Source: Clostridia bacterium
GTDB lineage: Bacteria; Bacillota; Clostridia; Oscillospirales; Acutalibacteraceae
Assembly (NCBI GenBank): GCA_017449935.1
Contig: JAFSYP010000124.1
Coordinates: 1-64,000, forward strand
DNA length: 64,000 nucleotides
Reading direction: 5' to 3'
Part shown: one piece after another, positions 1-64,000 of the stretch
How the letters are laid out: every line of letters starts with the position of its first letter
How positions within the stretch are numbered: the first letter of the stretch is position 1
Notes under the pieces: model-generated
What the model saw: only the letters and a program-made list of their open reading frames with translations
Databases searched by the model: none
What the model was told of the DNA's origin: nothing
Position numbers and translations under genes: made by a program

Positions 1-16
1 ATTTCAAACCTTCCTC

Positions 17-69
17 TCATAATAATTATCCCTGCTCCGAAGAAACGAAGCAGGGATTGTTCATTATGA
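17..69 (-). terminator. hairpin terminator after hsdR
   Basis: A perfect 9-bp stem (28-36 with 49-57, ATCCCTGCT/AGCAGGGAT) is extended outward by a second paired arm (17-23 TCATAAT with 63-69 ATTATGA). It lies 40 bases past the hsdR stop. On the minus strand the stem is followed by an AT-rich stretch rather than a clean U-run, so it may act in either direction. Bases 1-10 and 79-87 are also nearly complementary, making one imperfect 87-base foldback. Confidence 0.6.
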
Positions 70-110
70 TAATATGTGGTTGAAATGGGCGTCGTTGCGG
101 ACACTATATC

Positions 111-3100
111 TTATGCCGCAATCCATCCGTAACCCTGGACGGCCATGTCGATGAAATGTGTCAGCAGCAGATTGATTTTTGCCGCGAAAGTGTCTTTGTC
201 GTACGAAATCGGAAGGTCGGCGTCCAGAGACGTTTCGATCGCCGTCTTGACTCTGGCCAGCGGCTGTTCGTCTTTATACCAGTCCACGACCAGCAGGTCT
301 TCTTTTTCTTCCGTGAGCTTTTTGAACAGGTGCTTTGCCGACAACTTGACTTTCTGTTCCTCTTCCTTCGTCAGCTTTTTACCGGAGATCAGCAGATCAA
401 AGATTTCGAGTTCTTCTTCCGTCAGACCTTCCGCGTCCGCTCGTTTATCTTCGGCCTTCAAATCCTCGATCAGCTGCAGGAGCTGTTCATAATAGTCCTC
501 GTTTTCGGAACCGCCCGCATTATATCGGTCAATGATGTTGCGGAAGCGCTGCGAGAACCGCTGCCGCGTGCAATTACGGTTGATCATCTGCTGCAGCGCC
601 TGTTCCAAGTACGCTTTCAGATCATCGATCTCAACCGCTTTGTATTGCGCTGTCTTGATTTCCTTTTTCAGTTCGTCCACATCTATCTTGGACAGATCGA
701 TGACTTTGCCCTGATGGATCACATATCCGGCGTCGTTATCTTCGGCCAGTCCGGACGAAACGCTTGTATCCAAAACCTGCGCCATTCGACGACGCGCACG
801 GTTGATTTTCTCATCATCGATGGTATGACAGAAAAGACCGTACAGATATGCAAGCGGCGGGAATCTGTCATTATGCCATCCTTTTTCAAATATCTCCGGA
901 CGCGACGCCTCATACAGGTTCATCAGCGTATTCAGGATGACCTTGAACTCATTCTTGTTCTCGTCGTTGTCGATGATGCTGTTATACGCGCTGCGCAGAT
1001 CGTCCAATCGATCCAGCGTATCTGTCTCTGCAATAATAGCGTCAATATCAATGCCGAGCCCCAAAAGGAACGTATGCGCTTCGTCGATCGTGCTGTCGAT
1101 CAAAGAAATGAGCTGGTCGATGTCCTTCGCCGGGAAATCCGTTCCGTCGTCACCGGCGGCATACTGCGAAAGCGCCTTCTGCATATACTTGAACACGTTC
1201 ACGTAGTCGACGATGATGCCGCAGGGTTTGCCCGGATAGACGCGGTTGGCGCGTGCGATGGCCTGCATCAGCGTATGCCCTTTCATGGGCTTGTCCAGAT
1301 AGAGCGTGGAAAGATTCTCCACGTCAAAGCCGGTCAGCCACATGGCGCAAACGAAAACAAGCTGCAGCGGATCATCCGGATCTTTGAAGCGATCTTCGAT
1401 GTCCTGTCCTTCCGGCGTAACGGCGTTCATCTTCTGCCGATGGATGGAAATGTCAAGCCCCTGCTTTTGGAACTTATCATTCTCGTCGGCTTCTTCGGAA
1501 ACGATGACCGCCATTTCCACGCGATTCATATAGTTCAGGATTTGCGTCAGCTCGTCGCGTTTTTCTTTGGTATCGGCGACGTTGCGTTCCTGCATGATTT
1601 TCTGCTTTTCAATCGCCCAGTAGTGCTGCACTTTATCATACATTTTCACGGTCGTGTACTTGTCGACGGAAACGACCATGCCCTTGCCGAGGAATCCGCG
1701 GCGCGGGAAATGATGCGCGATGTCCTGCGCGATCTTGTCGATGCGGTCTTCGCGCTTGATGACCTCCAAAATGCGGGAGGAGGAGTTTTCCAGCAGTCTC
1801 GTCTCATCCTCGTTCAGGTTCTCGTCCTCGATGATGTCCACCACGTCGTCATCCAGAAAATCATTCTCCAGCCCGACTTCCGGTACACGGCGGGAATAGA
1901 ACAGCGGCACGGTGGAACCGTCCTCGATCGACTGCGCAAAGTTATACTCCGAAACATAGTTGCCGAACCACTGATTGGTCAGACGCTTGCTGCCCAGCAG
2001 CGGCGTACCGGTGAACGCGATATAGTTCGCGTTCGGCAGCGCGGTGCGCATGTTCTCCGCGAGGTCTTTGTACTGCGTCCGGTGCGCTTCATCTACCAGC
2101 ACGATGATGTCGTCCCGTGTGGAAAGCACGGGATATTTCTTGCCCTTGTCGTAGCGGAACTTATGAATGAGTGTGAAGATGAAGGATTTGTTGGTCTGCA
2201 AATACTCCCGTAGTTGTCGTCCGTCCTTCGGGCGGCATTCTTCTTTCTGTCCGATCACTTCGGTTTTCACAAAGTTTTTATGGATCTGGTCGTCCAGATC
2301 TTCGCGGTCGGTGATGACGAGGAACGTGAAGTTGCCGGGAATCTTCCGGCGGACTTTGCGGGCGAAGAACACCATAGAGAACGATTTGCCGGAACCCTGC
2401 GTATGCCAGAACACGCCGAGCTTGCCTTGTAATTCCGCGCGGTTATGTACCGATTCCATCAGATTGTTGACGCCGAGATACTGATGGTTCTTGGCAATGA
2501 TCTTGTTCTTCTGATTGCGGAACAGAATGAAGTTTTCGATATAGTCGATCAGGCGATCCCTGCGCAGAAGGCCGTCGACAAAATAGCGCACGGAGCTTTC
2601 GCCGACAGAACCGGCGTCGTGAATTGCCTGTCTGTCGGGACGCTCCTTTTCGGAATCGACCTTGAGCCATTCAAAGAAATGGTTGTAGGTCGCGTTGAAT
2701 GCGCCGAGGCGTGTTTCCAGTCCGTTGGACAGCACGCAGATCTGATTGAACGCAAACAGATTCGGGATGTCGCGCAGATAGTTTTTCAGGTTATTGTTAT
2801 ACGCTTCTTCCACCTTGACGATGCTGTTTTTCAGCTCCACAAATACCATCGGCAGACCGTTGATAAAGATCAGCACGTCCGGCCGCCGCCAGTACACGCG
2901 TCCCTGAATCCACATCTGCGAGACGGCGGTGAAGGTGTTCCGCTCCGGATGCGCGAAATCGACGAGGTTGACAAACGCAAAATCTTCTTTCCCGTCCCGG
3001 CGGAAGCCAATCCGGACGCCGTTGCGGATCAGGTTGTAATATTTGTAATTGGTGGACGTCATATCCGTGGCGCTGAAATCGCGGCAAAGGTCGCGCGCGA

Positions 3101-3329
3101 TCTCCGCGAGCTTTTCAGCCGGGATATGCGGATTCAGGCGCGCCAAAGCATCCCGCAGCACAAGCGGGAGAACGCACTGTTTTTTGTTTTCGCGGCCTGT
3201 ACCGTCCGGCAGAGTTTCCTGCTTGGCCGCAGAAGGATCACAGCGCACGACGGCATACCGGAACGGTTCCGCTTCCAGCTTTTGCAGGATCGCCTGTTCG
3301 ATATCGTCTTCGGATATGAAGTTGCTCAT
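111..3329 (-). CDS. hsdR: type I restriction enzyme R subunit (HsdR)
   Basis: ATP-dependent translocase and endonuclease subunit of a type I restriction system; it cleaves unmodified DNA after translocation by the HsdR-HsdM-HsdS complex. The 1,072-aa length is normal for the family. The N-terminal PD-(D/E)xK nuclease site is visible as D151 and E165-L-K167. The SF2 helicase motor follows, with Walker A GSGKS (K315), the VDEAH Walker B box and the TGTP motif. The start ATG has AAGGAG eight bases upstream. It is the last gene of the operon hsdM-hsdS-X-Y-hsdR and sits 12 bases after Y. No frameshift or lost catalytic residue was seen, so the enzyme should be active. Confidence 0.96.
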   Translation of the reverse strand: MSNFISEDDIEQAILQKLEAEPFRYAVVRCDPSAAKQETLPDGTGRENKKQCVLPLVLRDALARLNPHIPAEKLAEIARDLCRDFSATDMTSTNYKYYNLIRNGVRIGFRRDGKEDFAFVNLVDFAHPERNTFTAVSQMWIQGRVYWRRPDVLIFINGLPMVFVELKNSIVKVEEAYNNNLKNYLRDIPNLFAFNQICVLSNGLETRLGAFNATYNHFFEWLKVDSEKERPDRQAIHDAGSVGESSVRYFVDGLLRRDRLIDYIENFILFRNQKNKIIAKNHQYLGVNNLMESVHNRAELQGKLGVFWHTQGSGKSFSMVFFARKVRRKIPGNFTFLVITDREDLDDQIHKNFVKTEVIGQKEECRPKDGRQLREYLQTNKSFIFTLIHKFRYDKGKKYPVLSTRDDIIVLVDEAHRTQYKDLAENMRTALPNANYIAFTGTPLLGSKRLTNQWFGNYVSEYNFAQSIEDGSTVPLFYSRRVPEVGLENDFLDDDVVDIIEDENLNEDETRLLENSSSRILEVIKREDRIDKIAQDIAHHFPRRGFLGKGMVVSVDKYTTVKMYDKVQHYWAIEKQKIMQERNVADTKEKRDELTQILNYMNRVEMAVIVSEEADENDKFQKQGLDISIHRQKMNAVTPEGQDIEDRFKDPDDPLQLVFVCAMWLTGFDVENLSTLYLDKPMKGHTLMQAIARANRVYPGKPCGIIVDYVNVFKYMQKALSQYAAGDDGTDFPAKDIDQLISLIDSTIDEAHTFLLGLGIDIDAIIAETDTLDRLDDLRSAYNSIIDNDENKNEFKVILNTLMNLYEASRPEIFEKGWHNDRFPPLAYLYGLFCHTIDDEKINRARRRMAQVLDTSVSSGLAEDNDAGYVIHQGKVIDLSKIDVDELKKEIKTAQYKAVEIDDLKAYLEQALQQMINRNCTRQRFSQRFRNIIDRYNAGGSENEDYYEQLLQLIEDLKAEDKRADAEGLTEEELEIFDLLISGKKLTKEEEQKVKLSAKHLFKKLTEEKEDLLVVDWYKDEQPLARVKTAIETSLDADLPISYDKDTFAAKINLLLTHFIDMAVQGYGWIAA

Positions 3330-3341
3330 GGTTGCATCTCC

Positions 3342-5288
3342 TTAGTGAGCTTCTTTTTGCTGTTCTGCCAGAACAAAATCATCATTGACCTTTATGGCTA
3401 ATACCACAAACAGCTTAAGAAGTATGTAATAATTCTGCTCGTGTACCCGTTCGTCTATAATACCATGTTGGTTTCCGTGTGCATATTTGTTTCTGAGTTT
3501 TAAACCATTGTCAAAGGTCGAATTATTCAGAATGTAGTCAAAATAATCGGTTTCCGGCTTGCTGAACAAACTGCTTTTTGTGATAAGATAACCATTGTTC
3601 AGCCATTCCTGAATCACCGGCTGCGCTTCTGGCGGATAGTGCCACCGGCTGATCACGTTGCTTTTAAACAAATCATGCAGAATTGTAATCTTCCATCCGT
3701 TGCCGATTTGCAGCAACCCATCTTCATCGATGGTAAGCAATCCCTTTTCTTCTGCCTCTCGCAAAAAAACGCGCATGTCTTCACGATAGTCAGTAAGAAA
3801 CACCTTCTCATGCATTATTAAATCAAAAAATGTTTCATATTCGTTGTTCGTTTTCGGAGGGCGAACCATAGCAACATAATAGTTGTGTTTAAAGAACAAG
3901 GATTTGAAAGAACTGATGTCGCTTTTTGCTTCGTAGATATATTTATCCTTTACTTGACTTGGAATGTCGCCGATCTTTTTCGAGTCGGACATCATTGCCA
4001 AAAGATCAAATTCAACAGATCCATTATCCACAAACAAGGAATACTGTCTGAACACACTTTCCATTGCCGAACAAATGGTATCGCATTTTTCTGCAAAGGT
4101 TGTGCCTTCGCTTGGAAGCGCCAACCGTATTTCCGGGCATTGAAATTCTTCTTGCAGATACTGAGTAAAAACCCATTCCAACACAGATTCCAGCCGCACA
4201 CCGTTACGTTTCAAGAACGAATAATAATTGTGCATCATCATGGTCGTTGCCTGATCCATGGTTTGAAACGCGAAGGGATCCGGATAATAACGCGACGATT
4301 TGAATCGAAAGATACTCTCAAGAGAACCAAAAAGACGATTGTTGGAAACAAGCGTGCAACGCATTTGACGAGGCTCTGCAAACCCAAAAACATAGATAAA
4401 GTTGTTCATGATACTGGGATAGTCAAGCGTATCCAACAACCATTCAGTACTAAACGAAAAACGATGCTCTCCATCAACGATTTGAAAGCTGTTCTCTTTG
4501 GTTTGATCCGGAGAGAAGGAAACACGGATTCCAAGCTCTGACAATACTGCATGTTTTGAGATTTCTTCCAGTCTCTGCTCATAGCGCTTTTGCGCCTTAT
4601 AGCGTACCATATCCGAAAGGCAAAATGGGTTGTTGTCCCTCATTTTAACGATGCGCTCTAAAACGCTTATGTCCGGATTATCGCTCTCGATATACGCGTT
4701 AAAAAGGTTCAGGATATCTTGTGTTGTTATTTCCGACGGCAAATACAGCCTGTCTGTTTTTGGCGCATCATAATTCTGCTCATAACAACGCAAAAGGTAT
4801 TTGATGTTTTCCGGCGATTCCAGAATAAACTCCAGGAGAATGGCTCCGTATTTTTTTACAACTGCGCTTTGAGCAAGAATACCACCAAGTGAAACCTGAC
4901 AGGTATGAAGCAATCTGTCAAAAACATCCGGCGAGATTCTTTCGTAGAGCTTGCATTTGGCAAACGGTGCCCAAAAGCATTTTTTATAGGAATAGTCATC
5001 TATGTGTTTGTATGTATCTATGATGTTATTCTCTGTTATTGCGTTGAAAAACCGCATAGCGAGCCGGTTCAGCTTGTTGCTCTTTTCAAAACAGGCATCG
5101 TACTGTTCATCTGTCCATTCGCGCGGTCGATAATTGTAATCCAAACATCGACGGATTTCATGGAATTCTATTGCGTCATTGATTCCGACAGATTCGAAGT
5201 CCGGTACATCTAATTCTTCGAGCCGGTCTAAAAGATTGTAATAGCTTGTGTTACTTCTGCCATAGAATACTACTCTATCCGCTGACAT
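3342..5288 (-). CDS. 648-aa protein with C-terminal HEPN-like R-x4-H motif, inside hsd operon
   Basis: Function unknown. No ATPase, helicase or membrane motif is visible. Near the C-terminus the sequence LRNKYAHGN gives R599-x4-H604, the signature of HEPN-fold ribonucleases (as in PrrC, RloC and many abortive-infection toxins) and also close to the end of DUF4209-type proteins. The ATG at 5288 is chosen because AGGAGG stands six bases upstream; a TTG one codon earlier is too close to it. The gene lies between the 185-aa gene and hsdR, on the same strand, and is more AT-rich than hsdM or hsdR. In E. coli EcoprrI the anticodon nuclease PrrC occupies this same slot between hsdS and hsdR, but PrrC carries an ABC ATPase that is absent here. 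HEPN assignment is inference. Confidence 0.6.
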   Translation of the reverse strand: MSADRVVFYGRSNTSYYNLLDRLEELDVPDFESVGINDAIEFHEIRRCLDYNYRPREWTDEQYDACFEKSNKLNRLAMRFFNAITENNIIDTYKHIDDYSYKKCFWAPFAKCKLYERISPDVFDRLLHTCQVSLGGILAQSAVVKKYGAILLEFILESPENIKYLLRCYEQNYDAPKTDRLYLPSEITTQDILNLFNAYIESDNPDISVLERIVKMRDNNPFCLSDMVRYKAQKRYEQRLEEISKHAVLSELGIRVSFSPDQTKENSFQIVDGEHRFSFSTEWLLDTLDYPSIMNNFIYVFGFAEPRQMRCTLVSNNRLFGSLESIFRFKSSRYYPDPFAFQTMDQATTMMMHNYYSFLKRNGVRLESVLEWVFTQYLQEEFQCPEIRLALPSEGTTFAEKCDTICSAMESVFRQYSLFVDNGSVEFDLLAMMSDSKKIGDIPSQVKDKYIYEAKSDISSFKSLFFKHNYYVAMVRPPKTNNEYETFFDLIMHEKVFLTDYREDMRVFLREAEEKGLLTIDEDGLLQIGNGWKITILHDLFKSNVISRWHYPPEAQPVIQEWLNNGYLITKSSLFSKPETDYFDYILNNSTFDNGLKLRNKYAHGNQHGIIDERVHEQNYYILLKLFVVLAIKVNDDFVLAEQQKEAH

Positions 5289-5389
5289 CAATTACCTCCT
5301 GCAATACATTTCTAACCCCTATCATCAAATCCAAGGTCTTTTAGATATGCACTTCTTTAATCGTTTGCAGAACTAAAAGCCGACACAAA

Positions 5390-5947
5390 TTATACTCCTC
5401 TTTCTTTACGCTGGAAAATATAGTCGCTTTTTTCATTATCATACCTATAATGTACGCATGTAATATCGTCGCTGGCAATGAAATCAATATAGGAAAGCCA
5501 ATCCTGAATCGCAATGTAGTAGAGCGCTTTATTTCGATCATAGTCGGAAGTTACGAAAAAACCGTCAACGGTTTCGCCCTCATCATAGCTGAAAAAGAAC
5601 ACATAGGAGTGAATCAGTGAATTGCAGATGTCTTTTCCCTTTTTTGTCACGTTCTGCGGGCGCTTCCAATCATACGAATCTTCCTCCGGCCAACGTCGGT
5701 TACGATTAATCTCTTTCAGCGGTTTGTATCTCTTGGCTTTGAGGGTATAGTTTTCTGCTTCATCACTGAGTTTGCTGCCGCAATCGATCAGTTTTCGGAT
5801 AATGAAAGCTGAATAGAAAACAGATTTTTCCAAAACCGTGTATGCAGCGTCTTCGTTCTTTTCAAAACAATCGACAGTATTGTATTTCAAAAACAGCCGT
5901 TTTCTTCGAAGAAGATCCTGCTTCCACGGGTAGCTTTCGTATACCAT
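5390..5947 (-). CDS. 185-aa hypothetical protein coupled to hsdS
   Basis: Not recognised. A soluble, mixed-charge protein with a helical N-terminal half (around residues 30-60) and a conserved-looking patch CNSLIHSYVFFF in the middle that resembles the histidine helix of HEPN-type helical bundles, but lacks the preceding arginine. ATG at 5947 shares its A with the last base of the hsdS stop codon (TGATG), and GGAGGTGA lies just upstream; this tight coupling implies production in step with HsdS. A GTG one codon earlier is possible. About 100 bases separate it from the 648-aa gene. Possible roles are an HsdS accessory factor or a partner or antitoxin of the 648-aa protein; the sequence does not decide. 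Confidence 0.6.
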   Translation of the reverse strand: MVYESYPWKQDLLRRKRLFLKYNTVDCFEKNEDAAYTVLEKSVFYSAFIIRKLIDCGSKLSDEAENYTLKAKRYKPLKEINRNRRWPEEDSYDWKRPQNVTKKGKDICNSLIHSYVFFFSYDEGETVDGFFVTSDYDRNKALYYIAIQDWLSYIDFIASDDITCVHYRYDNEKSDYIFQRKERGV

Positions 5948-7122
5948 CACTTCACCTCCAGTTTTCCGCTCATCAGGCGAGGCAGGAGCAGGTCGCGTTG
6001 CTTGATGAGATTATCGTTTTCTTTTTTGAGCTCATCCATCGCATCCCAAATTGGACTTTCAATTCTTCCAAACTGGTCAATAATTGCGAGTGGAGGAACG
6101 ATTATTCTTTTCCGAATAACCATTGGAACGGTGATTTGCTGCTGAGAGGTACCGTTGGCAATTACGTTATCTCGTTGTAAATAATAATATAAGTACAAGG
6201 ACGAAACAACGGTTTTATCTGGCACAATTGCAACCAGACGGACAATGGGCACATAGGGAACTCGACGCAAGAAAACATAACCTACGGTTCCCCTCGCAGA
6301 AATTGTAACACTATCACTTTTAACAAGTGGTTTGTCTGTGTAGCCGTACAGACCCTCGTTTTCAATCCCATTTGAAAAAATAGGAATAGATATGCCCTCT
6401 ATCGGAGAATCAGAAAACACTGGCGGGCGATCACCGCCGGCTTTGATAGAAGAAATTTCTCCTATTTTTCGTATCTCCCACCCCTTCGGGATGCCGTTTT
6501 CAAATTCAGCGGTTTCGTAACCGGGGAAGCGGAAGCGGACAAACCACTCCTTATACAGGTTTTCTGCCATCTGCTCCAGCACCTTGATCCGCTTGTTGTT
6601 GACTTCGATCAGGTTGTCGTATTTCTCTACAACGTCTACAATTGACTTTTGAATTGACACATTGGGGATCTGTATTTTAATCTTTTCAATCTTATAAATA
6701 CCCAACTTTGCTTGTGCGGCTCCTGCGGCTAAGTTTTCCATATATAGTTTCATGGAAGGTTGCCCCAGATAATATGCCAGATACTTGGAAAAAACAACGC
6801 TTTCATCAAAAGCTGTAAGACGAACAGCATTTTCCGTCAGGTTGACTCCATCACAATCTGATGTTGCATATCCAATATCGCCTATATTGGCAACAATTGT
6901 AATTGCAACATCACCAGCATTGATTATATATTTCCCAATTCGCTTTTTCGTCACCTCGTCAATATATGCCACGTCATCGAGATTAATTTTACCTGCTTTA
7001 ATATCTCTGGCTCTGATGTATCTAAATTCTGTTGGTTCAGCAGAGAAATCAAATCCCGCTGGTAAGCGTTTTCCGCTTTTGATTGAACATATATCTCTTA
7101 TTCGATACGTTTTTGTATTCAT
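5947..7122 (-). CDS. hsdS: type I restriction-modification specificity subunit (HsdS)
   Basis: DNA-recognition subunit that sets the target of both methylation and cleavage. It shows the usual two target recognition domains (about residues 1-160 and 205-355), each followed by a conserved helical spacer. The central spacer carries the family sequence EWFVRFRFPGY, and the C-terminus ends in the matching QRDLLLPRLMSGKLEV. Start ATG 7122 is preferred because GGTGA lies six bases upstream; ATG 7128, overlapping the hsdM stop, would have no spacing. The spacer regions are GC-rich while both recognition domains are AT-rich, which suggests domain replacement by recombination. No internal stop or truncation was seen. 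Confidence 0.94.
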   Translation of the reverse strand: MNTKTYRIRDICSIKSGKRLPAGFDFSAEPTEFRYIRARDIKAGKINLDDVAYIDEVTKKRIGKYIINAGDVAITIVANIGDIGYATSDCDGVNLTENAVRLTAFDESVVFSKYLAYYLGQPSMKLYMENLAAGAAQAKLGIYKIEKIKIQIPNVSIQKSIVDVVEKYDNLIEVNNKRIKVLEQMAENLYKEWFVRFRFPGYETAEFENGIPKGWEIRKIGEISSIKAGGDRPPVFSDSPIEGISIPIFSNGIENEGLYGYTDKPLVKSDSVTISARGTVGYVFLRRVPYVPIVRLVAIVPDKTVVSSLYLYYYLQRDNVIANGTSQQQITVPMVIRKRIIVPPLAIIDQFGRIESPIWDAMDELKKENDNLIKQRDLLLPRLMSGKLEVK

Positions 7123-7124
7123 TC

Positions 7125-8864
7125 TCATTCACCAAACAATGTCCTAATGCTTCCGGCGATCTGCGCTTCCAGTTCCTTCGCCTCATCATTCAGCGCTTCA
7201 AACTCTGCGTTCAGCCCAAGCATCGTCTCCCGGAATTCCGCTTCGGTTATGCCGTCGTCCTCGATCACCACGCCCACATACCGTCCGGCATTGAGGGAAT
7301 AGTCCTGGTCGATGATGCCGTCTTCGCCGTCCAGCTTTGCCGCTTTGCAAAGGCCGATCACGTCCCGATATGTACCGTCCGGGAACCGCTCGGTCAGCCA
7401 GTCGATCTGTGCCTGCCAATAGGATTTTGTCGGGATCTCTTTGTCGTCGCTCACGTCGGGCGCGCTCGCCATCGCCGTTTCATATTCCGCGATCAGCGCA
7501 GTCAATGCGTCCGTGTCGCCGTTATACAGTCGCGTGATGACGCCGAGGTTTTTGATCTGCTCGTCGCTGAATTTGCGGTGCGCACGATCCACCTGCGTGA
7601 ACACGTTTCGCGCGTCGATGAACAGTATTTCGTCTTTTTTGTCCGTCTGCGGCTTGTGCTTGTCAAAGAACCACAGCGTCGCAGGCAGCGTGACGGAAGA
7701 AAACATATTGGACGGCAGCGTCACCATCTGGCTGATGACGCCCTCTTCAATCATCTTTTTGCGGATCGCATATTCGCTCTTTCCGGCGTCCGACGCCGAG
7801 TTCGCCATGACCAGCGCCGCTTTGCCGTGCTCGTTCAGCGCCGTGGCAAAATAGCCGATCCACAGATAGTTGGCGTTGGGAACCGTTTCTTTCTTGTCCG
7901 ATTTCTTCTTGGCGGACTTCGTCGCGTTTCGCGGCACGCCGTAGGTGTTGAAACGCGGATCGGCGCTGACGCGGTCGAACGTGACCTCGTCCACGTTGAA
8001 CGGCGGATTTGCCATCACATAGTCGAATGCGCCGAACGCGTTGTACGGATCGGAATAGAAAGAATTCGCCTCCGTGACGTCGCCGCGGACGTTGTTGAGC
8101 ATCAGATTCATTTTGGCCAGTTTCACCGTGTCCGGTTCCTTTTCCACGCCGTAGCAGCGGAATTTCATCTGCTCCGCTTTACCGGCATTGTGCCTGTGCA
8201 TATACCGCGCCGCCTGTACGAACATCCCGCCGGAACCGCACGCCGGATCGAGGATCTTTTTGTCGCCGGGCTGGGGATCGAGCACCTCGACCATATAGCG
8301 CACGACTGTCGCGGGCGTGTAGAATGTGCCGCCGTCCTTGCCCTCCGCCAGCGCGAAGTTGCCGAGAAAGTATTCGTAGATTTCGCCGAAGATATCCACG
8401 GTGCAGTTTTCCGGAATGTCCTTGAAAATGCGCACGATGTTCGACAGCAGCTCCGGCTCCTCCTCCGGCACGAGCTGGGCGTAGACTTCCTTCGGCAGCA
8501 CGCCGTCCATTTTCGGGTTTTCCCGCTCAATCGCTTCCATTGCTTCTTTGACAAGCGTCGCTTTCTCCGCCGTGTCGGGGGATTCGTTGATGAAATCGTA
8601 GTAGGCGCACTCCGGCAGATAGAAGCCGCACCGCTCGATCGCAATCTCTTTCTTTGTCTTTTCCATGCGGGTGCCGGACAAGCGGGCATATTCCGCGTCG
8701 ATCTCCGCCATGTGCTGCTTGAACAGAATGTCGGCATAGCGCAGGAAGATCAGCCCCAGGATTGGCTGACCGTATTTGTTCGCCGCAAGATGCGCGCCGG
8801 AACGCAGCACGTCCGCCGCGTGCCAGAGATTGTCCTTTAAGGTTTTCAGCTCTTTATCCGTCAT
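7125..8864 (-). CDS. hsdM: type I restriction-modification DNA methyltransferase (HsdM)
   Basis: N6-adenine methyltransferase subunit; with HsdS it forms the modification enzyme and the core of the restriction complex. Motif I is DPACGSGG at residues 206-213 (SAM binding) and motif IV is NPPF at 286-289 (catalysis). The N-terminal HsdM helical domain starts with DNLWHAADVLR, and the protein has the usual 579-aa length. ATG 8864 is chosen because GGAGG sits seven bases upstream; an in-frame ATG nine codons earlier has no such site. It is the first gene of the hsd operon, driven by the promoter at 8948-8976. Confidence 0.96.
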   Translation of the reverse strand: MTDKELKTLKDNLWHAADVLRSGAHLAANKYGQPILGLIFLRYADILFKQHMAEIDAEYARLSGTRMEKTKKEIAIERCGFYLPECAYYDFINESPDTAEKATLVKEAMEAIERENPKMDGVLPKEVYAQLVPEEEPELLSNIVRIFKDIPENCTVDIFGEIYEYFLGNFALAEGKDGGTFYTPATVVRYMVEVLDPQPGDKKILDPACGSGGMFVQAARYMHRHNAGKAEQMKFRCYGVEKEPDTVKLAKMNLMLNNVRGDVTEANSFYSDPYNAFGAFDYVMANPPFNVDEVTFDRVSADPRFNTYGVPRNATKSAKKKSDKKETVPNANYLWIGYFATALNEHGKAALVMANSASDAGKSEYAIRKKMIEEGVISQMVTLPSNMFSSVTLPATLWFFDKHKPQTDKKDEILFIDARNVFTQVDRAHRKFSDEQIKNLGVITRLYNGDTDALTALIAEYETAMASAPDVSDDKEIPTKSYWQAQIDWLTERFPDGTYRDVIGLCKAAKLDGEDGIIDQDYSLNAGRYVGVVIEDDGITEAEFRETMLGLNAEFEALNDEAKELEAQIAGSIRTLFGE

Positions 8865-8947
8865 CGTTCCGCCTCCGGATTCATTTTGCATCCTGTTCCG
8901 CCGCGAAAAGACGACAGCGAAACAAACATTCCTCCAAATTAACTTAT

Positions 8948-8976
8948 ATTATACCACATCTCCCTGCGCTTTGCAA
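8948..8976 (-). promoter_or_regulatory. promoter of the hsd operon
   Basis: Reading the minus strand, TTGCAA (8976-8971), 17 bases, then TATAAT (8953-8948). The leader to the hsdM ATG is about 75 bases. Confidence 0.75.
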
Positions 8977-9020
8977 ATTTTGTTATATATGAATCAATCG
9001 GAATTCTTGCACTAATTCTG

Positions 9021-9058
9021 AAAAAAGAATGCCCTCAAAGCGGTTGTGCTTCAAGGGC
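9021..9058 (-). terminator. intrinsic terminator of the Avs-like gene (repeat copy 1)
   Basis: On the minus strand an 11-bp stem with two mismatches (9031-9041 with 9048-9058), loop of six, is followed by ATTC and six U. Thirty bases (9021-9050) recur exactly at 13520-13549, where they end the next minus-strand transcript. Confidence 0.8.
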
Positions 9059-9077
9059 AGAAAAAGCATAATGTATA

Positions 9078-12000
9078 TTAAGAGTTACCATCCCATAAGG
9101 ATTCTGATATTTTTTTAGAAACAAAACCATCCTCTTTGAAATAACCCACGTAGTATTGCCTTTTTTCAAAACGATATCCATCAAACTTTGCCGATAATTC
9201 ATCGCTCTCCTCGCGAAGTTCCTGCATAATCCAAACCAACGACAATCCGTTCTCCTTGAGAGTGTTGAGGGTGTTTGCTTCATCAACAAGAACATAGTTT
9301 TGTTCTGTTTCCCATTTTCTCCCGACGATGCTATATTCCGACACAACGTTATCGCTCTTGTTTATATACTTATACCCATTCGTATCAACAACTCCCAACA
9401 AATTTCGAAGAAGACTTGATGGCATATAGTAGTAAACATCGCCATATTCCGGATAATTGTAGCAACAACCGTCAACCGCTGATTGGATTGAAATACTCGG
9501 AAATCGCTCTTTTAAGTGACTATCATAATGTGGTTTTTCCGAGAACCAGCATACTTCCCTCGGTGTAATATAACACGATGATTCGATTCCCCCATCCCAC
9601 TTGGTTGGATCGCAGACTGTACAGGGATCATTATCATTTTGTATGGAATCAACAAATAGTTCGATTTCATCAGTTGGAACAACTATTGAATTGATAAAGA
9701 GGAGCGTATTAATTGCAGAATAATCTTTAAAGCACGCAAACATTTTCAAAGCTAACAGCTTTGAAGAAGGGATGGCGTATGAAGAATTATCATTCTTCAC
9801 TCTAATCCATTTCTCCCAATTAATATCATCGGCATGTTTGATATACTCGGAGACTTCCTTTTTTGAAGCGAACTCTTTGTCAACATCAACTTTTGAAAGC
9901 TCAGGGATATACCACGGCCTATCATCTGGAATATTATCAGGATCAATTTGATACACTTCTTGAATTGGAACAATAAAATCATCCAGTAGGCTGTAATCAA
10001 CCACTTGGATTTGTTCATAACTAAATAGCAATCGATCACACAAAAAGCCGCTAATACTATTCCTTGCTTGCCAAACGTACTTTTCGCAAACAGTCATTAC
10101 CTCGCTTTGCTCGCCATGATCCGCGCTTCGATAAGATCCTCTTATGGAGCAATCCACACCTCCAATATAATGACCTGATTCATCTTTCTCTCTATTGTAG
10201 AATTCCTTCTCATTCCAACCCATTTGCAGAATAAAGGCATACGCTGCTGATAGAATAAATTGTTCAGATGTCATTTCTGAATAGTCTGAATGCGTTTTAG
10301 CCAAGCTATTCACCAGTGCGTCAAGTTGTCTTTGAGGGAAAGAATTAAACCATGATTCAAAACGATCGATTAATACATATCTTGATAAATCATAATCAAT
10401 TGCACTGTATCCACCCATTCTTGTCCCCGACATTGCTTCTTTGTTTAATTCGATCATATTATTCTCAACGTTGTATGGAGGCAAAAAGTCTCTAACTTCT
10501 TCAACGCTAAACAGTCCGCTGGCAACTGCTTTTTTGATAATCGAAATTGAATAATATCGAATAGAAATATCTCTGTTTTTATCAATTACAGAAGGGTCAA
10601 GAATGTTATGAAGAATCCAAGAGCTAACGTCTTTTGTATAGCTGTTTTCATCATACTCAAATACAACACACATTAGAATGGAAAACAAATCACTTTTAAC
10701 CTGAGGATCATTTACGCTTGAAAAGTGCAAAAACAAACTGTAGAATTCTTGCGGGCAATATATTGCCCAAACCATTAAACGATCTCTGCAGTATTTTCGT
10801 GCTCTATTATCAACGCTTGATAACATCCAAGCATATACCAGAGGAAGTCCATCAGGCTTTTCATTCGATGTCAAATGATACTCTTCTATTTCTTCATAAA
10901 GAATATCTATTGGTTCGTTCTTATACCATCGCTTGTTTGCAGATTTGAATAGCGTTGGCGGTAAAGACCAAATAATATCTCGCTGCGCTGGTTTGTCAAA
11001 CTCATTTAAAAAGCTGTCTAAAAGATTAACTCCCAGCGGATGTCCTGTCATTCTTGAAAGCGGCAGAACGAGTTTATTAACAATAACTGACACCTGTTCT
11101 GCGCTATGACGCATATTCTTGAGACAACTATCTACAAACCGTTGAGCAGTTTCGTTATCAGTGTTCTGCAGAGAATAGTACTGCAATTCAATTAGTGCTA
11201 CCGTATTAATACATTCTCGAATAGTCGTATTCCGTGTTAACAAGTACCCAAATCTTTGAATTGAAATAATGGAAAGACAGTAAAGTGTATTTATATCCAC
11301 GTTATTACATTTTTCAAAATCAATCTGAGACGGGTTTTTATATTGTTCAATCAAGTATTCTGCTGAAGCATAATCAAAATAGCCCTGAATGCCTGAATAG
11401 TAAATAAATCTATCCGGTTGCAAGCCGGAGCCTTTTTCGCAAACAGAACCAACTATACCATATTTTTCAAATAGGTCTATAATTGTTGCCGCTGTGCTGT
11501 CAGTAAACTCGTTTTCTTCTTTTAATGCTTCCAATAATATAGTTCTATCAATTCTCCGCATCTGAAGAAATTGTTTTGCAAGAACAACGATAGATTTTAA
11601 TACATTCTGGTTTCGCGGGAGATTCCCTTCCTTTTTATCGTACTCAGATTGTACTTGCTCTATTTTCTTTCGCCAAAGTTGATTCATTGAAACATCAGGA
11701 ACGCCAACACAGACATCGTGTCTTCCTTTGTACAGTTCACAGAACAGCTTTAACGACAATGGTGTATTTAGCGCGTATTTTAGCCATTGACTGTTTTGTA
11801 ATCCTATACCATAAGCTTCAATATATCGATCAAATAGTTTAAAAGCAGGAACATCCCCTGCCTCATTCAAATGATTAACATAGGCATAGTTTATTGAAGA
11901 AGAGAAGACTGCCGGTCTTGATGTAAAGCAAAAACAAATCTGTGGATACGCTTTCGAGATAGTCGAAGTTTCCTTTATTCTTTCAATCCACTTTTCATGT

Positions 12001-13337
12001 GTTGCAGACTCATCAATTCCATCGATAATCACCAGAACTTTGGGTAATATCGTAATTCTTTCGGTTATGTATTCTTCTTGAAATCTGTTTTTATTAACCG
12101 ATGATATCAATGCTTGCCACAACTCAGCCTCATTCCACGTGGCAGCAAGATTTAATGTGCTAATAATAATATCTTTCCAATTGTAACTTTCTGGCACATC
12201 GCGAGCTGGAATAATAATTGGAATATGGTAACGTGAATTAAGAATACTCTCTGCAAAAGCACTGACTCCATGAGTCTTTCCTGTTCCAGGGTTTCCGAGA
12301 AACAAAATACACTTACTATTGATGTTATCATCTGCTTTTGATAGCATACTATGAAATTCAACTTTTGATAATTCATTTAGTATTTTTAGAATATTTAATA
12401 CACCTAAAAACTTCTCAAATGACTTCACGCTGTCTTTGATTTGATCTTTGATTGATCCAAATGAAACCTGAAAAAGTTTCATTTCATATATTGGCCTTTC
12501 AAAAGCTTCATCGATTAGCCAACATTTTATCTTTTCGCACTCAGACTTAACATTCTGCACGTCTTTTTTAGCCGTTTGAAGACAATTAATTAAATCAGAA
12601 TCCTTTTCATCACAAGAAGATATTATGCAATTGGCTTCTATGATAAACTGCTGTGATAGTGAAATAATTGATTCAAATTCTTCTGATAAGTTTCGTCTTG
12701 AACTAAAGTCGCCAACATAACGCTTTAACAAATCACTTATTCGACCAGTAGAGTTTAAATCAGGTTCATATTTTGTGGATAACCAGCCTGTCTTCGCTTT
12801 TTCGAACGCATAACGTATTTTTTCATATCCCATCTCAGAATTTGAAAACCAAAACTTGTTTATGCCTTCGGCTTTTGGTTTCTGCATTTCGCTTGTTATT
12901 CTTGAATCATCCCAAAGCTCGATTTTTAAGTTAGGGAACGCTGTTTTTATTTCACACAGAAAGCTTTCCCACCGACTTCTCTCGCTTGTCTTTCCACGAG
13001 CAGTTATTGAAGCCAAATCTCTTGGGATACATACGATATATTGCGTTATTTCTGGGCGAACGTTCATAGCTGTTTTCAACGAATTTCTTATTTGACTAAT
13101 GCGACTGGAGTCTATGCTCGATCTAAACCATTTTGCCTGTAATCCGATTATACTATTATCTTTTAACACGGCAATTGATTCAACTCCGCCATCTCCACCC
13201 GAGCCATTTATTACGTGGAAATGCGAAAGTTGAGTACTGTATTCTTCTTTGCACCAGTTTTCAAATAGCTGATTACAAAGCATTTCAAATGCTTTTTCGC
13301 AAGAAAGCCCGTCTGTTTGAATTCTGTCCCAGTTCAT
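9078..13337 (-). CDS. Avs-like STAND (NACHT) ATPase with N-terminal Mrr-like nuclease
   Basis: Probable antiphage effector of 1,419 aa. The N-terminus has a PD-(D/E)xK site of the Mrr kind: GSGGDGG with D49, E53 and QAK at 67-69. A helical linker precedes a STAND/NACHT module: Walker A GNPGTGKT at 348-355, Walker B VLVIIDGIDE at 434-443, and a sensor-like FTSRP segment. The long remainder (about 550-1,419) is helical and lacks clear motifs, as expected of the sensor region that recognises a phage protein in Avs systems. This layout matches Avs4-type (Mrr-NTPase) proteins best; other nuclease-NACHT families are possible. ATG has AAAGGGG seven bases upstream. It is a single-gene unit with its own promoter and terminator, strikingly AT-rich, and lies directly upstream of the hsd operon. 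Confidence 0.8.
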   Translation of the reverse strand: MNWDRIQTDGLSCEKAFEMLCNQLFENWCKEEYSTQLSHFHVINGSGGDGGVESIAVLKDNSIIGLQAKWFRSSIDSSRISQIRNSLKTAMNVRPEITQYIVCIPRDLASITARGKTSERSRWESFLCEIKTAFPNLKIELWDDSRITSEMQKPKAEGINKFWFSNSEMGYEKIRYAFEKAKTGWLSTKYEPDLNSTGRISDLLKRYVGDFSSRRNLSEEFESIISLSQQFIIEANCIISSCDEKDSDLINCLQTAKKDVQNVKSECEKIKCWLIDEAFERPIYEMKLFQVSFGSIKDQIKDSVKSFEKFLGVLNILKILNELSKVEFHSMLSKADDNINSKCILFLGNPGTGKTHGVSAFAESILNSRYHIPIIIPARDVPESYNWKDIIISTLNLAATWNEAELWQALISSVNKNRFQEEYITERITILPKVLVIIDGIDESATHEKWIERIKETSTISKAYPQICFCFTSRPAVFSSSINYAYVNHLNEAGDVPAFKLFDRYIEAYGIGLQNSQWLKYALNTPLSLKLFCELYKGRHDVCVGVPDVSMNQLWRKKIEQVQSEYDKKEGNLPRNQNVLKSIVVLAKQFLQMRRIDRTILLEALKEENEFTDSTAATIIDLFEKYGIVGSVCEKGSGLQPDRFIYYSGIQGYFDYASAEYLIEQYKNPSQIDFEKCNNVDINTLYCLSIISIQRFGYLLTRNTTIRECINTVALIELQYYSLQNTDNETAQRFVDSCLKNMRHSAEQVSVIVNKLVLPLSRMTGHPLGVNLLDSFLNEFDKPAQRDIIWSLPPTLFKSANKRWYKNEPIDILYEEIEEYHLTSNEKPDGLPLVYAWMLSSVDNRARKYCRDRLMVWAIYCPQEFYSLFLHFSSVNDPQVKSDLFSILMCVVFEYDENSYTKDVSSWILHNILDPSVIDKNRDISIRYYSISIIKKAVASGLFSVEEVRDFLPPYNVENNMIELNKEAMSGTRMGGYSAIDYDLSRYVLIDRFESWFNSFPQRQLDALVNSLAKTHSDYSEMTSEQFILSAAYAFILQMGWNEKEFYNREKDESGHYIGGVDCSIRGSYRSADHGEQSEVMTVCEKYVWQARNSISGFLCDRLLFSYEQIQVVDYSLLDDFIVPIQEVYQIDPDNIPDDRPWYIPELSKVDVDKEFASKKEVSEYIKHADDINWEKWIRVKNDNSSYAIPSSKLLALKMFACFKDYSAINTLLFINSIVVPTDEIELFVDSIQNDNDPCTVCDPTKWDGGIESSCYITPREVCWFSEKPHYDSHLKERFPSISIQSAVDGCCYNYPEYGDVYYYMPSSLLRNLLGVVDTNGYKYINKSDNVVSEYSIVGRKWETEQNYVLVDEANTLNTLKENGLSLVWIMQELREESDELSAKFDGYRFEKRQYYVGYFKEDGFVSKKISESLWDGNS

Positions 13338-13394
13338 AGATAGTCCCCTTTAGATCATTGTTGTTTTCTGAGTGTTAACCAGATCCTAAGGTTT

Positions 13395-13423
13395 ATTTTA
13401 ACATACTATTTCTGGTATCACAA
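13395..13423 (-). promoter_or_regulatory. promoter of the Avs-like gene
   Basis: Minus strand TTGTGA (13423-13418), 17-base spacer, TAAAAT (13400-13395), about 58 bases before the ATG. Confidence 0.6.
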
Positions 13424-13518
13424 CAGTTATTACGTCATTTATTGGAGAAAAAATGCTTTGTCACTTTTTCTCTTTGGAATTCAATTGTTATGTTTTTTCA
13501 TCATTTTTACTCTTCCCC

Positions 13519-13560
13519 AAAAAAAGAATGCCCTCAAAGCGGTTGTGCTGCTTCGAGGGC
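13519..13560 (-). terminator. intrinsic terminator of the DUF1643 operon (repeat copy 2)
   Basis: Minus-strand hairpin with an 11-bp stem and one mismatch (13530-13540 with 13550-13560), followed by ATTC and seven U. It is the second copy of the 9021-9058 terminator and carries three extra loop bases. Confidence 0.85.
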
Positions 13561-13566
13561 TGTTCT

Positions 13567-14085
13567 TCATTCCAGACCGGCGAGGACTTGTTCGACGTCG
13601 AGCTTCACGATGTTCCATTCCCTTGCCTTCGGCGATAGGGGATGCGAATACGGTGCGCCGTTCTTATCGAGGATGGTGTAGATTTTGTCGGCATAGTCGC
13701 GGATCAGTTTCAGCGTATCGTTCTTCTGTTCGGTGTGCGCTGTGTTCCGTCCGAACGCGACAAGAATCATATCGGCTTCGCTGCACTCCTTCAGAATGAC
13801 CGAAGCGTTCTGCCGGTCGCTCTTTGGTGTTTGTGTGCCGATCAGCGAAAAGACGTTGACGATCGAGATCGAACCGAAGTTGTTGCGAACGGCTCCGTTC
13901 CGCGTCAGCATCGTCGTCTGATCGAGTATCAGTTCATCCGCGGTCGAAGGGTAGGTCATCAGGATCGCGCAGCTTTTCTTCTTGTTGTCCCATTCCATTT
14001 TCAGACAATAGCGGTGCTTCTTGTCCCGGCTGAATGTGGCCGTTGTTTTCATGTTGCTGACAGACTCTAAAATATTACTGTTCAT
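13567..14085 (-). CDS. DUF1643 domain-containing protein
   Basis: A 172-aa protein matching the DUF1643 family in its order of motifs: ATFSRDKKHRYCL near the start, then MTYPSTADE (the family's asparagine-proline-serine-threonine-type motif), a VNVFSL strand and a late VAFGRN strand. The biochemical role of DUF1643 is unknown; members are common on phages and mobile elements. ATG 14085 is chosen for GGAGG six bases upstream. It overlaps the end of the 138-aa gene by 11 bases and is the last gene of a four-gene unit (30 aa, 39 aa, 138 aa, DUF1643), so it is probably translationally coupled. Confidence 0.8.
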   Translation of the reverse strand: MNSNILESVSNMKTTATFSRDKKHRYCLKMEWDNKKKSCAILMTYPSTADELILDQTTMLTRNGAVRNNFGSISIVNVFSLIGTQTPKSDRQNASVILKECSEADMILVAFGRNTAHTEQKNDTLKLIRDYADKIYTILDKNGAPYSHPLSPKAREWNIVKLDVEQVLAGLE

Positions 14086-14491
14086 GCTGTTCCTCCAAAT
14101 CAAAATACAGGTGTTCTTCGGATGCAATGTTCTCGCACATACACTGCTGCAGATCGTTGTTCATGTTTCCGCATACGGCGACGATCTCCACGGCATAGTC
14201 GTTGTTCAGGCACACGCAGCCGTTGAACACTTCCAATGTTTTATCGGGTGTTTCGATGCAGACGCGATATACAAACTCAAAAGGTATATCCCGAAAACCG
14301 GAATGAATGCCGATGGTATGTAGATCGTCCTCCGTCTCGAATCCCTCAAATACAAAAACGGAACCCACACAAGTCAAATCTGCAATTTGGTACACACCGG
14401 AAAGCTCCTCGAACCGTTTTCGCAGATAATAAAATAGTGCGGGTTCCAGCTTGCGGGAATCCAAATCCCCAATCTTGTTTACGGCGAACAT
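14075..14491 (-). CDS. 138-aa hypothetical protein, DUF1643 operon
   Basis: Not recognised. A small, acidic, cysteine-containing soluble protein with alternating beta-strand-like segments (VGSVFVFEGF, FEFVYRVCIE, YAVEIVAVCG). ATG 14491 is one base after the stop of the 39-aa gene, with AGAGG seven bases upstream; longer readings in this frame only translate the 39-aa gene out of frame. It overlaps the DUF1643 gene by 11 bases. It may act with DUF1643 as a pair. Confidence 0.6.
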   Translation of the reverse strand: MFAVNKIGDLDSRKLEPALFYYLRKRFEELSGVYQIADLTCVGSVFVFEGFETEDDLHTIGIHSGFRDIPFEFVYRVCIETPDKTLEVFNGCVCLNNDYAVEIVAVCGNMNNDLQQCMCENIASEEHLYFDLEEQHEQ

Positions 14492-14492
14492 C

Positions 14493-14612
14493 TCAACGCC
14501 TCTTATTCTTCGGCAGTTTGGTTCCGCAGTACAACGAGATCGCCGCCACAACGCCGGACAAGAAGTACTCCACAGAAGCCGAAGCCGCAAAGGTCGTCAG
14601 GAATGCTGTCAT
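14493..14612 (-). CDS. 39-aa membrane peptide
   Basis: The reading is MTAFLTTFAASASVEYFLSG... ending in the basic tail KLPKNKRR. A single hydrophobic stretch (about residues 3-28) with a positively charged C-terminus suggests a small inner-membrane protein; type I toxins and holin-like peptides look similar. Its ATG overlaps the TGA of the 30-aa gene (ATGA), with GAAGGTGA upstream, and its own stop is one base before the next start. The exact coupling on both sides supports a real gene. Function unknown. Confidence 0.55.
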   Translation of the reverse strand: MTAFLTTFAASASVEYFLSGVVAAISLYCGTKLPKNKRR

Positions 14613-14701
14613 GCTGCTTCACCTTCTTTCGCCAAAAGCACTCTGTCCGTAATGGTCAGGATCGTGAAGCTCGCCAGAAAACCGATGATGAAATACTGCA
14701 T
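14609..14701 (-). CDS. 30-aa membrane peptide
   Basis: A 30-residue peptide starting MQYFIIGFLASFTILTITD and ending in a charged tail. One predicted transmembrane segment covers residues 3-18. A strong AAGGAG lies nine bases before the ATG, and the stop overlaps the start of the 39-aa gene. First gene of the DUF1643 unit. It follows a leader with two hairpins. Type I toxin or signalling peptide are guesses; no homology is recognised. Confidence 0.55.
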   Translation of the reverse strand: MQYFIIGFLASFTILTITDRVLLAKEGEAA

Positions 14702-14727
14702 AGTTGTTACTCCTTTTGTAATAAAAT

Positions 14728-14751
14728 GTCCCACCCGCAACCGGATGGGAC
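14728..14751 (-). promoter_or_regulatory. leader hairpin before the 30-aa gene
   Basis: A 10-bp stem with one G-U pair (14728-14737 with 14742-14751) and a four-base loop, followed on the minus strand by ATTTTATTA and then the ribosome binding site. Could attenuate transcription or protect the message. Confidence 0.5.
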
Positions 14752-14838
14752 GCGCATTTGTGTGGCACAAAGAAGCCCGCATGATTACAAGTTTTGCTAC
14801 GTCATAAAGAACACTTCCTCTCATAAAACCAAAAGCCC

Positions 14839-14856
14839 CTGTTCCAAACGGAACAG
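14839..14856 (-). promoter_or_regulatory. upstream leader hairpin with U-rich tail
   Basis: Perfect 7-bp stem CTGTTCC/GGAACAG with a four-base loop, followed on the minus strand by GGGGCTTTTGGTTTT. It is terminator-like, yet lies in front of the operon, between it and the divergent DUF3791 promoter, so an attenuator or a small RNA end is possible. Confidence 0.45.
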
Positions 14857-14884
14857 AGACTAAATCGAACAAATCATTATTTGC

Positions 14885-14913
14885 TTGACTACTTTAAATC
14901 TGTAGTTTAGAAT
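14885..14913 (+). promoter_or_regulatory. promoter of the DUF3791 gene
   Basis: TTGACT, 17 bases, TAGAAT. A 5-bp inverted repeat ACTAC/GTAGT (14888-14892, 14902-14906) sits between the boxes and could be an operator. Confidence 0.65.
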
Positions 14914-14945
14914 AAAGGACGAAAACCACAAACGGGTGATTGCAT

Positions 14946-15170
14946 ATGACAGAACAAAGAAAACAAATCAACTACGTTATTGCACTTGTCAACGAGTTTG
15001 CGGCTCGTCATAATCTTTCTAAAAAACAGGCGTTCCAATACATGTATGACTACAAGGCAATTGAGTTCATAAAAGAATTCTATGACATTGAGCATACGCT
15101 TTCCTTTGACGAAGTCGTTGAAGATTGCACAAGAATATGCCGGAACAACGGCGGTGTCTTGACACTGTAG
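14946..15170 (+). CDS. DUF3791 domain-containing protein (toxin-antitoxin type), orphan
   Basis: A 74-aa helical protein typical of DUF3791: NYVIALVNEFAARHNLSKK, then the YMYDYKAIEFIKEFYDIEHTL region and a final helix. DUF3791 genes normally flank or pair with a DUF3990 gene in Firmicute toxin-antitoxin loci. No DUF3990 gene follows here; a terminator comes 130 bases later, so the partner is lost or lies elsewhere. ATG 14946 has GGGTG seven bases upstream; a TTG two codons earlier lies within that site's spacing and is less likely. Confidence 0.8.
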   Translation: MTEQRKQINYVIALVNEFAARHNLSKKQAFQYMYDYKAIEFIKEFYDIEHTLSFDEVVEDCTRICRNNGGVLTL

Positions 15171-15300
15171 AAGCGTTCTAAATACAATATATGCTTGCCC
15201 ATCTACTACTGGCTGATTCCCGTCCTCGCTGTATAGGCGGGGAATAGATATTTTCCGTTCGTGAGTTCGCAGGGTGACGGATCATCTTCACCACTGACAT

Positions 15301-15330
15301 CACGAGCCTATTTTGGCTCGTGAGTTTTTT
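15301..15330 (+). terminator. terminator after DUF3791
   Basis: Perfect 8-bp stem CACGAGCC/GGCTCGTG, six-base loop, then AGTTTTTT. The preceding stretch 15171-15300 holds no gene; it has another weaker stem (ATTCCC/GGGGAAT near 15217-15246). Confidence 0.85.
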
Positions 15331-15407
15331 ATGTCACACTTTCATTATTCACTAATGGAAACATAACATGATTCTGGGACCATGTCAAATACAGTATAGA
15401 AAAGTGC

Positions 15408-15458
15408 TTGACTTTCACGGTTAAGCAGGATATAATATATAGGATGAATTTATCCTAT
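15408..15458 (+). promoter_or_regulatory. phd-doc promoter with autoregulatory operator
   Basis: TTGACT (15408-15413), 17 bases, TATAAT (15431-15436). A perfect inverted repeat ATAGGAT-N6-ATCCTAT (15439-15458) covers the start-site region, the expected place for repression by the antitoxin or the antitoxin-toxin complex. Confidence 0.8.
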
Positions 15459-15477
15459 TTAGCGGACGGTGAACAAG

Positions 15478-15723
15478 ATGATGATCAACAGCGACACGAT
15501 CTTCTCCATGACGCAGGCCAATCAAAACTTTTCGCAAGTCGCACGGACGGTCGATCAAACAGGCGAAGCGGTCATTTTCAAAAACAACAAACCAAAGTAT
15601 GTTGTATTGGACGCTGACGCAAACGCCTACCTCCTGAACCTGACCGACGATGAAAAAATCGATATTGCAGCGCGGCAGATCCTCGCACGGTATCTGCCCG
15701 CGTTCAAGGAGTTGGCGAAATGA
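15478..15723 (+). CDS. Phd/YefM-family antitoxin
   Basis: An 81-aa antitoxin. The N-terminal Phd/YefM DNA-binding fold is clear: SMTQANQNFSQVARTV, then GEAVIFKNNKPKYVVLD. The C-terminal helix should bind and block the Doc toxin. ATG 15478 is chosen, with GGTGA five bases upstream; ATG 15481 or a GTG at 15469 are alternatives. It overlaps the toxin start by four bases (ATGA). It likely represses its own promoter through the adjacent palindrome, with the toxin as co-repressor, as known for phd-doc. Confidence 0.9.
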   Translation: MMINSDTIFSMTQANQNFSQVARTVDQTGEAVIFKNNKPKYVVLDADANAYLLNLTDDEKIDIAARQILARYLPAFKELAK

Positions 15724-16100
15724 TACGATTCTCCAAAGAAAAAGTACTGCTTCTTCACCAGCTCATGGCAGAAGCGACCGGTGGCAGCGTCGGTGTGCGT
15801 GACAACGATCTGCTGGAATCCGCACTCGAAAGCTGCTTTGCGACGTTTGACGGTGCAGACTTATATCCGACCAAAGAGGAAAAGGGTGCGCGGCTCGGCT
15901 ACGCACTCATCTCCAATCATGCGTTCGTGGACGGAAACAAGCGCATCGGCGTGTTTATCATGCTGACATTCCTGGAAATGAACGGCATACACATTGACGC
16001 AACCAATGAAGATATTATTCATATCGGACTGTCTGTTGCGGACAGTTCCATGCAGTATGATGATATCCTCGAATGGGTTAGACAACACACCGTGAAGTAA
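15720..16100 (+). CDS. doc: Doc-family toxin (Fic fold)
   Basis: A 126-aa death-on-curing toxin. Family members inactivate EF-Tu by phosphorylation and so stop translation. The Fic/Doc signature HAFVDGNKR is at residues 67-75 (H67, D71, N73-K74-R75) and the length is normal. Doc usually reads HPFxDANKR; the G at position 72 in place of A is conservative. It is coupled to the upstream Phd-type antitoxin. The pair may stabilise the neighbouring defence island or act in abortive defence. Confidence 0.92.
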   Translation: MIRFSKEKVLLLHQLMAEATGGSVGVRDNDLLESALESCFATFDGADLYPTKEEKGARLGYALISNHAFVDGNKRIGVFIMLTFLEMNGIHIDATNEDIIHIGLSVADSSMQYDDILEWVRQHTVK

Positions 16101-16247
16101 GTATCATATCTATCATCCGATGCTCGTGCCGCAGAGCGGACGCGGTTCCGACCGCGAACTCCGGCGCGGGAGTTTACGTGACACGATGGCGGCATTTTTC
16201 AATTTTGCAGTTTTCCATGAAATGTGTGCAGCGAAAACAAATACCGC

Positions 16248-16275
16248 CGCAGATCGTTTGTCTGGCCGATCTGCG
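16248..16275 (-). terminator. possible terminator, 16.1-16.36 kb gap
   Basis: Perfect 9-bp stem CGCAGATCG/CGATCTGCG with a 10-base loop, downstream of the secreted-protein gene on the minus strand; its U-tract is interrupted. Smaller stems at 16139-16176 follow the Doc stop. No gene is supported between 16101 and 16356. Confidence 0.4.
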
Positions 16276-16356
16276 ACGGTGATGTAACAGATGGTATTGC
16301 TTTTTACGGCTTTGCGGTTTTGCCGTTCGGATGTTCGCGGGAAGGTGAACGATTCG

Positions 16357-17187
16357 TCAGGCGACGACAGTATAGAAGTAGAAAAGTCGATGACCGAAGC
16401 CGTCATATCTGACGCTTGCTCTTCTGCCGAAATCCGACTTCAGGAACACGTCCGGATCATATCCTTCATAATCCGCGGCGTTGCGCAGGCTGACGACCGT
16501 GCCGTCATCGAGTGTGATGCGGAAATGCAGCTGCGTTTCATCAATGATCGCATAATAGAGGAAGACGCCCGGGTTCGACTCATAGAATTCGACTTCGCCT
16601 TCCGAAACGGAGTATTGGTATTTTTCGGGATAGGAGCAATCGACCGAAACGTTTTCGGATGCGAAGCGGATGCTCACGGAATACGCGGCAACGGTCGCCG
16701 AACTGTAAGAGCCGAAGCTAAAGGAATAGGTTTCACCGGCAGTCAAATAGATATATCCGTTAAAATAGGCGCTCAGAAACTCAAAGTCGTAGCCGCGTTG
16801 CTGCGTTCCGTCCTCGTCCTCAAATTCAAAGGCGACGATATCCGGACCGAAGTAATCGTCCAGATAACCGCTCGGATTGAAATTCTCGTCCTGTGCAGAG
16901 AAATACGGATCGGCGACGAAGAAAAGGTCGACGATCTTGCCGATCAGACCTCTCGGCGCGGAAGCGAAAATATTATAGTAACCTGTCTTGTTAGGGGTGA
17001 ATTTCATCTTTTTGTTTTTTTCATGAAAGACGATGACATCTTTTGCCCTGGATTCGGACAGAGACGCTGCGGACGCGCCGAGCGAAAGCATCGGGATCAG
17101 CATGGCGATGACCAAACCGAACGCCAACAGATTACGGGCATTTTTTAAATTACTTCGTGGTTCTCCAGTGCGACAGCGCCTTTTCAT
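16357..17187 (-). CDS. secreted hypothetical protein
   Basis: Not recognised. A 276-aa protein with a basic N-terminus (MKRRCRTGEPRSNLKNARN) and a signal peptide hydrophobic core (about residues 20-40) ending at ALGASAA-like cleavage. The mature part is beta-rich and aromatic, with a GYYNIFASAP strand, a TAGETYSFSFG strand and many acidic residues, as in bacterial pre-peptidase-type or carbohydrate-binding beta-sandwich domains; this resemblance is only in style. GGGATA precedes the ATG closely. Monocistronic, between two hairpins. Confidence 0.55.
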   Translation of the reverse strand: MKRRCRTGEPRSNLKNARNLLAFGLVIAMLIPMLSLGASAASLSESRAKDVIVFHEKNKKMKFTPNKTGYYNIFASAPRGLIGKIVDLFFVADPYFSAQDENFNPSGYLDDYFGPDIVAFEFEDEDGTQQRGYDFEFLSAYFNGYIYLTAGETYSFSFGSYSSATVAAYSVSIRFASENVSVDCSYPEKYQYSVSEGEVEFYESNPGVFLYYAIIDETQLHFRITLDDGTVVSLRNAADYEGYDPDVFLKSDFGRRASVRYDGFGHRLFYFYTVVA

Positions 17188-17221
17188 TATCCCGCAAGAA
17201 CCTGATGAACCGAAAAAGAAA

Positions 17222-17263
17222 CAGAGCTGCCGCTTTTGCGCTTCGTTCGTTGCGGCAGCTCTG
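17222..17263 (-). terminator. strong terminator of the DUF1874-like gene
   Basis: Perfect 12-bp stem (17222-17233 with 17252-17263, CAGAGCTGCCGC). On the minus strand it is followed by a U-rich tract; on the plus strand by CTTTTG, so it may work both ways. Confidence 0.8.
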
Positions 17264-17282
17264 CTTTTGTGTTCCGTGGGTA

Positions 17283-17660
17283 TCAGGTCATGCGGGTGAT
17301 GATCTCGCAGTAGATGTAAATATTCTGGATCTTTTGCGCCTGTGCGCCCTGCTCGACGTCGATGATCGGCTGAGTCTCGGAGGGGGCGATGTGCTGTTTG
17401 AACGCGATCGCGACCTGGCCGACGCGCATCTGGGTGATCTTTTTGCGCGGGAAATTTCTGTCCTGCACGCCGACGTAGTCATGGATCACGCGGTCGATCT
17501 CGCTGTCCGTATAGCAGCGCAGCACGTCTTCCTCGCCGAAAATATCGATGATCGCTTTTGCCTCGGCAAAGGTCAGGGACTCGACCTTATAGGTGCCTTT
17601 TCCGATCACATACATGGTGCTGTTGTCGATCAGCAGCAGGGGATTGCCGTCAGTGGACAT
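17283..17660 (-). CDS. DUF1874 (STIV B116)-like small protein
   Basis: A 125-aa protein. Its pattern (LLLIDNSTMYVIGKGTY, then an EAKAII helix, then KKITQMRVGQVAIAFKQ) recalls the DUF1874/STIV-B116 fold, whose viral members include the AcrIII-1 ring nucleases that degrade cyclic tetra-adenylate. The catalytic histidine of that group (in an IGH motif) is not present at the matching position, where CYTDSE is read, so nuclease activity is unlikely. ATG 17660 has AAGGAGG seven bases upstream; longer readings start inside that leader. It has its own promoter and terminator. Family assignment is tentative. Confidence 0.5.
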   Translation of the reverse strand: MSTDGNPLLLIDNSTMYVIGKGTYKVESLTFAEAKAIIDIFGEEDVLRCYTDSEIDRVIHDYVGVQDRNFPRKKITQMRVGQVAIAFKQHIAPSETQPIIDVEQGAQAQKIQNIYIYCEIITRMT

Positions 17661-17715
17661 AAGGATGCCTCCTTTATTTAGCAAATTTAACAAAAACCGA
17701 TTCGCAGTTTTTCTT

Positions 17716-17744
17716 ATTATAATATATTTTCACGAATCCGTCAA
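17716..17744 (-). promoter_or_regulatory. promoter of the DUF1874-like gene
   Basis: Minus strand TTGACG (17744-17739), 17 bases, TATAAT (17721-17716). It lies against the end of the adjacent rhamnosidase gene. Confidence 0.75.
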
Positions 17745-17749
17745 CCGGT

Positions 17750-19894
17750 TTATGAAAAAAAGTCGTGGGCGCTGTGCAGCGGTACGATATTCACGCCCGC
17801 GTGCAGCGGCACGTCGGCGCCGTCCTGTCGGCAGACCGCCTCGATCCCGTGCGGCAGTTGTATTTTCAGCGTGCCGCTCTTTCTGCAAAGATCGACGGCG
17901 ATCGTCCCGCGCACGGTCATGAGCCTGCCCTGTGCCGCGGTCAGATCCGGAATGTCGGCGGGGTCGATCACGACCTTTGCGAAACCGCAGGAATCCTTTG
18001 TCTGCCGGACGCCGAGGATGTATTGGAACAGGTACCGTACCGCCGCACCGAACATCGGGTGCGACATCGAGCGCGGATCGTTCCACTCCTCCCACAGCGT
18101 CGTCGCGCCGCACGCGCGCATATAGCCGAAGGACGGCTGTTTGCGGAAGGTCAGGAAGCGGTACGCCAGATCGGCAAAGCCGTTCTCGAACAGGATGCGC
18201 GGCACGACGTCCGTGCCGAAGATGCCCGTATGCACGCAGTCGAGCGCGCGGACGTGGGCAACGAGATTGCGCAGCGTCCGCTCGTCGCCCAGACCGACGT
18301 CCAGCGCGAAAGCGTTCGCGCCGTTTCCGTCCGCGGCGAAATCTCCGGTTTCGGGATCGAAGTACGCGTCGACGAGCGCCTTTGCCTTTCGCGCACGCAG
18401 CTCGCGCAGCGCGGGGATCTGCGCGACGCTGCCGATAACGGGCGCCATTTCCAGCAGACGGTCGATAGATCGGATGAAGAAATACGTATTGACGAACGGA
18501 TTCGGGATCGGGATGCCGTCGATCTGCTTCTGCCCCGGGACGCACCACTCGCCGAGGCACCACTGCTCCGGCTGATCGCGGACCACCAGATCGTTTTCGC
18601 TGTGGTCGTTCAGGTAGTCAAACCAGCGCAGCATCTGCGGGTAATAGGTCCGGAACGGTCCGGCGTCGCCGAATACTTTGTAATAGACGTACGGCACCTC
18701 GACGATCGCGCAGCCCCAGCCGCCCGGTCCGCCGCCGGAACGCACATAGGGCGCGGTATACTGTACGTGGCCGCTCTTTCGGTCCTGGCAGTCGGAGACG
18801 TCGCGCATCCATTTGCGGTAAAATGTGCGGCTGTCCAGCAGCAGCATCGCCGCCTCGCACACGAGCTGGCCGTCGCCCGTGTAGCCGCGCCGTTCCAGAT
18901 GCGGGCAGTCGGACGGGATGCCGGCGTGCATATTGGAAAGCTGCGTGCGCACGAACGCGTCGTAAAACCAATTGAGCTGTGCGCTGCTGCTGCGGAACGC
19001 GGACGTGACGGGCACGTCGGCGTGGATCTCGTCAAAACGCGTCATCCGGGCGGGCTTGCGCACGGCGAAATACTGCCCGGCGCACCAGGTAAAGCGCGGA
19101 TAGTATTCGCGCGCCGTCCCGTCGCAGCGGAACGAACAGACCTGTTTGTGCGCACGGCGTTCCGGCAGGGAACACGTTTCGGCGTCGAAGGCTTCGCCCG
19201 TGCGCACGGCGATCTGCGCGCCTGCCTCGGCGCAGCGCAGCACCGGCCGGCCGGTCAGGTTTTCGCCGACGTCATAAAAGATCTCCGTCGGCGTTTCGGC
19301 AATCTGCCGCGGCACGACGGAACGGATCACGCGGTCGGCGGGGCAGTCCTGGAGCTGATAGTCCGTGTCGGGCAGCTCGGCGCACGTCACGTCCCGCCAC
19401 GGCTGCACGGGCAGCGTAAAGTCGTGCGTCTCACCGTGCGTCAGTTCGTATGCCGTCATGGTGCCGGGCCGCCACCCGACGCTGCGGCCGGAAACGATCT
19501 CGCGGCCGGGGAGCGTGATGCGAAAGCACAGCCGGCACGCGCCGTAGCGGAAGTACCAGCCCGGCCCGACGGCGACGGTCAACTCATTTTCTCCGTCTTG
19601 CAAAAACGCGGACAGATCGTACCGTACAGCATAGATGCGGCTCGTCATCTCCTCGCCGAATTCCTTCGCGCAGAAGCAGTCTGCGTAGGCGTGGTAGTGG
19701 CTGTTTGCCGGCACGAACAGGTCGTCCGATACGCGGCGGCCGTTCAGGAACAGCTCGAAAAACCCCAGACCGCAGACGGTGATCTGCGCCGCTTCTCCGG
19801 CTTCGGCGTCGAAGACCGCCCGAAACTCCGGCGACACGCACGGCGCGTCCGCCTGTACCCATGCGGCCTCGCCGAACAATTCTTCAAATCTCAT
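17750..19894 (-). CDS. GH78 alpha-L-rhamnosidase-type protein (A)
   Basis: A 714-aa glycoside hydrolase of family 78, hydrolysing terminal alpha-L-rhamnosides of plant glycosides and pectin. The catalytic-region signature DCPHLERRGYTGD places acidic residues at D329, E334 and D341, the same spacing as D567/E572/D579 in Bacillus RhaB. An N-terminal beta-sandwich contains LGFFELFLNGRRV, typical of GH78. A late acidic-His region (TTLWEEWND, SMSHPMFGAA) fits the family. There is no signal peptide, so it acts inside the cell on imported oligosaccharides. ATG 19894 follows GGGAGG; longer readings run through the upstream terminator and are excluded. It lies downstream of the 99-aa membrane gene. 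Confidence 0.9.
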   Translation of the reverse strand: MRFEELFGEAAWVQADAPCVSPEFRAVFDAEAGEAAQITVCGLGFFELFLNGRRVSDDLFVPANSHYHAYADCFCAKEFGEEMTSRIYAVRYDLSAFLQDGENELTVAVGPGWYFRYGACRLCFRITLPGREIVSGRSVGWRPGTMTAYELTHGETHDFTLPVQPWRDVTCAELPDTDYQLQDCPADRVIRSVVPRQIAETPTEIFYDVGENLTGRPVLRCAEAGAQIAVRTGEAFDAETCSLPERRAHKQVCSFRCDGTAREYYPRFTWCAGQYFAVRKPARMTRFDEIHADVPVTSAFRSSSAQLNWFYDAFVRTQLSNMHAGIPSDCPHLERRGYTGDGQLVCEAAMLLLDSRTFYRKWMRDVSDCQDRKSGHVQYTAPYVRSGGGPGGWGCAIVEVPYVYYKVFGDAGPFRTYYPQMLRWFDYLNDHSENDLVVRDQPEQWCLGEWCVPGQKQIDGIPIPNPFVNTYFFIRSIDRLLEMAPVIGSVAQIPALRELRARKAKALVDAYFDPETGDFAADGNGANAFALDVGLGDERTLRNLVAHVRALDCVHTGIFGTDVVPRILFENGFADLAYRFLTFRKQPSFGYMRACGATTLWEEWNDPRSMSHPMFGAAVRYLFQYILGVRQTKDSCGFAKVVIDPADIPDLTAAQGRLMTVRGTIAVDLCRKSGTLKIQLPHGIEAVCRQDGADVPLHAGVNIVPLHSAHDFFS

Positions 19895-19910
19895 CGTTTC
19901 CTCCCGAAAG

Positions 19911-19933
19911 AAAAAGGACAGGTCGCCCTGTCC
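19911..19933 (-). terminator. terminator between the 99-aa gene and rhamnosidase A
   Basis: Perfect 7-bp stem GGACAGG/CCTGTCC (19916-19922, 19927-19933), four-base loop, five U on the minus strand. It stands directly before rhamnosidase A, so that gene depends on read-through or an internal promoter. Confidence 0.75.
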
Positions 19934-19950
19934 GAAGTTTTGGGTTTGAA

Positions 19951-20250
19951 TCAGGCCACGCGGCCGCGCGCGGATCTGCGCTTTTTGGCACCGACGGACG
20001 CGCAGGAGCGCTTGACGGCCGGCTTGCTGCGGCGTTCCGTTTCGTATTCCCCGGCGTAGCGCGCGTCCAGAAGTTCGCGTTCCAGCTCCTTTTCCCGCGC
20101 AGAGCGCGCCTTGCGCCGCAGCGCGCGCAGGAAACGCCACGCCCTGCGCTCGATACGGACGAGCTTGTTTTCGCGCAGGAATCCGAGCAGCAGTACGCCG
20201 ACCACGGCGATCTCCGCGAGCGTGCGCAGGATCATGCTGACAGCGGACAT
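19951..20250 (-). CDS. 99-aa basic single-pass membrane protein
   Basis: Not recognised. One transmembrane segment near the N-terminus (about residues 5-24, LAEIAVVGVLLLGF), then a long strongly basic helical tail with repeated RR/KK pairs (WRFLRALRRKARSAREKE and SVGAKKRRSARGR). ATG 20250 has AAGGAGGG six bases upstream. The tail could bind nucleic acid or the membrane face. It lies between its promoter at 20309-20337 and a terminator, divergent from rhamnosidase B. Confidence 0.6.
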   Translation of the reverse strand: MSAVSMILRTLAEIAVVGVLLLGFLRENKLVRIERRAWRFLRALRRKARSAREKELERELLDARYAGEYETERRSKPAVKRSCASVGAKKRRSARGRVA

Positions 20251-20308
20251 AACGATCCCTCCTTGCTTCTCGATCCGCAAACCGGAAACATACAAATTTA
20301 TTGAATAA

Positions 20309-20337
20309 ATTCTATCACAAGATATTCTGCTTGTCAA
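20309..20337 (-). promoter_or_regulatory. promoter of the 99-aa gene
   Basis: Minus strand TTGACA (20337-20332), 17 bases, TAGAAT (20314-20309). Confidence 0.75.
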
Positions 20338-20423
20338 TTGGTTTTCCACAACAAATTGTGCTTTGACGTGTGCTTTGCGGGCGCTTTTTGTCGGATCGCG
20401 GCGAGAGGGACGCAAAGTTATGC

Positions 20424-20452
20424 TTGCACTCCCGGCCGCCGTCGTGTATACT
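20424..20452 (+). promoter_or_regulatory. promoter of rhamnosidase B
   Basis: TTGCAC, 17 bases, TATACT, about 50 bases before the ATG; divergent from the promoter at 20309-20337. Confidence 0.7.
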
Positions 20453-20503
20453 GAATGAAGGCGCAGCTTTTCCGGCTGCATCTTCAAAGGAAAGGATGAG
20501 TTT

Positions 20504-22855
20504 ATGAACTTCCCGCAATCGTTTTTTGCCGCGACGAAAACGTGCAATACCTATGAAAAACACGTTCCCGCGCCGTATGTCCGCAAGACGTTTTCCGTCC
20601 CCGAGGTGACGCGGGCGGAGATCCTCGTCAGCGGTCTCGGCTTTTACGATCTGTATCTCAACGGCAGCCGCATCACGAAAGGTCTGCTGGCGCCGTATAT
20701 TTCCAACCCGGACGATATCGTGTATTTTGACCGATACGATGTGACGGCGCTGCTGCGAAACGGCGCGAACGCGGTCGGCCTGATCCTCGGCAACGGGATG
20801 CAGAACTGTCCCGGCGGCGCTGTCTGGGATTTTGAGACGGCGCGTTTTCGCGGCGTGCCGCGATTCGCGTTCCGGCTGACCGCCGCGCTCAAAAACGGCG
20901 AGGTCTTCACGCTGGACGCGGACGAATCCTTCCGCACCGCGCCCTCCGGCATCCTGTTCGACGATCTGCGCAGCGGCGTGTTCTATGACGCGCGGCAGGC
21001 GATCGACGGCTGGTGTCTGCCCGATTTTGACGACAGCGCGTGGCAGAACGTCTACCGCGCCGAATCGCCGCGCGGGGAGTTTCGCGTATGCGAGGCCGAT
21101 CCCATCGTCGTGACCGAAGAACGCGCGCCCGTTTCCGTGCGCCGCGCCATGCTGTGCGAGAAATACGATCCGCGCGGTAAGATGCGGCTCGATACGGAGT
21201 ATAAATTCGATCTGCACTCCAAGCCCGGTATGCTGTACGACTTCGGCGTCAACACGGCGGGCATCCTGCGGCTTCGCATCCGCGGCGAGGCGGGACAGCG
21301 GATCATCATCCAGATGTGCGAATTTGTCAACAGCAAGGACGAACCGTCCTGCCAGAACATCAACTTTTATCCGCCGGGATATGCGCAGACGGATATGTAT
21401 ATCTGCCGCGGCGAGGGCGAAGAGGTCTTTGAACCGGCGTTCACCTACCACGGCTTCCGCTATGCGCTGGTCTTCGGACTGAAATCTCAGCAGGCAAAGC
21501 CTGAAACGCTGACCATGCTCGTCGCCAACTCCGATCTGCGCGCGCGCGGCGGCTTTGAATGCTCGGACGAAACGATGAACCGGCTCGGCGAAATGGCGCG
21601 CCGGAGCGATCTGGCGAACTTCTATTACTTCCCGACCGACTGCCCGCACCGTGAAAAGAACGGCTGGACGGGCGACGCGGCGACCTCGGCGGAGCATATG
21701 CTGCTCACGCTCACGCCCGAAAAAAGCTGGCGCGAATGGCTGCGCAATATCTGCCGCGCGCAGGCGCCGAACGGCGCGCTGCCGGGGATCGTGCCGACCG
21801 GCGGCTGGGGATTCCGGTGGGGCAACGGGCCGGCATGGGATAACGTGCTGACGGAGCTTTGCTGGCAGATGTACCGTATGCGCGGCGATCTGGAGCCGGC
21901 GAAGGAATGCAGCGAGAGTATGCTGCGCTATCTTTCCTATATCTCGCAGGCGCGCCGTCCGGACGGTCTTGTGGAGATTGGGCTGGGCGACTGGCTGCAG
22001 CCGCGGCGCGGCGCGGGCGATCCCGTGTCGCCGCTGTATGTGACGGACAGCGTGATCGCCATGTACATCGCCGAAAAGACCATGCGTCTGATGCGTGCGC
22101 TGCAGCTGTCGGCGCAGGCGGATTTCGCGCAGTCGCTGTACCTTTCACTGCGCAAAGCGATCCGGGACAACCTGATCGATTTCGGCACGATGACCGTGCG
22201 CGGCAACTGCCAGACGTCGCAGGCGATCTGCCTGTATTACGGCGTGTTCGAGCCGGGCGAAAAGGCGGAGGCGTCGCGTCAGCTGGTGCGGCTCGTGGAG
22301 GAGGCGGACGGCCACCTCGACTGCGGCATGATTGGTCTGCGCGCCGTATTCCACGCGCTTTCGCAGTGCGGCCGCGGCGATCTCGCGTTCCGTATGATCA
22401 CGCGCCGCGACTATCCGTCCTACGGTTTTTTCGTCGAGCAGGGCTACACCGCGCTGCCGGAGGAGTTTACCGCTCCCGAAAAGCTGGACGATCCCAATTC
22501 CCTGAATCATCACTTTTTCGGAGACGTCACGAGCTGGTTTATCCAGCGCGTCGTCGGCATCTGCGTGAATCCCCGGAACATCGGCGCCGACCGGATCGAC
22601 GTTGCGCCCGATTTCCTGCGCGCGCTGTCCTTTGCCAAGGGGTATTACATCGCTCCGGCGGGCAGAGTGCGCGTAAGCTGGAGGCGCGAAGGCACGCAGA
22701 TCCGTCTGAATATCGAGTGCCCGGACGCCGTCGTCGGCGACGTCGTCCTGCCGGCCGGATATGTGTTCAAGGAACCGCAGAGACCTTCCGGCCGCGTCCA
22801 CAACGCGACGACGCTCCCGCTTCGCAGCGGCGAGTATATGATCGAGGAAAAATAA
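20504..22855 (+). CDS. GH78 alpha-L-rhamnosidase-type protein (B)
   Basis: A 783-aa GH78 enzyme. DCPHREKNGWTGD gives acidic residues D379, E384 and D391 with the family spacing. N-terminal beta-sandwich domains carry LGFYDLYLNGSRI and the GILFDDLRSG-type region, and the (alpha/alpha)6 barrel includes WREWLRNICRAQ and the YTALPEEF segment that usually holds a late acidic residue. No signal peptide, so cytoplasmic. It is divergent from rhamnosidase A and not a recent duplicate: they differ in length and in most residues outside the catalytic motif. Its substrate preference cannot be read from the sequence. AAAGGATG lies upstream of the ATG. Confidence 0.9.
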   Translation: MNFPQSFFAATKTCNTYEKHVPAPYVRKTFSVPEVTRAEILVSGLGFYDLYLNGSRITKGLLAPYISNPDDIVYFDRYDVTALLRNGANAVGLILGNGMQNCPGGAVWDFETARFRGVPRFAFRLTAALKNGEVFTLDADESFRTAPSGILFDDLRSGVFYDARQAIDGWCLPDFDDSAWQNVYRAESPRGEFRVCEADPIVVTEERAPVSVRRAMLCEKYDPRGKMRLDTEYKFDLHSKPGMLYDFGVNTAGILRLRIRGEAGQRIIIQMCEFVNSKDEPSCQNINFYPPGYAQTDMYICRGEGEEVFEPAFTYHGFRYALVFGLKSQQAKPETLTMLVANSDLRARGGFECSDETMNRLGEMARRSDLANFYYFPTDCPHREKNGWTGDAATSAEHMLLTLTPEKSWREWLRNICRAQAPNGALPGIVPTGGWGFRWGNGPAWDNVLTELCWQMYRMRGDLEPAKECSESMLRYLSYISQARRPDGLVEIGLGDWLQPRRGAGDPVSPLYVTDSVIAMYIAEKTMRLMRALQLSAQADFAQSLYLSLRKAIRDNLIDFGTMTVRGNCQTSQAICLYYGVFEPGEKAEASRQLVRLVEEADGHLDCGMIGLRAVFHALSQCGRGDLAFRMITRRDYPSYGFFVEQGYTALPEEFTAPEKLDDPNSLNHHFFGDVTSWFIQRVVGICVNPRNIGADRIDVAPDFLRALSFAKGYYIAPAGRVRVSWRREGTQIRLNIECPDAVVGDVVLPAGYVFKEPQRPSGRVHNATTLPLRSGEYMIEEK

Positions 22856-22869
22856 AAAAAGACAAAAAA

Positions 22870-22898
22870 CGCGGGTTCGCATTTTTTGCGGACCCGCG
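22870..22898. terminator. bidirectional terminator
   Basis: 11-bp stem with one mismatch (22870-22880 with 22888-22898) with A-runs on the left and U-containing sequence on the right. It separates the convergent rhamnosidase B and 75-aa genes. Confidence 0.75.
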
Positions 22899-22910
22899 AA
22901 AAACATTTCT

Positions 22911-23138
22911 TTAGTTTTTTCCGAACAGACTGCCCAGCTTGCCGGCGATATCGCCGAGCTGCTCGGCGGTTAGCTTTGTTTTGACCAGATCGACGACTTT
23001 TTTCGTGATGTCGTCCGGCAGATCGACGCCCAACAGGCCTTCGACGGTCGAAATGGGATCTGTCTTGAATTTGGAAGCGAGCGTCTTATCGGTTTTGATC
23101 TTGCCGACGATCTCGTCCGCTTTGGCTTTAATATCCAT
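22911..23138 (-). CDS. 75-aa helical protein after rubrerythrin
   Basis: Not recognised with certainty. Lysine-rich, amphipathic and helical. The central part (TDPISTVEGLLGVDLPDD) resembles the leader region of NHLP/Nif11-type precursor peptides, which share a DP...LG...LP pattern, but there is no double-glycine cleavage site and no modification gene nearby. Ends in GKLGSLFGKN. It starts 10 bases after the rubrerythrin stop with GGAGCGAC upstream, so the two are probably co-transcribed. Confidence 0.55.
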   Translation of the reverse strand: MDIKAKADEIVGKIKTDKTLASKFKTDPISTVEGLLGVDLPDDITKKVVDLVKTKLTAEQLGDIAGKLGSLFGKN

Positions 23139-23147
23139 TGTCGCTCC

Positions 23148-23690
23148 TTATTTGAAGTACCGGTTCAGCAGGCCTTCAAACGCCTTGCCGTGACGCGCTT
23201 CGTCCTTGCACATCTCATGCACGGTGTCATGGACGGCGTCGTAGCCGAGCTCCTTGGCCTTCTTCGCGAGCGCCAGCTTGCCCTCGGTCGCGCCGAATTC
23301 CGCGTCCACGCGCAGCTGCAGGTTCTTCTTGGTATCCGCCGTGACGACTTCGCCCAGCAGCTCCGCGAACTTCGCCGCATGTTCCGCTTCCTCAAACGCG
23401 ATGCGCTTGTACGCTTCCGCGACTTCGGGATAGCCCTCGCGGTCCGCCTGGCGGCTCATGGCCAGATACATGCCCACTTCGGAGCATTCGCCGCTGAAGT
23501 TCTGACGCAGACCTTCGACGACTTCGGCGTCCAGACCCTGCGCAACGCCGACCTTGTGCTCGTCAGCCCAGACGCGCTCGGCTTCCTGCACGAGGAATTT
23601 TTCGCCCGGAACGCCGCAAAGCGGGCATTTCTCGGGGGGTTCGTTGCCTTCATGGACGTAACCGCAGATGGGACATACGAATTTTTTCAT
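23148..23690 (-). CDS. reverse rubrerythrin
   Basis: A 180-aa non-haem iron peroxidase. The rubredoxin domain is N-terminal (C6-x2-C9 and C22-x2-C25), followed by the ferritin-like di-iron four-helix domain with [18 protein letters not shown] and [10 protein letters not shown] supplying glutamate and histidine ligands. This domain order is the reverse of ordinary rubrerythrin and is known from clostridia, where it reduces hydrogen peroxide and oxygen with NADH-derived electrons. Supports an obligate anaerobe. GGAGGTC lies upstream of the ATG, with a near-consensus promoter. Confidence 0.93.
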
Positions 23691-23717
23691 GATATTGACC
23701 TCCGTCGTTTTTCTTTT

Positions 23718-23745
23718 ATTATACCGCGTTTCGGGGAAATGTCAA
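23718..23745 (-). promoter_or_regulatory. promoter of reverse rubrerythrin
   Basis: Minus strand TTGACA (23745-23740), 16 bases, TATAAT (23723-23718). No clear PerR box was recognised. Confidence 0.8.
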
Positions 23746-23755
23746 GGTAATTAAA

Positions 23756-24883
23756 TTATAAGACGACCAGCCCGCTCTGCACGAGGTAGGCCTTGTTGGC
23801 GTCCGTCGTCACGGTCACGGCCGTGCCGCCGTTGTTCGCCGTCAGCAGGTCCGTCACGCTCTTGACCGACGCTGCGGGGCCGGAGTCGTTCACCGCGCCG
23901 ATCGCGGCGTCGAGCGCCGCCTGCAAAAACGCCGCGTATGCCGAGAATGACCAAGTCGCCACATGACCGGCCGCGCCGGAATCGCCGGCTTTCAGCTGCT
24001 CGAGCGCATAGGCGCTGTCCGTTTCATGTCCGGTCAGATCGACGCCGAGATCCGCCGCCAGCGAAAGGGGAGAGGGCATGAACGTGGCGGGCATGACCAT
24101 GCCGTGGCGGATCGCCTGCGCCGCAAGCGCGCCCTGTACCTGCGGTTCGGTGCAGAACAGCGCGGTCTTTGCGCCGAATTTTTCCATCTGGCGCGCCGCG
24201 TCCTCGGCGAGATACTGCTTGGCGATCTCCAGAGTCCGGCTTTCGTCGTACAGGTCGACGCTGGACATGGCCTTGAACGTCATCTTTTCCGCTTTGCACG
24301 CTTCCTCGACGGCGTTGCGCAGCGCAACGACGGAGCTGTATTTGAGGTGACGGTTCGTCGTGTAGAACACGAAGCTTTCGGCGCCCATCTCCTTGGCCTT
24401 CTTGACCATCTGTTCGCCGAGCGCCGGGAAGTCCACGCTCAGCACGAGGTTCGCGTCGTGCATTTCGACCGAGCCTTCGTGCGGATTGCACACCGCGATA
24501 TACATATCCGAACGCATCTCGCGGACCTTTTTGACCGCTTCGCCCGTGCCCGTGACGCCGTCGGCAAAGATCATGGCCGTGACGCTGTCGTTTTCGGCGA
24601 CGGTCGAGGCGATCTCGGAGACCGCCGTATTATCCATATAATAGTTCTGCGCGTACTTGACGATCATGATCGAGTCGTCGTAGGTGCGGGCGATCTCGGC
24701 CGCGGCCGCGTAGATCTCGGGGTTTTGGCTCTGATCGCCGATGATGATGGCGATCCTCTGCCCGCCCTCCGCGGCGCTTTTGCGCGTCGGCTGCGTCTCC
24801 TGCTCGTCTGCGTTTTGCCCGCAGCCGAAGGTCAGCAGCACCAGACAAACGGCCAGTGCGGCCGCAAGTATTCTTTTCAGCAT
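23756..24883 (-). CDS. DUF3798-type lipoprotein, periplasmic-binding-like
   Basis: A 375-aa exported lipoprotein. The signal sequence ends in lipobox LTFGC with C21 as the lipidated residue. The mature protein looks like a two-lobed periplasmic-binding fold (RIAIIIGDQSQNPE, SVTAMIFADGVTGTG, ESFVFYTTNRHLKY, KTALFCTEPQVQGAL), as in DUF3798 proteins of Firmicutes, whose ligand is unknown. The start is set by AAAGGAGAG upstream; the next in-frame start upstream coincides with the -35 box and cannot be used. Single gene with its own promoter; no ABC permease nearby. Confidence 0.8.
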   Translation of the reverse strand: MLKRILAAALAVCLVLLTFGCGQNADEQETQPTRKSAAEGGQRIAIIIGDQSQNPEIYAAAAEIARTYDDSIMIVKYAQNYYMDNTAVSEIASTVAENDSVTAMIFADGVTGTGEAVKKVREMRSDMYIAVCNPHEGSVEMHDANLVLSVDFPALGEQMVKKAKEMGAESFVFYTTNRHLKYSSVVALRNAVEEACKAEKMTFKAMSSVDLYDESRTLEIAKQYLAEDAARQMEKFGAKTALFCTEPQVQGALAAQAIRHGMVMPATFMPSPLSLAADLGVDLTGHETDSAYALEQLKAGDSGAAGHVATWSFSAYAAFLQAALDAAIGAVNDSGPAASVKSVTDLLTANNGGTAVTVTTDANKAYLVQSGLVVL

Positions 24884-24914
24884 GATGTGTCTCTCCTTTA
24901 TTCCGGATACCCTC

Positions 24915-24943
24915 AGTGTATCAAACGGCGGTTTTTCTGTCAA
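24915..24943 (-). promoter_or_regulatory. promoter of the DUF3798 lipoprotein
   Basis: Minus strand TTGACA (24943-24938), 17 bases, TACACT (24920-24915). Confidence 0.65.
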
Positions 24944-24971
24944 TCCTATTTTCTGCCGCGACGGTCCGTCT

Positions 24972-26363
<1,392 letters not shown>

Positions 26364-26366
26364 AAT

Positions 26367-26993
26367 TTATTCCTCCGTTTTGATGAGCTTTTCCAATTCA
26401 CGAATACGCGCGTCGAGCGCGTCGATATGCATTTGCAGGGGGTTGGGGATATGGATCTGGTCGAGCGGCACGCGCTGTCCGTTCTGGCGGACGATCTGCG
26501 CCGGTACGCCGACGGCCGTACAGTTGGGCGGGATCTCCGAAAGCACGACGGCGCCTGCGGCGATCTGGCTGCCGTCGCCCACCGTAAAGGGGCCGAGCAC
26601 CTTTGCGCCCGCGCCGATCATCACGCCGTTGCCGATGGTGGGATGGCGCTTGCCGACGTCTTTGCCCGTACCGCCGAGCGTCACGCCCTGGTATATCGTC
26701 ACGTCGTCGCCGATCACGGTCGTTTCGCCGATGACGACGCCGGTGCCGTGGTCGATGAAAAAGCGGCGGCCGATGGTCGCGGCGGGATGGATTTCGATCC
26801 CCGTCCGGCGCGCCGCGCGCTGCGAGATCCAGCGCGCCATGAAGAGCAGGCCGTGATGATAGCACCAGTACGCCCTGCGGTGCATCCGGATCGCGCGCAG
26901 TCCCGGATACAATAATAAGATCTCCAGGAAGGAACGTGCCGCGGGGTCGCGATCCCGCACGCTCTGCACGTCCTCCCGCAAACGGTCAAACAT
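26367..26993 (-). CDS. cysE: serine O-acetyltransferase
   Basis: Makes O-acetylserine from serine and acetyl-CoA, the first step of cysteine synthesis. 208 aa; the N-terminal helical part is short as in Bacillus and clostridial CysE, followed by a left-handed beta-helix with hexapeptide repeats (FFIDHGTGVVIGETTVIGDD, PTIGNGVMIGAGAKVLGP). The acidic-His pair in FIDHGTG is intact. ATG 26993 has GGAGG nine bases upstream; a TTG three codons earlier is less suitable. First gene of cysE-cysS, under a cysteine T-box. Confidence 0.94.
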   Translation of the reverse strand: MFDRLREDVQSVRDRDPAARSFLEILLLYPGLRAIRMHRRAYWCYHHGLLFMARWISQRAARRTGIEIHPAATIGRRFFIDHGTGVVIGETTVIGDDVTIYQGVTLGGTGKDVGKRHPTIGNGVMIGAGAKVLGPFTVGDGSQIAAGAVVLSEIPPNCTAVGVPAQIVRQNGQRVPLDQIHIPNPLQMHIDALDARIRELEKLIKTEE

Positions 26994-27013
26994 CAAAAAC
27001 AACCTCCAAACTC

Positions 27014-27228
27014 AAAAAACGCCCCCAAGCCCTATGGCTCGGAGGCGTCGATACGCGGTTCCACTCCGGTTTATCACTCAGACGGGGTATCACGGTCCCA
27101 CCCGGGCGGGCATTTCCTCCCGCCGGCTCCGGGACGCACTTCGCCGCCGCCGCGCAAGGACTCTCTCAGCCGCCGAAGTCCCTCTCTGCTGCACGGAATG
27201 ACGGGTACTCTTTCCCTTCATCGCCTGT
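27014..27228 (-). ncRNA. T-box riboswitch (tRNA-Cys) of cysE-cysS
   Basis: Minus-strand leader with all main T-box parts. The conserved antiterminator bulge TGGAACCGCG is at 27063-27054. Its UGGA pairs with a UCCA tRNA end, fitting the U discriminator of tRNA-Cys. The specifier candidate is UGC (27138-27136) in GAAGTGCGTC. The AG-bulge region GCAGAGAGGGAC lies in stem I. The terminator stem ACGCC...GGCGT with a U-run is at 27048-27014. Uncharged tRNA-Cys should allow read-through into both cysteine genes. Confidence 0.93.
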
Positions 27229-27235
27229 ACGAATT

Positions 27236-27264
27236 ATTATATGCAAATTACTTGAAAAAGTCAA
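27236..27264 (-). promoter_or_regulatory. promoter of the T-box-cysE-cysS transcript
   Basis: Minus strand TTGACT (27264-27259), 17 bases, TATAAT (27241-27236). The -35 box lies inside the 3' end of pgsA. Confidence 0.8.
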
Positions 27265-27817
27265 TTCTTTTTTTTGCCTGGAAAAAGTAGATCACGCCCG
27301 ACACGACCGCGAACACGGTGGTGATCCAGACCAGTACGTTCGACACGGCGACGTACAGATCGGCACAGCCCGCGAACCGCGGCACATACAGCACTGCTTC
27401 ACCCAGCAGCAGGATCAGCAGCACGAACGCCATCTGCGTCGCGGTCTTGATCTTGCCGAAGATGTTGGCGGGGATCACGACGCCCTGCGCCGAAGCGATC
27501 AGCCGCATGGATGTGACGGCAAATTCCCGCGTGAGGATCAGCATCACGCACCACACGCTGCAAAGGTCCATTTTGAGGAACGCGAGGAACGCCGCGGTCG
27601 TCAGCACCTTATCCGCGACGGGATCGAGCAGCATACCGAAGGCGGTGATCTGGTCGTGCTTGCGCGCGAGCTTTCCGTCGATCGCGTCGGTCACGGACGC
27701 GGCGGCGAAGATGACCGCCGCGCACAGGAACTTGTGCGGGAAATCCGCCAGCAGGACGGCGAGAAAGACGGGCGTGATGCAGAACCGCGCCAGCGTCAGT
27801 TTATTCGGTGTGTTCAT
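27248..27817 (-). CDS. pgsA: phosphatidylglycerophosphate synthase
   Basis: Integral membrane CDP-alcohol phosphatidyltransferase joining CDP-diacylglycerol and glycerol-3-phosphate, the committed step to phosphatidylglycerol. 189 aa. The family signature D-x2-DG-x2-AR-x8-G-x3-D-x3-D is seen in DAIDGKLARKHDQITAFGML followed by LDPVADK. Four to six hydrophobic segments follow. It is the last gene of recA-recX-rimO-pgsA, 10 bases after rimO. Confidence 0.95.
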   Translation of the reverse strand: MNTPNKLTLARFCITPVFLAVLLADFPHKFLCAAVIFAAASVTDAIDGKLARKHDQITAFGMLLDPVADKVLTTAAFLAFLKMDLCSVWCVMLILTREFAVTSMRLIASAQGVVIPANIFGKIKTATQMAFVLLILLLGEAVLYVPRFAGCADLYVAVSNVLVWITTVFAVVSGVIYFFQAKKRIDFFK

Positions 27818-27827
27818 AAACGGCCTC

Positions 27828-29159
27828 TCAAAGATCGAGCATGTCGCGGCCGACGAGATCGTATTCCTTCGTGTCGATCACCAGCACGTCGACATATTCG
27901 CCCGGCTCATAGTCCTCGGTGCTCGTGAAATAGATCATCCCGTCGATCTCCGGCGCGTCCATATAGGTGCGGCCGATGTAGCAGTCGGCATAGGCGTCGT
28001 ATTCCTCGACCAGCACGGTGTACGTCTTGCCGACGCGGGCAAGGTTTTTGTCCTCGACGATACTGTACTGGTCGTTCATCAATATTTCGCCCCGATGCCG
28101 CTTGACGTCGTCCTCGACCTGGCCGTCCATATCGAACGCCGGCGTGCCCTCCTGCGGAGAAAAGGCGAAGCAGCCCATGCGGTCGAACTCCATCTCGTTA
28201 ACGAACAGCGCCAGATTGTCGAACGCGTCCTCGTCCTCGCCGGGGAAGCCGGTCATGAACGTGGTGCGGATGACGATATCGGGCATGGCCAGGCGCAGCT
28301 TTTCGATCAGTGCGCGGTTCTCCGCGGCCGTCCCGCGGCGGTTCATCGCCTGCAGGATGCGGTCGTCCGCGTGCTGGAGCGGCAGGTCCATATAGTGCAG
28401 CACCTTATGCTCGGTGCGCATGACTTCGATCAGCTCGTCGGTCACCTTGTCGGGATAGCAGTACAGCATCCGGATCCAGCGGATGCCGTCGATCCCGCAC
28501 AGCGCACGCAGCAGCTCCGGCAGACGCAGCTCGCCGTACAGATCCGCGCCGTAGTTGGTCGTGTCCTGCGCGATCAGGATCAGCTCCTTCACGCCCGACG
28601 CGGCAAGCTGCGACGCTTCTTCGAGGATGCTTTCCATTGGGCGGCTGCGGTATGCGCCGCGGATGTCGGGGATGGCGCAGTAGGCGCAGCAGTTGGAACA
28701 GCCGTCGGCGATCTTCAGATAGGCCCAGTATTCCGGCGTCGTCAGAAGACGCGGACTGCCCAGCGGCAGCCCCGACTGATCGGGACACTCAAAGATCCGG
28801 TCGTCTGCCGTCAGAACTTTTTCGACCAGATCGGCGATTTCGCCGTCTGCGCCGATGCCGATCGCGGCGTCGACCTCCGGGAACTCCGACAGGATCTCCT
28901 CGCGCTGCGTCTGGACAAGACAGCCGGTGACGACGATCTTGCGGATCACGCCTTCGTTCTTCAGCTCGACCATGTCCAGGATGTTTTCGATGGCCTCGCG
29001 CTTCGCGTCGTCGATGAAAGCGCAGGTGTTGATGATCACCGCGTCAGCGCCGTCGACGTAATCCACGATCTCAAAGCCCTTGTCGCGAAGTGCAGCCAGC
29101 ATCGTTTCGGCGTCCACCTGATTTTTGGGGCAGCCCAGAGAGATCAATCCAACTCGCAT
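27828..29159 (-). CDS. rimO: ribosomal protein S12 methylthiotransferase
   Basis: Radical-SAM enzyme adding a methylthio group to the conserved aspartate of ribosomal protein S12. 443 aa. The UPF0004 domain has cysteines C10, C46 and C80; the radical-SAM cluster is C154-x3-C158-x2-C161 (CSNCCAYC); a C-terminal TRAM domain ends in LVGRDMLDL. MRVGLISLGCPKN at the start is typical of RimO rather than MiaB. It overlaps recX by 16 bases. Confidence 0.95.
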   Translation of the reverse strand: MRVGLISLGCPKNQVDAETMLAALRDKGFEIVDYVDGADAVIINTCAFIDDAKREAIENILDMVELKNEGVIRKIVVTGCLVQTQREEILSEFPEVDAAIGIGADGEIADLVEKVLTADDRIFECPDQSGLPLGSPRLLTTPEYWAYLKIADGCSNCCAYCAIPDIRGAYRSRPMESILEEASQLAASGVKELILIAQDTTNYGADLYGELRLPELLRALCGIDGIRWIRMLYCYPDKVTDELIEVMRTEHKVLHYMDLPLQHADDRILQAMNRRGTAAENRALIEKLRLAMPDIVIRTTFMTGFPGEDEDAFDNLALFVNEMEFDRMGCFAFSPQEGTPAFDMDGQVEDDVKRHRGEILMNDQYSIVEDKNLARVGKTYTVLVEEYDAYADCYIGRTYMDAPEIDGMIYFTSTEDYEPGEYVDVLVIDTKEYDLVGRDMLDL

Positions 29160-29773
29160 TCGTCCTCGTCTCCTTCGATTTCGATTTGCCGCAGCGCGCT
29201 GCGGATGTCGCCGTAGCCGTAGCCCAGCCGCTGCAGCGCCGCGATTGTGCGCCGCAGGCCTTTTTCATCGCGGAACTTCCCCGCGAACTTTGTCTGTAAC
29301 AATTCTATGATACACGCATCCGCCGCAAAGTCAAGCCCCCGCACGGCTTCTTCCGCCGTTTCGCGGTCGACGCCCTTCTGCAAAAGCTCCTGCATGATGC
29401 GCCGCGGCGCGCATTTTTTGCGCCGCAGCAGCTCCGAGGCATAGTTTTCCGCAAAGCGCGTATCGTCCAGCAGCCGCAGCGCTTCGAGCCGGTCCGCCGC
29501 TTTTTCGGCGGCCTCCTCGCCGAAGTCCTCACGCAGGCGCTCGACGAGCTGCCGGCGCGTGCGGTCCTGATAGGACAGCAGACCGGCGCCCTTGTTGAAC
29601 GCGCGCCGATCGTTCGCGTCACGCAGGAACTTCGCCGCTTCATCGCCGGACAGCTCGGCGCCGTCCCGCAGACCGCAGGTGCTGAAATACAGGGAATCGA
29701 CGGTGGTTTGGTACGCACCGTCGATATAAACGTGTACTTTGTCCCCTTTGCCGGGTTTGACGGTCAGGATCAT
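29144..29773 (-). CDS. recX: RecA regulator RecX
   Basis: A 209-aa helical protein that binds RecA filaments and limits their activity. It shows the family's three-helix repeats, with RTRRQLVERLREDFGEEAAEKA, TRFAENYASELLRRKKCAPR and the KGLRRTIAALQRLGYGYGDI C-terminal repeat. It starts seven bases after the recA stop with no strong ribosome binding site, so translation probably depends on recA; it overlaps rimO. Confidence 0.9.
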   Translation of the reverse strand: MILTVKPGKGDKVHVYIDGAYQTTVDSLYFSTCGLRDGAELSGDEAAKFLRDANDRRAFNKGAGLLSYQDRTRRQLVERLREDFGEEAAEKAADRLEALRLLDDTRFAENYASELLRRKKCAPRRIMQELLQKGVDRETAEEAVRGLDFAADACIIELLQTKFAGKFRDEKGLRRTIAALQRLGYGYGDIRSALRQIEIEGDEDECELD

Positions 29774-29780
29774 ACTATAC

Positions 29781-30932
29781 TTAATCGTCGTCCACGGCGA
29801 TGTCCAGCTTGGACTTGGCTTCTTCCTTGGTCGTCGGCGCGCTTGCGCCCGTTTCGGCCGGCGCGTCGTCCGCCTTGCCTTTGCTCTTCTTCACGGGCTT
29901 GTTGGCGTCCATGATGCGGTCCTTGCTCTCCAGGATCTTTGCCTCGATCTCGGCGCACAGCGCGGGATCGTTCTTGAGAAGCTCCTTGACGTTGTCGCGC
30001 CCCTGCGCCAGACGCTGCTCGCCGTAGGAGAACCACGCGCCGCTCTTGCGGATGATGTCGAGCTTGACGCCCAGGTCGACGACCTCGCCCACGTGCGAGA
30101 TGCCCTCGCCGAACATGATGTCGAACTCCGCCTCCTTGAAGGGGGGCGCGACCTTGTTCTTGACGATCTTGACGCGTGTGCGCGCGCCGACGAATTCGTT
30201 GCCCGCGAGCTTGATCGTTTCGATGCGGCGCACGTCCAGTCGCATGGTGGCGTAGAACTTGAGCGCGCGACCGCCGGTCGTCGTTTCGGGGTTGCCGAAC
30301 ATGACGCCGATCTTTTCGCGCAGCTGATTGATGAAGATGATGATGGTGTTCGTTTTCGACACCGTGCCGGCCAGCTTGCGCAGCGCCTGCGACATCAGAC
30401 GTGCATGCTGTCCCATGTGCGAGTCGCCCATTTCGCCCTCGATCTCGGCACGCGGCGTCAGCGCGGCCACAGAGTCGACGACCAGCACGTCGATCGCGCC
30501 GGAACGCACCAGCGCTTCCGCGATCTCGAGCGCCTGCTCACCGTCGTCCGGCTGGGAGACGAGCAAGGAATTGATGTCCACGCCGATCTTTTCGGCATAG
30601 ACCGGGTCGAGCGCGTGCTCGGCGTCGATGAACGCCGCTTCGCCGCCCTGCTTCTGTGCCTCGGCGACGACGTGCAGCGCCAGCGTCGTTTTGCCGGAGG
30701 ACTCCGGACCGTAGATCTCGATGATCCTGCCGCGCGGCATACCGCCGATGCCGGTCGCCGCGTCGAGCGCGATGGAGCCGGTGGAGATGGCAGCGACATT
30801 CATGGTATGGTTCTCGCCCAGACGCATGACCGCGCCCTCGCCGTAATTCTTCTTGATCTGTGCCAGCGCTGTTTCAAGCGCTTTCTGTTTGTTGTCTTCA
30901 TGGTTTTCGGGCTGTTTCTTGTTGACTGCCAT
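29781..30932 (-). CDS. recA: recombinase RecA
   Basis: DNA strand-exchange protein, SOS co-protease and ATPase. 383 aa. Walker [10 protein letters not shown] is at 75-83; IDAEHALDP, the DSVAAL Walker B strand and the L2-region [20 protein letters not shown] are intact. The C-terminus is rich in lysine and alanine and ends acidic. ATG 30932 has GGAGG seven bases upstream; an earlier in-frame start at 31016 lies at the -35 box. First gene of a four-gene operon. Confidence 0.98.
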
Positions 30933-30960
30933 TCCTTTTCCTCCGTTTCCGTACTGATTC

Positions 30961-31016
30961 TGTACAAATGTTCGTTTATTCGTTGACATTATACCGTATT
31001 TCCGCGGCAAATGCAA
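30961..31016 (-). promoter_or_regulatory. recA promoter with candidate LexA box
   Basis: Minus strand TTGCAT (31016-31011), 17 bases, TATAAT (30993-30988). Downstream, CGAACATTTGTACA (30974-30961) matches the Gram-positive SOS box CGAAC-N4-GTTCG in its left half and GT; the right half is weaker (GTACA). It sits in the early transcribed region. Confidence 0.7.
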
Positions 31017-31053
31017 GCGCTAAATAAAAAATAAAGAAATTGCAAAAAAACAC

Positions 31054-31082
31054 TTGCTTTTTTTTGTTGAATCTGTTAATAT
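31054..31082 (+). promoter_or_regulatory. rpmB promoter
   Basis: TTGCTT, 17 bases, TAATAT, divergent from the recA promoter 40 bases away. Confidence 0.6.
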
Positions 31083-31149
31083 ACTTTTTGCTATCTTTGA
31101 TGATGAGTTTTGATAGGGCATAAATCGCTGTCGTAAGGAGGTGCCGATC

Positions 31150-31338
31150 ATGGCAAAGTGCGAGTTTTGCGGAAAGAGCGTTACTTTCGGTATCAAGGTT
31201 TCCCATTCCCACAGACGTTCCAACAGAACATGGAAGCCCAACGTAAAGCGCGTCAAGGCAATCGTTGACGGATCCCCCAAGCGTGTGTACGCTTGCACCC
31301 GTTGCCTGCGCTCCGGCAAGGTCACCCGTGCCGTTTGA
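31150..31338 (+). CDS. rpmB: 50S ribosomal protein L28
   Basis: A 62-aa large-subunit protein. MAKCEFCGKSVTFG with C4-x2-C7 and CTRCL near the C-terminus form the zinc-binding C+ version. SHSHRRSNRTWKPN is the family hallmark. AAGGAGG is eight bases before the ATG. Single gene with its own promoter and terminator. Confidence 0.97.
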   Translation: MAKCEFCGKSVTFGIKVSHSHRRSNRTWKPNVKRVKAIVDGSPKRVYACTRCLRSGKVTRAV

Positions 31339-31369
31339 GGTCGGAACCTTTTGAACGTGATCAACGCGT

Positions 31370-31408
31370 AAGGACTGTTTCTTCGGAAGCGGTCCTTCTT
31401 TCTTTTTC
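31370..31408 (+). terminator. rpmB terminator
   Basis: Stem AAGGAC.../...GTCCTT (31370-31397) with a UUCG loop, followed by CTTTCTTTTTC. Confidence 0.8.
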
Positions 31409-31430
31409 GGCTGCAAATGCAGTATACCGC

Positions 31431-31460
31431 ATATGCTGTCCCAAAAAAAGGACAGCATAT
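31431..31460. repeat. perfect 11-bp inverted repeat
   Basis: ATATGCTGTCC (31431-31441) and its exact complement (31450-31460) around C-A7. On the plus strand the second arm is followed by CGGG, so it is not a classical terminator; on the minus strand the loop is U-rich. Confidence 0.75.
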
Positions 31461-31564
31461 CGGGAATATATCACCGATCCGTTCCGACCGGCGATCCGTG
31501 CGGAACCCTTCCCGCAACCCGCAGGGACGGCCGTCTGCAATTATCTATGGCGTTTCACGACGCC

Positions 31565-31800
31565 GCGGCGGACGCGCAATGTGCGTCTACAAAAAGCCTT
31601 TATATATCAACGATCTGCGACGTTCGTACCCGTAGGGACGCGGCCTGCCGCCTGCAAAACGAAACGTAAAGAACGTCATTCAGAGCGCGTCAGCGCGTGG
31701 GAATCCGTACCCCATTGTCGAGGCGAAAAAACATTCACATACGGAGAAACGGATCGCCGCGCTTCGCTTGCGATGACGCCCGCCGGAAACGAAAACGGCG
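31565..31800. repeat. dispersed intergenic repeat (copy 1) in a gene-free stretch
   Basis: The 31339-31895 gap holds no convincing gene. Bases 31741-31797 match 47017-47072 with about five differences over 57 bases (ACGGAGAA, CGGATCGCCGCGCTTCGC, GCGATGACG shared). GCGGACGCGC at 31569 also recurs at 47133. Such units resemble the short GC-rich intergenic palindromes scattered in many clostridial genomes. Confidence 0.65.
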
Positions 31801-31834
31801 TCGTACGGCGGCGCGAACTTTTTTGCGTCGGTCG

Positions 31835-31864
31835 TTGACAGCGCCGTCTGGAATTTGCTATAAT
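31835..31864 (+). promoter_or_regulatory. promoter of the allulose epimerase operon
   Basis: TTGACA, 18 bases, TATAAT, 31 bases before the ATG. Confidence 0.8.
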
Positions 31865-31895
31865 AAAAACAGTATTCAGAACTGGAGGGAACTCA

Positions 31896-32768
31896 ATGAA
31901 ATACGGGATCTATTACGCCTACTGGGCGAAGGAATGGGGCGGTGATTTTCTGCCGTATATCGAGCGCGTGAAGAGGCTCGGCTTCGACGTGCTGGAGGTC
32001 GCGTGCGGCGCGTTCGACCGCGACGGCGACGAGACGTTCCGCGAGCTTCGCCGTGCGGCGGAATATCACGGGATCGCGCTTTCGGGCGGCTACGGCCCGC
32101 GTCCGGAGCACAATCTCGCCTCGCCCGACACGGCGGCGGTGGAGCGCGCGTTCGCGTTTTATGCCGACGTGTTCCGCAAGATGGAGCTGGCCGGTATCGA
32201 CCGCATCGGCGGCGCGCTGTATTCCTACTGGCCGGTCGATTTTGCCGCGGGCTTCGACAAGGCGGCCGATACCGAGCGCAGCGTCAAAAACATGCGTCGT
32301 CTGGCGGACATGGCGGCCGACCGCGGCGTCACGCTCTGCATGGAATCGCTCAACCGGTTCGAGGGCTATATGATCAACGAATCCGCCGAGGACGTCGCGT
32401 ACGTCCGGGCGGTGGACAAGCCGAACGTCAAGGCAATGCTCGACACGTTCCATATGAACATCGAGGAGGACTCTATGACGGACGCCATCCGCCGCACAAA
32501 GGGCACGCTGGGCCATTTCCATGTGGGCGAAGCGAACCGCCGCTGTCCCTACGCGGGCGGCCGGACGGACTGGAAAGCCATCGGCAGCGCGCTGCGTGAG
32601 ATCGGCTACGACGGCTACGTCGTGATGGAGCCGTTCGTGCGCATGGGCGGCACGGTGGGCAAAAACGTCTCGCTCTGGCGCGATCTGTCCGGCGGCGCGG
32701 ACGACGCGCGTCTGGACGCGGAAGCCGCGGCTTCGGTCAGGTATCTGCGTGAAATGATGGAGGCGTAA
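31896..32768 (+). CDS. D-allulose (psicose)/D-tagatose 3-epimerase
   Basis: A 290-aa TIM-barrel ketose 3-epimerase interconverting D-fructose and D-allulose or related ketohexoses. It resembles the clostridial enzymes along its whole length: MKYGIYYAYW start, IGGALYSYWPVDFA, MLDTFHMNIEE, GHFHVGEANR and VVMEPFVRMGG. The four metal ligands are E150, D183, H209 and E245, as in characterised members. A GGAGGGAA site lies upstream of the ATG. It leads a likely operon with the metallophosphoesterase (four bases downstream) and the VTT protein. The natural substrate cannot be fixed from sequence alone. Confidence 0.88.
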   Translation: MKYGIYYAYWAKEWGGDFLPYIERVKRLGFDVLEVACGAFDRDGDETFRELRRAAEYHGIALSGGYGPRPEHNLASPDTAAVERAFAFYADVFRKMELAGIDRIGGALYSYWPVDFAAGFDKAADTERSVKNMRRLADMAADRGVTLCMESLNRFEGYMINESAEDVAYVRAVDKPNVKAMLDTFHMNIEEDSMTDAIRRTKGTLGHFHVGEANRRCPYAGGRTDWKAIGSALREIGYDGYVVMEPFVRMGGTVGKNVSLWRDLSGGADDARLDAEAAASVRYLREMMEA

Positions 32769-32772
32769 CGCG

Positions 32773-33930
32773 ATGCAGGTAGAACGCAAGATCTGTTTTC
32801 CGAAAGGGCGGAAGCTGCGCATCATGCAGGTCAGCGACGTGCAGGATATGCACTTCATCCGCCGCGCGATGGTCGAAATGCTCGAGCGCGCGTACGATAC
32901 CGTGCAGCCCGATCTTGTCGTGCTCACGGGCGACAATATCCACGGCAACCATCTGGACGAGGACCGTCTGGGACGCAAGACGGACGAATTCTCCGTCATT
33001 CTGCGGCATATGGTCGACGCGCTGTACTATGTGGCCGAGCCGATCGAGAAGCGCGGGATCCCGTTCTGCATGATCTTCGGCAACCACGACGACCTCAATC
33101 CGGTCACCAAGCAGGAGCAGGCGGACCTGTATAAGGATTATCCGCATTTCTTCGGTCTCAACGACAGCGAGCCGCAGCTCGACTGCGACACCTATAACGT
33201 TCCGATCTACACGAGCGACGGCGAAAAGATCGCCTTCAATCTGTGGATGCTCGATTCCGCCGGAAAGGACGACGGCACGGGCAAGGGCTTTGAATACGTC
33301 AAGGCGGAAGCGATCGAATGGTACCGTCGCCGGAGCGACGCGCTCAAGGCGCAGAACGGCGGCGCGCCCGTTCCCTCGCTGATGTTCCAGCACGTGCCTG
33401 TCCCGCAGGTGCGCGAGCTGTTTATCCCCTGCGGCGAGGACGATCCGAACGCGGTCAAGTGGCGCGGACCGGACGGCCTTCCCTATAAGCTCGACTTTGA
33501 ACGCGCCGACGGCTATGCCGACGAGTACCCGGACGTGTGCGATACGGATTTCGGCCAGCTCGACGCCATACGCGCGCAGGGCGACGTGTGCGCGCTCGTG
33601 TTCGGTCACGACCACGCCAACAATTTCATCAGCGAGCTGGACGGCGTGAAGATCATCCAGACGCCCGCCGCGTCCTTCCGTTCCTACGGCACCGCCCGCG
33701 CCAGAGGCGTGCGCGTGTTCGAGATCGGCGAAGACGATCCGTGGAATGTTGACACATATACGCTCAGCTATTACGATCTGATGGGCAAAACGCCGCGCTC
33801 GATGCTTTCGTTTTTCATGAGCGCAGATGAGTACGACCGTACGCGCGTCGTCGCGTTCGGCGCGGCGGCTGCGGCCGCGCTGCTGGGCGGCACGGCGCTT
33901 GCGGTACGGCGGCTGCGCCGCGGGAAATAA
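32773..33930 (+). CDS. calcineurin-like metallophosphoesterase with C-terminal membrane anchor
   Basis: A 385-aa phosphoesterase. The di-metal site motifs are SDVQDMH (D22; Q takes the place of the usual DxH histidine, as in PhoD/YkuE-like relatives), LTGDNIHGNH, FGNHDD and a late FGHDHANNF. The last 30 residues have an alanine-rich hydrophobic segment followed by RRLRRGK, a C-terminal anchor. There is no N-terminal signal peptide, so the catalytic domain would face the cytoplasm. Substrate unknown. Within a likely operon. Confidence 0.85.
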   Translation: MQVERKICFPKGRKLRIMQVSDVQDMHFIRRAMVEMLERAYDTVQPDLVVLTGDNIHGNHLDEDRLGRKTDEFSVILRHMVDALYYVAEPIEKRGIPFCMIFGNHDDLNPVTKQEQADLYKDYPHFFGLNDSEPQLDCDTYNVPIYTSDGEKIAFNLWMLDSAGKDDGTGKGFEYVKAEAIEWYRRRSDALKAQNGGAPVPSLMFQHVPVPQVRELFIPCGEDDPNAVKWRGPDGLPYKLDFERADGYADEYPDVCDTDFGQLDAIRAQGDVCALVFGHDHANNFISELDGVKIIQTPAASFRSYGTARARGVRVFEIGEDDPWNVDTYTLSYYDLMGKTPRSMLSFFMSADEYDRTRVVAFGAAAAAALLGGTALAVRRLRRGK

Positions 33931-33950
33931 CGGCAGAGGAGAGGAAAACG

Positions 33951-34679
33951 ATGTCGGAAAAGAAAGACTACGGGAAGCTGGTCAAGGTTTTGCAGATCGT
34001 CACCGGCGTGATCATGCTCGCGCTGGTGGTCTTCGGCGTCATCCTGATGAAAAAATACAACATCAACGCAAAGAATATCCCCGAACTGAGCCAGAAGCTC
34101 AGCGAGTTTGCCAACGGCACGCTGATCGTGTCGCTCGTCATGATCGGGATCATGGTCGTCAAGTCCTTCTGTCTGATCCTGCCGCCCGCCGTCGTGATGA
34201 GCGTCTGCGCGTTCGCGCTGCCGAACCCTTGGGTCGCGTTTGTGGCGAACCTGATCGGCATGACGCTGAGTCTGGCGATCCCGTATTTCCTCGGCCGGTT
34301 TACGGGCGCGGGCATGGTCGACACGCTCAAGCAGCGATTCAAGGCCGTGAAAAAGATCGAAGACTTTGCCGGCGCGAACGAATGGAAGATGACGGCGGTC
34401 GTCAAGTTTTCCGGTATCCTGCCCGGCGACCTGTCGAGCCTGCTGTTCGGCGCGATGAACATATCCTTTAAAAACTACATGATCGGCGCGACGCTCGGCA
34501 ATCTCCCGCTGGTGATCGTGTATACGGCGTTCGGCGCGCTGCTCAAGGACGTGACGGAGAAGCCGTGGGTCCCCGCGATCCCGGTCGCCGTGATCGTCGT
34601 GTTCCTGCTGATCTCCGGCGTGCTGACCAAGAAGCTGATCTCCGATACGAAGAAGCAGAACGCGGCTTCTGCCGAATGA
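33951..34679 (+). CDS. VTT (TVP38/TMEM64/DedA-like) membrane protein
   Basis: A 242-aa polytopic protein with about five membrane segments. The VTT-domain core is visible: ILPPAVVMSVCAFALPNPW, NLIGMTLSLAIPYFLGRFTG and FSGILPGDLSSLLFGAMNIS. Members are linked to lipid scrambling and envelope homeostasis. GAGGAAAACG precedes the ATG. It is the last gene before a strong terminator. Confidence 0.85.
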   Translation: MSEKKDYGKLVKVLQIVTGVIMLALVVFGVILMKKYNINAKNIPELSQKLSEFANGTLIVSLVMIGIMVVKSFCLILPPAVVMSVCAFALPNPWVAFVANLIGMTLSLAIPYFLGRFTGAGMVDTLKQRFKAVKKIEDFAGANEWKMTAVVKFSGILPGDLSSLLFGAMNISFKNYMIGATLGNLPLVIVYTAFGALLKDVTEKPWVPAIPVAVIVVFLLISGVLTKKLISDTKKQNAASAE

Positions 34680-34694
34680 CTCTTTGACCTTTGC

Positions 34695-34731
34695 CCCGGT
34701 TGTCTGCGCATGCGCAGGCAGCCGGGCTTTT
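34695..34731 (+). terminator. terminator after the VTT gene
   Basis: Long stem CCCGGTTGTCTGCGC/GCGCAGGCAGCCGGG with one mismatch (34695-34726), then CTTTTTG. Confidence 0.88.
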
Positions 34732-34790
34732 TGATTTCGGCCGAATAAAAAAAGAATTTGTGAAAGTTTTATAAATAATGCATTTTCTAT

Positions 34791-34819
34791 TTGAAATATG
34801 CGAAAAAGTGTGCTATGAT
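34791..34819 (+). promoter_or_regulatory. promoter of the TPR-suf operon
   Basis: TTGAAA, 17 bases, TATGAT; it places the start site near 34826 and rules out translation starts further upstream. Confidence 0.65.
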
Positions 34820-34870
34820 ACAAAATGTATTATTATCATGGGATTTATTTCCGCGGAAAGGGGTTGCGGC

Positions 34871-36322
34871 GTGAAGGAACTGGAATACGCGCAGTCCGTG
34901 CCGAAGGACAAGCGGTTTTGTACCATTTGCGGCGAGATCAAGCGTCTGCATTACTTTGAGGGGGACTCCACACACTGTCTTGCCTGCTGCGAAAAAATGC
35001 GGCATACGCATGTGCGCGCATGGAGCGTGCCGGTCGTTCTGGTACTGCTGCTTGCCGTGGCGGCGGCGGTCGTCCTCGCTTTGCAGACGGTCCCGTTCTG
35101 CAAAGAAATCCGCAAAGCGGACGCGGCGGCGGCGGACAAACGTCTGTACGACGCGTGTGATCTGTACGCCGCGGCGATCGCCGAGACCGAGACGCGCGGT
35201 CAGGCGCTGCTGCCGTTTTTGAAGGACAAGGGCGGCAGTCTGTTTGAGGCGGGCGTGCGCACGTGGGAAAAATACGCGTCGGTCTATGCGCAGACCAACT
35301 CCGAGTATGAGGCGGCCTCGATGGTGCAGAGCGCGCTGAACAAGGGCCAGATCGCCCGGTATCCGACGCTTGCCGCGCTGGACGAGGCGCGCGACGCGTA
35401 CGACAAGACGCTCGCGTATGTGCAGGCATTGAACGAGAAATTCGATCTTGACGATCCGAAGAGCGCACAGTACGACGAGCTGATGCAGGCGCTCCAGGAA
35501 TATGCCGACAACAGCAAGTCGCGCTATATCAAGGGATATACGGCATACTATCAGGCGACCGCGGCAGCGTACTTCAGGTCGGACGACCCGACGGCGGCGA
35601 TCGAATATTATGATCGGATGCTTCAGTATCTGCCGGACGAGTATTTGACGGTATATACCGCAAAGGGGAACGCGGCGCTGCAGGCGAAGGACTATGCGGC
35701 CGTGATCGAGGCGTATGAGGCCATCCTTCAAAAAAACAGCAACTACGAGCAGGGGTATGTGGCGATCGCCGAGGCGGCGACGCGGCTGAGCGATACGGAA
35801 AAAGCGGAAGCGGCTCTCGAAAAGCTCAGCGGAAACGAAGCGTATTATTACCGCGTGAGCTTGTACCTTGCGATGATGCGCGACGACCTTCCCGGGGCGC
35901 AAAAGCTGCAAAAGAAAGCGCGCGAGGCGCTCGACGAAAAGGCGGACGGGGTTTTCAACGAGATGCTGGCCAATCAGACCATCGGCCAGACAGACAAGAA
36001 GTTCCTGATCTCCTACATTGACTACGCCGCGATAGACGCCGCCGTTTCGCTGCTTGCGGACGATGCGGACGAAGCGTTCCGGATGGGATACGACAAGGGC
36101 TTCAACTACGCCTACTATCTCGCCTATATCGCCGGTGACTATGACGCGATGACGCAGGGGCTTATCAATATCGCGACGCTGAGCGCGAGCCTTACGAAGA
36201 ATGACGAGGCGCTGCAGACCATCGCGCAGGTCGGCGAATGCAATGAAGCGACGCAGAAGGTCATAGACGGCAAGCTGACCGCACACGACGTTTTTGTGGA
36301 AGGGAAGGCGGATATACTATGA
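34871..36322 (+). CDS. zinc-ribbon, single-pass membrane, TPR-like protein
   Basis: A 483-aa protein. An N-terminal zinc ribbon (FCTICG, then HCLACC about 20 residues later) is followed by one transmembrane helix (VPVVLVLLLAVAAAVVLAL) and a long alpha-helical region with TPR-type repeats (AAIEYYDRMLQYLPDEY, AAVIEAYEAILQKNSNYEQG). The zinc ribbon would be cytoplasmic and the repeats outside. GTG 34871 is chosen: AAGGGG is seven bases upstream, and starts at 34778 precede the promoter. It overlaps the next membrane gene by four bases. Function unknown; its operon position before SufCB may reflect a shared role or mere co-transcription. Confidence 0.7.
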   Translation: MKELEYAQSVPKDKRFCTICGEIKRLHYFEGDSTHCLACCEKMRHTHVRAWSVPVVLVLLLAVAAAVVLALQTVPFCKEIRKADAAAADKRLYDACDLYAAAIAETETRGQALLPFLKDKGGSLFEAGVRTWEKYASVYAQTNSEYEAASMVQSALNKGQIARYPTLAALDEARDAYDKTLAYVQALNEKFDLDDPKSAQYDELMQALQEYADNSKSRYIKGYTAYYQATAAAYFRSDDPTAAIEYYDRMLQYLPDEYLTVYTAKGNAALQAKDYAAVIEAYEAILQKNSNYEQGYVAIAEAATRLSDTEKAEAALEKLSGNEAYYYRVSLYLAMMRDDLPGAQKLQKKAREALDEKADGVFNEMLANQTIGQTDKKFLISYIDYAAIDAAVSLLADDADEAFRMGYDKGFNYAYYLAYIAGDYDAMTQGLINIATLSASLTKNDEALQTIAQVGECNEATQKVIDGKLTAHDVFVEGKADIL

Positions 36323-36864
36323 GCAGATTCACATGGGCGTTCGGCTTTCTGACCGTGCCCGGCGCGGTGATGCGCGCGTTTTTGGAGCATTTGATGCTGA
36401 AGATCTGCCGCGTTCCCGTGGAGGATACCGCCTATCTGCACCCGAGCGAGCTGTTCGGCCATGTCGAGCACAAGCCGGTGCGCACGTTCGGCCGCGGTTT
36501 TGCGGTCTGTTTCGTGCCGGGGTTTTTCCTGTTCCTGTTCGGCGCGGCGACGGCCGGGACGGCTGCGCTGCAGCTGTTCGGGCTGGGGCTGCATTTTCGC
36601 AGCGTCGTCACGGGCGGCGTGAGCGTGATGTTTCTGGCGTGCGTCGTGCTGCTGTATCTGGGACTGAGCTTTTTGTGCCACGCGTTCCCGTCATATGAGG
36701 ACGCGCTGTATCTGTGGGAAAGCCGCGAAACAGCGAAGCCGGCGGCGCGGATACTGCTGTTTCCGTTTACGGCGTGTATGCGCGCGGGCGCGTTTTTGTC
36801 GCGGTTCGGCGTGTGGCAGATCCTGTATGCCGCGCTGACGGCGATCCTGTTTATCAAATTTTAG
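36319..36864 (+). CDS. 181-aa hypothetical membrane protein
   Basis: Not recognised. Three or four hydrophobic segments (FAVCFVPGFFLFLFGAATAG, VSVMFLACVVLLYLGLSFLC, IRFG-type C-terminus ILYAALTAILFIKF) with a conserved-looking DTAYLHPSELFGHVEH loop near residue 35 and CHAFPSYEDALYLW between helices. ATGA overlap with the TPR gene shows coupling. It could form a complex with the TPR membrane protein. Confidence 0.65.
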   Translation: MSRFTWAFGFLTVPGAVMRAFLEHLMLKICRVPVEDTAYLHPSELFGHVEHKPVRTFGRGFAVCFVPGFFLFLFGAATAGTAALQLFGLGLHFRSVVTGGVSVMFLACVVLLYLGLSFLCHAFPSYEDALYLWESRETAKPAARILLFPFTACMRAGAFLSRFGVWQILYAALTAILFIKF

Positions 36865-36876
36865 GAGTATTACAGA

Positions 36877-37614
36877 ATGCTTGAATTAAAGCACGTTTCT
36901 TTTCAGGTGGGCGACGCGCACGCGCAGGCGGAGATCCTGCGCGACGTGAGCTTCACGCTGAAGGACGGAAAATTTTTCGTGATCACCGGTCCCAACGGCG
37001 GCGGCAAGTCGACGCTGGCGCGGCTGATCATGGGCATTGAAAAGCCAACGGCCGGGCAGATCCTGCTGAACGGCCGGGACGTGACCGATCTGGACGTGAC
37101 CGAGCGCGCAAGATGCGGGATCGGCTATGCGTTCCAGCAGCCGCCCCGTTTCAAGGGGCTGACGGTGCGGCGTCTGCTGAGCCTCGCGCACGGCAGCGAT
37201 CTGCCGGAGGACGCGTGCTGCGCGTACCTGACGAACGTCGGCCTTTGCTCGCGCGACTACCTCAACCGCGAGGTGGACGCGTCGCTCTCCGGCGGCGAGG
37301 TCAAGCGTATCGAGATCGCCACGCTGATGGCGCGGGATCTGGAGGTCGCCATTTTCGACGAGCCGGAGGCGGGGATCGACCTGTGGAGCTTTTCCATGCT
37401 CGTCCAGTCGTTCAAAAACCTGTCGCGCGGCAGACACAAGAGCGTGATCCTCATCTCCCACCAGGAGCGCATCATGCAGCTGGCGGACGAGATATTGGTC
37501 GTGGCGGACGGGCAGGTCCGCGCGCGCGGCAGCCGCGACGAGATGCTTCCCCGGCTTTTGGGGCAGTTTGAAGAGGACTGCGGATTCCGCGCAAAGGAGG
37601 TGACGGCACAATGA
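36877..37614 (+). CDS. sufC: Fe-S assembly ABC ATPase SufC (SmsC type)
   Basis: Cytoplasmic ATPase of the SUF scaffold for iron-sulfur cluster assembly. 245 aa. Walker A GPNGGGKST is at 38-46, signature LSGGEVKR, Walker B with DEPEAGIDLWS, and H-loop ILISHQ; the DEPEAGID sequence is characteristic of SufC. AGGAG is upstream of the ATG. It overlaps sufB by four bases. No sufD, sufS, sufU or sufA is adjacent, matching the two-gene minimal SUF (SMS) form known in anaerobes. Confidence 0.93.
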   Translation: MLELKHVSFQVGDAHAQAEILRDVSFTLKDGKFFVITGPNGGGKSTLARLIMGIEKPTAGQILLNGRDVTDLDVTERARCGIGYAFQQPPRFKGLTVRRLLSLAHGSDLPEDACCAYLTNVGLCSRDYLNREVDASLSGGEVKRIEIATLMARDLEVAIFDEPEAGIDLWSFSMLVQSFKNLSRGRHKSVILISHQERIMQLADEILVVADGQVRARGSRDEMLPRLLGQFEEDCGFRAKEVTAQ

Positions 37615-38534
37615 TGGACGAGCTGTTGTCCGGACTGCTGCGCAGCATCGCGGACATCGACGATATCCCGACGGACGGCGCCTACAACATCCGCAAGGAC
37701 GGCGAGGGCATGGCGCGCCGCTCGACCGAGACCGTGCAGATCACGCCCAAGAGCGGCAAACCCGGCATCGACGTGCGCGTCGCGCCGTTCTCCAAGGCGG
37801 ACCGGGTGCATATCCCCGTCGTCATCACAAAGACCGGCGTCAACGATCTGGTCTACAACGATTTCTATATCGGCGAGGGCGCGGACGTGGAGATCGTCGC
37901 GGGCTGCGGCATCCACAATTCCGGGTGCGAGGCGTCGGAGCATGACGGCATACACCGCTTCTTCGTCGGCAAGGGCGCGCACGTGCGCTATGTCGAGAAG
38001 CATTACGGCGAGGGCGACGGGACCGGCGAACGCATCCTCAACCCGACCACCGAGGTGCATCTTTCTGAGGACGCCGTGTGTGAGATGGAGATGGTGCAGA
38101 TCAAGGGCGTGGATTCCACGCTGCGCGAAACGACCGCCGATCTGGAAGCGGGCGCGAAGCTCGTGATTTTGGAGCGTCTGATGACGCACGGCGCGCAGAC
38201 GGCGCGCTCGAACGTGGAGATCCGTCTCAACGGCGCCGGATCGACGGCACAGATCATTTCGCGCTCCGTGGCAAAGGACAGCAGCGAGCAGGTGTTTTAT
38301 CCCCGCGCCGTGGGCAACGCGCCGTGCCACGCGCACGTACAGTGCGACTCCATCATCATGGACGACGCGAAGATCCGTTCCATCCCGGAGATCGCAGCCA
38401 ACCACTGCGACGCGCAGATCATCCACGAGGCCGCGATCGGCCGCATCAACAACGACCAGCTGACGAAGCTGCGGACGCTGGGACTGACAGAGAGCGAAGC
38501 GGAAGCCGTCATCATCGAAGGCTTCTTAAAATAA
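37611..38534 (+). CDS. sufB: Fe-S scaffold SufB/SufD-family protein (SmsB type)
   Basis: Cluster-building scaffold partner of SufC. 307 aa, shorter than classical SufB (about 480), as expected for minimal systems that lack the N-terminal region. The beta-helix core retains the key residues: C245 in HVQCDSIIM and E273 in IIHEAAIGRI, equivalent to C405 and E434 of E. coli SufB, and the C-terminal helical LTESEAEAVIIEGF. Start is ATG 37611 or the next codon, with AAAGGAGG upstream. No SufD gene is present, so a homodimer with SufC is inferred. Confidence 0.92.
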   Translation: MMDELLSGLLRSIADIDDIPTDGAYNIRKDGEGMARRSTETVQITPKSGKPGIDVRVAPFSKADRVHIPVVITKTGVNDLVYNDFYIGEGADVEIVAGCGIHNSGCEASEHDGIHRFFVGKGAHVRYVEKHYGEGDGTGERILNPTTEVHLSEDAVCEMEMVQIKGVDSTLRETTADLEAGAKLVILERLMTHGAQTARSNVEIRLNGAGSTAQIISRSVAKDSSEQVFYPRAVGNAPCHAHVQCDSIIMDDAKIRSIPEIAANHCDAQIIHEAAIGRINNDQLTKLRTLGLTESEAEAVIIEGFLK

Positions 38535-38546
38535 GGAGGCAAAACA

Positions 38547-40046
38547 ATGGGAAAGACCAAGACTTCGGGCGAGAACGGTCTGAAGCTCAACTACGGCAAG
38601 ACGATCCTGATGGGCTTTGCGTTCATGGCGTCGTCCATCGCGTGGGGCGTCTACGATCCGTTTGTGACGAAGATCCTCAACAGAATGCTCGGCGCGTCGC
38701 CGACGATCGCGCACTGGAGCGAGGCGCTGGTGAATAAAGCGCCGTTCCTTCTGAAGCTGATGGAGGCGCAGGGCGAAAACGTCGGCTCCGCGGCGAAGGG
38801 CTTTACGCTCGTGCCGCTGTTCATCGGCATCATTATGACCTTTGACAATGTTTTCGGCGTGATCTTCCAGCCGACGTTCGGCAAGCTCTCCGACCGCTGC
38901 CACACGCGTTTCGGCAAGAGAAAGCCGTTTATCATGTTCGGCGCGCCCGTGGCGGCCGCGCTGTTCCTGCTGATCCCGCGCATGGAGCATTTGGGCTCGA
39001 TCCCCGCGCTGATGACGTGCATCATCCTGTTCGTGTTCGTCATGTCGCTCTGGCGCGCGCCGTGCGTGGCGCTCATGCCGGACCTGACGCCGCCTTCGCT
39101 GCGCAGCGAGGGCAACGCGGTCATCAATCTGGTCGGCGGCGTCGGCTCGATGCTCGCGCTCGTCGCGGCGACGATCGTCTGCGCCGTGTACAAGATCCCG
39201 AACAACACAGAGCACGAGCTTTTGTATACGCCGCATGTCTTTGAGATGGCGGCGGTCATCATGGTCGTCTGTACGCTGGTCGTGACGTTCCTTGTCAAGG
39301 AGCCGGACAGCCGTCTGCATACGGCGGCGGAGCGCAACAAGGACGCGGACGCGGCGGCCAGACGCGCGGCGGAAAAGCAGGCGCGCAAGGAAGAGAAGCA
39401 GGCGCTCAAGGCGATGAAGCTCACCAAGGGCGAGCGTACGAGCCTGATCCTGATGCTCTGCGGTCTGTTCTTCCTGTTCTGCGGCTCCAACTCCATTCAG
39501 ACGTATTTCTCGCTGTTTGCGGAGGAGATCCTCGGCAAATCCACGGGCGAGGCGACCAAGATGATGGCGCTGTTTGCCATCTCCACGGCGCTCGGCGCGC
39601 TGCCGGCGGGCTTCCTCGGCAAAAAGATCGGCCGCAAAAAGACGATCCTTCTGGGTCTCGGTCTTTTCATTGCGGCGTTCATCGTGTACCTGACGGTCGG
39701 CAACGCCAGCGCTTCTCTGCGTCTCGGCCTTGTATACGCGGCTCTGATCCTCGGCGGCTTTGCCAACATGCTGATCACGGTCAACACGCTGCCGCTGGTG
39801 CTGGAGATCGGCGGCATCGCGAAGGTCGGCACCTTCACCGGCTATTACTACACCGCGACGTTCTCCGCGCAGATCGCCACGCCGATCGTGTACGGCGTCG
39901 TCCGCGTGCTGACCGGTACATATGCTTCTCTGTTCATTTACTGCCCGATCTGTTTCACGCTTTCTCTGCTTTGCATTCTGGGCGTTCGCCACGGCGAGGC
40001 GATCCCGGACGAGATCATCAAGGAAGCCGAAATGGCGGACGATTGA
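38547..40046 (+). CDS. MFS transporter, GPH sugar:cation symporter-like
   Basis: A 499-aa twelve-helix transporter. GYGKTILMGFAFMASSIAWGVYDP at the N-terminus, the loop motif GKLSDRCHTRFGKRKPFIMFG and the equivalent second-half LGKKIGRKKTILLGLG fit the glycoside-pentoside-hexuronide branch of MFS_2. A long charged cytoplasmic loop (about residues 250-290, rich in A, E, K) separates the halves. Substrate unknown, a sugar is likely. AAGGAGG is upstream; 12 bases follow sufB, so it may share that transcript. Confidence 0.85.
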   Translation: MGKTKTSGENGLKLNYGKTILMGFAFMASSIAWGVYDPFVTKILNRMLGASPTIAHWSEALVNKAPFLLKLMEAQGENVGSAAKGFTLVPLFIGIIMTFDNVFGVIFQPTFGKLSDRCHTRFGKRKPFIMFGAPVAAALFLLIPRMEHLGSIPALMTCIILFVFVMSLWRAPCVALMPDLTPPSLRSEGNAVINLVGGVGSMLALVAATIVCAVYKIPNNTEHELLYTPHVFEMAAVIMVVCTLVVTFLVKEPDSRLHTAAERNKDADAAARRAAEKQARKEEKQALKAMKLTKGERTSLILMLCGLFFLFCGSNSIQTYFSLFAEEILGKSTGEATKMMALFAISTALGALPAGFLGKKIGRKKTILLGLGLFIAAFIVYLTVGNASASLRLGLVYAALILGGFANMLITVNTLPLVLEIGGIAKVGTFTGYYYTATFSAQIATPIVYGVVRVLTGTYASLFIYCPICFTLSLLCILGVRHGEAIPDEIIKEAEMADD

Positions 40047-40064
40047 GTATAAGGAGGTTATTCT

Positions 40065-40772
40065 ATGGCACTCATCGAAGTGGAACATCTCAGCAAATCC
40101 TACGGCAGTCATGTAGTTCTTGACGACATTTCCTTCGCGTTCGAGGGCGGCCAGATCATCGGCCTGCTCGGCCCGAACGGCAGCGGAAAGACGTCGCTGA
40201 TCAAGATCCTCGTCGGACTTATCAAGGATTACTCCGGCGGCGCGTATATCGACGGCCATTCCGCCGATCCGCACACCAAGGCGATGGTCGCGTATCTGCC
40301 CGAAAAGACGTATCTGCCGGACTGGATGCGCTGCGTCGACGCGATCGAGTTCTTCGCGGACTTCTATGCCGACTTTGATAAAGACAAGGCGTATCGGATG
40401 CTCGAACGGTTCGAGCTTCCTCCCAAGCAGACGATCAAATCCATGTCCAAGGGTATGCAGGAAAAGCTGCAGCTGCTGCTGGTCATGTGCCGCAACGCGA
40501 AGCTGTATATCCTCGACGAACCGCTCGGCGGCGTCGACCCCGCGGCGCGCGCGTTCATCCTTGACACGATCATGCGCAACCATCCCGAAGGCTCCACGAT
40601 CCTGCTCTCCACGCATCTGATCCATGACGTGCAGGAGATCTTCGACTCCGTGCTGATGATCGGCCGCGGCAAGGTGCTGGTCAAGGCGCGCGTGGACGAG
40701 TTGTGTGTGGACGGTCGGACGATCGAAGACGTATTCAAGGAGGTATATCACTATGCTTGGCAAGTTAATTAA
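40065..40772 (+). CDS. ABC transporter ATP-binding protein
   Basis: A 235-aa nucleotide-binding subunit. Walker A GPNGSGKTS is near residue 36, signature MSKGMQEKLQL (a degenerate signature common in small exporters such as YtrB/EcsA-like types), Walker B YILDEPLGGVDP and the H-loop STHLIHD. It overlaps its permease by 20 bases, so the pair forms a small ABC exporter with unknown substrate. AAGGAGG upstream. Confidence 0.92.
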   Translation: MALIEVEHLSKSYGSHVVLDDISFAFEGGQIIGLLGPNGSGKTSLIKILVGLIKDYSGGAYIDGHSADPHTKAMVAYLPEKTYLPDWMRCVDAIEFFADFYADFDKDKAYRMLERFELPPKQTIKSMSKGMQEKLQLLLVMCRNAKLYILDEPLGGVDPAARAFILDTIMRNHPEGSTILLSTHLIHDVQEIFDSVLMIGRGKVLVKARVDELCVDGRTIEDVFKEVYHYAWQVN

Positions 40773-41577
40773 GAATGAATTCAAGTCCACCGCGCATTCC
40801 ATGTTCGGTGTGTTCATGGCGGCGGGCATCCTGTTTGCGGTCATGATGGTCGTGCTTCTGTTCAAGATCAAGATTCTCATGACGCTCACCACCGTCGCGA
40901 TGGTCGCGATCGCCGTGGCGGTGCTGATTATCACGCTGTTCTCCATCGTCTCCTCGTTCAACAAATCGCTTTACGGCGCGCAGGGCTATCTGAGCTTCAC
41001 GCTGCCGGTCACGGGCAAGCAGCTTCTGGCGGGCAAGACGATCGTGTCGATGATCTGGGTGACGATCAGCTTTGTGTTCACGATCGTGATCTCGGCGTTC
41101 CTGGTCGTATACTGGGTCGCGCGGACGAGCGACAACGTCAAGCAGATCATCCAGTCCGTTTACGATCTGCTGCAGTCCATGCAGGGCTTCCCCAACCCGA
41201 AGACGATGATCAAGACGCTGATCCTGATCGTCGTGATCATGCTGATCCGCGCGTTGTGCATGATCTTCCGCGTGTCGTTCTCTCTGGCGGTCGCCAATAC
41301 CAAGCGCTTCCAGAAATTCAACCCGATCTTCGTGGGCATCGTGGTCTATGCGATCCTGTTCGTTTTCCTGATGATCGCGCAGGTCGCCGCGATGGAGATC
41401 CCCTTCGGCATCGCGATCACGACGAACGGCATCAAGATGGCGATCGGCGCGGCGGCGTTCGCCGACTACAACAACCCGCCCATTCCGATCCTCGGCTACT
41501 GCTTTGAGATCGTGATGAGCGCCGTGCTGTATGTCGCGACCGGCAACATCATGACCAACCACATCAACATCAAATAA
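40753..41577 (+). CDS. ABC transporter permease
   Basis: A 274-aa membrane protein with six hydrophobic segments; MLGKLIKNEFKSTAHSMF is the usual N-terminus of ABC-2-type permeases that precede the first helix. YGAQGYLSFTLPVTGKQLL is typical of the small Firmicute bacitracin/lantibiotic-type exporters. ATG 40753 with AAGGAGG seven bases upstream. It overlaps the ATPase gene, and its last base is the first base of nadD. Confidence 0.88.
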   Translation: MLGKLIKNEFKSTAHSMFGVFMAAGILFAVMMVVLLFKIKILMTLTTVAMVAIAVAVLIITLFSIVSSFNKSLYGAQGYLSFTLPVTGKQLLAGKTIVSMIWVTISFVFTIVISAFLVVYWVARTSDNVKQIIQSVYDLLQSMQGFPNPKTMIKTLILIVVIMLIRALCMIFRVSFSLAVANTKRFQKFNPIFVGIVVYAILFVFLMIAQVAAMEIPFGIAITTNGIKMAIGAAAFADYNNPPIPILGYCFEIVMSAVLYVATGNIMTNHINIK

Positions 41578-42722
41578 TGGCGATCGGGATATTCGGCGGG
41601 ACGTTCAACCCGCCGCACCTGGGGCATCTGCGGCTTTTGCGCGCGTTTGCGGACCGGTTTTCGCTCTCACGCGTGCTGGTGATTCCCACGTTCGTGCCGC
41701 CGCACAAGCTCTCGCCGGATCTGGCGGACGCCGGTATGCGGCTGGAAATGTGCCGGATGCTTTTTGACGATCACCGTTTTACGGTCAGCGATCTGGAGAT
41801 CGCGCGCGGCGGAAAAAGCTACACGGTCGAAACGCTCGAAACGCTGCGCGCGCAGTATCCGGGCGAGGCGCTGTATCTGCTGATCGGCTCCGACATGCTC
41901 GAGAGCTTCGACACATGGTACCGTGCCGACGACATCCGCAGGCTCTGCACCGTCTGCGCCGCCGTGCGCGAAAAGGGCAAAACGCTCGATCCGAACGGCG
42001 CGGTGCTGCTGGAAAACTTCGATCCGATCGAGATCAGCTCCACCGCCGTGCGCGAAAAGGTGCGTCTGGGTGAGGACGCCGCGCCGTATGTCGGCGAAGC
42101 GGTCGGCGCGTTCATACGCGGCAAGGGCCTGTATGCCGACGCGTACACGCAGTACCGGCGCCTGCTGCGGGAGAAGCTCGGCGCGTACCGCCTGCGCCAC
42201 AGCTTTTGTGTTGCGGACAGCGCGAAGGCGCTCGCGCAGCAGTACGGCGAAGATCCGCAGAAGGCCTACTTCGCGGGACTGCTGCATGACGTGATGAAGG
42301 ACGCGCCGCGCGATGAGCAGAAGGCCGTGATCGAACGCGGCGGAACAGTGCTCGGCGCCGACGAGCGCGCCAATCCGAAGCTCTGGCACGCGATGGCGGG
42401 AGAGGCGTTTCTGCGCACCGAGCTGTCCGTTGCCGACGAAGACGTGCTGCACGCCGTGCGGTACCATACCACCGGACGCGCCGGCATGTCGCTTTTGGAA
42501 AAGATCATCTACGTATCGGACTATTTGTCCGAAGACCGCGTGTATGACGGCGTGGACCGGATGCGGCGTCTGGCGTCGGAAAGCCTGGAGAGCGCGATGC
42601 TGTTCGGCCTGTCGTTCACCATATCGGAGCTTGCGAAAAGCGAGCAGCCGATCCACCCCGACAGCGTGGCGTGCTATAATGAGATCGTATTGAATAACAA
42701 CGGAAAGGACAGATCCATATGA
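41577..42722 (+). CDS. nadD: NadD-YqeK fusion: nicotinate-nucleotide adenylyltransferase with HD hydrolase domain
   Basis: A 381-aa two-domain protein. Residues 1-190 are NadD: GGTFNPPHLGH at 7-17 (nucleotidylyltransferase HxGH), VIPTFVPPHK and ISSTAVREKVRLG, adding AMP to nicotinate mononucleotide for NAD synthesis. Residues 195-381 are a YqeK-type HD domain: RHSFCVADSAKALA, H237-D238 in LLHDVMKDAP and HAMAGEAF. YqeK is a diadenosine tetraphosphate hydrolase. The two are separate adjacent genes in Bacillus; here one continuous reading frame joins them. The overlap with rsfS keeps the usual gene order nadD-yqeK-rsfS. Confidence 0.93.
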   Translation: MAIGIFGGTFNPPHLGHLRLLRAFADRFSLSRVLVIPTFVPPHKLSPDLADAGMRLEMCRMLFDDHRFTVSDLEIARGGKSYTVETLETLRAQYPGEALYLLIGSDMLESFDTWYRADDIRRLCTVCAAVREKGKTLDPNGAVLLENFDPIEISSTAVREKVRLGEDAAPYVGEAVGAFIRGKGLYADAYTQYRRLLREKLGAYRLRHSFCVADSAKALAQQYGEDPQKAYFAGLLHDVMKDAPRDEQKAVIERGGTVLGADERANPKLWHAMAGEAFLRTELSVADEDVLHAVRYHTTGRAGMSLLEKIIYVSDYLSEDRVYDGVDRMRRLASESLESAMLFGLSFTISELAKSEQPIHPDSVACYNEIVLNNNGKDRSI

Positions 42723-43072
42723 CACCGAAAGAACTTGCCGTAAAAGCGGCGGAAATCCTCGACAAGAAAAAGGCCGAGGACATCAAGGTCATCGAAGTGA
42801 CCGAACAGACCATCGTGGCGGATTATTTCGTGCTGGCGACCGGCACGTCCTCCACGCACGTCAAGGCGCTTGCGGACGACGTGGAGTACGAGCTTGAGCA
42901 GATCGGCGTGCACGACGGCCATATCGAAGGCCGCGCGACCGGCTGGGTGCTGCTCGATTACGGCGCCGTGCTTGTGCACGTATTTGACAAAGAGAGCCGC
43001 GCGTATTATAATTTAGAGCGGCTCTGGACGGACGCCAATCTGGTGGATCTGTCGGACATCATTACGGAATGA
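42719..43072 (+). CDS. rsfS: ribosomal silencing factor RsfS
   Basis: A 117-aa factor that binds L14 of the large ribosomal subunit and blocks subunit joining in starvation. Family motifs: DIKVIEVTEQTIVADYFVLATG, STHVKALAD, GRATGWVLLDYGAVLVHVF and YYNLERLW. Coupled to nadD-yqeK by an ATGA overlap. Confidence 0.95.
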   Translation: MTPKELAVKAAEILDKKKAEDIKVIEVTEQTIVADYFVLATGTSSTHVKALADDVEYELEQIGVHDGHIEGRATGWVLLDYGAVLVHVFDKESRAYYNLERLWTDANLVDLSDIITE

Positions 43073-43097
43073 TCTTCCGAAAGGACTGTTATAAACG

Positions 43098-45506
43098 ATG
43101 AAAAACTACGACTTCAAAGCGGTCGAAAAAAAGTGGCAGCAAAAGTGGGAGGAGAGCGGCGTATTCCACGCCAAGCAGGACTTCACGCTGCCGAAATACT
43201 ATTGTCTCGTGGAGTTTCCCTATCCGTCCGGACAGGGACTGCACGTGGGGCATCCGCGCTCCTATACGGCGCTGGATACCGTCGCGCGCAAAAAGAGACT
43301 GCAGGGCTATAACGTGCTGTATCCGATGGGATGGGACGCGTTCGGTCTGCCCACGGAGAACTACGCGATCAAGAACCACATCCATCCCGAGGTCGTGACG
43401 AAGAACAACGTCGCGCGCTTCAAGCAGCAGCTGCAGTCGCTGGGCTTCTCGTTCGACTGGAGCCGCGAGGTGAACACGACCGATCCCGGCTACTACAAGT
43501 GGACGCAGTGGATCTTTTTGCAGCTTTATAAGAAGGGACTCGCCTATAAAAAGGAGATGTCCGTCAACTGGTGCACCTCCTGCAAGTGCGTGCTGGCGAA
43601 CGAGGAAGTCGTCAACGGCGTGTGCGAGCGCTGCGGGAGCGAAGTCATCCACAAGGTCAAGAGCCAATGGATGCTCAAGATCACGGAATACGCCCAGCGC
43701 CTGATCGACGATCTGGACGACCTGAACTTCATCGAGCGCGTCAAGGTGCAGCAGAAGAACTGGATCGGCCGTTCCACCGGCGCGCAGGTGACCTTCACCG
43801 CCACGACGGGCGATCCGATCGACGTGTATACCACCCGTCCCGACACGCTGTTCGGCGCGACGTATATGGTCGTCTCGCCCGAGCATCCGCTGATCGAAAA
43901 GTGGGCGGACGTGCTGACGAATATGGACGCGATCCGCGCCTATCAGAACGAAGCGGCGCACAAGAGCGACTTCGAGCGCACCGAGGTCAACAAGGACAAG
44001 ACGGGCGTCGAGCTTCTGGGCGTGCGCGCGATCAATCCCGTCAACGGCCGGGAGATCCCGATCTTCATTTCCGACTACGTTTTGGTGTCCTACGGCACCG
44101 GCGCGATCATGGCCGTGCCCGCGCACGACACGCGCGACTGGGAGTTCGCCAAAAAGTTCGATCTGCCGATCATCGAGGTCGTGCAGGGCGGCGACGTCGA
44201 GAAGGAAGCCTTCACCGACTGCGCCACGGGCGTGATGGTCAATTCCGACTTTTTGACCGGCCTGTCCGTCGAGGACGCGAAGGTCCGGATCATCGAATGG
44301 CTGACCGAAACCGGCAAAGGCTATCAAAAGGTCAACTATAAACTGCGCGACTGGGTATTCTCCCGCCAGCGCTACTGGGGCGAACCGATCCCGATCGTCG
44401 AGTGCCCGAAGTGCGGCTTCGTGCCGCTGGACGAGAGCGAGCTGCCGCTGCGTCTGCCGGAGGTCGAGAGCTATGAGCCGACCGATACGGGCGAGTCGCC
44501 GCTGGCGAAGCTGACCGACTGGGTCAACGTGAAGTGTCCGAAGTGCGGCGGCGACGCCAAGCGCGAGACCGACACCATGCCGCAGTGGGCCGGTTCGAGC
44601 TGGTACTTCCTGCGCTACTGCGATCCGCACAACGACGACGCGCTCGCATCGAAGGAAGCGCTCGAATACTGGACGCCGGTCGACTGGTACAACGGCGGCA
44701 TGGAACATACGACGCTGCATCTGCTGTACAGCCGCTTCTGGCACAAATTCCTGTATGACGTCGGCGTCGTGCCGACGAAGGAGCCGTACGCCAAGCGCAC
44801 GAGCCACGGCATGATCCTGGGTGAGAACGGCGAAAAGATGTCCAAGTCCCGCGGCAACGTCGTCAACCCCGACGAGATCGTCGACCAGTACGGCGCGGAC
44901 ACGATGCGTCTTTATGAAATGTTCATCGGCGACTTTGAAAAAGCCGCGCCGTGGAACAGCGACTCCATCAAGGGCTGCAAGCGCTTTTTGGACCGCTCCT
45001 GGGGCCTTCTGAACATCGTCGAAGACGGCGAATACCGCGAGGCGCTGACGGCGGACATGCACCGCACGATCCAGAAGGTCGGCGAGGACATCGACAATCT
45101 GAAGGCGAACACCGCCATCGCCGCGCTGATGACGCTGCTGAACAAATTCTACGACAGCGGCAAGGTGACGAGCGCGGAGCTGAAGACGTTCATCCTGCTG
45201 CTCAATCCGTTCGCGCCGCATCTGACGGAGGAAATGTGGGAAGCGCAGGGCTTCGGCGGCGTCGTGACCGACCAGAGCTGGCCGCAGTTCGATCCCGACA
45301 AGTGCAAGGACGAGACGGTCGAGATCGCCGTGCAGGTCAACGGCAAGATCAAGACGCGCCTGATCGTGGACGCCGCGGCTGGCTCCGCCGACGTGCTCGC
45401 GCTGGCGAAGGCGGACGAAAAAGTCGCGCCCGTCATCGACGGAAAGACGATCGTTAAGGAATTATACGTTCCCGGAAGATTGGTCAATATCGTTGTGAAA
45501 ATGTGA
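43098..45506 (+). CDS. leuS: leucyl-tRNA synthetase
   Basis: Charges tRNA-Leu. 802 aa, full length for the bacterial form. Class I HIGH-type motif is in [22 protein letters not shown] in [11 protein letters not shown]. The CP1 editing domain includes [19 protein letters not shown] and the [15 protein letters not shown] loop. A zinc-binding insert (CPKCGFVPL and CPKCGGDA) is present. AAGGACTG upstream of the ATG. Follows rsfS by 25 bases. Confidence 0.97.
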
Positions 45507-45550
45507 CAGAAACCGACGCGAAAAGTTCATAGAATATTCAAATAAGGTTC

Positions 45551-45579
45551 TTGACAATTCCCGTCGGCTCCTGTATAAT
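45551..45579 (+). promoter_or_regulatory. rpsU promoter
   Basis: Full consensus: TTGACA, 17 bases, TATAAT. Confidence 0.9.
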
Positions 45580-45630
45580 AGCCCTGTTAGTTTTAAGTGG
45601 ACCCCTGTGTTCATGAGGGGAGGGAACAGC

Positions 45631-45807
45631 ATGAGTCAGGTCAAAGTCAAGGAGAATGAGTCTCTTGACAGCGCTCTTCGGCGTTTCAAGCGTCAGACTT
45701 CCAGAGACGGTATCATCCAGGAAGTTCGCAAGAGAGAGCACTATGAGAAGCCGTCCGTCAGACGCAAGAAGAAGTCTGAGGCTGCTCGTAAGCACAAGTA
45801 TAAGTAA
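45631..45807 (+). CDS. rpsU: 30S ribosomal protein S21
   Basis: A 58-aa small-subunit protein, basic and helical. [20 protein letters not shown] and the tail [18 protein letters not shown] are typical. Start is ATG 45631, with GGGGAGGG upstream. Single gene under a consensus promoter and followed by a terminator. Confidence 0.97.
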
Positions 45808-45812
45808 GAGTT

Positions 45813-45845
45813 AAAGCAGGCAGTTTTGCCTGCTTTTCCTTTTTA
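45813..45845 (+). terminator. rpsU terminator
   Basis: Perfect 10-bp stem AAAGCAGGCA/TGCCTGCTTT, four-base loop, then TCCTTTTT. The 3' end runs up to the ribosome binding site of the next gene. Confidence 0.9.
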
Positions 45846-45868
45846 AGGATATGAAATTGGAGGACGCT

Positions 45869-46942
45869 ATGGAACGGTTTCAGGCACTGGCCGCCGCGCT
45901 TCCGCCGCACGCGGACGGCTTTTTGATCACAAGCGAAAGCAATATCTTTTATTTCACGGGCTTCCCGTGCGACGCGGCGCTGCTTTTGGCGACGCGCGCC
46001 GGCTGCTGGTTCTTCACCGACAGCCGCTATCTCGAAGCGGCGCAGCGCGTGATCCGCGGCGTGACGTTTTGTGATACGGCGCGCTTTGCCGCGGAGTTTC
46101 CGGCGGTGTGCGAGGCGAACGGCGTGCGCAAGCTTCTGGTTGAAACGGCGGCGATGACCGTGCGTGAGGCGCAGAAATACGCGGCGCTGCTGCCGCAGAC
46201 GGAGCTTTTGTACGAGGACGATCTGGCGTTTTTGTCCGCGTTCCGCCGCCAAAAAAGCGACGCGGAAGCGCAGAAGATCGAGCGCGCACAGCGCATCGCC
46301 GAGGCCGCGCTCGAACAGATCCTGCCGATGGTCCGTCCGGGAAAAACGGAAAAGGAGATTGCGCTGGAGTTGGACTACACGATGCTGCGCATGGGCGCGG
46401 ACGCGCTGTCGTTTCAGACGATCGTCGTCAGCGGCGAAAACTCCTCGCTGCCGCACGGCGTGCCCGGCAGCCGCCAACTGCGCGACGGCGACTTTGTCAC
46501 GATGGATTTCGGCGCGGTCGTGGACGGCTATCACAGCGACATGACGCGCACGTTCGCGCTCGGCAGCTGCACGCCGGAGATGCGCGAGGTTTACGAGACT
46601 GTGCTGCGCGCACAGACGGCGGCGCTGGCCGTCATGCATCCCGGCACGCTCTGCAAGGACGCGGACGCCGCGGCGCGCGACGTGATCACCGCCGCAGGCT
46701 TCGGAGATTATTTCGGCCACGGCACCGGCCACGGCGTGGGCGTGCAGATCCACGAGCGGCCGAACGTCAGCCCGCGCAGCTCGGAAACGCTGCAGCTCGG
46801 CGACGTCGTGACGGCAGAGCCGGGGATTTATCTGCCCGGCCGATTCGGCGTGCGCATCGAGGATATGGTGCGCATCACGGAGGACGGCCATTACAATTTC
46901 ACAAAAGCAGACAAAGCGCTGCGCGTCCTGCCGATCCGGTAA
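45869..46942 (+). CDS. M24 family aminopeptidase (Xaa-Pro peptidase type)
   Basis: A 357-aa cytoplasmic metallopeptidase of the aminopeptidase P/prolidase group. The N-terminal creatinase domain (FLITSESNIFYFTGF) precedes the pita-bread domain with all five metal ligands in place: MDFGA and SDMTRTF aspartates, the GHGTGHGVGV histidine, and glutamates in AEPGIYLPG and VRIEDMV. ATG 45869 is chosen for GGAGG five bases upstream; ATG 45851 sits too close to AAGGAT. Likely role: release of N-terminal residues next to proline. Confidence 0.92.
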   Translation: MERFQALAAALPPHADGFLITSESNIFYFTGFPCDAALLLATRAGCWFFTDSRYLEAAQRVIRGVTFCDTARFAAEFPAVCEANGVRKLLVETAAMTVREAQKYAALLPQTELLYEDDLAFLSAFRRQKSDAEAQKIERAQRIAEAALEQILPMVRPGKTEKEIALELDYTMLRMGADALSFQTIVVSGENSSLPHGVPGSRQLRDGDFVTMDFGAVVDGYHSDMTRTFALGSCTPEMREVYETVLRAQTAALAVMHPGTLCKDADAAARDVITAAGFGDYFGHGTGHGVGVQIHERPNVSPRSSETLQLGDVVTAEPGIYLPGRFGVRIEDMVRITEDGHYNFTKADKALRVLPIR

Positions 46943-47200
46943 AGTCGCGCCAACTGAACCGCGTGCACATGCAGTGCACGGACACATCCGTTCCGCCGCA
47001 AAAAAGCCTGTGCCTGACGGAGAACGGATCGCCGCGCTTCGCGCGCGATGACGCCGCCGGAAGCGACAGCGGATAACAATGACGGGCGGTCATGTCGTCC
47101 GCAATCATAACATGGAAACGTACGGCGATGCAGCGGACGCGCGATGCGCGTCCCTGCAATCAATTCGCGCTATATATTATAAGTAAAATATTTTTCAATA
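46943..47200. repeat. dispersed intergenic repeat (copy 2) in a gene-free stretch
   Basis: No gene is supported between 46943 and 47279. Bases 47017-47072 match 31741-31797, and 47133-47155 carries GCGGACGCGC...GCGCGTCC, itself a palindrome. GTGCAC inverted pairs lie at 46963-46979. AT-rich sequence (47165-47215) precedes the next promoter. Confidence 0.6.
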
Positions 47201-47217
47201 TATAATGCAAAAAAGGC

Positions 47218-47246
47218 TTGAAAAAAATGCACGAATGTGCTATACT
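47218..47246 (+). promoter_or_regulatory. promoter upstream of the 302-aa gene and gyrBA
   Basis: TTGAAA, 17 bases, TATACT; start site near 47253, 27 bases before the GTG. Confidence 0.7.
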
Positions 47247-47279
47247 TACTCTATATTATTTTACATGGAGGATAATGCA

Positions 47280-50248
<2,969 letters not shown>

Positions 50249-50269
50249 GAAGGGAGGCGGCGTAAACGC

Positions 50270-52816
50270 ATGAAAAAGACGAACAGTCTCGAGGAACAGC
50301 AGAAGCACGCGGAGTTTCGCGAGCATCTTCTGAACCAGAAGATCATCAACGTGGACCTCAACCGTGAGATGCGCAAGTCCTTCCTGGACTACTCCATGTC
50401 GGTCATCGTGTCCCGCGCGCTGCCCGACGTGCGCGACGGTCTGAAGCCCGTGCATCGCCGTATCCTCTACACGATGTACGAAAACAACCTCTACCCCGAC
50501 CGCGCCTACCGCAAGTGCGCCGATACGGTCGGCGCCGTGCTCGGCCGCTACCATCCGCACGGCGACGCGTCCGTCTATGACGCGATGGTGCGTCTGGCGC
50601 AGTCGTTCTCCATGCGCTATATCCTCGTCGACGGCCACGGCAACTTCGGCTCTGTCGACGGCGACCCGCCTGCCGCGTACCGCTACACCGAGTCCCGCAT
50701 GAGCAAGATGGCCATGCGGATGCTCACCGATATCGACAAGGATACCGTCGACTTCATGCCCAACTACGACGACCGTCTCAAGGAGCCGGCCGTGCTGCCC
50801 AGCCGCTATCCGAACCTGCTGGTCAACGGCTCTGTCTCCGGCATCGCCGTGGGTATGGCGACGAACATCCCGCCCCACAATCTGGGCGAGGTGATCGACG
50901 GCATGTGCTGCCTGATCGACGATCCGGACGCGGATCTCGCCGAGCTGATGCAGTATATCCCCGGCCCCGATTTCCCGACGTACGGCATCATCATGGGCAA
51001 GGCGGGTATCCGTGCCGCATATGGCACCGGCAAGGGCAAGATCACCGTCCGCGCCCGCACGGAGATCGTCGAAAAGAAAAACGGCCGCTTCGAGATCCGC
51101 ATTACCGAGCTGCCGTATATGGTCAACAAGGCGCGCCTGATCGAGAGCATCGCCGACCTCGTCAAGGAGAAACGCATCGACGGCATCTCCGACGTCAACG
51201 ACTATTCCTCCCGCAAGGGCATGTATATCTCCGTCGATCTCAAGCGCGAGGCAAATCCCCAGGTCGTGCTCAATCAGCTGTTCTCCTACACGCAGCTGCA
51301 GTCCACCTTCGGCGTCATCATGCTCGCCATCGTCGGCGGCGAGCCGAAGGTCCTCACGCTCAAGGAGATGCTCACGCACTACATCAACTTCCAGTGCGAG
51401 GTGATCGAGCGCCGTACGCGCTTCGATCTGAAAAAAGCGCAGGACCGCGCGCATATCCTCGAAGGTCTGCTGACCGCGCTCGATTTCATCGACGAAGTGA
51501 TCGACATCCTGCGCCGTTCCAAATCCATCCCCGAAGGCAAGGAAGCGCTCATGGCGCGCTTTGCGCTCGACGACGTGCAGGCGACCGCCATTGTGCAGAT
51601 GCAGCTCGGCCGTCTGACCGGTCTGGAGCGCATCAAGCTGGAGGAAGAGCTGGCAGAGCTGCGCGAGCGGATCAAGGAATACCTGGAGATCCTCGGCAGC
51701 CACGAAAAGATACTGGAGCTTGTCAAGACCGAGGCGCTCGCCGTCAAGGAGAAATTCAACGACGAACGCCGCACGGAGATCGTGAACGTGACGGGCGAAA
51801 TGGACATCGAGGATCTGATCCCCGAGGAGACCTGCGTCTTCACGCTCACGAATATGGGCTACATCAAGCGTATGCCCGTGGACACCTACCAGCAGCAGCA
51901 CCGCGGCGGCAAGGGCGTCAAGGGCATGACGCGGCGCGAGGAGGACGTGGCGCAGACCATGTTCACCTGCTCGACGCACGACCGCATCCTGTTCTTCACC
52001 ACCGCCGGCAAGACGTACCGGCTCAAGGGGTACGAGATCCCCGAGGCCTCGCGCACCGGCAAGGGCATGAATATCGTCAACATCCTGCCCATCACGGGCG
52101 AAGAAAAGGTCAGCGCCATGATCCGCATCCCGGAGCATGACGAGGACAAATATCTGTGCATGGTCACGCGCAAGGGCGTCATCAAGCGCACGGAGCTGTC
52201 CGCGTACCGCAACGTCCGCAAGGGCGGCCTGATCGCCATCAATCTCGACGAGGGCGACGAGCTTGCGTGGGTGTTCGTCACGAGCGGCAGCGACGATCTT
52301 CTGGTCGCGACGCGCAACGGCATGTCTGTGCGCTTTAACGAGGAGGACGCGCGCGCCATCGGCCGCACCGCCAGAGGTATGCGCGCCGTGAAGCTGCGCG
52401 GCGACGACGAGGTCGTCGGCATGGTCATCGTGGAGCCGGGCAAGACGGTCCTGACCGTCAGCGAGACCGGCTACGGCCGCCGCAGTCTCCCGTCCGATTA
52501 CCGCCTGCAGTCGCGCGGCGGCGTCGGCACCATCAACTACCATACCGAAAGATTCGGCAAGGTCGCCTCGGTCGCGATGGTCGACGAGCGGGAGGACGTG
52601 ATCCTTATCTCGTCCGACGGCATCATCATCCGCATCCCCGCCGGCGGCATCAGCACCTTTGCCCGCCCGTCGAAGGGCGTGCGCGTGATGCGCGTCAACG
52701 AGGGTGAAAAGCTGGCGACGATGGCGGTCGTCGCGCATGAAGACGACGGGACCGACGCAGAGGACGCCGGGGACGGCGCGCCGGAGGAAACGTCGGAAGA
52801 GACCGTAACGGAATAA
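50270..52816 (+). CDS. gyrA: DNA gyrase subunit A
   Basis: DNA cleavage and religation subunit. 848 aa. Catalytic tyrosine Y139 in AAYRYTE. The quinolone-determining region reads [10 protein letters not shown]: alanine A100 stands at the position of E. coli S83, D104 at D87. The C-terminal beta-pinwheel carries the gyrase box QQHRGGKG, which distinguishes GyrA from ParC. The acidic tail ends in [17 protein letters not shown] is upstream of the ATG. Confidence 0.97.
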
Positions 52817-52853
52817 AACCTGAAACCGTATTCACATAAAAGGAGGTTATCGC

Positions 52854-53255
52854 TTGAACATTGCATTGATCGCGCATGACTCGAAAAAAGAATTGATGGT
52901 GCAGTTTTGCATTGCCTATTGCGGCATCCTCAGCCGCCACAAGCTGCTGGCGACCGGCACGACCGGCAAGCTCGTCAGCGAGGCGACGGGGCTGGAGATC
53001 CAGCGTCTGCTGGCCGGTTCGCAGGGCGGCGATCAGCAGATCGCGTCCCTGATCGCCTGCAACGAGATCGACCTGCTGATCATGTTCCGCGACCCGCTTT
53101 CCCCGAAGCCGACAGAGCCGGACGAGGCCGGCCTGCTGCGTCTGTGCGACGTGCACAGCATCCCTGCCGCAACCAACATCGCCACCGCCGAAGCGCTGAT
53201 CCACAGTCTGAGCCGCGGCGACCTCGACTGGCGCGAGCTGGTGCGGGCAAAATAA
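52854..53255 (+). CDS. mgsA: methylglyoxal synthase
   Basis: Converts dihydroxyacetone phosphate to methylglyoxal and phosphate, a glycolytic overflow bypass. 133 aa. Family motifs: [16 protein letters not shown] (phosphate site), [23 protein letters not shown] and [16 protein letters not shown]. Start is TTG 52854, with AAAGGAGG eight bases upstream. It lies between gyrA and hisS on the same strand. Confidence 0.96.
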
Positions 53256-53269
53256 AAGGAGAATAACGT

Positions 53270-54586
53270 ATGGCGCTGATTACCAAAGCCATAAAGGGAA
53301 CGCAGGACGTGCTGCCTGCGCTCAGCCACGAAAACCAGTACGTGGAGGAAACGATGCTGCGCGTCGCTTCGCGCTACGGCTTTCACGAGATCCGCACGCC
53401 CGTGTTTGAACACACCGAGCTGTTCCAGCGCGGCGTCGGCGACACCACCGACGTGGTGCAGAAAGAAATGTACACCTTCGAGGACAAGGGCGGCCGTTCG
53501 ATCACGCTGCGCCCGGAAGGCACGGCAGGCGCCGTGCGCGCGTTCCTCGAGCACGGTCTGTTCAACGAAGCGCTGCCGCAAAAGGTCAGCTATCTGACCT
53601 CCTGCTACCGCTACGAAAAACCGCAGGCCGGCAGGCTGCGCGAATTCCACCAGTTCGGTGTGGAATGTCTGGGCGCGCCGGCGCCGTCCGCGGACGCGGA
53701 GCTGATCGGTCTGGCGCACACGATCTTTGAAACGCTCGGCGTCGGGGACCTCGCGCTGGAGATCAACTCCATCGGCTGCCCCGAATGCCGCAAGCAGTAT
53801 CACGCCGCGCTGAAGGCGTATTTCGCCGCGCACGAAACAGAGCTTTGCGAGACGTGCCGGGAGCGCCTGCAAAAGAACCCTATGCGCATCCTTGACTGTA
53901 AAAGCCCCGTTTGCAGCGCCGTAGCCGCTGATGCGCCCGTGGTGCTGGATTACCTGTGCGAGGACTGCAAAACGCATTTTGACGCGGTTCAGGCGCATCT
54001 GGACGCCATGATGATCCCTTACGTCGTCAATCCCCGCATCGTGCGCGGTCTCGACTACTACACGCGCACGGTGTTCGAGTTCGTGTCAAGCGGCATCGGC
54101 GCGCAGGGCACGGTCTGCGGCGGCGGACGGTACGACGGTCTGGTCGAAGAACTGGGCGGTCCGCACGTGCCCTCGCTGGGCTTTGCGCTGGGCATCGAGC
54201 GGTTGCTGCTGGTCATGCACAGCCAGGGAATCGAATTCCCGCAGCCCGACCCGTGTATGCTGTATATCGCCACGATGGGCGAGCGCGCCGCGCTGGCGGC
54301 GGCGTCTGTCGCGCAGGATCTGCGCGCGTCGGATTTCCCGGTGGAGGTCGACGTCTGCGGCCGTTCGCTCAAGGCGCAGATGAAATATGCCGGCAAGATC
54401 GGCGCGCAGTACACGCTCGTGCTGGGCGACGACGAGATCGACCGGGGCGTTTACGCGCTCAAGGATATGACGAGCGGCGAAGTCACACAGATCGCCGCCG
54501 ATGAATTTTTGGAAACGTTCATTGAGAAGGCGATCCTCGCGATGGAATCGGATCTCAAGGAAATGTTCGGTTTGGAGGAAAAGTAA
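53270..54586 (+). CDS. hisS: histidyl-tRNA synthetase
   Basis: Class II enzyme charging tRNA-His. 438 aa. Motif 1 region (HEIRTPVFEHTELF), motif 2 TSCYRYEKPQAGRLREFHQFG, histidine loop VRGLDYYTRTVFEF and motif 3 SLGFALGIERLLL are intact; a C-terminal anticodon domain follows. aspS begins at the base after its stop. AAAGGAGAA upstream of the ATG. Confidence 0.96.
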   Translation: MALITKAIKGTQDVLPALSHENQYVEETMLRVASRYGFHEIRTPVFEHTELFQRGVGDTTDVVQKEMYTFEDKGGRSITLRPEGTAGAVRAFLEHGLFNEALPQKVSYLTSCYRYEKPQAGRLREFHQFGVECLGAPAPSADAELIGLAHTIFETLGVGDLALEINSIGCPECRKQYHAALKAYFAAHETELCETCRERLQKNPMRILDCKSPVCSAVAADAPVVLDYLCEDCKTHFDAVQAHLDAMMIPYVVNPRIVRGLDYYTRTVFEFVSSGIGAQGTVCGGGRYDGLVEELGGPHVPSLGFALGIERLLLVMHSQGIEFPQPDPCMLYIATMGERAALAAASVAQDLRASDFPVEVDVCGRSLKAQMKYAGKIGAQYTLVLGDDEIDRGVYALKDMTSGEVTQIAADEFLETFIEKAILAMESDLKEMFGLEEK

Positions 54587-56374
54587 ATGGATTTCATGAC
54601 AGGTCTGAAACGCACGATGTACTGCGGCGAGCCGCGTCTTGCGGACGCGGGCAAAGAGATCACGGTCGCCGGCTGGGTACAGCGCCAGCGCGATCTGGGC
54701 GCGCTGATCTTCATCGATCTGCGCGACCGCACCGGCATCCTGCAGCTTGCGTTCGACGAGAGCACCGACCGCGCGATCTTTGAAAAGGCGTTCGCGGCGC
54801 GCAACGAATACGTACTCATGGCGAAGGGCGTCGTACGCGAGCGTTCCTCCAAAAACACGGAGATCCCCACGGGCGAGGTCGAGCTGGAGGTCACGGACCT
54901 GCGCGTTCTCGCGAAGAGCGAAACGCCGCCGTTCGAGATCGTCGAAAACTGCCCGACGGCGGAGCTGACGCGCCTGCGCTACCGCTACCTTGACCTGCGC
55001 CGTCCCGACCTGCAGCGCAATATCCTGCTGCGGCATAAGGTCGCGAAGGCCACGCGCGACTACTTCGACGAAAACGGCTTTGTCGAAATCGAAACGCCGA
55101 TCCTGATCCGTTCCACGCCCGAGGGCGCGCGCGACTTCCTCGTTCCCAGCCGCATCCACAAGGGCTCGTTTTACGCGCTGCCGCAGTCGCCGCAGCTGTA
55201 CAAGCAGCTTTCGATGGTCGCCGGCTTCGACCGCTATATGCAGATCGCGCGCTGCTTCCGCGACGAGGACCTGCGCGCCGACCGGCAGCCGGAATTCACG
55301 CAGGTCGACCTGGAGATGTCCTTCGTGGACGTCGAGGACGTGCTCGCGATCGGCGAGGGCTACATCCGCCGTCTGTTCAAGGACGTGCTGGACGTCGAGA
55401 TCCCCATGCCGCTGCCGCGTCTGACCTACACCGAGGCGATGGAGCGCTACGGCTCCGACAAGCCCGACACGCGTTACGGCATGGAGCTGTACGACCTGAC
55501 CGAGGTTGTGCGGGATTGCGGCTTCGGCGTGTTCTCCGGCGCTGTTGCCGGCGGCGGCTCCGTGCGCGGCATCACCGCCAAGGGCGCGTTCGCAACGCTC
55601 ACCCGCAAGGAAGTGGACAAGCTGACCGAAACGGTCAAGGGCATCGGCGCAAAGGGACTCGCGTGGGCAAGGCTCGGCGAGGACGGCACCGTGTCCTCTT
55701 CCTTCATGAAATTCCTGACCGAGGACGAGAGCCGCGCGCTGCTCGAAAAAGCCGGCGCCGAACCGGGCGACGTGGTGCTGATCGTCGGCGACACGAAAAA
55801 CGCGCTGGTGCTGTCCGTCCTGGGCGCGCTGCGTCAGGAGGTCGCTAAAAAGCTCGACGTCATCCCGAAAGGGCAGTTCAATTTCCTGTGGATCACCGAG
55901 TTTCCCTTCTTCGATTGGGACGAGGAAACGAAACAGTTCGTTGCGATGCACCATCCCTTCACCGCGCCGATGGACGAGTGTCTGCCGTATCTCGAAAGCG
56001 ACAAGGCCAACGTCCGCGCCAAGGCGTACGACCTGGTGCTTAACGGAATCGAGCTGTCCTCCGGCTCCATCCGCATCACAAATCCCGAGCTGCAGGGCCG
56101 CATCTTCAAGCTGCTCGGTCTCTCCGACGAGGAAGCGCACGAGAAGTTCGGCTTCCTGACCGACGCGTTCCGCTACGGCGCGCCGCCGCACGGCGGTATG
56201 GGCCTGGGCCTGGATCGCATCGTGATGCAGATGCTCGGCTGCGAGAGCCTGCGCGACGTGGTCGCCTTCCCGAAGGTGCAGAACGCCTCCGAGCCGATGA
56301 CCGAGTGCCCCGCCCGCGTGGACGGCGTGCAGCTCGACGACCTGGGCATCGCGCTGCAGAAGAGCGAGGATTGA
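54587..56374 (+). CDS. aspS: aspartyl-tRNA synthetase
   Basis: Class II enzyme charging tRNA-Asp. 595 aa, the long bacterial form with the GAD insert (about residues 290-410). OB-fold anticodon domain GWVQRQRDLGALIFIDLRDR; motif 2 RCFRDEDLRADRQPEFTQ; motif 3 GMGLGLDRIVM. GGAGGAAAAG lies upstream of the ATG, within the end of hisS. Whether it also charges tRNA-Asn is not clear from sequence alone; no gatCAB gene is in the window. Confidence 0.96.
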   Translation: MDFMTGLKRTMYCGEPRLADAGKEITVAGWVQRQRDLGALIFIDLRDRTGILQLAFDESTDRAIFEKAFAARNEYVLMAKGVVRERSSKNTEIPTGEVELEVTDLRVLAKSETPPFEIVENCPTAELTRLRYRYLDLRRPDLQRNILLRHKVAKATRDYFDENGFVEIETPILIRSTPEGARDFLVPSRIHKGSFYALPQSPQLYKQLSMVAGFDRYMQIARCFRDEDLRADRQPEFTQVDLEMSFVDVEDVLAIGEGYIRRLFKDVLDVEIPMPLPRLTYTEAMERYGSDKPDTRYGMELYDLTEVVRDCGFGVFSGAVAGGGSVRGITAKGAFATLTRKEVDKLTETVKGIGAKGLAWARLGEDGTVSSSFMKFLTEDESRALLEKAGAEPGDVVLIVGDTKNALVLSVLGALRQEVAKKLDVIPKGQFNFLWITEFPFFDWDEETKQFVAMHHPFTAPMDECLPYLESDKANVRAKAYDLVLNGIELSSGSIRITNPELQGRIFKLLGLSDEEAHEKFGFLTDAFRYGAPPHGGMGLGLDRIVMQMLGCESLRDVVAFPKVQNASEPMTECPARVDGVQLDDLGIALQKSED

Positions 56375-56456
56375 TCCGTTTTTTAGAAAATGGCTATTCG
56401 CGTTTCCTGTGCTCGATCTTTCCGTACAGCAGACGCTTTTCAATTTCATCCATATC

Positions 56457-56493
56457 GCAGGGCGCGGACGGCAGGTCTGCGTCCTGCTTTTTT
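56457..56493 (+). terminator. aspS terminator
   Basis: Stem GCAGGGCGC/GCGTCCTGC with one mismatch (56457-56465, 56479-56487), then six T. Confidence 0.85.
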
Positions 56494-56510
56494 GGCTCTT
56501 GAGAGACAAT

Positions 56511-56541
56511 AAAGGGGCTGCCTTAGCGTGACAGCCCCTTT
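56511..56541. terminator. terminator of the S-box gene (bidirectional)
   Basis: Perfect 10-bp stem AAAGGGGCTG/CAGCCCCTTT around 11 bases, 35 bases after the stop of the minus-strand 100-aa gene. Confidence 0.8.
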
Positions 56542-56575
56542 GATTTTGTTGGGACGCAGTACGCGTCCGCGGACG

Positions 56576-56878
56576 TCACGGTTTGTCGGGCCGGAAGTGC
56601 TTCGCGCCGCGGACGAACTTTTCGTAATCCACGCGGTGGAAGCCGTGCGCGTCGCCGCATTGGAACCGGATATTCCCGTTGGCGCCGACATAGCGGATCG
56701 TGCCGTCGTGCAGCGCCATGACCGTCGCGTACGGATGGGCAGTCGGTCTGTCCCGGCCGATCGTGAAGCCTTCGGCTTCGGCGTCCCGCAGGAACCGGTT
56801 GCCGATCCGCGCATGCCGCAGCAGGATGTAAACGTCGCCTTTCAGTGTCTTGCGCAGGTTGGTGAGTGTTCTTTCCAT
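56576..56878 (-). CDS. 100-aa uncharacterised protein under a SAM riboswitch
   Basis: Not recognised. A small basic soluble protein: a helical start (RTLTNLRKTLKGDVYILLRH), a middle segment RNRFLRDAEAEG-like, then a beta pair YATVMALHDGTIRYVGANGN and a His/Cys-containing end (FQCGDAHGFHRVDYEKF). No transmembrane segment and no methyltransferase motif. GGAGG is eight bases before the ATG, buried in a hairpin. It is the only gene on the transcript started by the promoter at 57064-57092 and passes through an S-box leader, so its expression should rise when S-adenosylmethionine is scarce. A role in methionine or SAM metabolism is inferred from this control only. Confidence 0.75.
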   Translation of the reverse strand: MERTLTNLRKTLKGDVYILLRHARIGNRFLRDAEAEGFTIGRDRPTAHPYATVMALHDGTIRYVGANGNIRFQCGDAHGFHRVDYEKFVRGAKHFRPDKP

Positions 56879-56886
56879 TTGTTTTT

Positions 56887-56920
56887 CCTCCGTGTTTTTT
56901 ATTTCAAGAGTACACGGAGG
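56887..56920 (-). promoter_or_regulatory. hairpin sequestering the ribosome binding site
   Basis: Perfect 9-bp inverted repeat: on the minus strand CCTCCGTGT (56920-56912) pairs with ACACGGAGG (56895-56887) over a 16-base loop. The 3' arm contains the GGAGG used by the 100-aa gene. It lies between the riboswitch terminator and the start codon, so transcripts that escape termination would still be blocked unless the hairpin is opened. Confidence 0.7.
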
Positions 56921-56923
56921 GCA

Positions 56924-57058
56924 CAAAAAACGCGCCCATCGTCCGACAGGCGCGTCACCGGGATCTATGCCGCCTATCGTTCAGCCGTTAGCACCTTACC
57001 TTCCGGCAGGTTGCTGTGCAGTCGTCGGGGCTGTCCCTCGTGCACTCTTGATAGAACG
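56924..57058 (-). ncRNA. SAM-I riboswitch (S-box)
   Basis: The minus strand shows the S-box consensus in order: CTATCAAGAG, then GAGGGACAGCCCCGACGA, CAGCAACC, AAGGTGCTAA, and CGATAG closing P1 (aptamer 57054-56974). The expression platform is a terminator, stem ACGCGCC/GGCGCGT (56955-56930) followed by six U. SAM binding should favour termination. Confidence 0.95.
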
Positions 57059-57063
57059 GTTTA

Positions 57064-57092
57064 ACCTTAACACAAAACCCGATATGTGTCAA
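57064..57092 (-). promoter_or_regulatory. promoter of the S-box transcript
   Basis: Minus strand TTGACA (57092-57087), 17 bases, TAAGGT (57069-57064), directly upstream of the aptamer. Confidence 0.75.
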
Positions 57093-57107
57093 GCTGTTTT
57101 TCGGAAA

Positions 57108-57141
57108 AAGGAAAGAGCCGCCGTGAAGCGGTTCTTTCCTT
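57108..57141 (-). terminator. terminator, downstream of the dockerin gene
   Basis: 14-bp stem with one G-U pair (57108-57121 with 57128-57141) followed on the minus strand by U-rich CTTTTTCC. The 57142-57302 stretch before it holds only small GC stems (for example GCCTC/GAGGC near 57171) and no gene. Confidence 0.75.
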
Positions 57142-57302
57142 GTTTCAGGGGGTTGTTATTGAGGAGGGGGGGAGCCTCTTTCGAGGCGGGTCCGGGAGCG
57201 GTGCGGCTCCGTTCCCTGAACCTGATTTGAGTATACAGGAAGAATATGAAAAAGGCATGAACGAATCGTAAAAGTACCATGAAAAAACGGTTAAGGAAGC
57301 AT

Positions 57303-60300
57303 TTACGGCTGCACGACGTTCGCGCGGAGCATACCGCACGCGCGCAGCAGATCGCCGTCCGTCGCGTCGATCGTACCGTTGTTGTCCGCGTCGGCAGCGC
57401 GGTACGCCGCTGCGCCGCCGCTGCTCTGCTTGGTCAGCCTGCCCGCAACGTACGCATAGACCAGCGCGGCGTCGACGCCGTTGCACTGGCCGTCGCCGTC
57501 CACGTCGCCCACCAGCACGAACGTCTTGCTGTCGAGCGTATGGCTGCTGCTGTCGAGCAGTCGGATCGTGCAGCGGGTATGCACCGCCTCGTCGCTGCCC
57601 ATCGTTCTGCCCGTCTCGTCGTGGATCACCAGCGAGGAGGCGGCGTTGTCGAACTGGGCGATGATCTGCGCGACCGTATTATGCGTCACGTCGATGCCCG
57701 TGACGATGCCGTCTGTGTAGTCGATCGTCATATGCGACGTGCTCTTGAGCGAGAGCGTGGTCGTGTCGAGCAAGCCGGACGTATTGATAAAGAAGCGGTC
57801 GTTGCTCACGGTGAAGCCGCTGCACAGCGACGCGATATTGCTGCCGGAGAGCATCGGCGTGCCGATGGTATAAACGGACGGCGTGAGCACCGCCGTCGGA
57901 TGCGTGCCGGCGACTGTGACTGTTTTGCCGCTCGAAAGGTAGACGTCATTGTTCGCGTCGATCTGTACGGAATCGAGCGTCAGCGTGCCCGCGTTATACG
58001 CTGCGGCGCCGTTTGCGGTCGCCGTATTGGACGCGACGCTGCCGCCGCTGACGGTGAAGCTGCCGTTCTGGATATACAGACCGCCGCCGTTGCGCGCGCT
58101 GTTTGCGCTGATCGCGCCCTGCGAAAGCGAGCCGGTCCCGCTCTGGACGAACATGCCGCCGCCGAGCCTGGCGCTGTTGCCGCTGAGCTCGCCGCTGATG
58201 CTGACTTCGCTCGTCGTGGATTCGCCCTCGTCGTCGATCGTGATGACCGTGATCGTGCCGCCGGGCATGGTCACGGAGCCGGTCGCGGTGTAAATACCGC
58301 CGCCGTTCTGCGACGCGGTGTTCGAGGCGATCGTGCCGCCTTCAAACGCGACCGTGCCGGTATTGTACAGCGCGCCGCCGTTCGTCGCGCTGCACGCGGT
58401 GATCGAGCCGCCCTGCATGGAGACGGAGCCGGTATTGTACAGCGCGCCGCCGCTCGTTGCGGTCGATCCGGTGATCGTGCCGCCCGTGATCTCCGTCGTA
58501 CCGGTACTGTGGATCGCGCCGCCGCTCACACCGGAGCAGTTGCGGATCGCGCCGCCGGAGATCTCCAGCGTGCCAAGATTGCGGATCGCCGCGCCGTTTC
58601 CGGACGACGACGCGTTTTGCAGCGTCGCGCCGTCCTTGATCCGGACGGTGCCGTTATTTTCCACGATGCACGTGCCGTACGTGCCGTACAGCGCGCTGCC
58701 GCCGTCCACGACGAGCGCGTTGTCATTCGTTGTGCCGTTCGCGCCGAATTCGAGCGTGGCGTCTGAGGCGACAGTGAACATCGCGCCCGTGCAGGTCTGA
58801 TACCGTGTGATCGTGCGCGTGCCGGTGTTTTCACCGACGATGGTGACCGTTACGTTTCCTCTGACCTCAATGGTCTCCTCGACGCTGTCGTCCGCGATCA
58901 TGGTGATCAGACCGGTCTCGGTGCCGATGGCGTCCACCGCCTCCTTGAGCGAGGTATAGTACACGTCGTACGAGCCGAACACGCTGACCTTCGCCACATT
59001 ATGGATCTCCTTGGCGATCAGCTTGCCGGAGGAATTGATATGCAGTTCCGTCGTCGCGCCCGAAGGCACGTTCAGGAGGTATTTTGCGTAGTTCGCGGCG
59101 CAGAAGTCGCCCGTCAGCACCTGCGTGCCGGCCGTGTAATTGGCGGCTGTCAGCGAAGCGATCAGGCCGTCGGCCGTCAGACGGCCGGTATTTTTCACGG
59201 TGCGGCCGCTCGGCAGATAGACGTCGTCCGTGCTGTCAAGGTACACGCCCTCGGAGAATTCCAGCACGTTGCCCTGATAGACGCCGACCGCGGAAGGCGC
59301 CGTGTTGCCGGACACCGTGCCGCCGCTCATCTGCAGCTTGCCCGTGTTGTAGAATGCGCCGCCGCGCACGGTCGCCGTGTTGCCGGACGCCGTGCCGCCG
59401 CTCCAGAGTACGGTGCTGTTCTGGTTGTAAACGCCGCCGCCGTTCTGCGCCGTGTTGCCGGAAACGGTCAGGCCGCGCAGCTCCACCTCCGCGCCGGTAC
59501 CCAGAAGATAAACGCCGCCGCCGTTTTGCGCCGTGTTGCCGGACACCGTGCCGCCGTCGGCGTACAGCACGCCGCCGTTCATGTAGATGCCGCCGCCGTT
59601 CTGCGCCGTGTTGCCGCTGATTTTGCCGCCCTGCATGAGCAGCGTGCCGCCGTCCGACAGGACGCCGCCGCCGTTTCCGGACGACGTGTTCGCCGTGATG
59701 AGGACGCCGTCCTGCATCGTGACGGTGCCGGTGGAACTGATCGAGATCGGCGCGCTGCCGCTCGCGGAAGAACCGCCGCCGTTCAGACACAGCTTATCCG
59801 TCCCCGTACCGACGAGCGTCAGGCTGCCGGAGACCGTGAAGAAGCTGCCGGTATAGCTCGCGCCGCGCGTGAGCGTGCGCGTCTGCGCGTTGTCCGTGAC
59901 CGTCACGCTGCCCGTGATCGTCGCCGTGTCGGTAATCGTCGAGTCGCGCAGAACGACCAGCGTCCCATCGCCCGTGCCGATGTGCGACGCGCCGAGCTTG
60001 ACGGACGCGTAGTATGTATTCATTTCGCCGTCCACTTCCGCCATGACGGTATAGACGCCCTTGAGCACGGCCGCGCTTTCCTTGGACGTGTTCTTGAGCA
60101 GCGAATTCGTGGAGTTATAGAAGACCTTCAGCTCCGGGCAGTAGTCGAAATACTGATCCATGCCGCGGTCCACCCAGTAGGTGGAGCTGAAGCCGGTGAA
60201 CGCGGAGATGCTCGTCGGCTCGGCCATCTGCGCGGTCGTCTTGGGCGTGGCGTTCGTGTCGGAAACGCCGCTGCGCTCGGAGTCGTAATAGCAGTACCGC

Positions 60301-62270
60301 ACCGTGCCGTTCTGGAAATAGCCCATCACGGCGCCGACCTGCTGGGCGCCCTTGACGTAACCGATGTTGTAGCAGTTGGTGAAGCCGTTGGCGTCGGCGC
60401 TGTTCTGATAGCCGACCAGACCGCCGACCGAAACGCCGCCGTCCACAAGCCCGTTGTTGTAGCAGTACTGGATCGCGCCGTAGTTGGTTCCGATGACGCC
60501 GCCCGTACGCTGCATACCGGTGACCTTGCCCTTATTGAAGCAGCTGATGACGCTGCCGCCGTTGTTTGCGCCGGTGACGCCGCCCGACCAGTTGCCGCCG
60601 TCCACGTCGCCGACGTTGCCGCTGGTGCGGATTGTGCCGGTGTTGGAGCCGGCGATGCCGCCCGTGTAATACATCGACTGCACGGAGGAATAATTGAAGC
60701 AGTTCTCGATCGTGCCCTCATTGGACGCCGCGATCGCGCCGGAATAATTGTAGCCGACGATCTTTGACCTGTCGAGGAAAATATTCTTGACCGTGCCGCC
60801 GGTCCCGATGCAGCCGAACAGGCCGGTATAGTTCACGGTGTTGTCGGGCAGATAAATGCCGCTGATGCGGTATTCGCCGCCGTCAAACGTACCGATAAAG
60901 GGCGAAGACTCCGTGCCGATCGGCGTCCATACGTTGGACGTTTCGTCAAAGATGCCGGGGTTGAGCAGGATGTCGCGCATGACCTTGCCCTTGGCGGACC
61001 TGTTCTGCGCCACGCCGGAGAGCGTGCCGTTGACCAGACGCGCGAACCATGCCAGCTCGCTGCCGCTGGTGATCAGGTACGTCCCGGAGCTGTCCGTTTC
61101 CGGCTCGCCGATCGAGCCGTCCCAGCCGATGAGCTGCCAGCGCAGGATGGGATAGCCGTTGTTGGTATTGAAGTAGTCGCCGACGTAGATCTCGAACGCG
61201 AAATTCAGCGTTGTCAGAAAGCTGTCGTCCATCATCAGCTCATGCTCGGCGGCCGTGGCGTAGCTGTCGCTGCCGGTCGTCAGATCGCGGTCGTAGTAGC
61301 ACTTGGCGTACCGCGTGCCGTACGTCACGTTGCCGAAGCACAGGCCGGTGAACTCGCCCGAGCAGCTGACCGTGCCGATGTTGTACATGCACAGCAGCAT
61401 ACCGTACAGCGTATAGCCGACCAGACCGCCGCAGGAATTGTTCGATGCGGTGATCGCGCCCTTGTTGTAGCTGTGGGTGACCTCGCTGCCGGAGGCCGTG
61501 CCGATGATGCCGCCGACGTAGGAAGCGCCGCTGATCGCGCCCGTGTTGCAGCAGCCGTTGACGGACGTGTTGCTGAAGCAGTAGCCGGCGATGCCGCCGA
61601 TACGCAGCGTGCCGCTGACCGCGGCGTTGTTTTCGCAGTTGAGCACCGTACCCTCGAGCGTGTTGTTTCCGACGATGCCGCCCGCGTTCGGGCCGGTGCA
61701 GGTGACCGTACCGGAGACGCGGCAGCCGGAGATCGCGCCGCCCTCCGACACGCCGGCGATGCCGCCGATGTTCTTGCTGCCCTCGATCACGGCGCCGGTC
61801 AGCACCACGTCGTTGATCTCGGCAGGCGTGTAGACCGTTTCGGTGACGGGATCGCCGTTCGTATCATAGGTCGTTTGCGTCGTCGCCGTCGCGGCGATAT
61901 AACCGAACAGACCGCGGCCTTCCTCGCTGCCCGTCACCTTCAGGTTCGAGATCGTGTAGCCGCCGCCGTTGTAGACGCCCTTGAACTTCTGCGTCGAGGT
62001 GCCGATCGGCGTGAAGGGACGGCTGCCCATGTCGAGGTTAGTCGTCTGCTTCGCCTTGATGCTCGGATAGCCGGAGTTGACGCGGTTGGAGAACCACGCC
62101 AGCTTTTCTCCGGAGTCGATCAGATAATAGCCCTCGGCGTTCATCGACGGCGTCGCCGTCCCGCCGCCCCAGGGGGAGGCCAGCGCGGACAGGCACGCAA
62201 AGGGGATCAGGGCCGCCGTCACCGCAAACGTCAGCAGCCACGCCAGGACGGATTTTGTATATCGTTTCAT
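57303..62270 (-). CDS. giant secreted beta-helix protein with GLUG and PMP-like repeats and C-terminal dockerin
   Basis: A 1,655-aa exported protein. Signal peptide residues 1-31. Residues about 40-720 carry GLUG-type repeats (GRGLFGYI, NIGGIAGVSEGGAISG, VGGLVGYQNS), a beta-helix module of surface adhesins. Residues about 750-1,560 carry polymorphic-outer-membrane-protein-like repeats (SGNTAQNGGGVY, SSGNGAAIRN). Residues 1,587-1,655 are a type I dockerin with two calcium loops: DVDGDGQCNGVDAALVYAYV and DADNNGTIDATDGDLLRACG. It should be displayed through a cohesin partner, on a cellulosome-like or other surface complex; no cohesin is in the window. AAAAAGGAGC upstream of the ATG. No catalytic domain is seen; adhesion or polysaccharide binding is inferred. 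Confidence 0.9.
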   Translation of the reverse strand: MKRYTKSVLAWLLTFAVTAALIPFACLSALASPWGGGTATPSMNAEGYYLIDSGEKLAWFSNRVNSGYPSIKAKQTTNLDMGSRPFTPIGTSTQKFKGVYNGGGYTISNLKVTGSEEGRGLFGYIAATATTQTTYDTNGDPVTETVYTPAEINDVVLTGAVIEGSKNIGGIAGVSEGGAISGCRVSGTVTCTGPNAGGIVGNNTLEGTVLNCENNAAVSGTLRIGGIAGYCFSNTSVNGCCNTGAISGASYVGGIIGTASGSEVTHSYNKGAITASNNSCGGLVGYTLYGMLLCMYNIGTVSCSGEFTGLCFGNVTYGTRYAKCYYDRDLTTGSDSYATAAEHELMMDDSFLTTLNFAFEIYVGDYFNTNNGYPILRWQLIGWDGSIGEPETDSSGTYLITSGSELAWFARLVNGTLSGVAQNRSAKGKVMRDILLNPGIFDETSNVWTPIGTESSPFIGTFDGGEYRISGIYLPDNTVNYTGLFGCIGTGGTVKNIFLDRSKIVGYNYSGAIAASNEGTIENCFNYSSVQSMYYTGGIAGSNTGTIRTSGNVGDVDGGNWSGGVTGANNGGSVISCFNKGKVTGMQRTGGVIGTNYGAIQYCYNNGLVDGGVSVGGLVGYQNSADANGFTNCYNIGYVKGAQQVGAVMGYFQNGTVRYCYYDSERSGVSDTNATPKTTAQMAEPTSISAFTGFSSTYWVDRGMDQYFDYCPELKVFYNSTNSLLKNTSKESAAVLKGVYTVMAEVDGEMNTYYASVKLGASHIGTGDGTLVVLRDSTITDTATITGSVTVTDNAQTRTLTRGASYTGSFFTVSGSLTLVGTGTDKLCLNGGGSSASGSAPISISSTGTVTMQDGVLITANTSSGNGGGVLSDGGTLLMQGGKISGNTAQNGGGIYMNGGVLYADGGTVSGNTAQNGGGVYLLGTGAEVELRGLTVSGNTAQNGGGVYNQNSTVLWSGGTASGNTATVRGGAFYNTGKLQMSGGTVSGNTAPSAVGVYQGNVLEFSEGVYLDSTDDVYLPSGRTVKNTGRLTADGLIASLTAANYTAGTQVLTGDFCAANYAKYLLNVPSGATTELHINSSGKLIAKEIHNVAKVSVFGSYDVYYTSLKEAVDAIGTETGLITMIADDSVEETIEVRGNVTVTIVGENTGTRTITRYQTCTGAMFTVASDATLEFGANGTTNDNALVVDGGSALYGTYGTCIVENNGTVRIKDGATLQNASSSGNGAAIRNLGTLEISGGAIRNCSGVSGGAIHSTGTTEITGGTITGSTATSGGALYNTGSVSMQGGSITACSATNGGALYNTGTVAFEGGTIASNTASQNGGGIYTATGSVTMPGGTITVITIDDEGESTTSEVSISGELSGNSARLGGGMFVQSGTGSLSQGAISANSARNGGGLYIQNGSFTVSGGSVASNTATANGAAAYNAGTLTLDSVQIDANNDVYLSSGKTVTVAGTHPTAVLTPSVYTIGTPMLSGSNIASLCSGFTVSNDRFFINTSGLLDTTTLSLKSTSHMTIDYTDGIVTGIDVTHNTVAQIIAQFDNAASSLVIHDETGRTMGSDEAVHTRCTIRLLDSSSHTLDSKTFVLVGDVDGDGQCNGVDAALVYAYVAGRLTKQSSGGAAAYRAADADNNGTIDATDGDLLRACGMLRANVVQP
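59290..59660 (-). repeat. internal coding repeats of the dockerin protein
   Basis: About five imperfect repeats of roughly 70-75 bases encode GNTAQNGGG-type beta-helix turns (residues about 870-995). The DNA GCCGCCGTTCTGCGCCGTGT recurs almost exactly near 59446, 59518 and 59592, so copy-number change by slippage or recombination is possible. Confidence 0.7.
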
Positions 62271-62373
62271 GAGACACCGCTCCTTTTTAGACTTTTACAC
62301 TATTACAGTTTCTATTGTACAATACTCGCGGTCGGATTTCAATAGGCAGAATGGAGATTTTCGGCGTCTTCCA

Positions 62374-62402
62374 TTGACACTTATGCACAAAGAATATATA
62401 AT
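62374..62402 (+). promoter_or_regulatory. alkaline phosphatase promoter
   Basis: Full consensus TTGACA, 17 bases, TATAAT, 30 bases before the ATG. No Pho-box repeat was recognised. Confidence 0.88.
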
Positions 62403-62432
62403 AACTCTATAAAACAAAAGGAGGAGCTGTAA

Positions 62433-63674
62433 ATGAAAAGATTAACGGTATTTCTTCTGACGGCAATCCTTGTGCTGACGAGCGCCGCGCCGATCGCGGC
62501 CGCCGAAAGCGCAAAGACCTATACCAACGTGATCCTGATGATCGGCGACGGCATGGGCGAAAACCATCTTGCGCTCGCCAAGCAGGAGCGCGGCATTTCC
62601 CTGTATATGGAGAACAACTGCGACGTGCGCGGGTATTCCAAGACGCGCTCCGTCAGCAACCGCGTCACCGACAGCGCGGCAGGCGGCACGGCGCTGGCGA
62701 CCGGCGTGCGCACGAACAACCGCTACGTTGCGTCCTATTTCTATGATCCGCTGTGCTGGTTCTCCATGCCCCGCACGCTGGCAGAGGCCGCGAAGGACAG
62801 CGGCCGCCGTTCCGGCGTCATCACGACCGACCGGACGGACGGCGCCACGCCCTCATCCTTTACCGTGCACACGTCCGACCGCGACAATTCCGCCGACATC
62901 AGCGCGCAGCAGGCGAAGTCCCCGCTCGACCTGATCTGGGGCGGCACGGTGGAAACGTTCAGCGCGGCCGAGGCCGAAGCGAACGGCTTCACCGTCGTGA
63001 CGACGGCGCAGGAAATGCAGGCGCTGGAGCCGGGCAGCAAGAGCTTCGCGCAGTTCGACGTCAACACGATGTGGCGCACCAAAGTACCGGAGGGCTCAAC
63101 GTCCCCCACGCTCTCGCAGATGACGGAAAAGGCGATCGACCTGCTGCAGAACCGGAACGGCTTCTTCCTGATGGTCGAGGGCGCGCACATCGACAAGCAC
63201 AGCCACGGCAGCAACGACGCCGACAATTACGATAAAAAAGTCTCGAACGCCGCCCAAGCGGTCGAGGAGTTCGACCATGCGATCGAGGTCGCGGCGGAAT
63301 TCGCCAAGCAGGACGGCAATACGCTCGTCGTCGTCACCGCCGACCATGAGACCGGCGGCATCACGCTCAAGGACGGCAAATATGTCTATACCAAAACCTC
63401 GCACACCAACGCGGACGTGCCGGTGTTCGTCTTCGGCAGCAAGGATCTGCTGGCCGCGGGCGAGCACATCGAGAACCGTCAGGTCGCCCGCCGCATCGGC
63501 AAAGCGATGGGACTGCCCGCCGAGGCGTTCCCCGCGTCGATGCCCGGCAAGATCACGGTCTATGCCCGCAAGGCGCTGCCCCGTCTGCGCGAGGGCGTGG
63601 ACGCCGACAGCATCCAAGAGGTCTGGGCGCTGACGCGCGACCTGTTCCGGAACCTCTTCCCGAAGAAGGGCTGA
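62433..63674 (+). CDS. secreted alkaline phosphatase
   Basis: A 413-aa PhoA-family phosphomonoesterase releasing phosphate outside the cell. Signal peptide residues 1-24 (AAPIAAAES). Metal and catalytic residues: D39 in LMIGDGMG, T79-D80-S81 in VTDSAAGGTALATG (nucleophile S81), MVEGAHIDKHSHG and VVTADHETGG. Slightly shorter than E. coli PhoA, as in Firmicute homologues. AAGGAGGAG is upstream. A consensus promoter suggests strong expression. Confidence 0.93.
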   Translation: MKRLTVFLLTAILVLTSAAPIAAAESAKTYTNVILMIGDGMGENHLALAKQERGISLYMENNCDVRGYSKTRSVSNRVTDSAAGGTALATGVRTNNRYVASYFYDPLCWFSMPRTLAEAAKDSGRRSGVITTDRTDGATPSSFTVHTSDRDNSADISAQQAKSPLDLIWGGTVETFSAAEAEANGFTVVTTAQEMQALEPGSKSFAQFDVNTMWRTKVPEGSTSPTLSQMTEKAIDLLQNRNGFFLMVEGAHIDKHSHGSNDADNYDKKVSNAAQAVEEFDHAIEVAAEFAKQDGNTLVVVTADHETGGITLKDGKYVYTKTSHTNADVPVFVFGSKDLLAAGEHIENRQVARRIGKAMGLPAEAFPASMPGKITVYARKALPRLREGVDADSIQEVWALTRDLFRNLFPKKG

Positions 63675-63680
63675 TAAATC

Positions 63681-64000
63681 ATGGATATGAACACGATCAA
63701 AGAGGAAGCCGGCCGAAAGAGCAGGGCCGCGCTGTATGATGCGCTGCGCGGCGTTTACCGCGCGGCGGGGCGTCTGGCGCTGAACGCGCGCCCTTCCCCG
63801 CAGATCCCGCAGGCCGCGGCGGCGGATTGGCAGAGCGCGTGCGGCAAGCGATTCTGCGTCGGCTTCGGCAAGGCGACGCTTCTGCCGGACGACTTCCTGC
63901 AAAAAACATACTATGTCGCCGGATACAGCGAGAACAATCCCGCGACCGGCTGTTTGGACGAGCCGTATGCGCACGCCGTCTGGCTGGACGATCAGACCGG
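63681..64000 (+). CDS. partial CDS, cut by the window edge (possible ceramidase-like N-terminus)
   Basis: Open from ATG 63681 to the edge, 106 codons. A basic N-terminus without signal peptide is followed by FCVGFGKATLLPDDFL, TYYVAGYSENNPATG and AHAVWLDDQTG. The GFGKA..LP...AGY pattern recalls the N-terminal domain of neutral/alkaline non-lysosomal ceramidase-like hydrolases, but the evidence is weak. It starts six bases after the phosphatase stop and may share its transcript. Confidence 0.65.
   Translation, partial: MDMNTIKEEAGRKSRAALYDALRGVYRAAGRLALNARPSPQIPQAAAADWQSACGKRFCVGFGKATLLPDDFLQKTYYVAGYSENNPATGCLDEPYAHAVWLDDQT

What the first reader, a model, noticed from the sequence alone, without database searches (positions are those of the whole stretch)
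56576..57092. SAM riboswitch devoted to one uncharacterised 100-aa gene
A complete S-box with promoter and terminator controls a single small gene that is not a known methionine, cysteine or transport gene. Riboswitch-controlled unknowns are strong leads to new pathway members.
Basis: partly seen in the sequence, partly recalled or inferred. Interest (0 to 1): 0.82.

Follow-up and report, generated by a model that had tools for sequence, protein, structure and literature searches.

The report
SAM-sensing switch on phage-borne gene
An RNA leader that matches known sensors of the cell's methyl donor SAM sits in front of one small unnamed gene, the same leader-gene pair recurs in gut bacteria and in their phages, and it is predicted to turn the gene on only when SAM runs low, likely to protect DNA when methylation fails.

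Summary
A promoter-like sequence, a SAM-I aptamer (Rfam RF00162, 56 bits, cut-off 44.4), a terminator and a 100-aa ORF without a known domain lie in order on the minus strand, as a single-gene unit.

The linkage is no accident. In 35 genomes, 36 of 42 places encoding a relative have the aptamer just upstream. So do 20 of 20 IMG/VR loci and the one annotated phage record found. Of the 70 SAM-I matches in those genomes, 38 precede this gene, 27 metK and 5 something else. Relatives are under purifying selection.

First, the leader carries an extra layer. The aptamer's own 5' strand is complementary to a segment after the terminator, which also pairs with the ribosome-binding site. This suggests double control, at termination and at translation. 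It is common in this family and rare in metK leaders.

Second, the gene is patchy (25 of 300 family genomes sampled) and mobile. In one phage lineage it lies tail-to-tail with DNA methyltransferase genes. That argues against a core methionine-pathway member.

The protein's action is unproven. I favour a back-up that protects DNA when methylation fails; a SAM-supply role or an infection-triggered defence role is not excluded.

The parts
57064..57092 (-). sigma-70-like promoter TTGACA-N17-TAAGGT (weak -10)
   Evidence: sequence; by a strict rule 37 of 51 family leaders have a promoter-like site before the aptamer (shuffled mean 3.7, maximum 10), the window's own not among the 37 because of its -10
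56971..57057 (-). SAM-I (S-box) riboswitch aptamer
   Evidence: RF00162, 56.0 bits, E 3e-10, model 1-108
57035..57051 (-). aptamer 5' strand (P1/P2) complementary to the anti-aptamer downstream
   Evidence: 17 base pairs, duplex -27.1 kcal/mol; leader-wide tests
56971..56979 (-). 3' strand of P1, able to form a 9-bp antiterminator with 56952-56944
   Evidence: complementarity CGAUAGGCG/CGCCUGUCG
56924..56956 (-). intrinsic terminator (hairpin plus U run)
   Evidence: sequence and fold
56904..56921 (-). anti-aptamer / anti-SD segment
   Evidence: pairs either with aptamer 57051-57035 or with the SD segment 56895-56887
56887..56895 (-). SD-bearing segment ACACGGAGG, 9 bp with 56920-56912
   Evidence: hairpin -15.0 kcal/mol
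56576..56878 (-). 100-aa ORF of an unnamed protein family (pI 10.1, 11.5 kDa)
   Evidence: AlphaFold2 pLDDT 92.3, pTM 0.83
56511..56541 (.). inverted repeat between the convergent gene ends, probably a shared terminator
   Evidence: read by eye from the sequence

Best explanation
The unit is a SAM-I riboswitch match with its own promoter-like sequence, terminator and single 100-codon gene, a pair that recurs in gut bacteria and phages; it is predicted to switch the gene on, through both termination and translation, only when SAM runs low, and the small protein likely protects the DNA that carries it when SAM-dependent methylation fails. Predicted steps: (1) With SAM bound, the P1 helix holds the aptamer together, the terminator forms, and in any read-through RNA the free anti-aptamer segment pairs with the SD, so little protein is made. 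(2) Without SAM, the 3' strand of P1 pairs with the terminator's 5' arm and lets the polymerase through. The aptamer's 5' strand then captures the anti-aptamer segment, which frees the SD. (3) The protein is made in SAM shortage. Inferred and least certain: it acts as a SAM-independent back-up for DNA protection, blunting restriction or adjusting methyltransferases. That would explain why a phage lineage keeps it tail-to-tail with its methyltransferase genes. Shown: the aptamer match, the gene, the linkage, the complementarities, the phage copies, the purifying selection in relatives. Not shown: SAM binding, switching, and any activity of the protein.
For: Aptamer. Linkage: 36 of 42 places in 35 genomes over the Rfam cut-off, 2 more below it (43.8 and 30.1 bits), 4 without; 20 of 20 IMG/VR loci, several near-copies; one annotated phage of 50,697 records, with an aptamer of 59.9 bits. 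Regulon: of 70 SAM-I matches in the 35 genomes, 38 precede the family gene; of the other 32, 27 lie before metK. Anti-aptamer: 51 leaders, mean -17.3 kcal/mol, 29 of 51 at p<=0.01 against dinucleotide shuffles; metK leaders mean -9.0, 1 of 26. Among 14 leaders under 80% alike, 0 of 10,000 permutations of partners reach the true mean. SD: mean chance of being unpaired 0.11 with a free anti-aptamer, 0.63 with it engaged, 0.30 shuffled, 37 leaders. Selection: dN/dS about 0.09-0.24 in six close pairs of relatives. Mobility: phage members in several places of the tree (8 label changes, at least 3 forced). DNA methylation: 10 of 10 phage records tested of one lineage have a C5 and an N6/N4 methyltransferase gene next to the gene; 4 of 42 genome places lie within 10 kb of a C5 methyltransferase, about 0.28 expected.
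Against: No SAM binding or expression data. No clear fold or domain match, so the protein's action is a guess from context. The methyltransferase link rests mainly on one phage lineage: 0 of 7 records of the other viral group lie within 10 kb of one. Only 3 non-prophage genome places do, one of them near a partial gene (G234). 0 lie near a type I N6 methyltransferase. The test was made after seeing the phages. The window protein is basic (pI 10.1), unlike acidic DNA-mimic antirestriction proteins (recalled). The SD-release model is weak in places: L030 and L041 do not fit, L070 and L009 barely; in the window's leader the SD is only 0.44 free with the anti-aptamer engaged; only 15 of 37 leaders pass p<=0.05 singly, and only 10 of 37 go from under 0.5 to over 0.8 free. 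16 of 51 leaders show no anti-aptamer at p<=0.05. The true partner is the best one in 7 of 14 thinned leaders.
Confidence: 0.5

Rival explanations
1. The protein raises or spares SAM itself: a partner or activator of MetK, a SAM-saving regulator, or an uptake aid. The S-box then simply makes it a second member of a metK regulon.
For: In the genomes that carry it, metK and this gene account for 65 of 70 SAM-I matches, and S-box genes with known roles serve methionine and SAM metabolism (recalled).
Against: Patchy presence: 25 of 300, 12 of 394 and 4 of 11 genomes. No shared neighbourhood with met genes seen. Phage carriage, and copies without an S-box in the window's own genome and in G087.
Confidence: 0.22
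2. A defence switch. Phages such as T3 destroy SAM on entry; the riboswitch would sense the fall and release a protein that stops the infection. Tight double shut-off would fit a harmful product.
For: Phage SAMases that deplete SAM are known (abstract beginnings of PMC8406200 and PMC7877911 in the listing). Gene present in phages, a prophage and variable regions. Double lock predicted.
Against: No PADLOC match of note. Copies sit inside phages themselves. No sign of toxicity was looked for or seen; conserved over distant hosts.
Confidence: 0.15
3. Single-layer control. The leader is an ordinary SAM-I terminator switch, and the anti-aptamer complementarity only keeps the read-through RNA from refolding, or is a by-product of U runs and of the likeness between the SD and the aptamer strand AAGAG.
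For: The U run makes part of the pairing. The SD resembles the aptamer strand. Shuffled segments also hide the SD to some degree (0.30 unpaired). metK of the window's own genome shows a shorter version.
Against: True partners beat swapped partners on average, and metK leaders of the same genomes mostly lack the pairing. In one close relative (L009) the U run is broken (TTTCTTT) while the anti-aptamer/SD hairpin is kept.
Confidence: 0.25
4. The unit is decaying or non-functional in the window's strain.
For: The -10 hexamer is weak, and there are no expression data.
Against: Intact aptamer, terminator, SD and ORF in the window; purifying selection in relatives.
Confidence: 0.03

Closest known systems
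SAM-I (S-box) riboswitch, Rfam RF00162
   Same: Aptamer scores 56 bits over the full model; P1 3' strand / terminator arrangement.
   Different: Target is an unnamed mobile gene; a third strand after the terminator competes for the aptamer's 5' strand and for the SD.
Translational SAM-I riboswitch of Xanthomonas (PMC7270179, passages read)
   Same: A SAM-I aptamer whose expression platform holds an anti-SD hairpin.
   Different: It controls the met operon mainly at translation, and its authors presume translation attenuation rather than an intrinsic terminator. Here terminator and SD hairpin are combined, and the anti-SD is complementary to the aptamer itself.
Dual-acting TPP riboswitches (PMC10907184, passage read)
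   Same: One aptamer informs both translation and termination.
   Different: There termination is Rho-dependent and indirect; here an intrinsic terminator precedes the SD hairpin.
Riboswitches in phages: glutamine riboswitch of phage Melnitz (PMC9004378, passages); SAM-IV in Mycolicibacterium prophages, n=16 (PMC8190616, passage)
   Same: Metabolite riboswitches carried by phages.
   Different: Different classes and hosts; no link to this protein family in the passages read.
metK leader of the same genome (L002)
   Same: SAM-I aptamer, terminator; a shorter anti-aptamer pairing (-15.2 kcal/mol).
   Different: Controls SAM synthetase; the other 25 metK leaders tested do not reach p<=0.01.

Membership tests
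SAM-I riboswitch (RF00162) | Sequence and structure match over the curated cut-off | tested here: met
   56.0 bits against 44.4, whole model
SAM-I riboswitch (RF00162) | Mutually exclusive antiterminator and terminator downstream | tested here: met
   9-bp CGAUAGGCG/CGCCUGUCG against the terminator hairpin; sequence only
SAM-I riboswitch (RF00162) | Binds SAM and lowers expression | not testable with these tools
   needs probing and reporters
Methionine/SAM pathway gene | Belongs to a known methionine, cysteine, SAM or transport family | tested here: not met
   no Pfam or NCBIfam match at E<=1 for the protein
Phage moron (accessory gene with its own promoter and terminator) | Own promoter and leader, strand opposite to its larger neighbours, inside a phage genome | tested here: met
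   PV036439.1 44219-44515: the annotated genes next to its right and most to its left run the other way; promoter-like sequence and aptamer upstream. For the phage copy only
Prophage gene (window copy) | Phage structural genes nearby | tested here: not met
   TerL_ATPase lies on other contigs of G000; the neighbour is aspS. One phage marker was tried
Known anti-phage defence protein | PADLOC model match | tested here: inconclusive
   only 2 stray weak hits among 28 members, none for the window protein
Antirestriction protein | Inhibits a restriction enzyme | not testable with these tools
   context only
Known protein fold | Clear match to a solved structure | tested here: inconclusive

The most novel reading that the evidence does not exclude
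Phages and mobile islands carry a SAM gauge. A three-strand SAM-I riboswitch, in which the ribosome-binding site mimics the aptamer's own strand and both compete for one anti-strand, releases a new small protein exactly when SAM is too scarce for methylation to mark DNA as self, and that protein then replaces methylation as the shield against restriction.
Probability: 0.25. Interest if true: 0.88.

Novelty: new variant of a known kind. Interest (0 to 1): 0.72.

Why it matters
It gives an unnamed protein family, spread over gut Clostridia and their phages, a firm regulatory handle: SAM. It suggests that phages read the host's methyl-donor level through a bacterial riboswitch, which links metabolism to DNA methylation and restriction. 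It also offers a testable three-strand expression platform that couples termination and translation. In ten searches of the held library (at most 20 papers listed in each) I saw no paper on this family or on a SAM-I riboswitch before a phage gene of this kind. Most subscription papers are not in that library.

Tried and rejected

Rows dropped before counts: from 59 leader records, 8 duplicates (L001, L003, L005, L006, L007, L054, L061, L062); L055-L057, L065, L066, L074 and L108 never entered the leader tests. One search used 37 of 51 leaders (pairing <= -14 and an SD found). One search used 40 leaders with an unambiguous aptamer end, thinned to 14. Searches used 17 of 21 viral records (L055, L057, L064, L066 left out). 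In some searches and 33 genomes were drawn from larger groups. The report was checked against the calls once; two searches were added then, raised the metK count from 26 of 27 to 27 of 32, and showed the window's -10 to be weak.

Full report
What is there. On the minus strand the window has, in order, a TTGACA-N17-TAAGGT promoter-like sequence (57092-57064; perfect -35, weak -10), a SAM-I aptamer (57057-56971; RF00162, 56.0 bits, cut-off 44.4, E 3e-10), a terminator (56956-56924), an SD (56891-56887) and a 100-aa ORF (56878-56576). The next gene, aspS, is convergent, so the transcription unit holds one gene. Pfam and NCBIfam give nothing at E<=1, PHROGs one hit at 0.42.

Is the gene real? One search lists 25 proteins, the window's own included; the other 24 are 60-73% identical to it. 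A profile finds 235; none of the 120 listed has a Pfam domain. Residues kept in at least 90% of 97 sequences include R3, E34, E36, G37, P45, G65, G68, R82 and D84. In six pairs of relatives at least 85% identical, dN is far below dS (for example 0.09 against 1.08 for L019/L035). AlphaFold2 gives confident models for the window protein (pLDDT 92.3, pTM 0.83) and for a 37%-identical relative (94.8, 0.85), both a small alpha/beta fold. Neither has a clear match among solved structures.

Is the link to the S-box real? Profile searches found 42 places in 35 genomes. In 36 of the 42, the window's own included, a SAM-I aptamer over the cut-off stands upstream on the same strand; two more have weaker ones (L022 43.8 bits, L045 30.1 bits). 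Four have none: L034 and L053 in genome G087, L036 in the window's genome, L024 on a short contig. A genome here has 0 to 4 such aptamers, so this cannot be chance. Of the 70 matches in the 35 genomes, 38 precede the family gene. The other 32 were all tested: 27 lie before metK, 5 do not. So the visible SAM-I regulon of these bacteria is mostly metK plus this gene.

Where is it found? It is accessory: 25 of 300 sampled genomes of the family, 12 of 394 of the order, 4 of 11 of the genus. I saw no conserved neighbours. Two profile scans of IMG/VR gave 20 loci, all 20 with the aptamer upstream, several of them near-copies; a third scan with the close relatives gave none. In the annotated phage collection one record of 50,697 has it: Ruminococcus phage NatCom_28274, with terminase, tape measure and primase genes. 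There the gene lies on the strand opposite to its larger neighbours, with its own promoter-like sequence and an aptamer of 59.9 bits. In the tree, phage and chromosomal members are mixed: 8 label changes, at least 3 forced by well-supported branches, though phage members cluster more than shuffled labels would. Genome G532 holds it 2.3 kb from a terminase gene, in a prophage. For the window's own copy no terminase gene lies on its contig.

An extra layer in the leader. In the window the aptamer's 5' strand (57051-57035) is complementary over 17 base pairs to 56921-56904, just after the terminator's U run (-27.1 kcal/mol). The same segment forms a 9-bp hairpin with the SD (56920-56912 with 56895-56887). 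This recurs. Over 51 leaders the pairing averages -17.3 kcal/mol, 29 of 51 at p<=0.01 and 35 at p<=0.05 against dinucleotide shuffles. In 26 metK leaders it averages -9.0, with 1 and 4 respectively. The one metK case is that of the window's genome. True partners pair better than swapped ones on average (0 of 5000 permutations). In 14 leaders under 80% alike the same holds (0 of 10,000), all 14 reach -14 kcal/mol, and the true partner is the best in 7. In the 37 leaders with strong pairing, the SD is predicted to be unpaired with chance 0.11 when the segment is free, 0.63 when it is engaged, and 0.30 when the segment is shuffled. L030 and L041 do not fit, L070 and L009 barely; 15 of 37 pass singly, and the window's own gives 0.00, 0.44 and 0.15. 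The SD segment in many leaders resembles the aptamer strand it competes with (such as AAGGAGUGCA for AAAGAGUGCG; read by eye). In L009, a same-genus relative, the U run is broken while the hairpin is kept.

How it would work. High SAM: aptamer and terminator form, and any read-through RNA has its SD hidden. Low SAM: the P1 3' strand (56979-56971) pairs with the terminator's 5' arm (56952-56944, 9 bp, -14.3 kcal/mol), RNA polymerase passes, and the aptamer's 5' strand takes the anti-SD away. All of this is inferred from sequence.

What the protein does. In one phage lineage all 10 records tested have a C5 and an N6/N4 DNA methyltransferase gene immediately beyond the gene's 3' end, convergent. 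In a second viral group, 0 of 7 have one within 10 kb. Of the 42 genome places, 4 lie within 10 kb of a C5 methyltransferase (G532 prophage, G121, G176, G234), with about 0.28 expected (after the fact); 0 lie near a type I N6 methyltransferase. Methyltransferases consume SAM, and restriction threatens DNA when methylation lags. I therefore favour a SAM-independent back-up for DNA protection, at low confidence. A SAM-supply role and an infection-sensing role (phages such as T3 destroy SAM: abstract beginnings of PMC8406200 and PMC7877911 in the listing) remain open.

Literature. Passages read: PMC9004378 calls riboswitches a rare feature in phages and describes a glutamine one; PMC8190616 counts SAM-IV (n=16) among prophage RNAs; PMC7270179 describes a translational SAM-I riboswitch with an anti-SD hairpin; PMC10907184 mentions dual TPP control. 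None describes this family in the passages read.

Noticed in passing
L107 4713-4799 (G014:C97, minus strand): A second SAM-I aptamer 0.5 kb upstream of the family gene's own aptamer, between lysS and a 71-aa ORF without an NCBIfam match that looks like a small membrane protein.
   Followed up: partly
L105 879-966 (G079:C261, plus strand): SAM-I aptamer followed by an unrelated 141-aa ORF without an NCBIfam match; the family gene is not there.
   Followed up: partly
L104 1027-1113 (G158:C49, plus strand): SAM-I aptamer followed by a convergent IS1182 transposase gene and no family gene: possibly an orphaned leader.
   Followed up: partly
L106 3411-3500 (G016:C27, minus strand): A second SAM-I aptamer near the family gene with no clear ORF after it, next to a recombinase-like gene (by eye).
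   Followed up: partly
L110 1496-1599 (G162:C114, plus strand): The strongest SAM-I aptamer of this genome is not before metK but before a 344-aa ORF with a weak likeness to N-formylglutamate deformylase (E 4e-9, under the cut-off).
   Followed up: partly
L002 (G000:C79, metK leader): The window genome's metK leader shows a shorter form of the anti-aptamer pairing (-15.2 kcal/mol, p 0.005), alone among 26 metK leaders at p<=0.01.
   Followed up: partly
L036 1480-2217, L111 (G000:C65): A second copy in the window's genome, without a SAM-I aptamer, lies near recombinase-like genes (by eye) and repeated WISVEDxLP-type proteins (likeness to a phage domain from memory, not confirmed by Pfam).
   Followed up: partly
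window 7545-8399 (-): A type I-like N6 DNA methyltransferase domain (PF02384, E 1e-72) 48 kb from the finding.
   Followed up: no
window 57303-62270 (-): A 1655-aa repeat-rich, probably secreted protein ending in a sequence that resembles a dockerin (by eye).
   Followed up: no
L114 555-636 (G277:C128, plus strand): ZMP/ZTP riboswitch divergent from an S-box-less family member.
   Followed up: no
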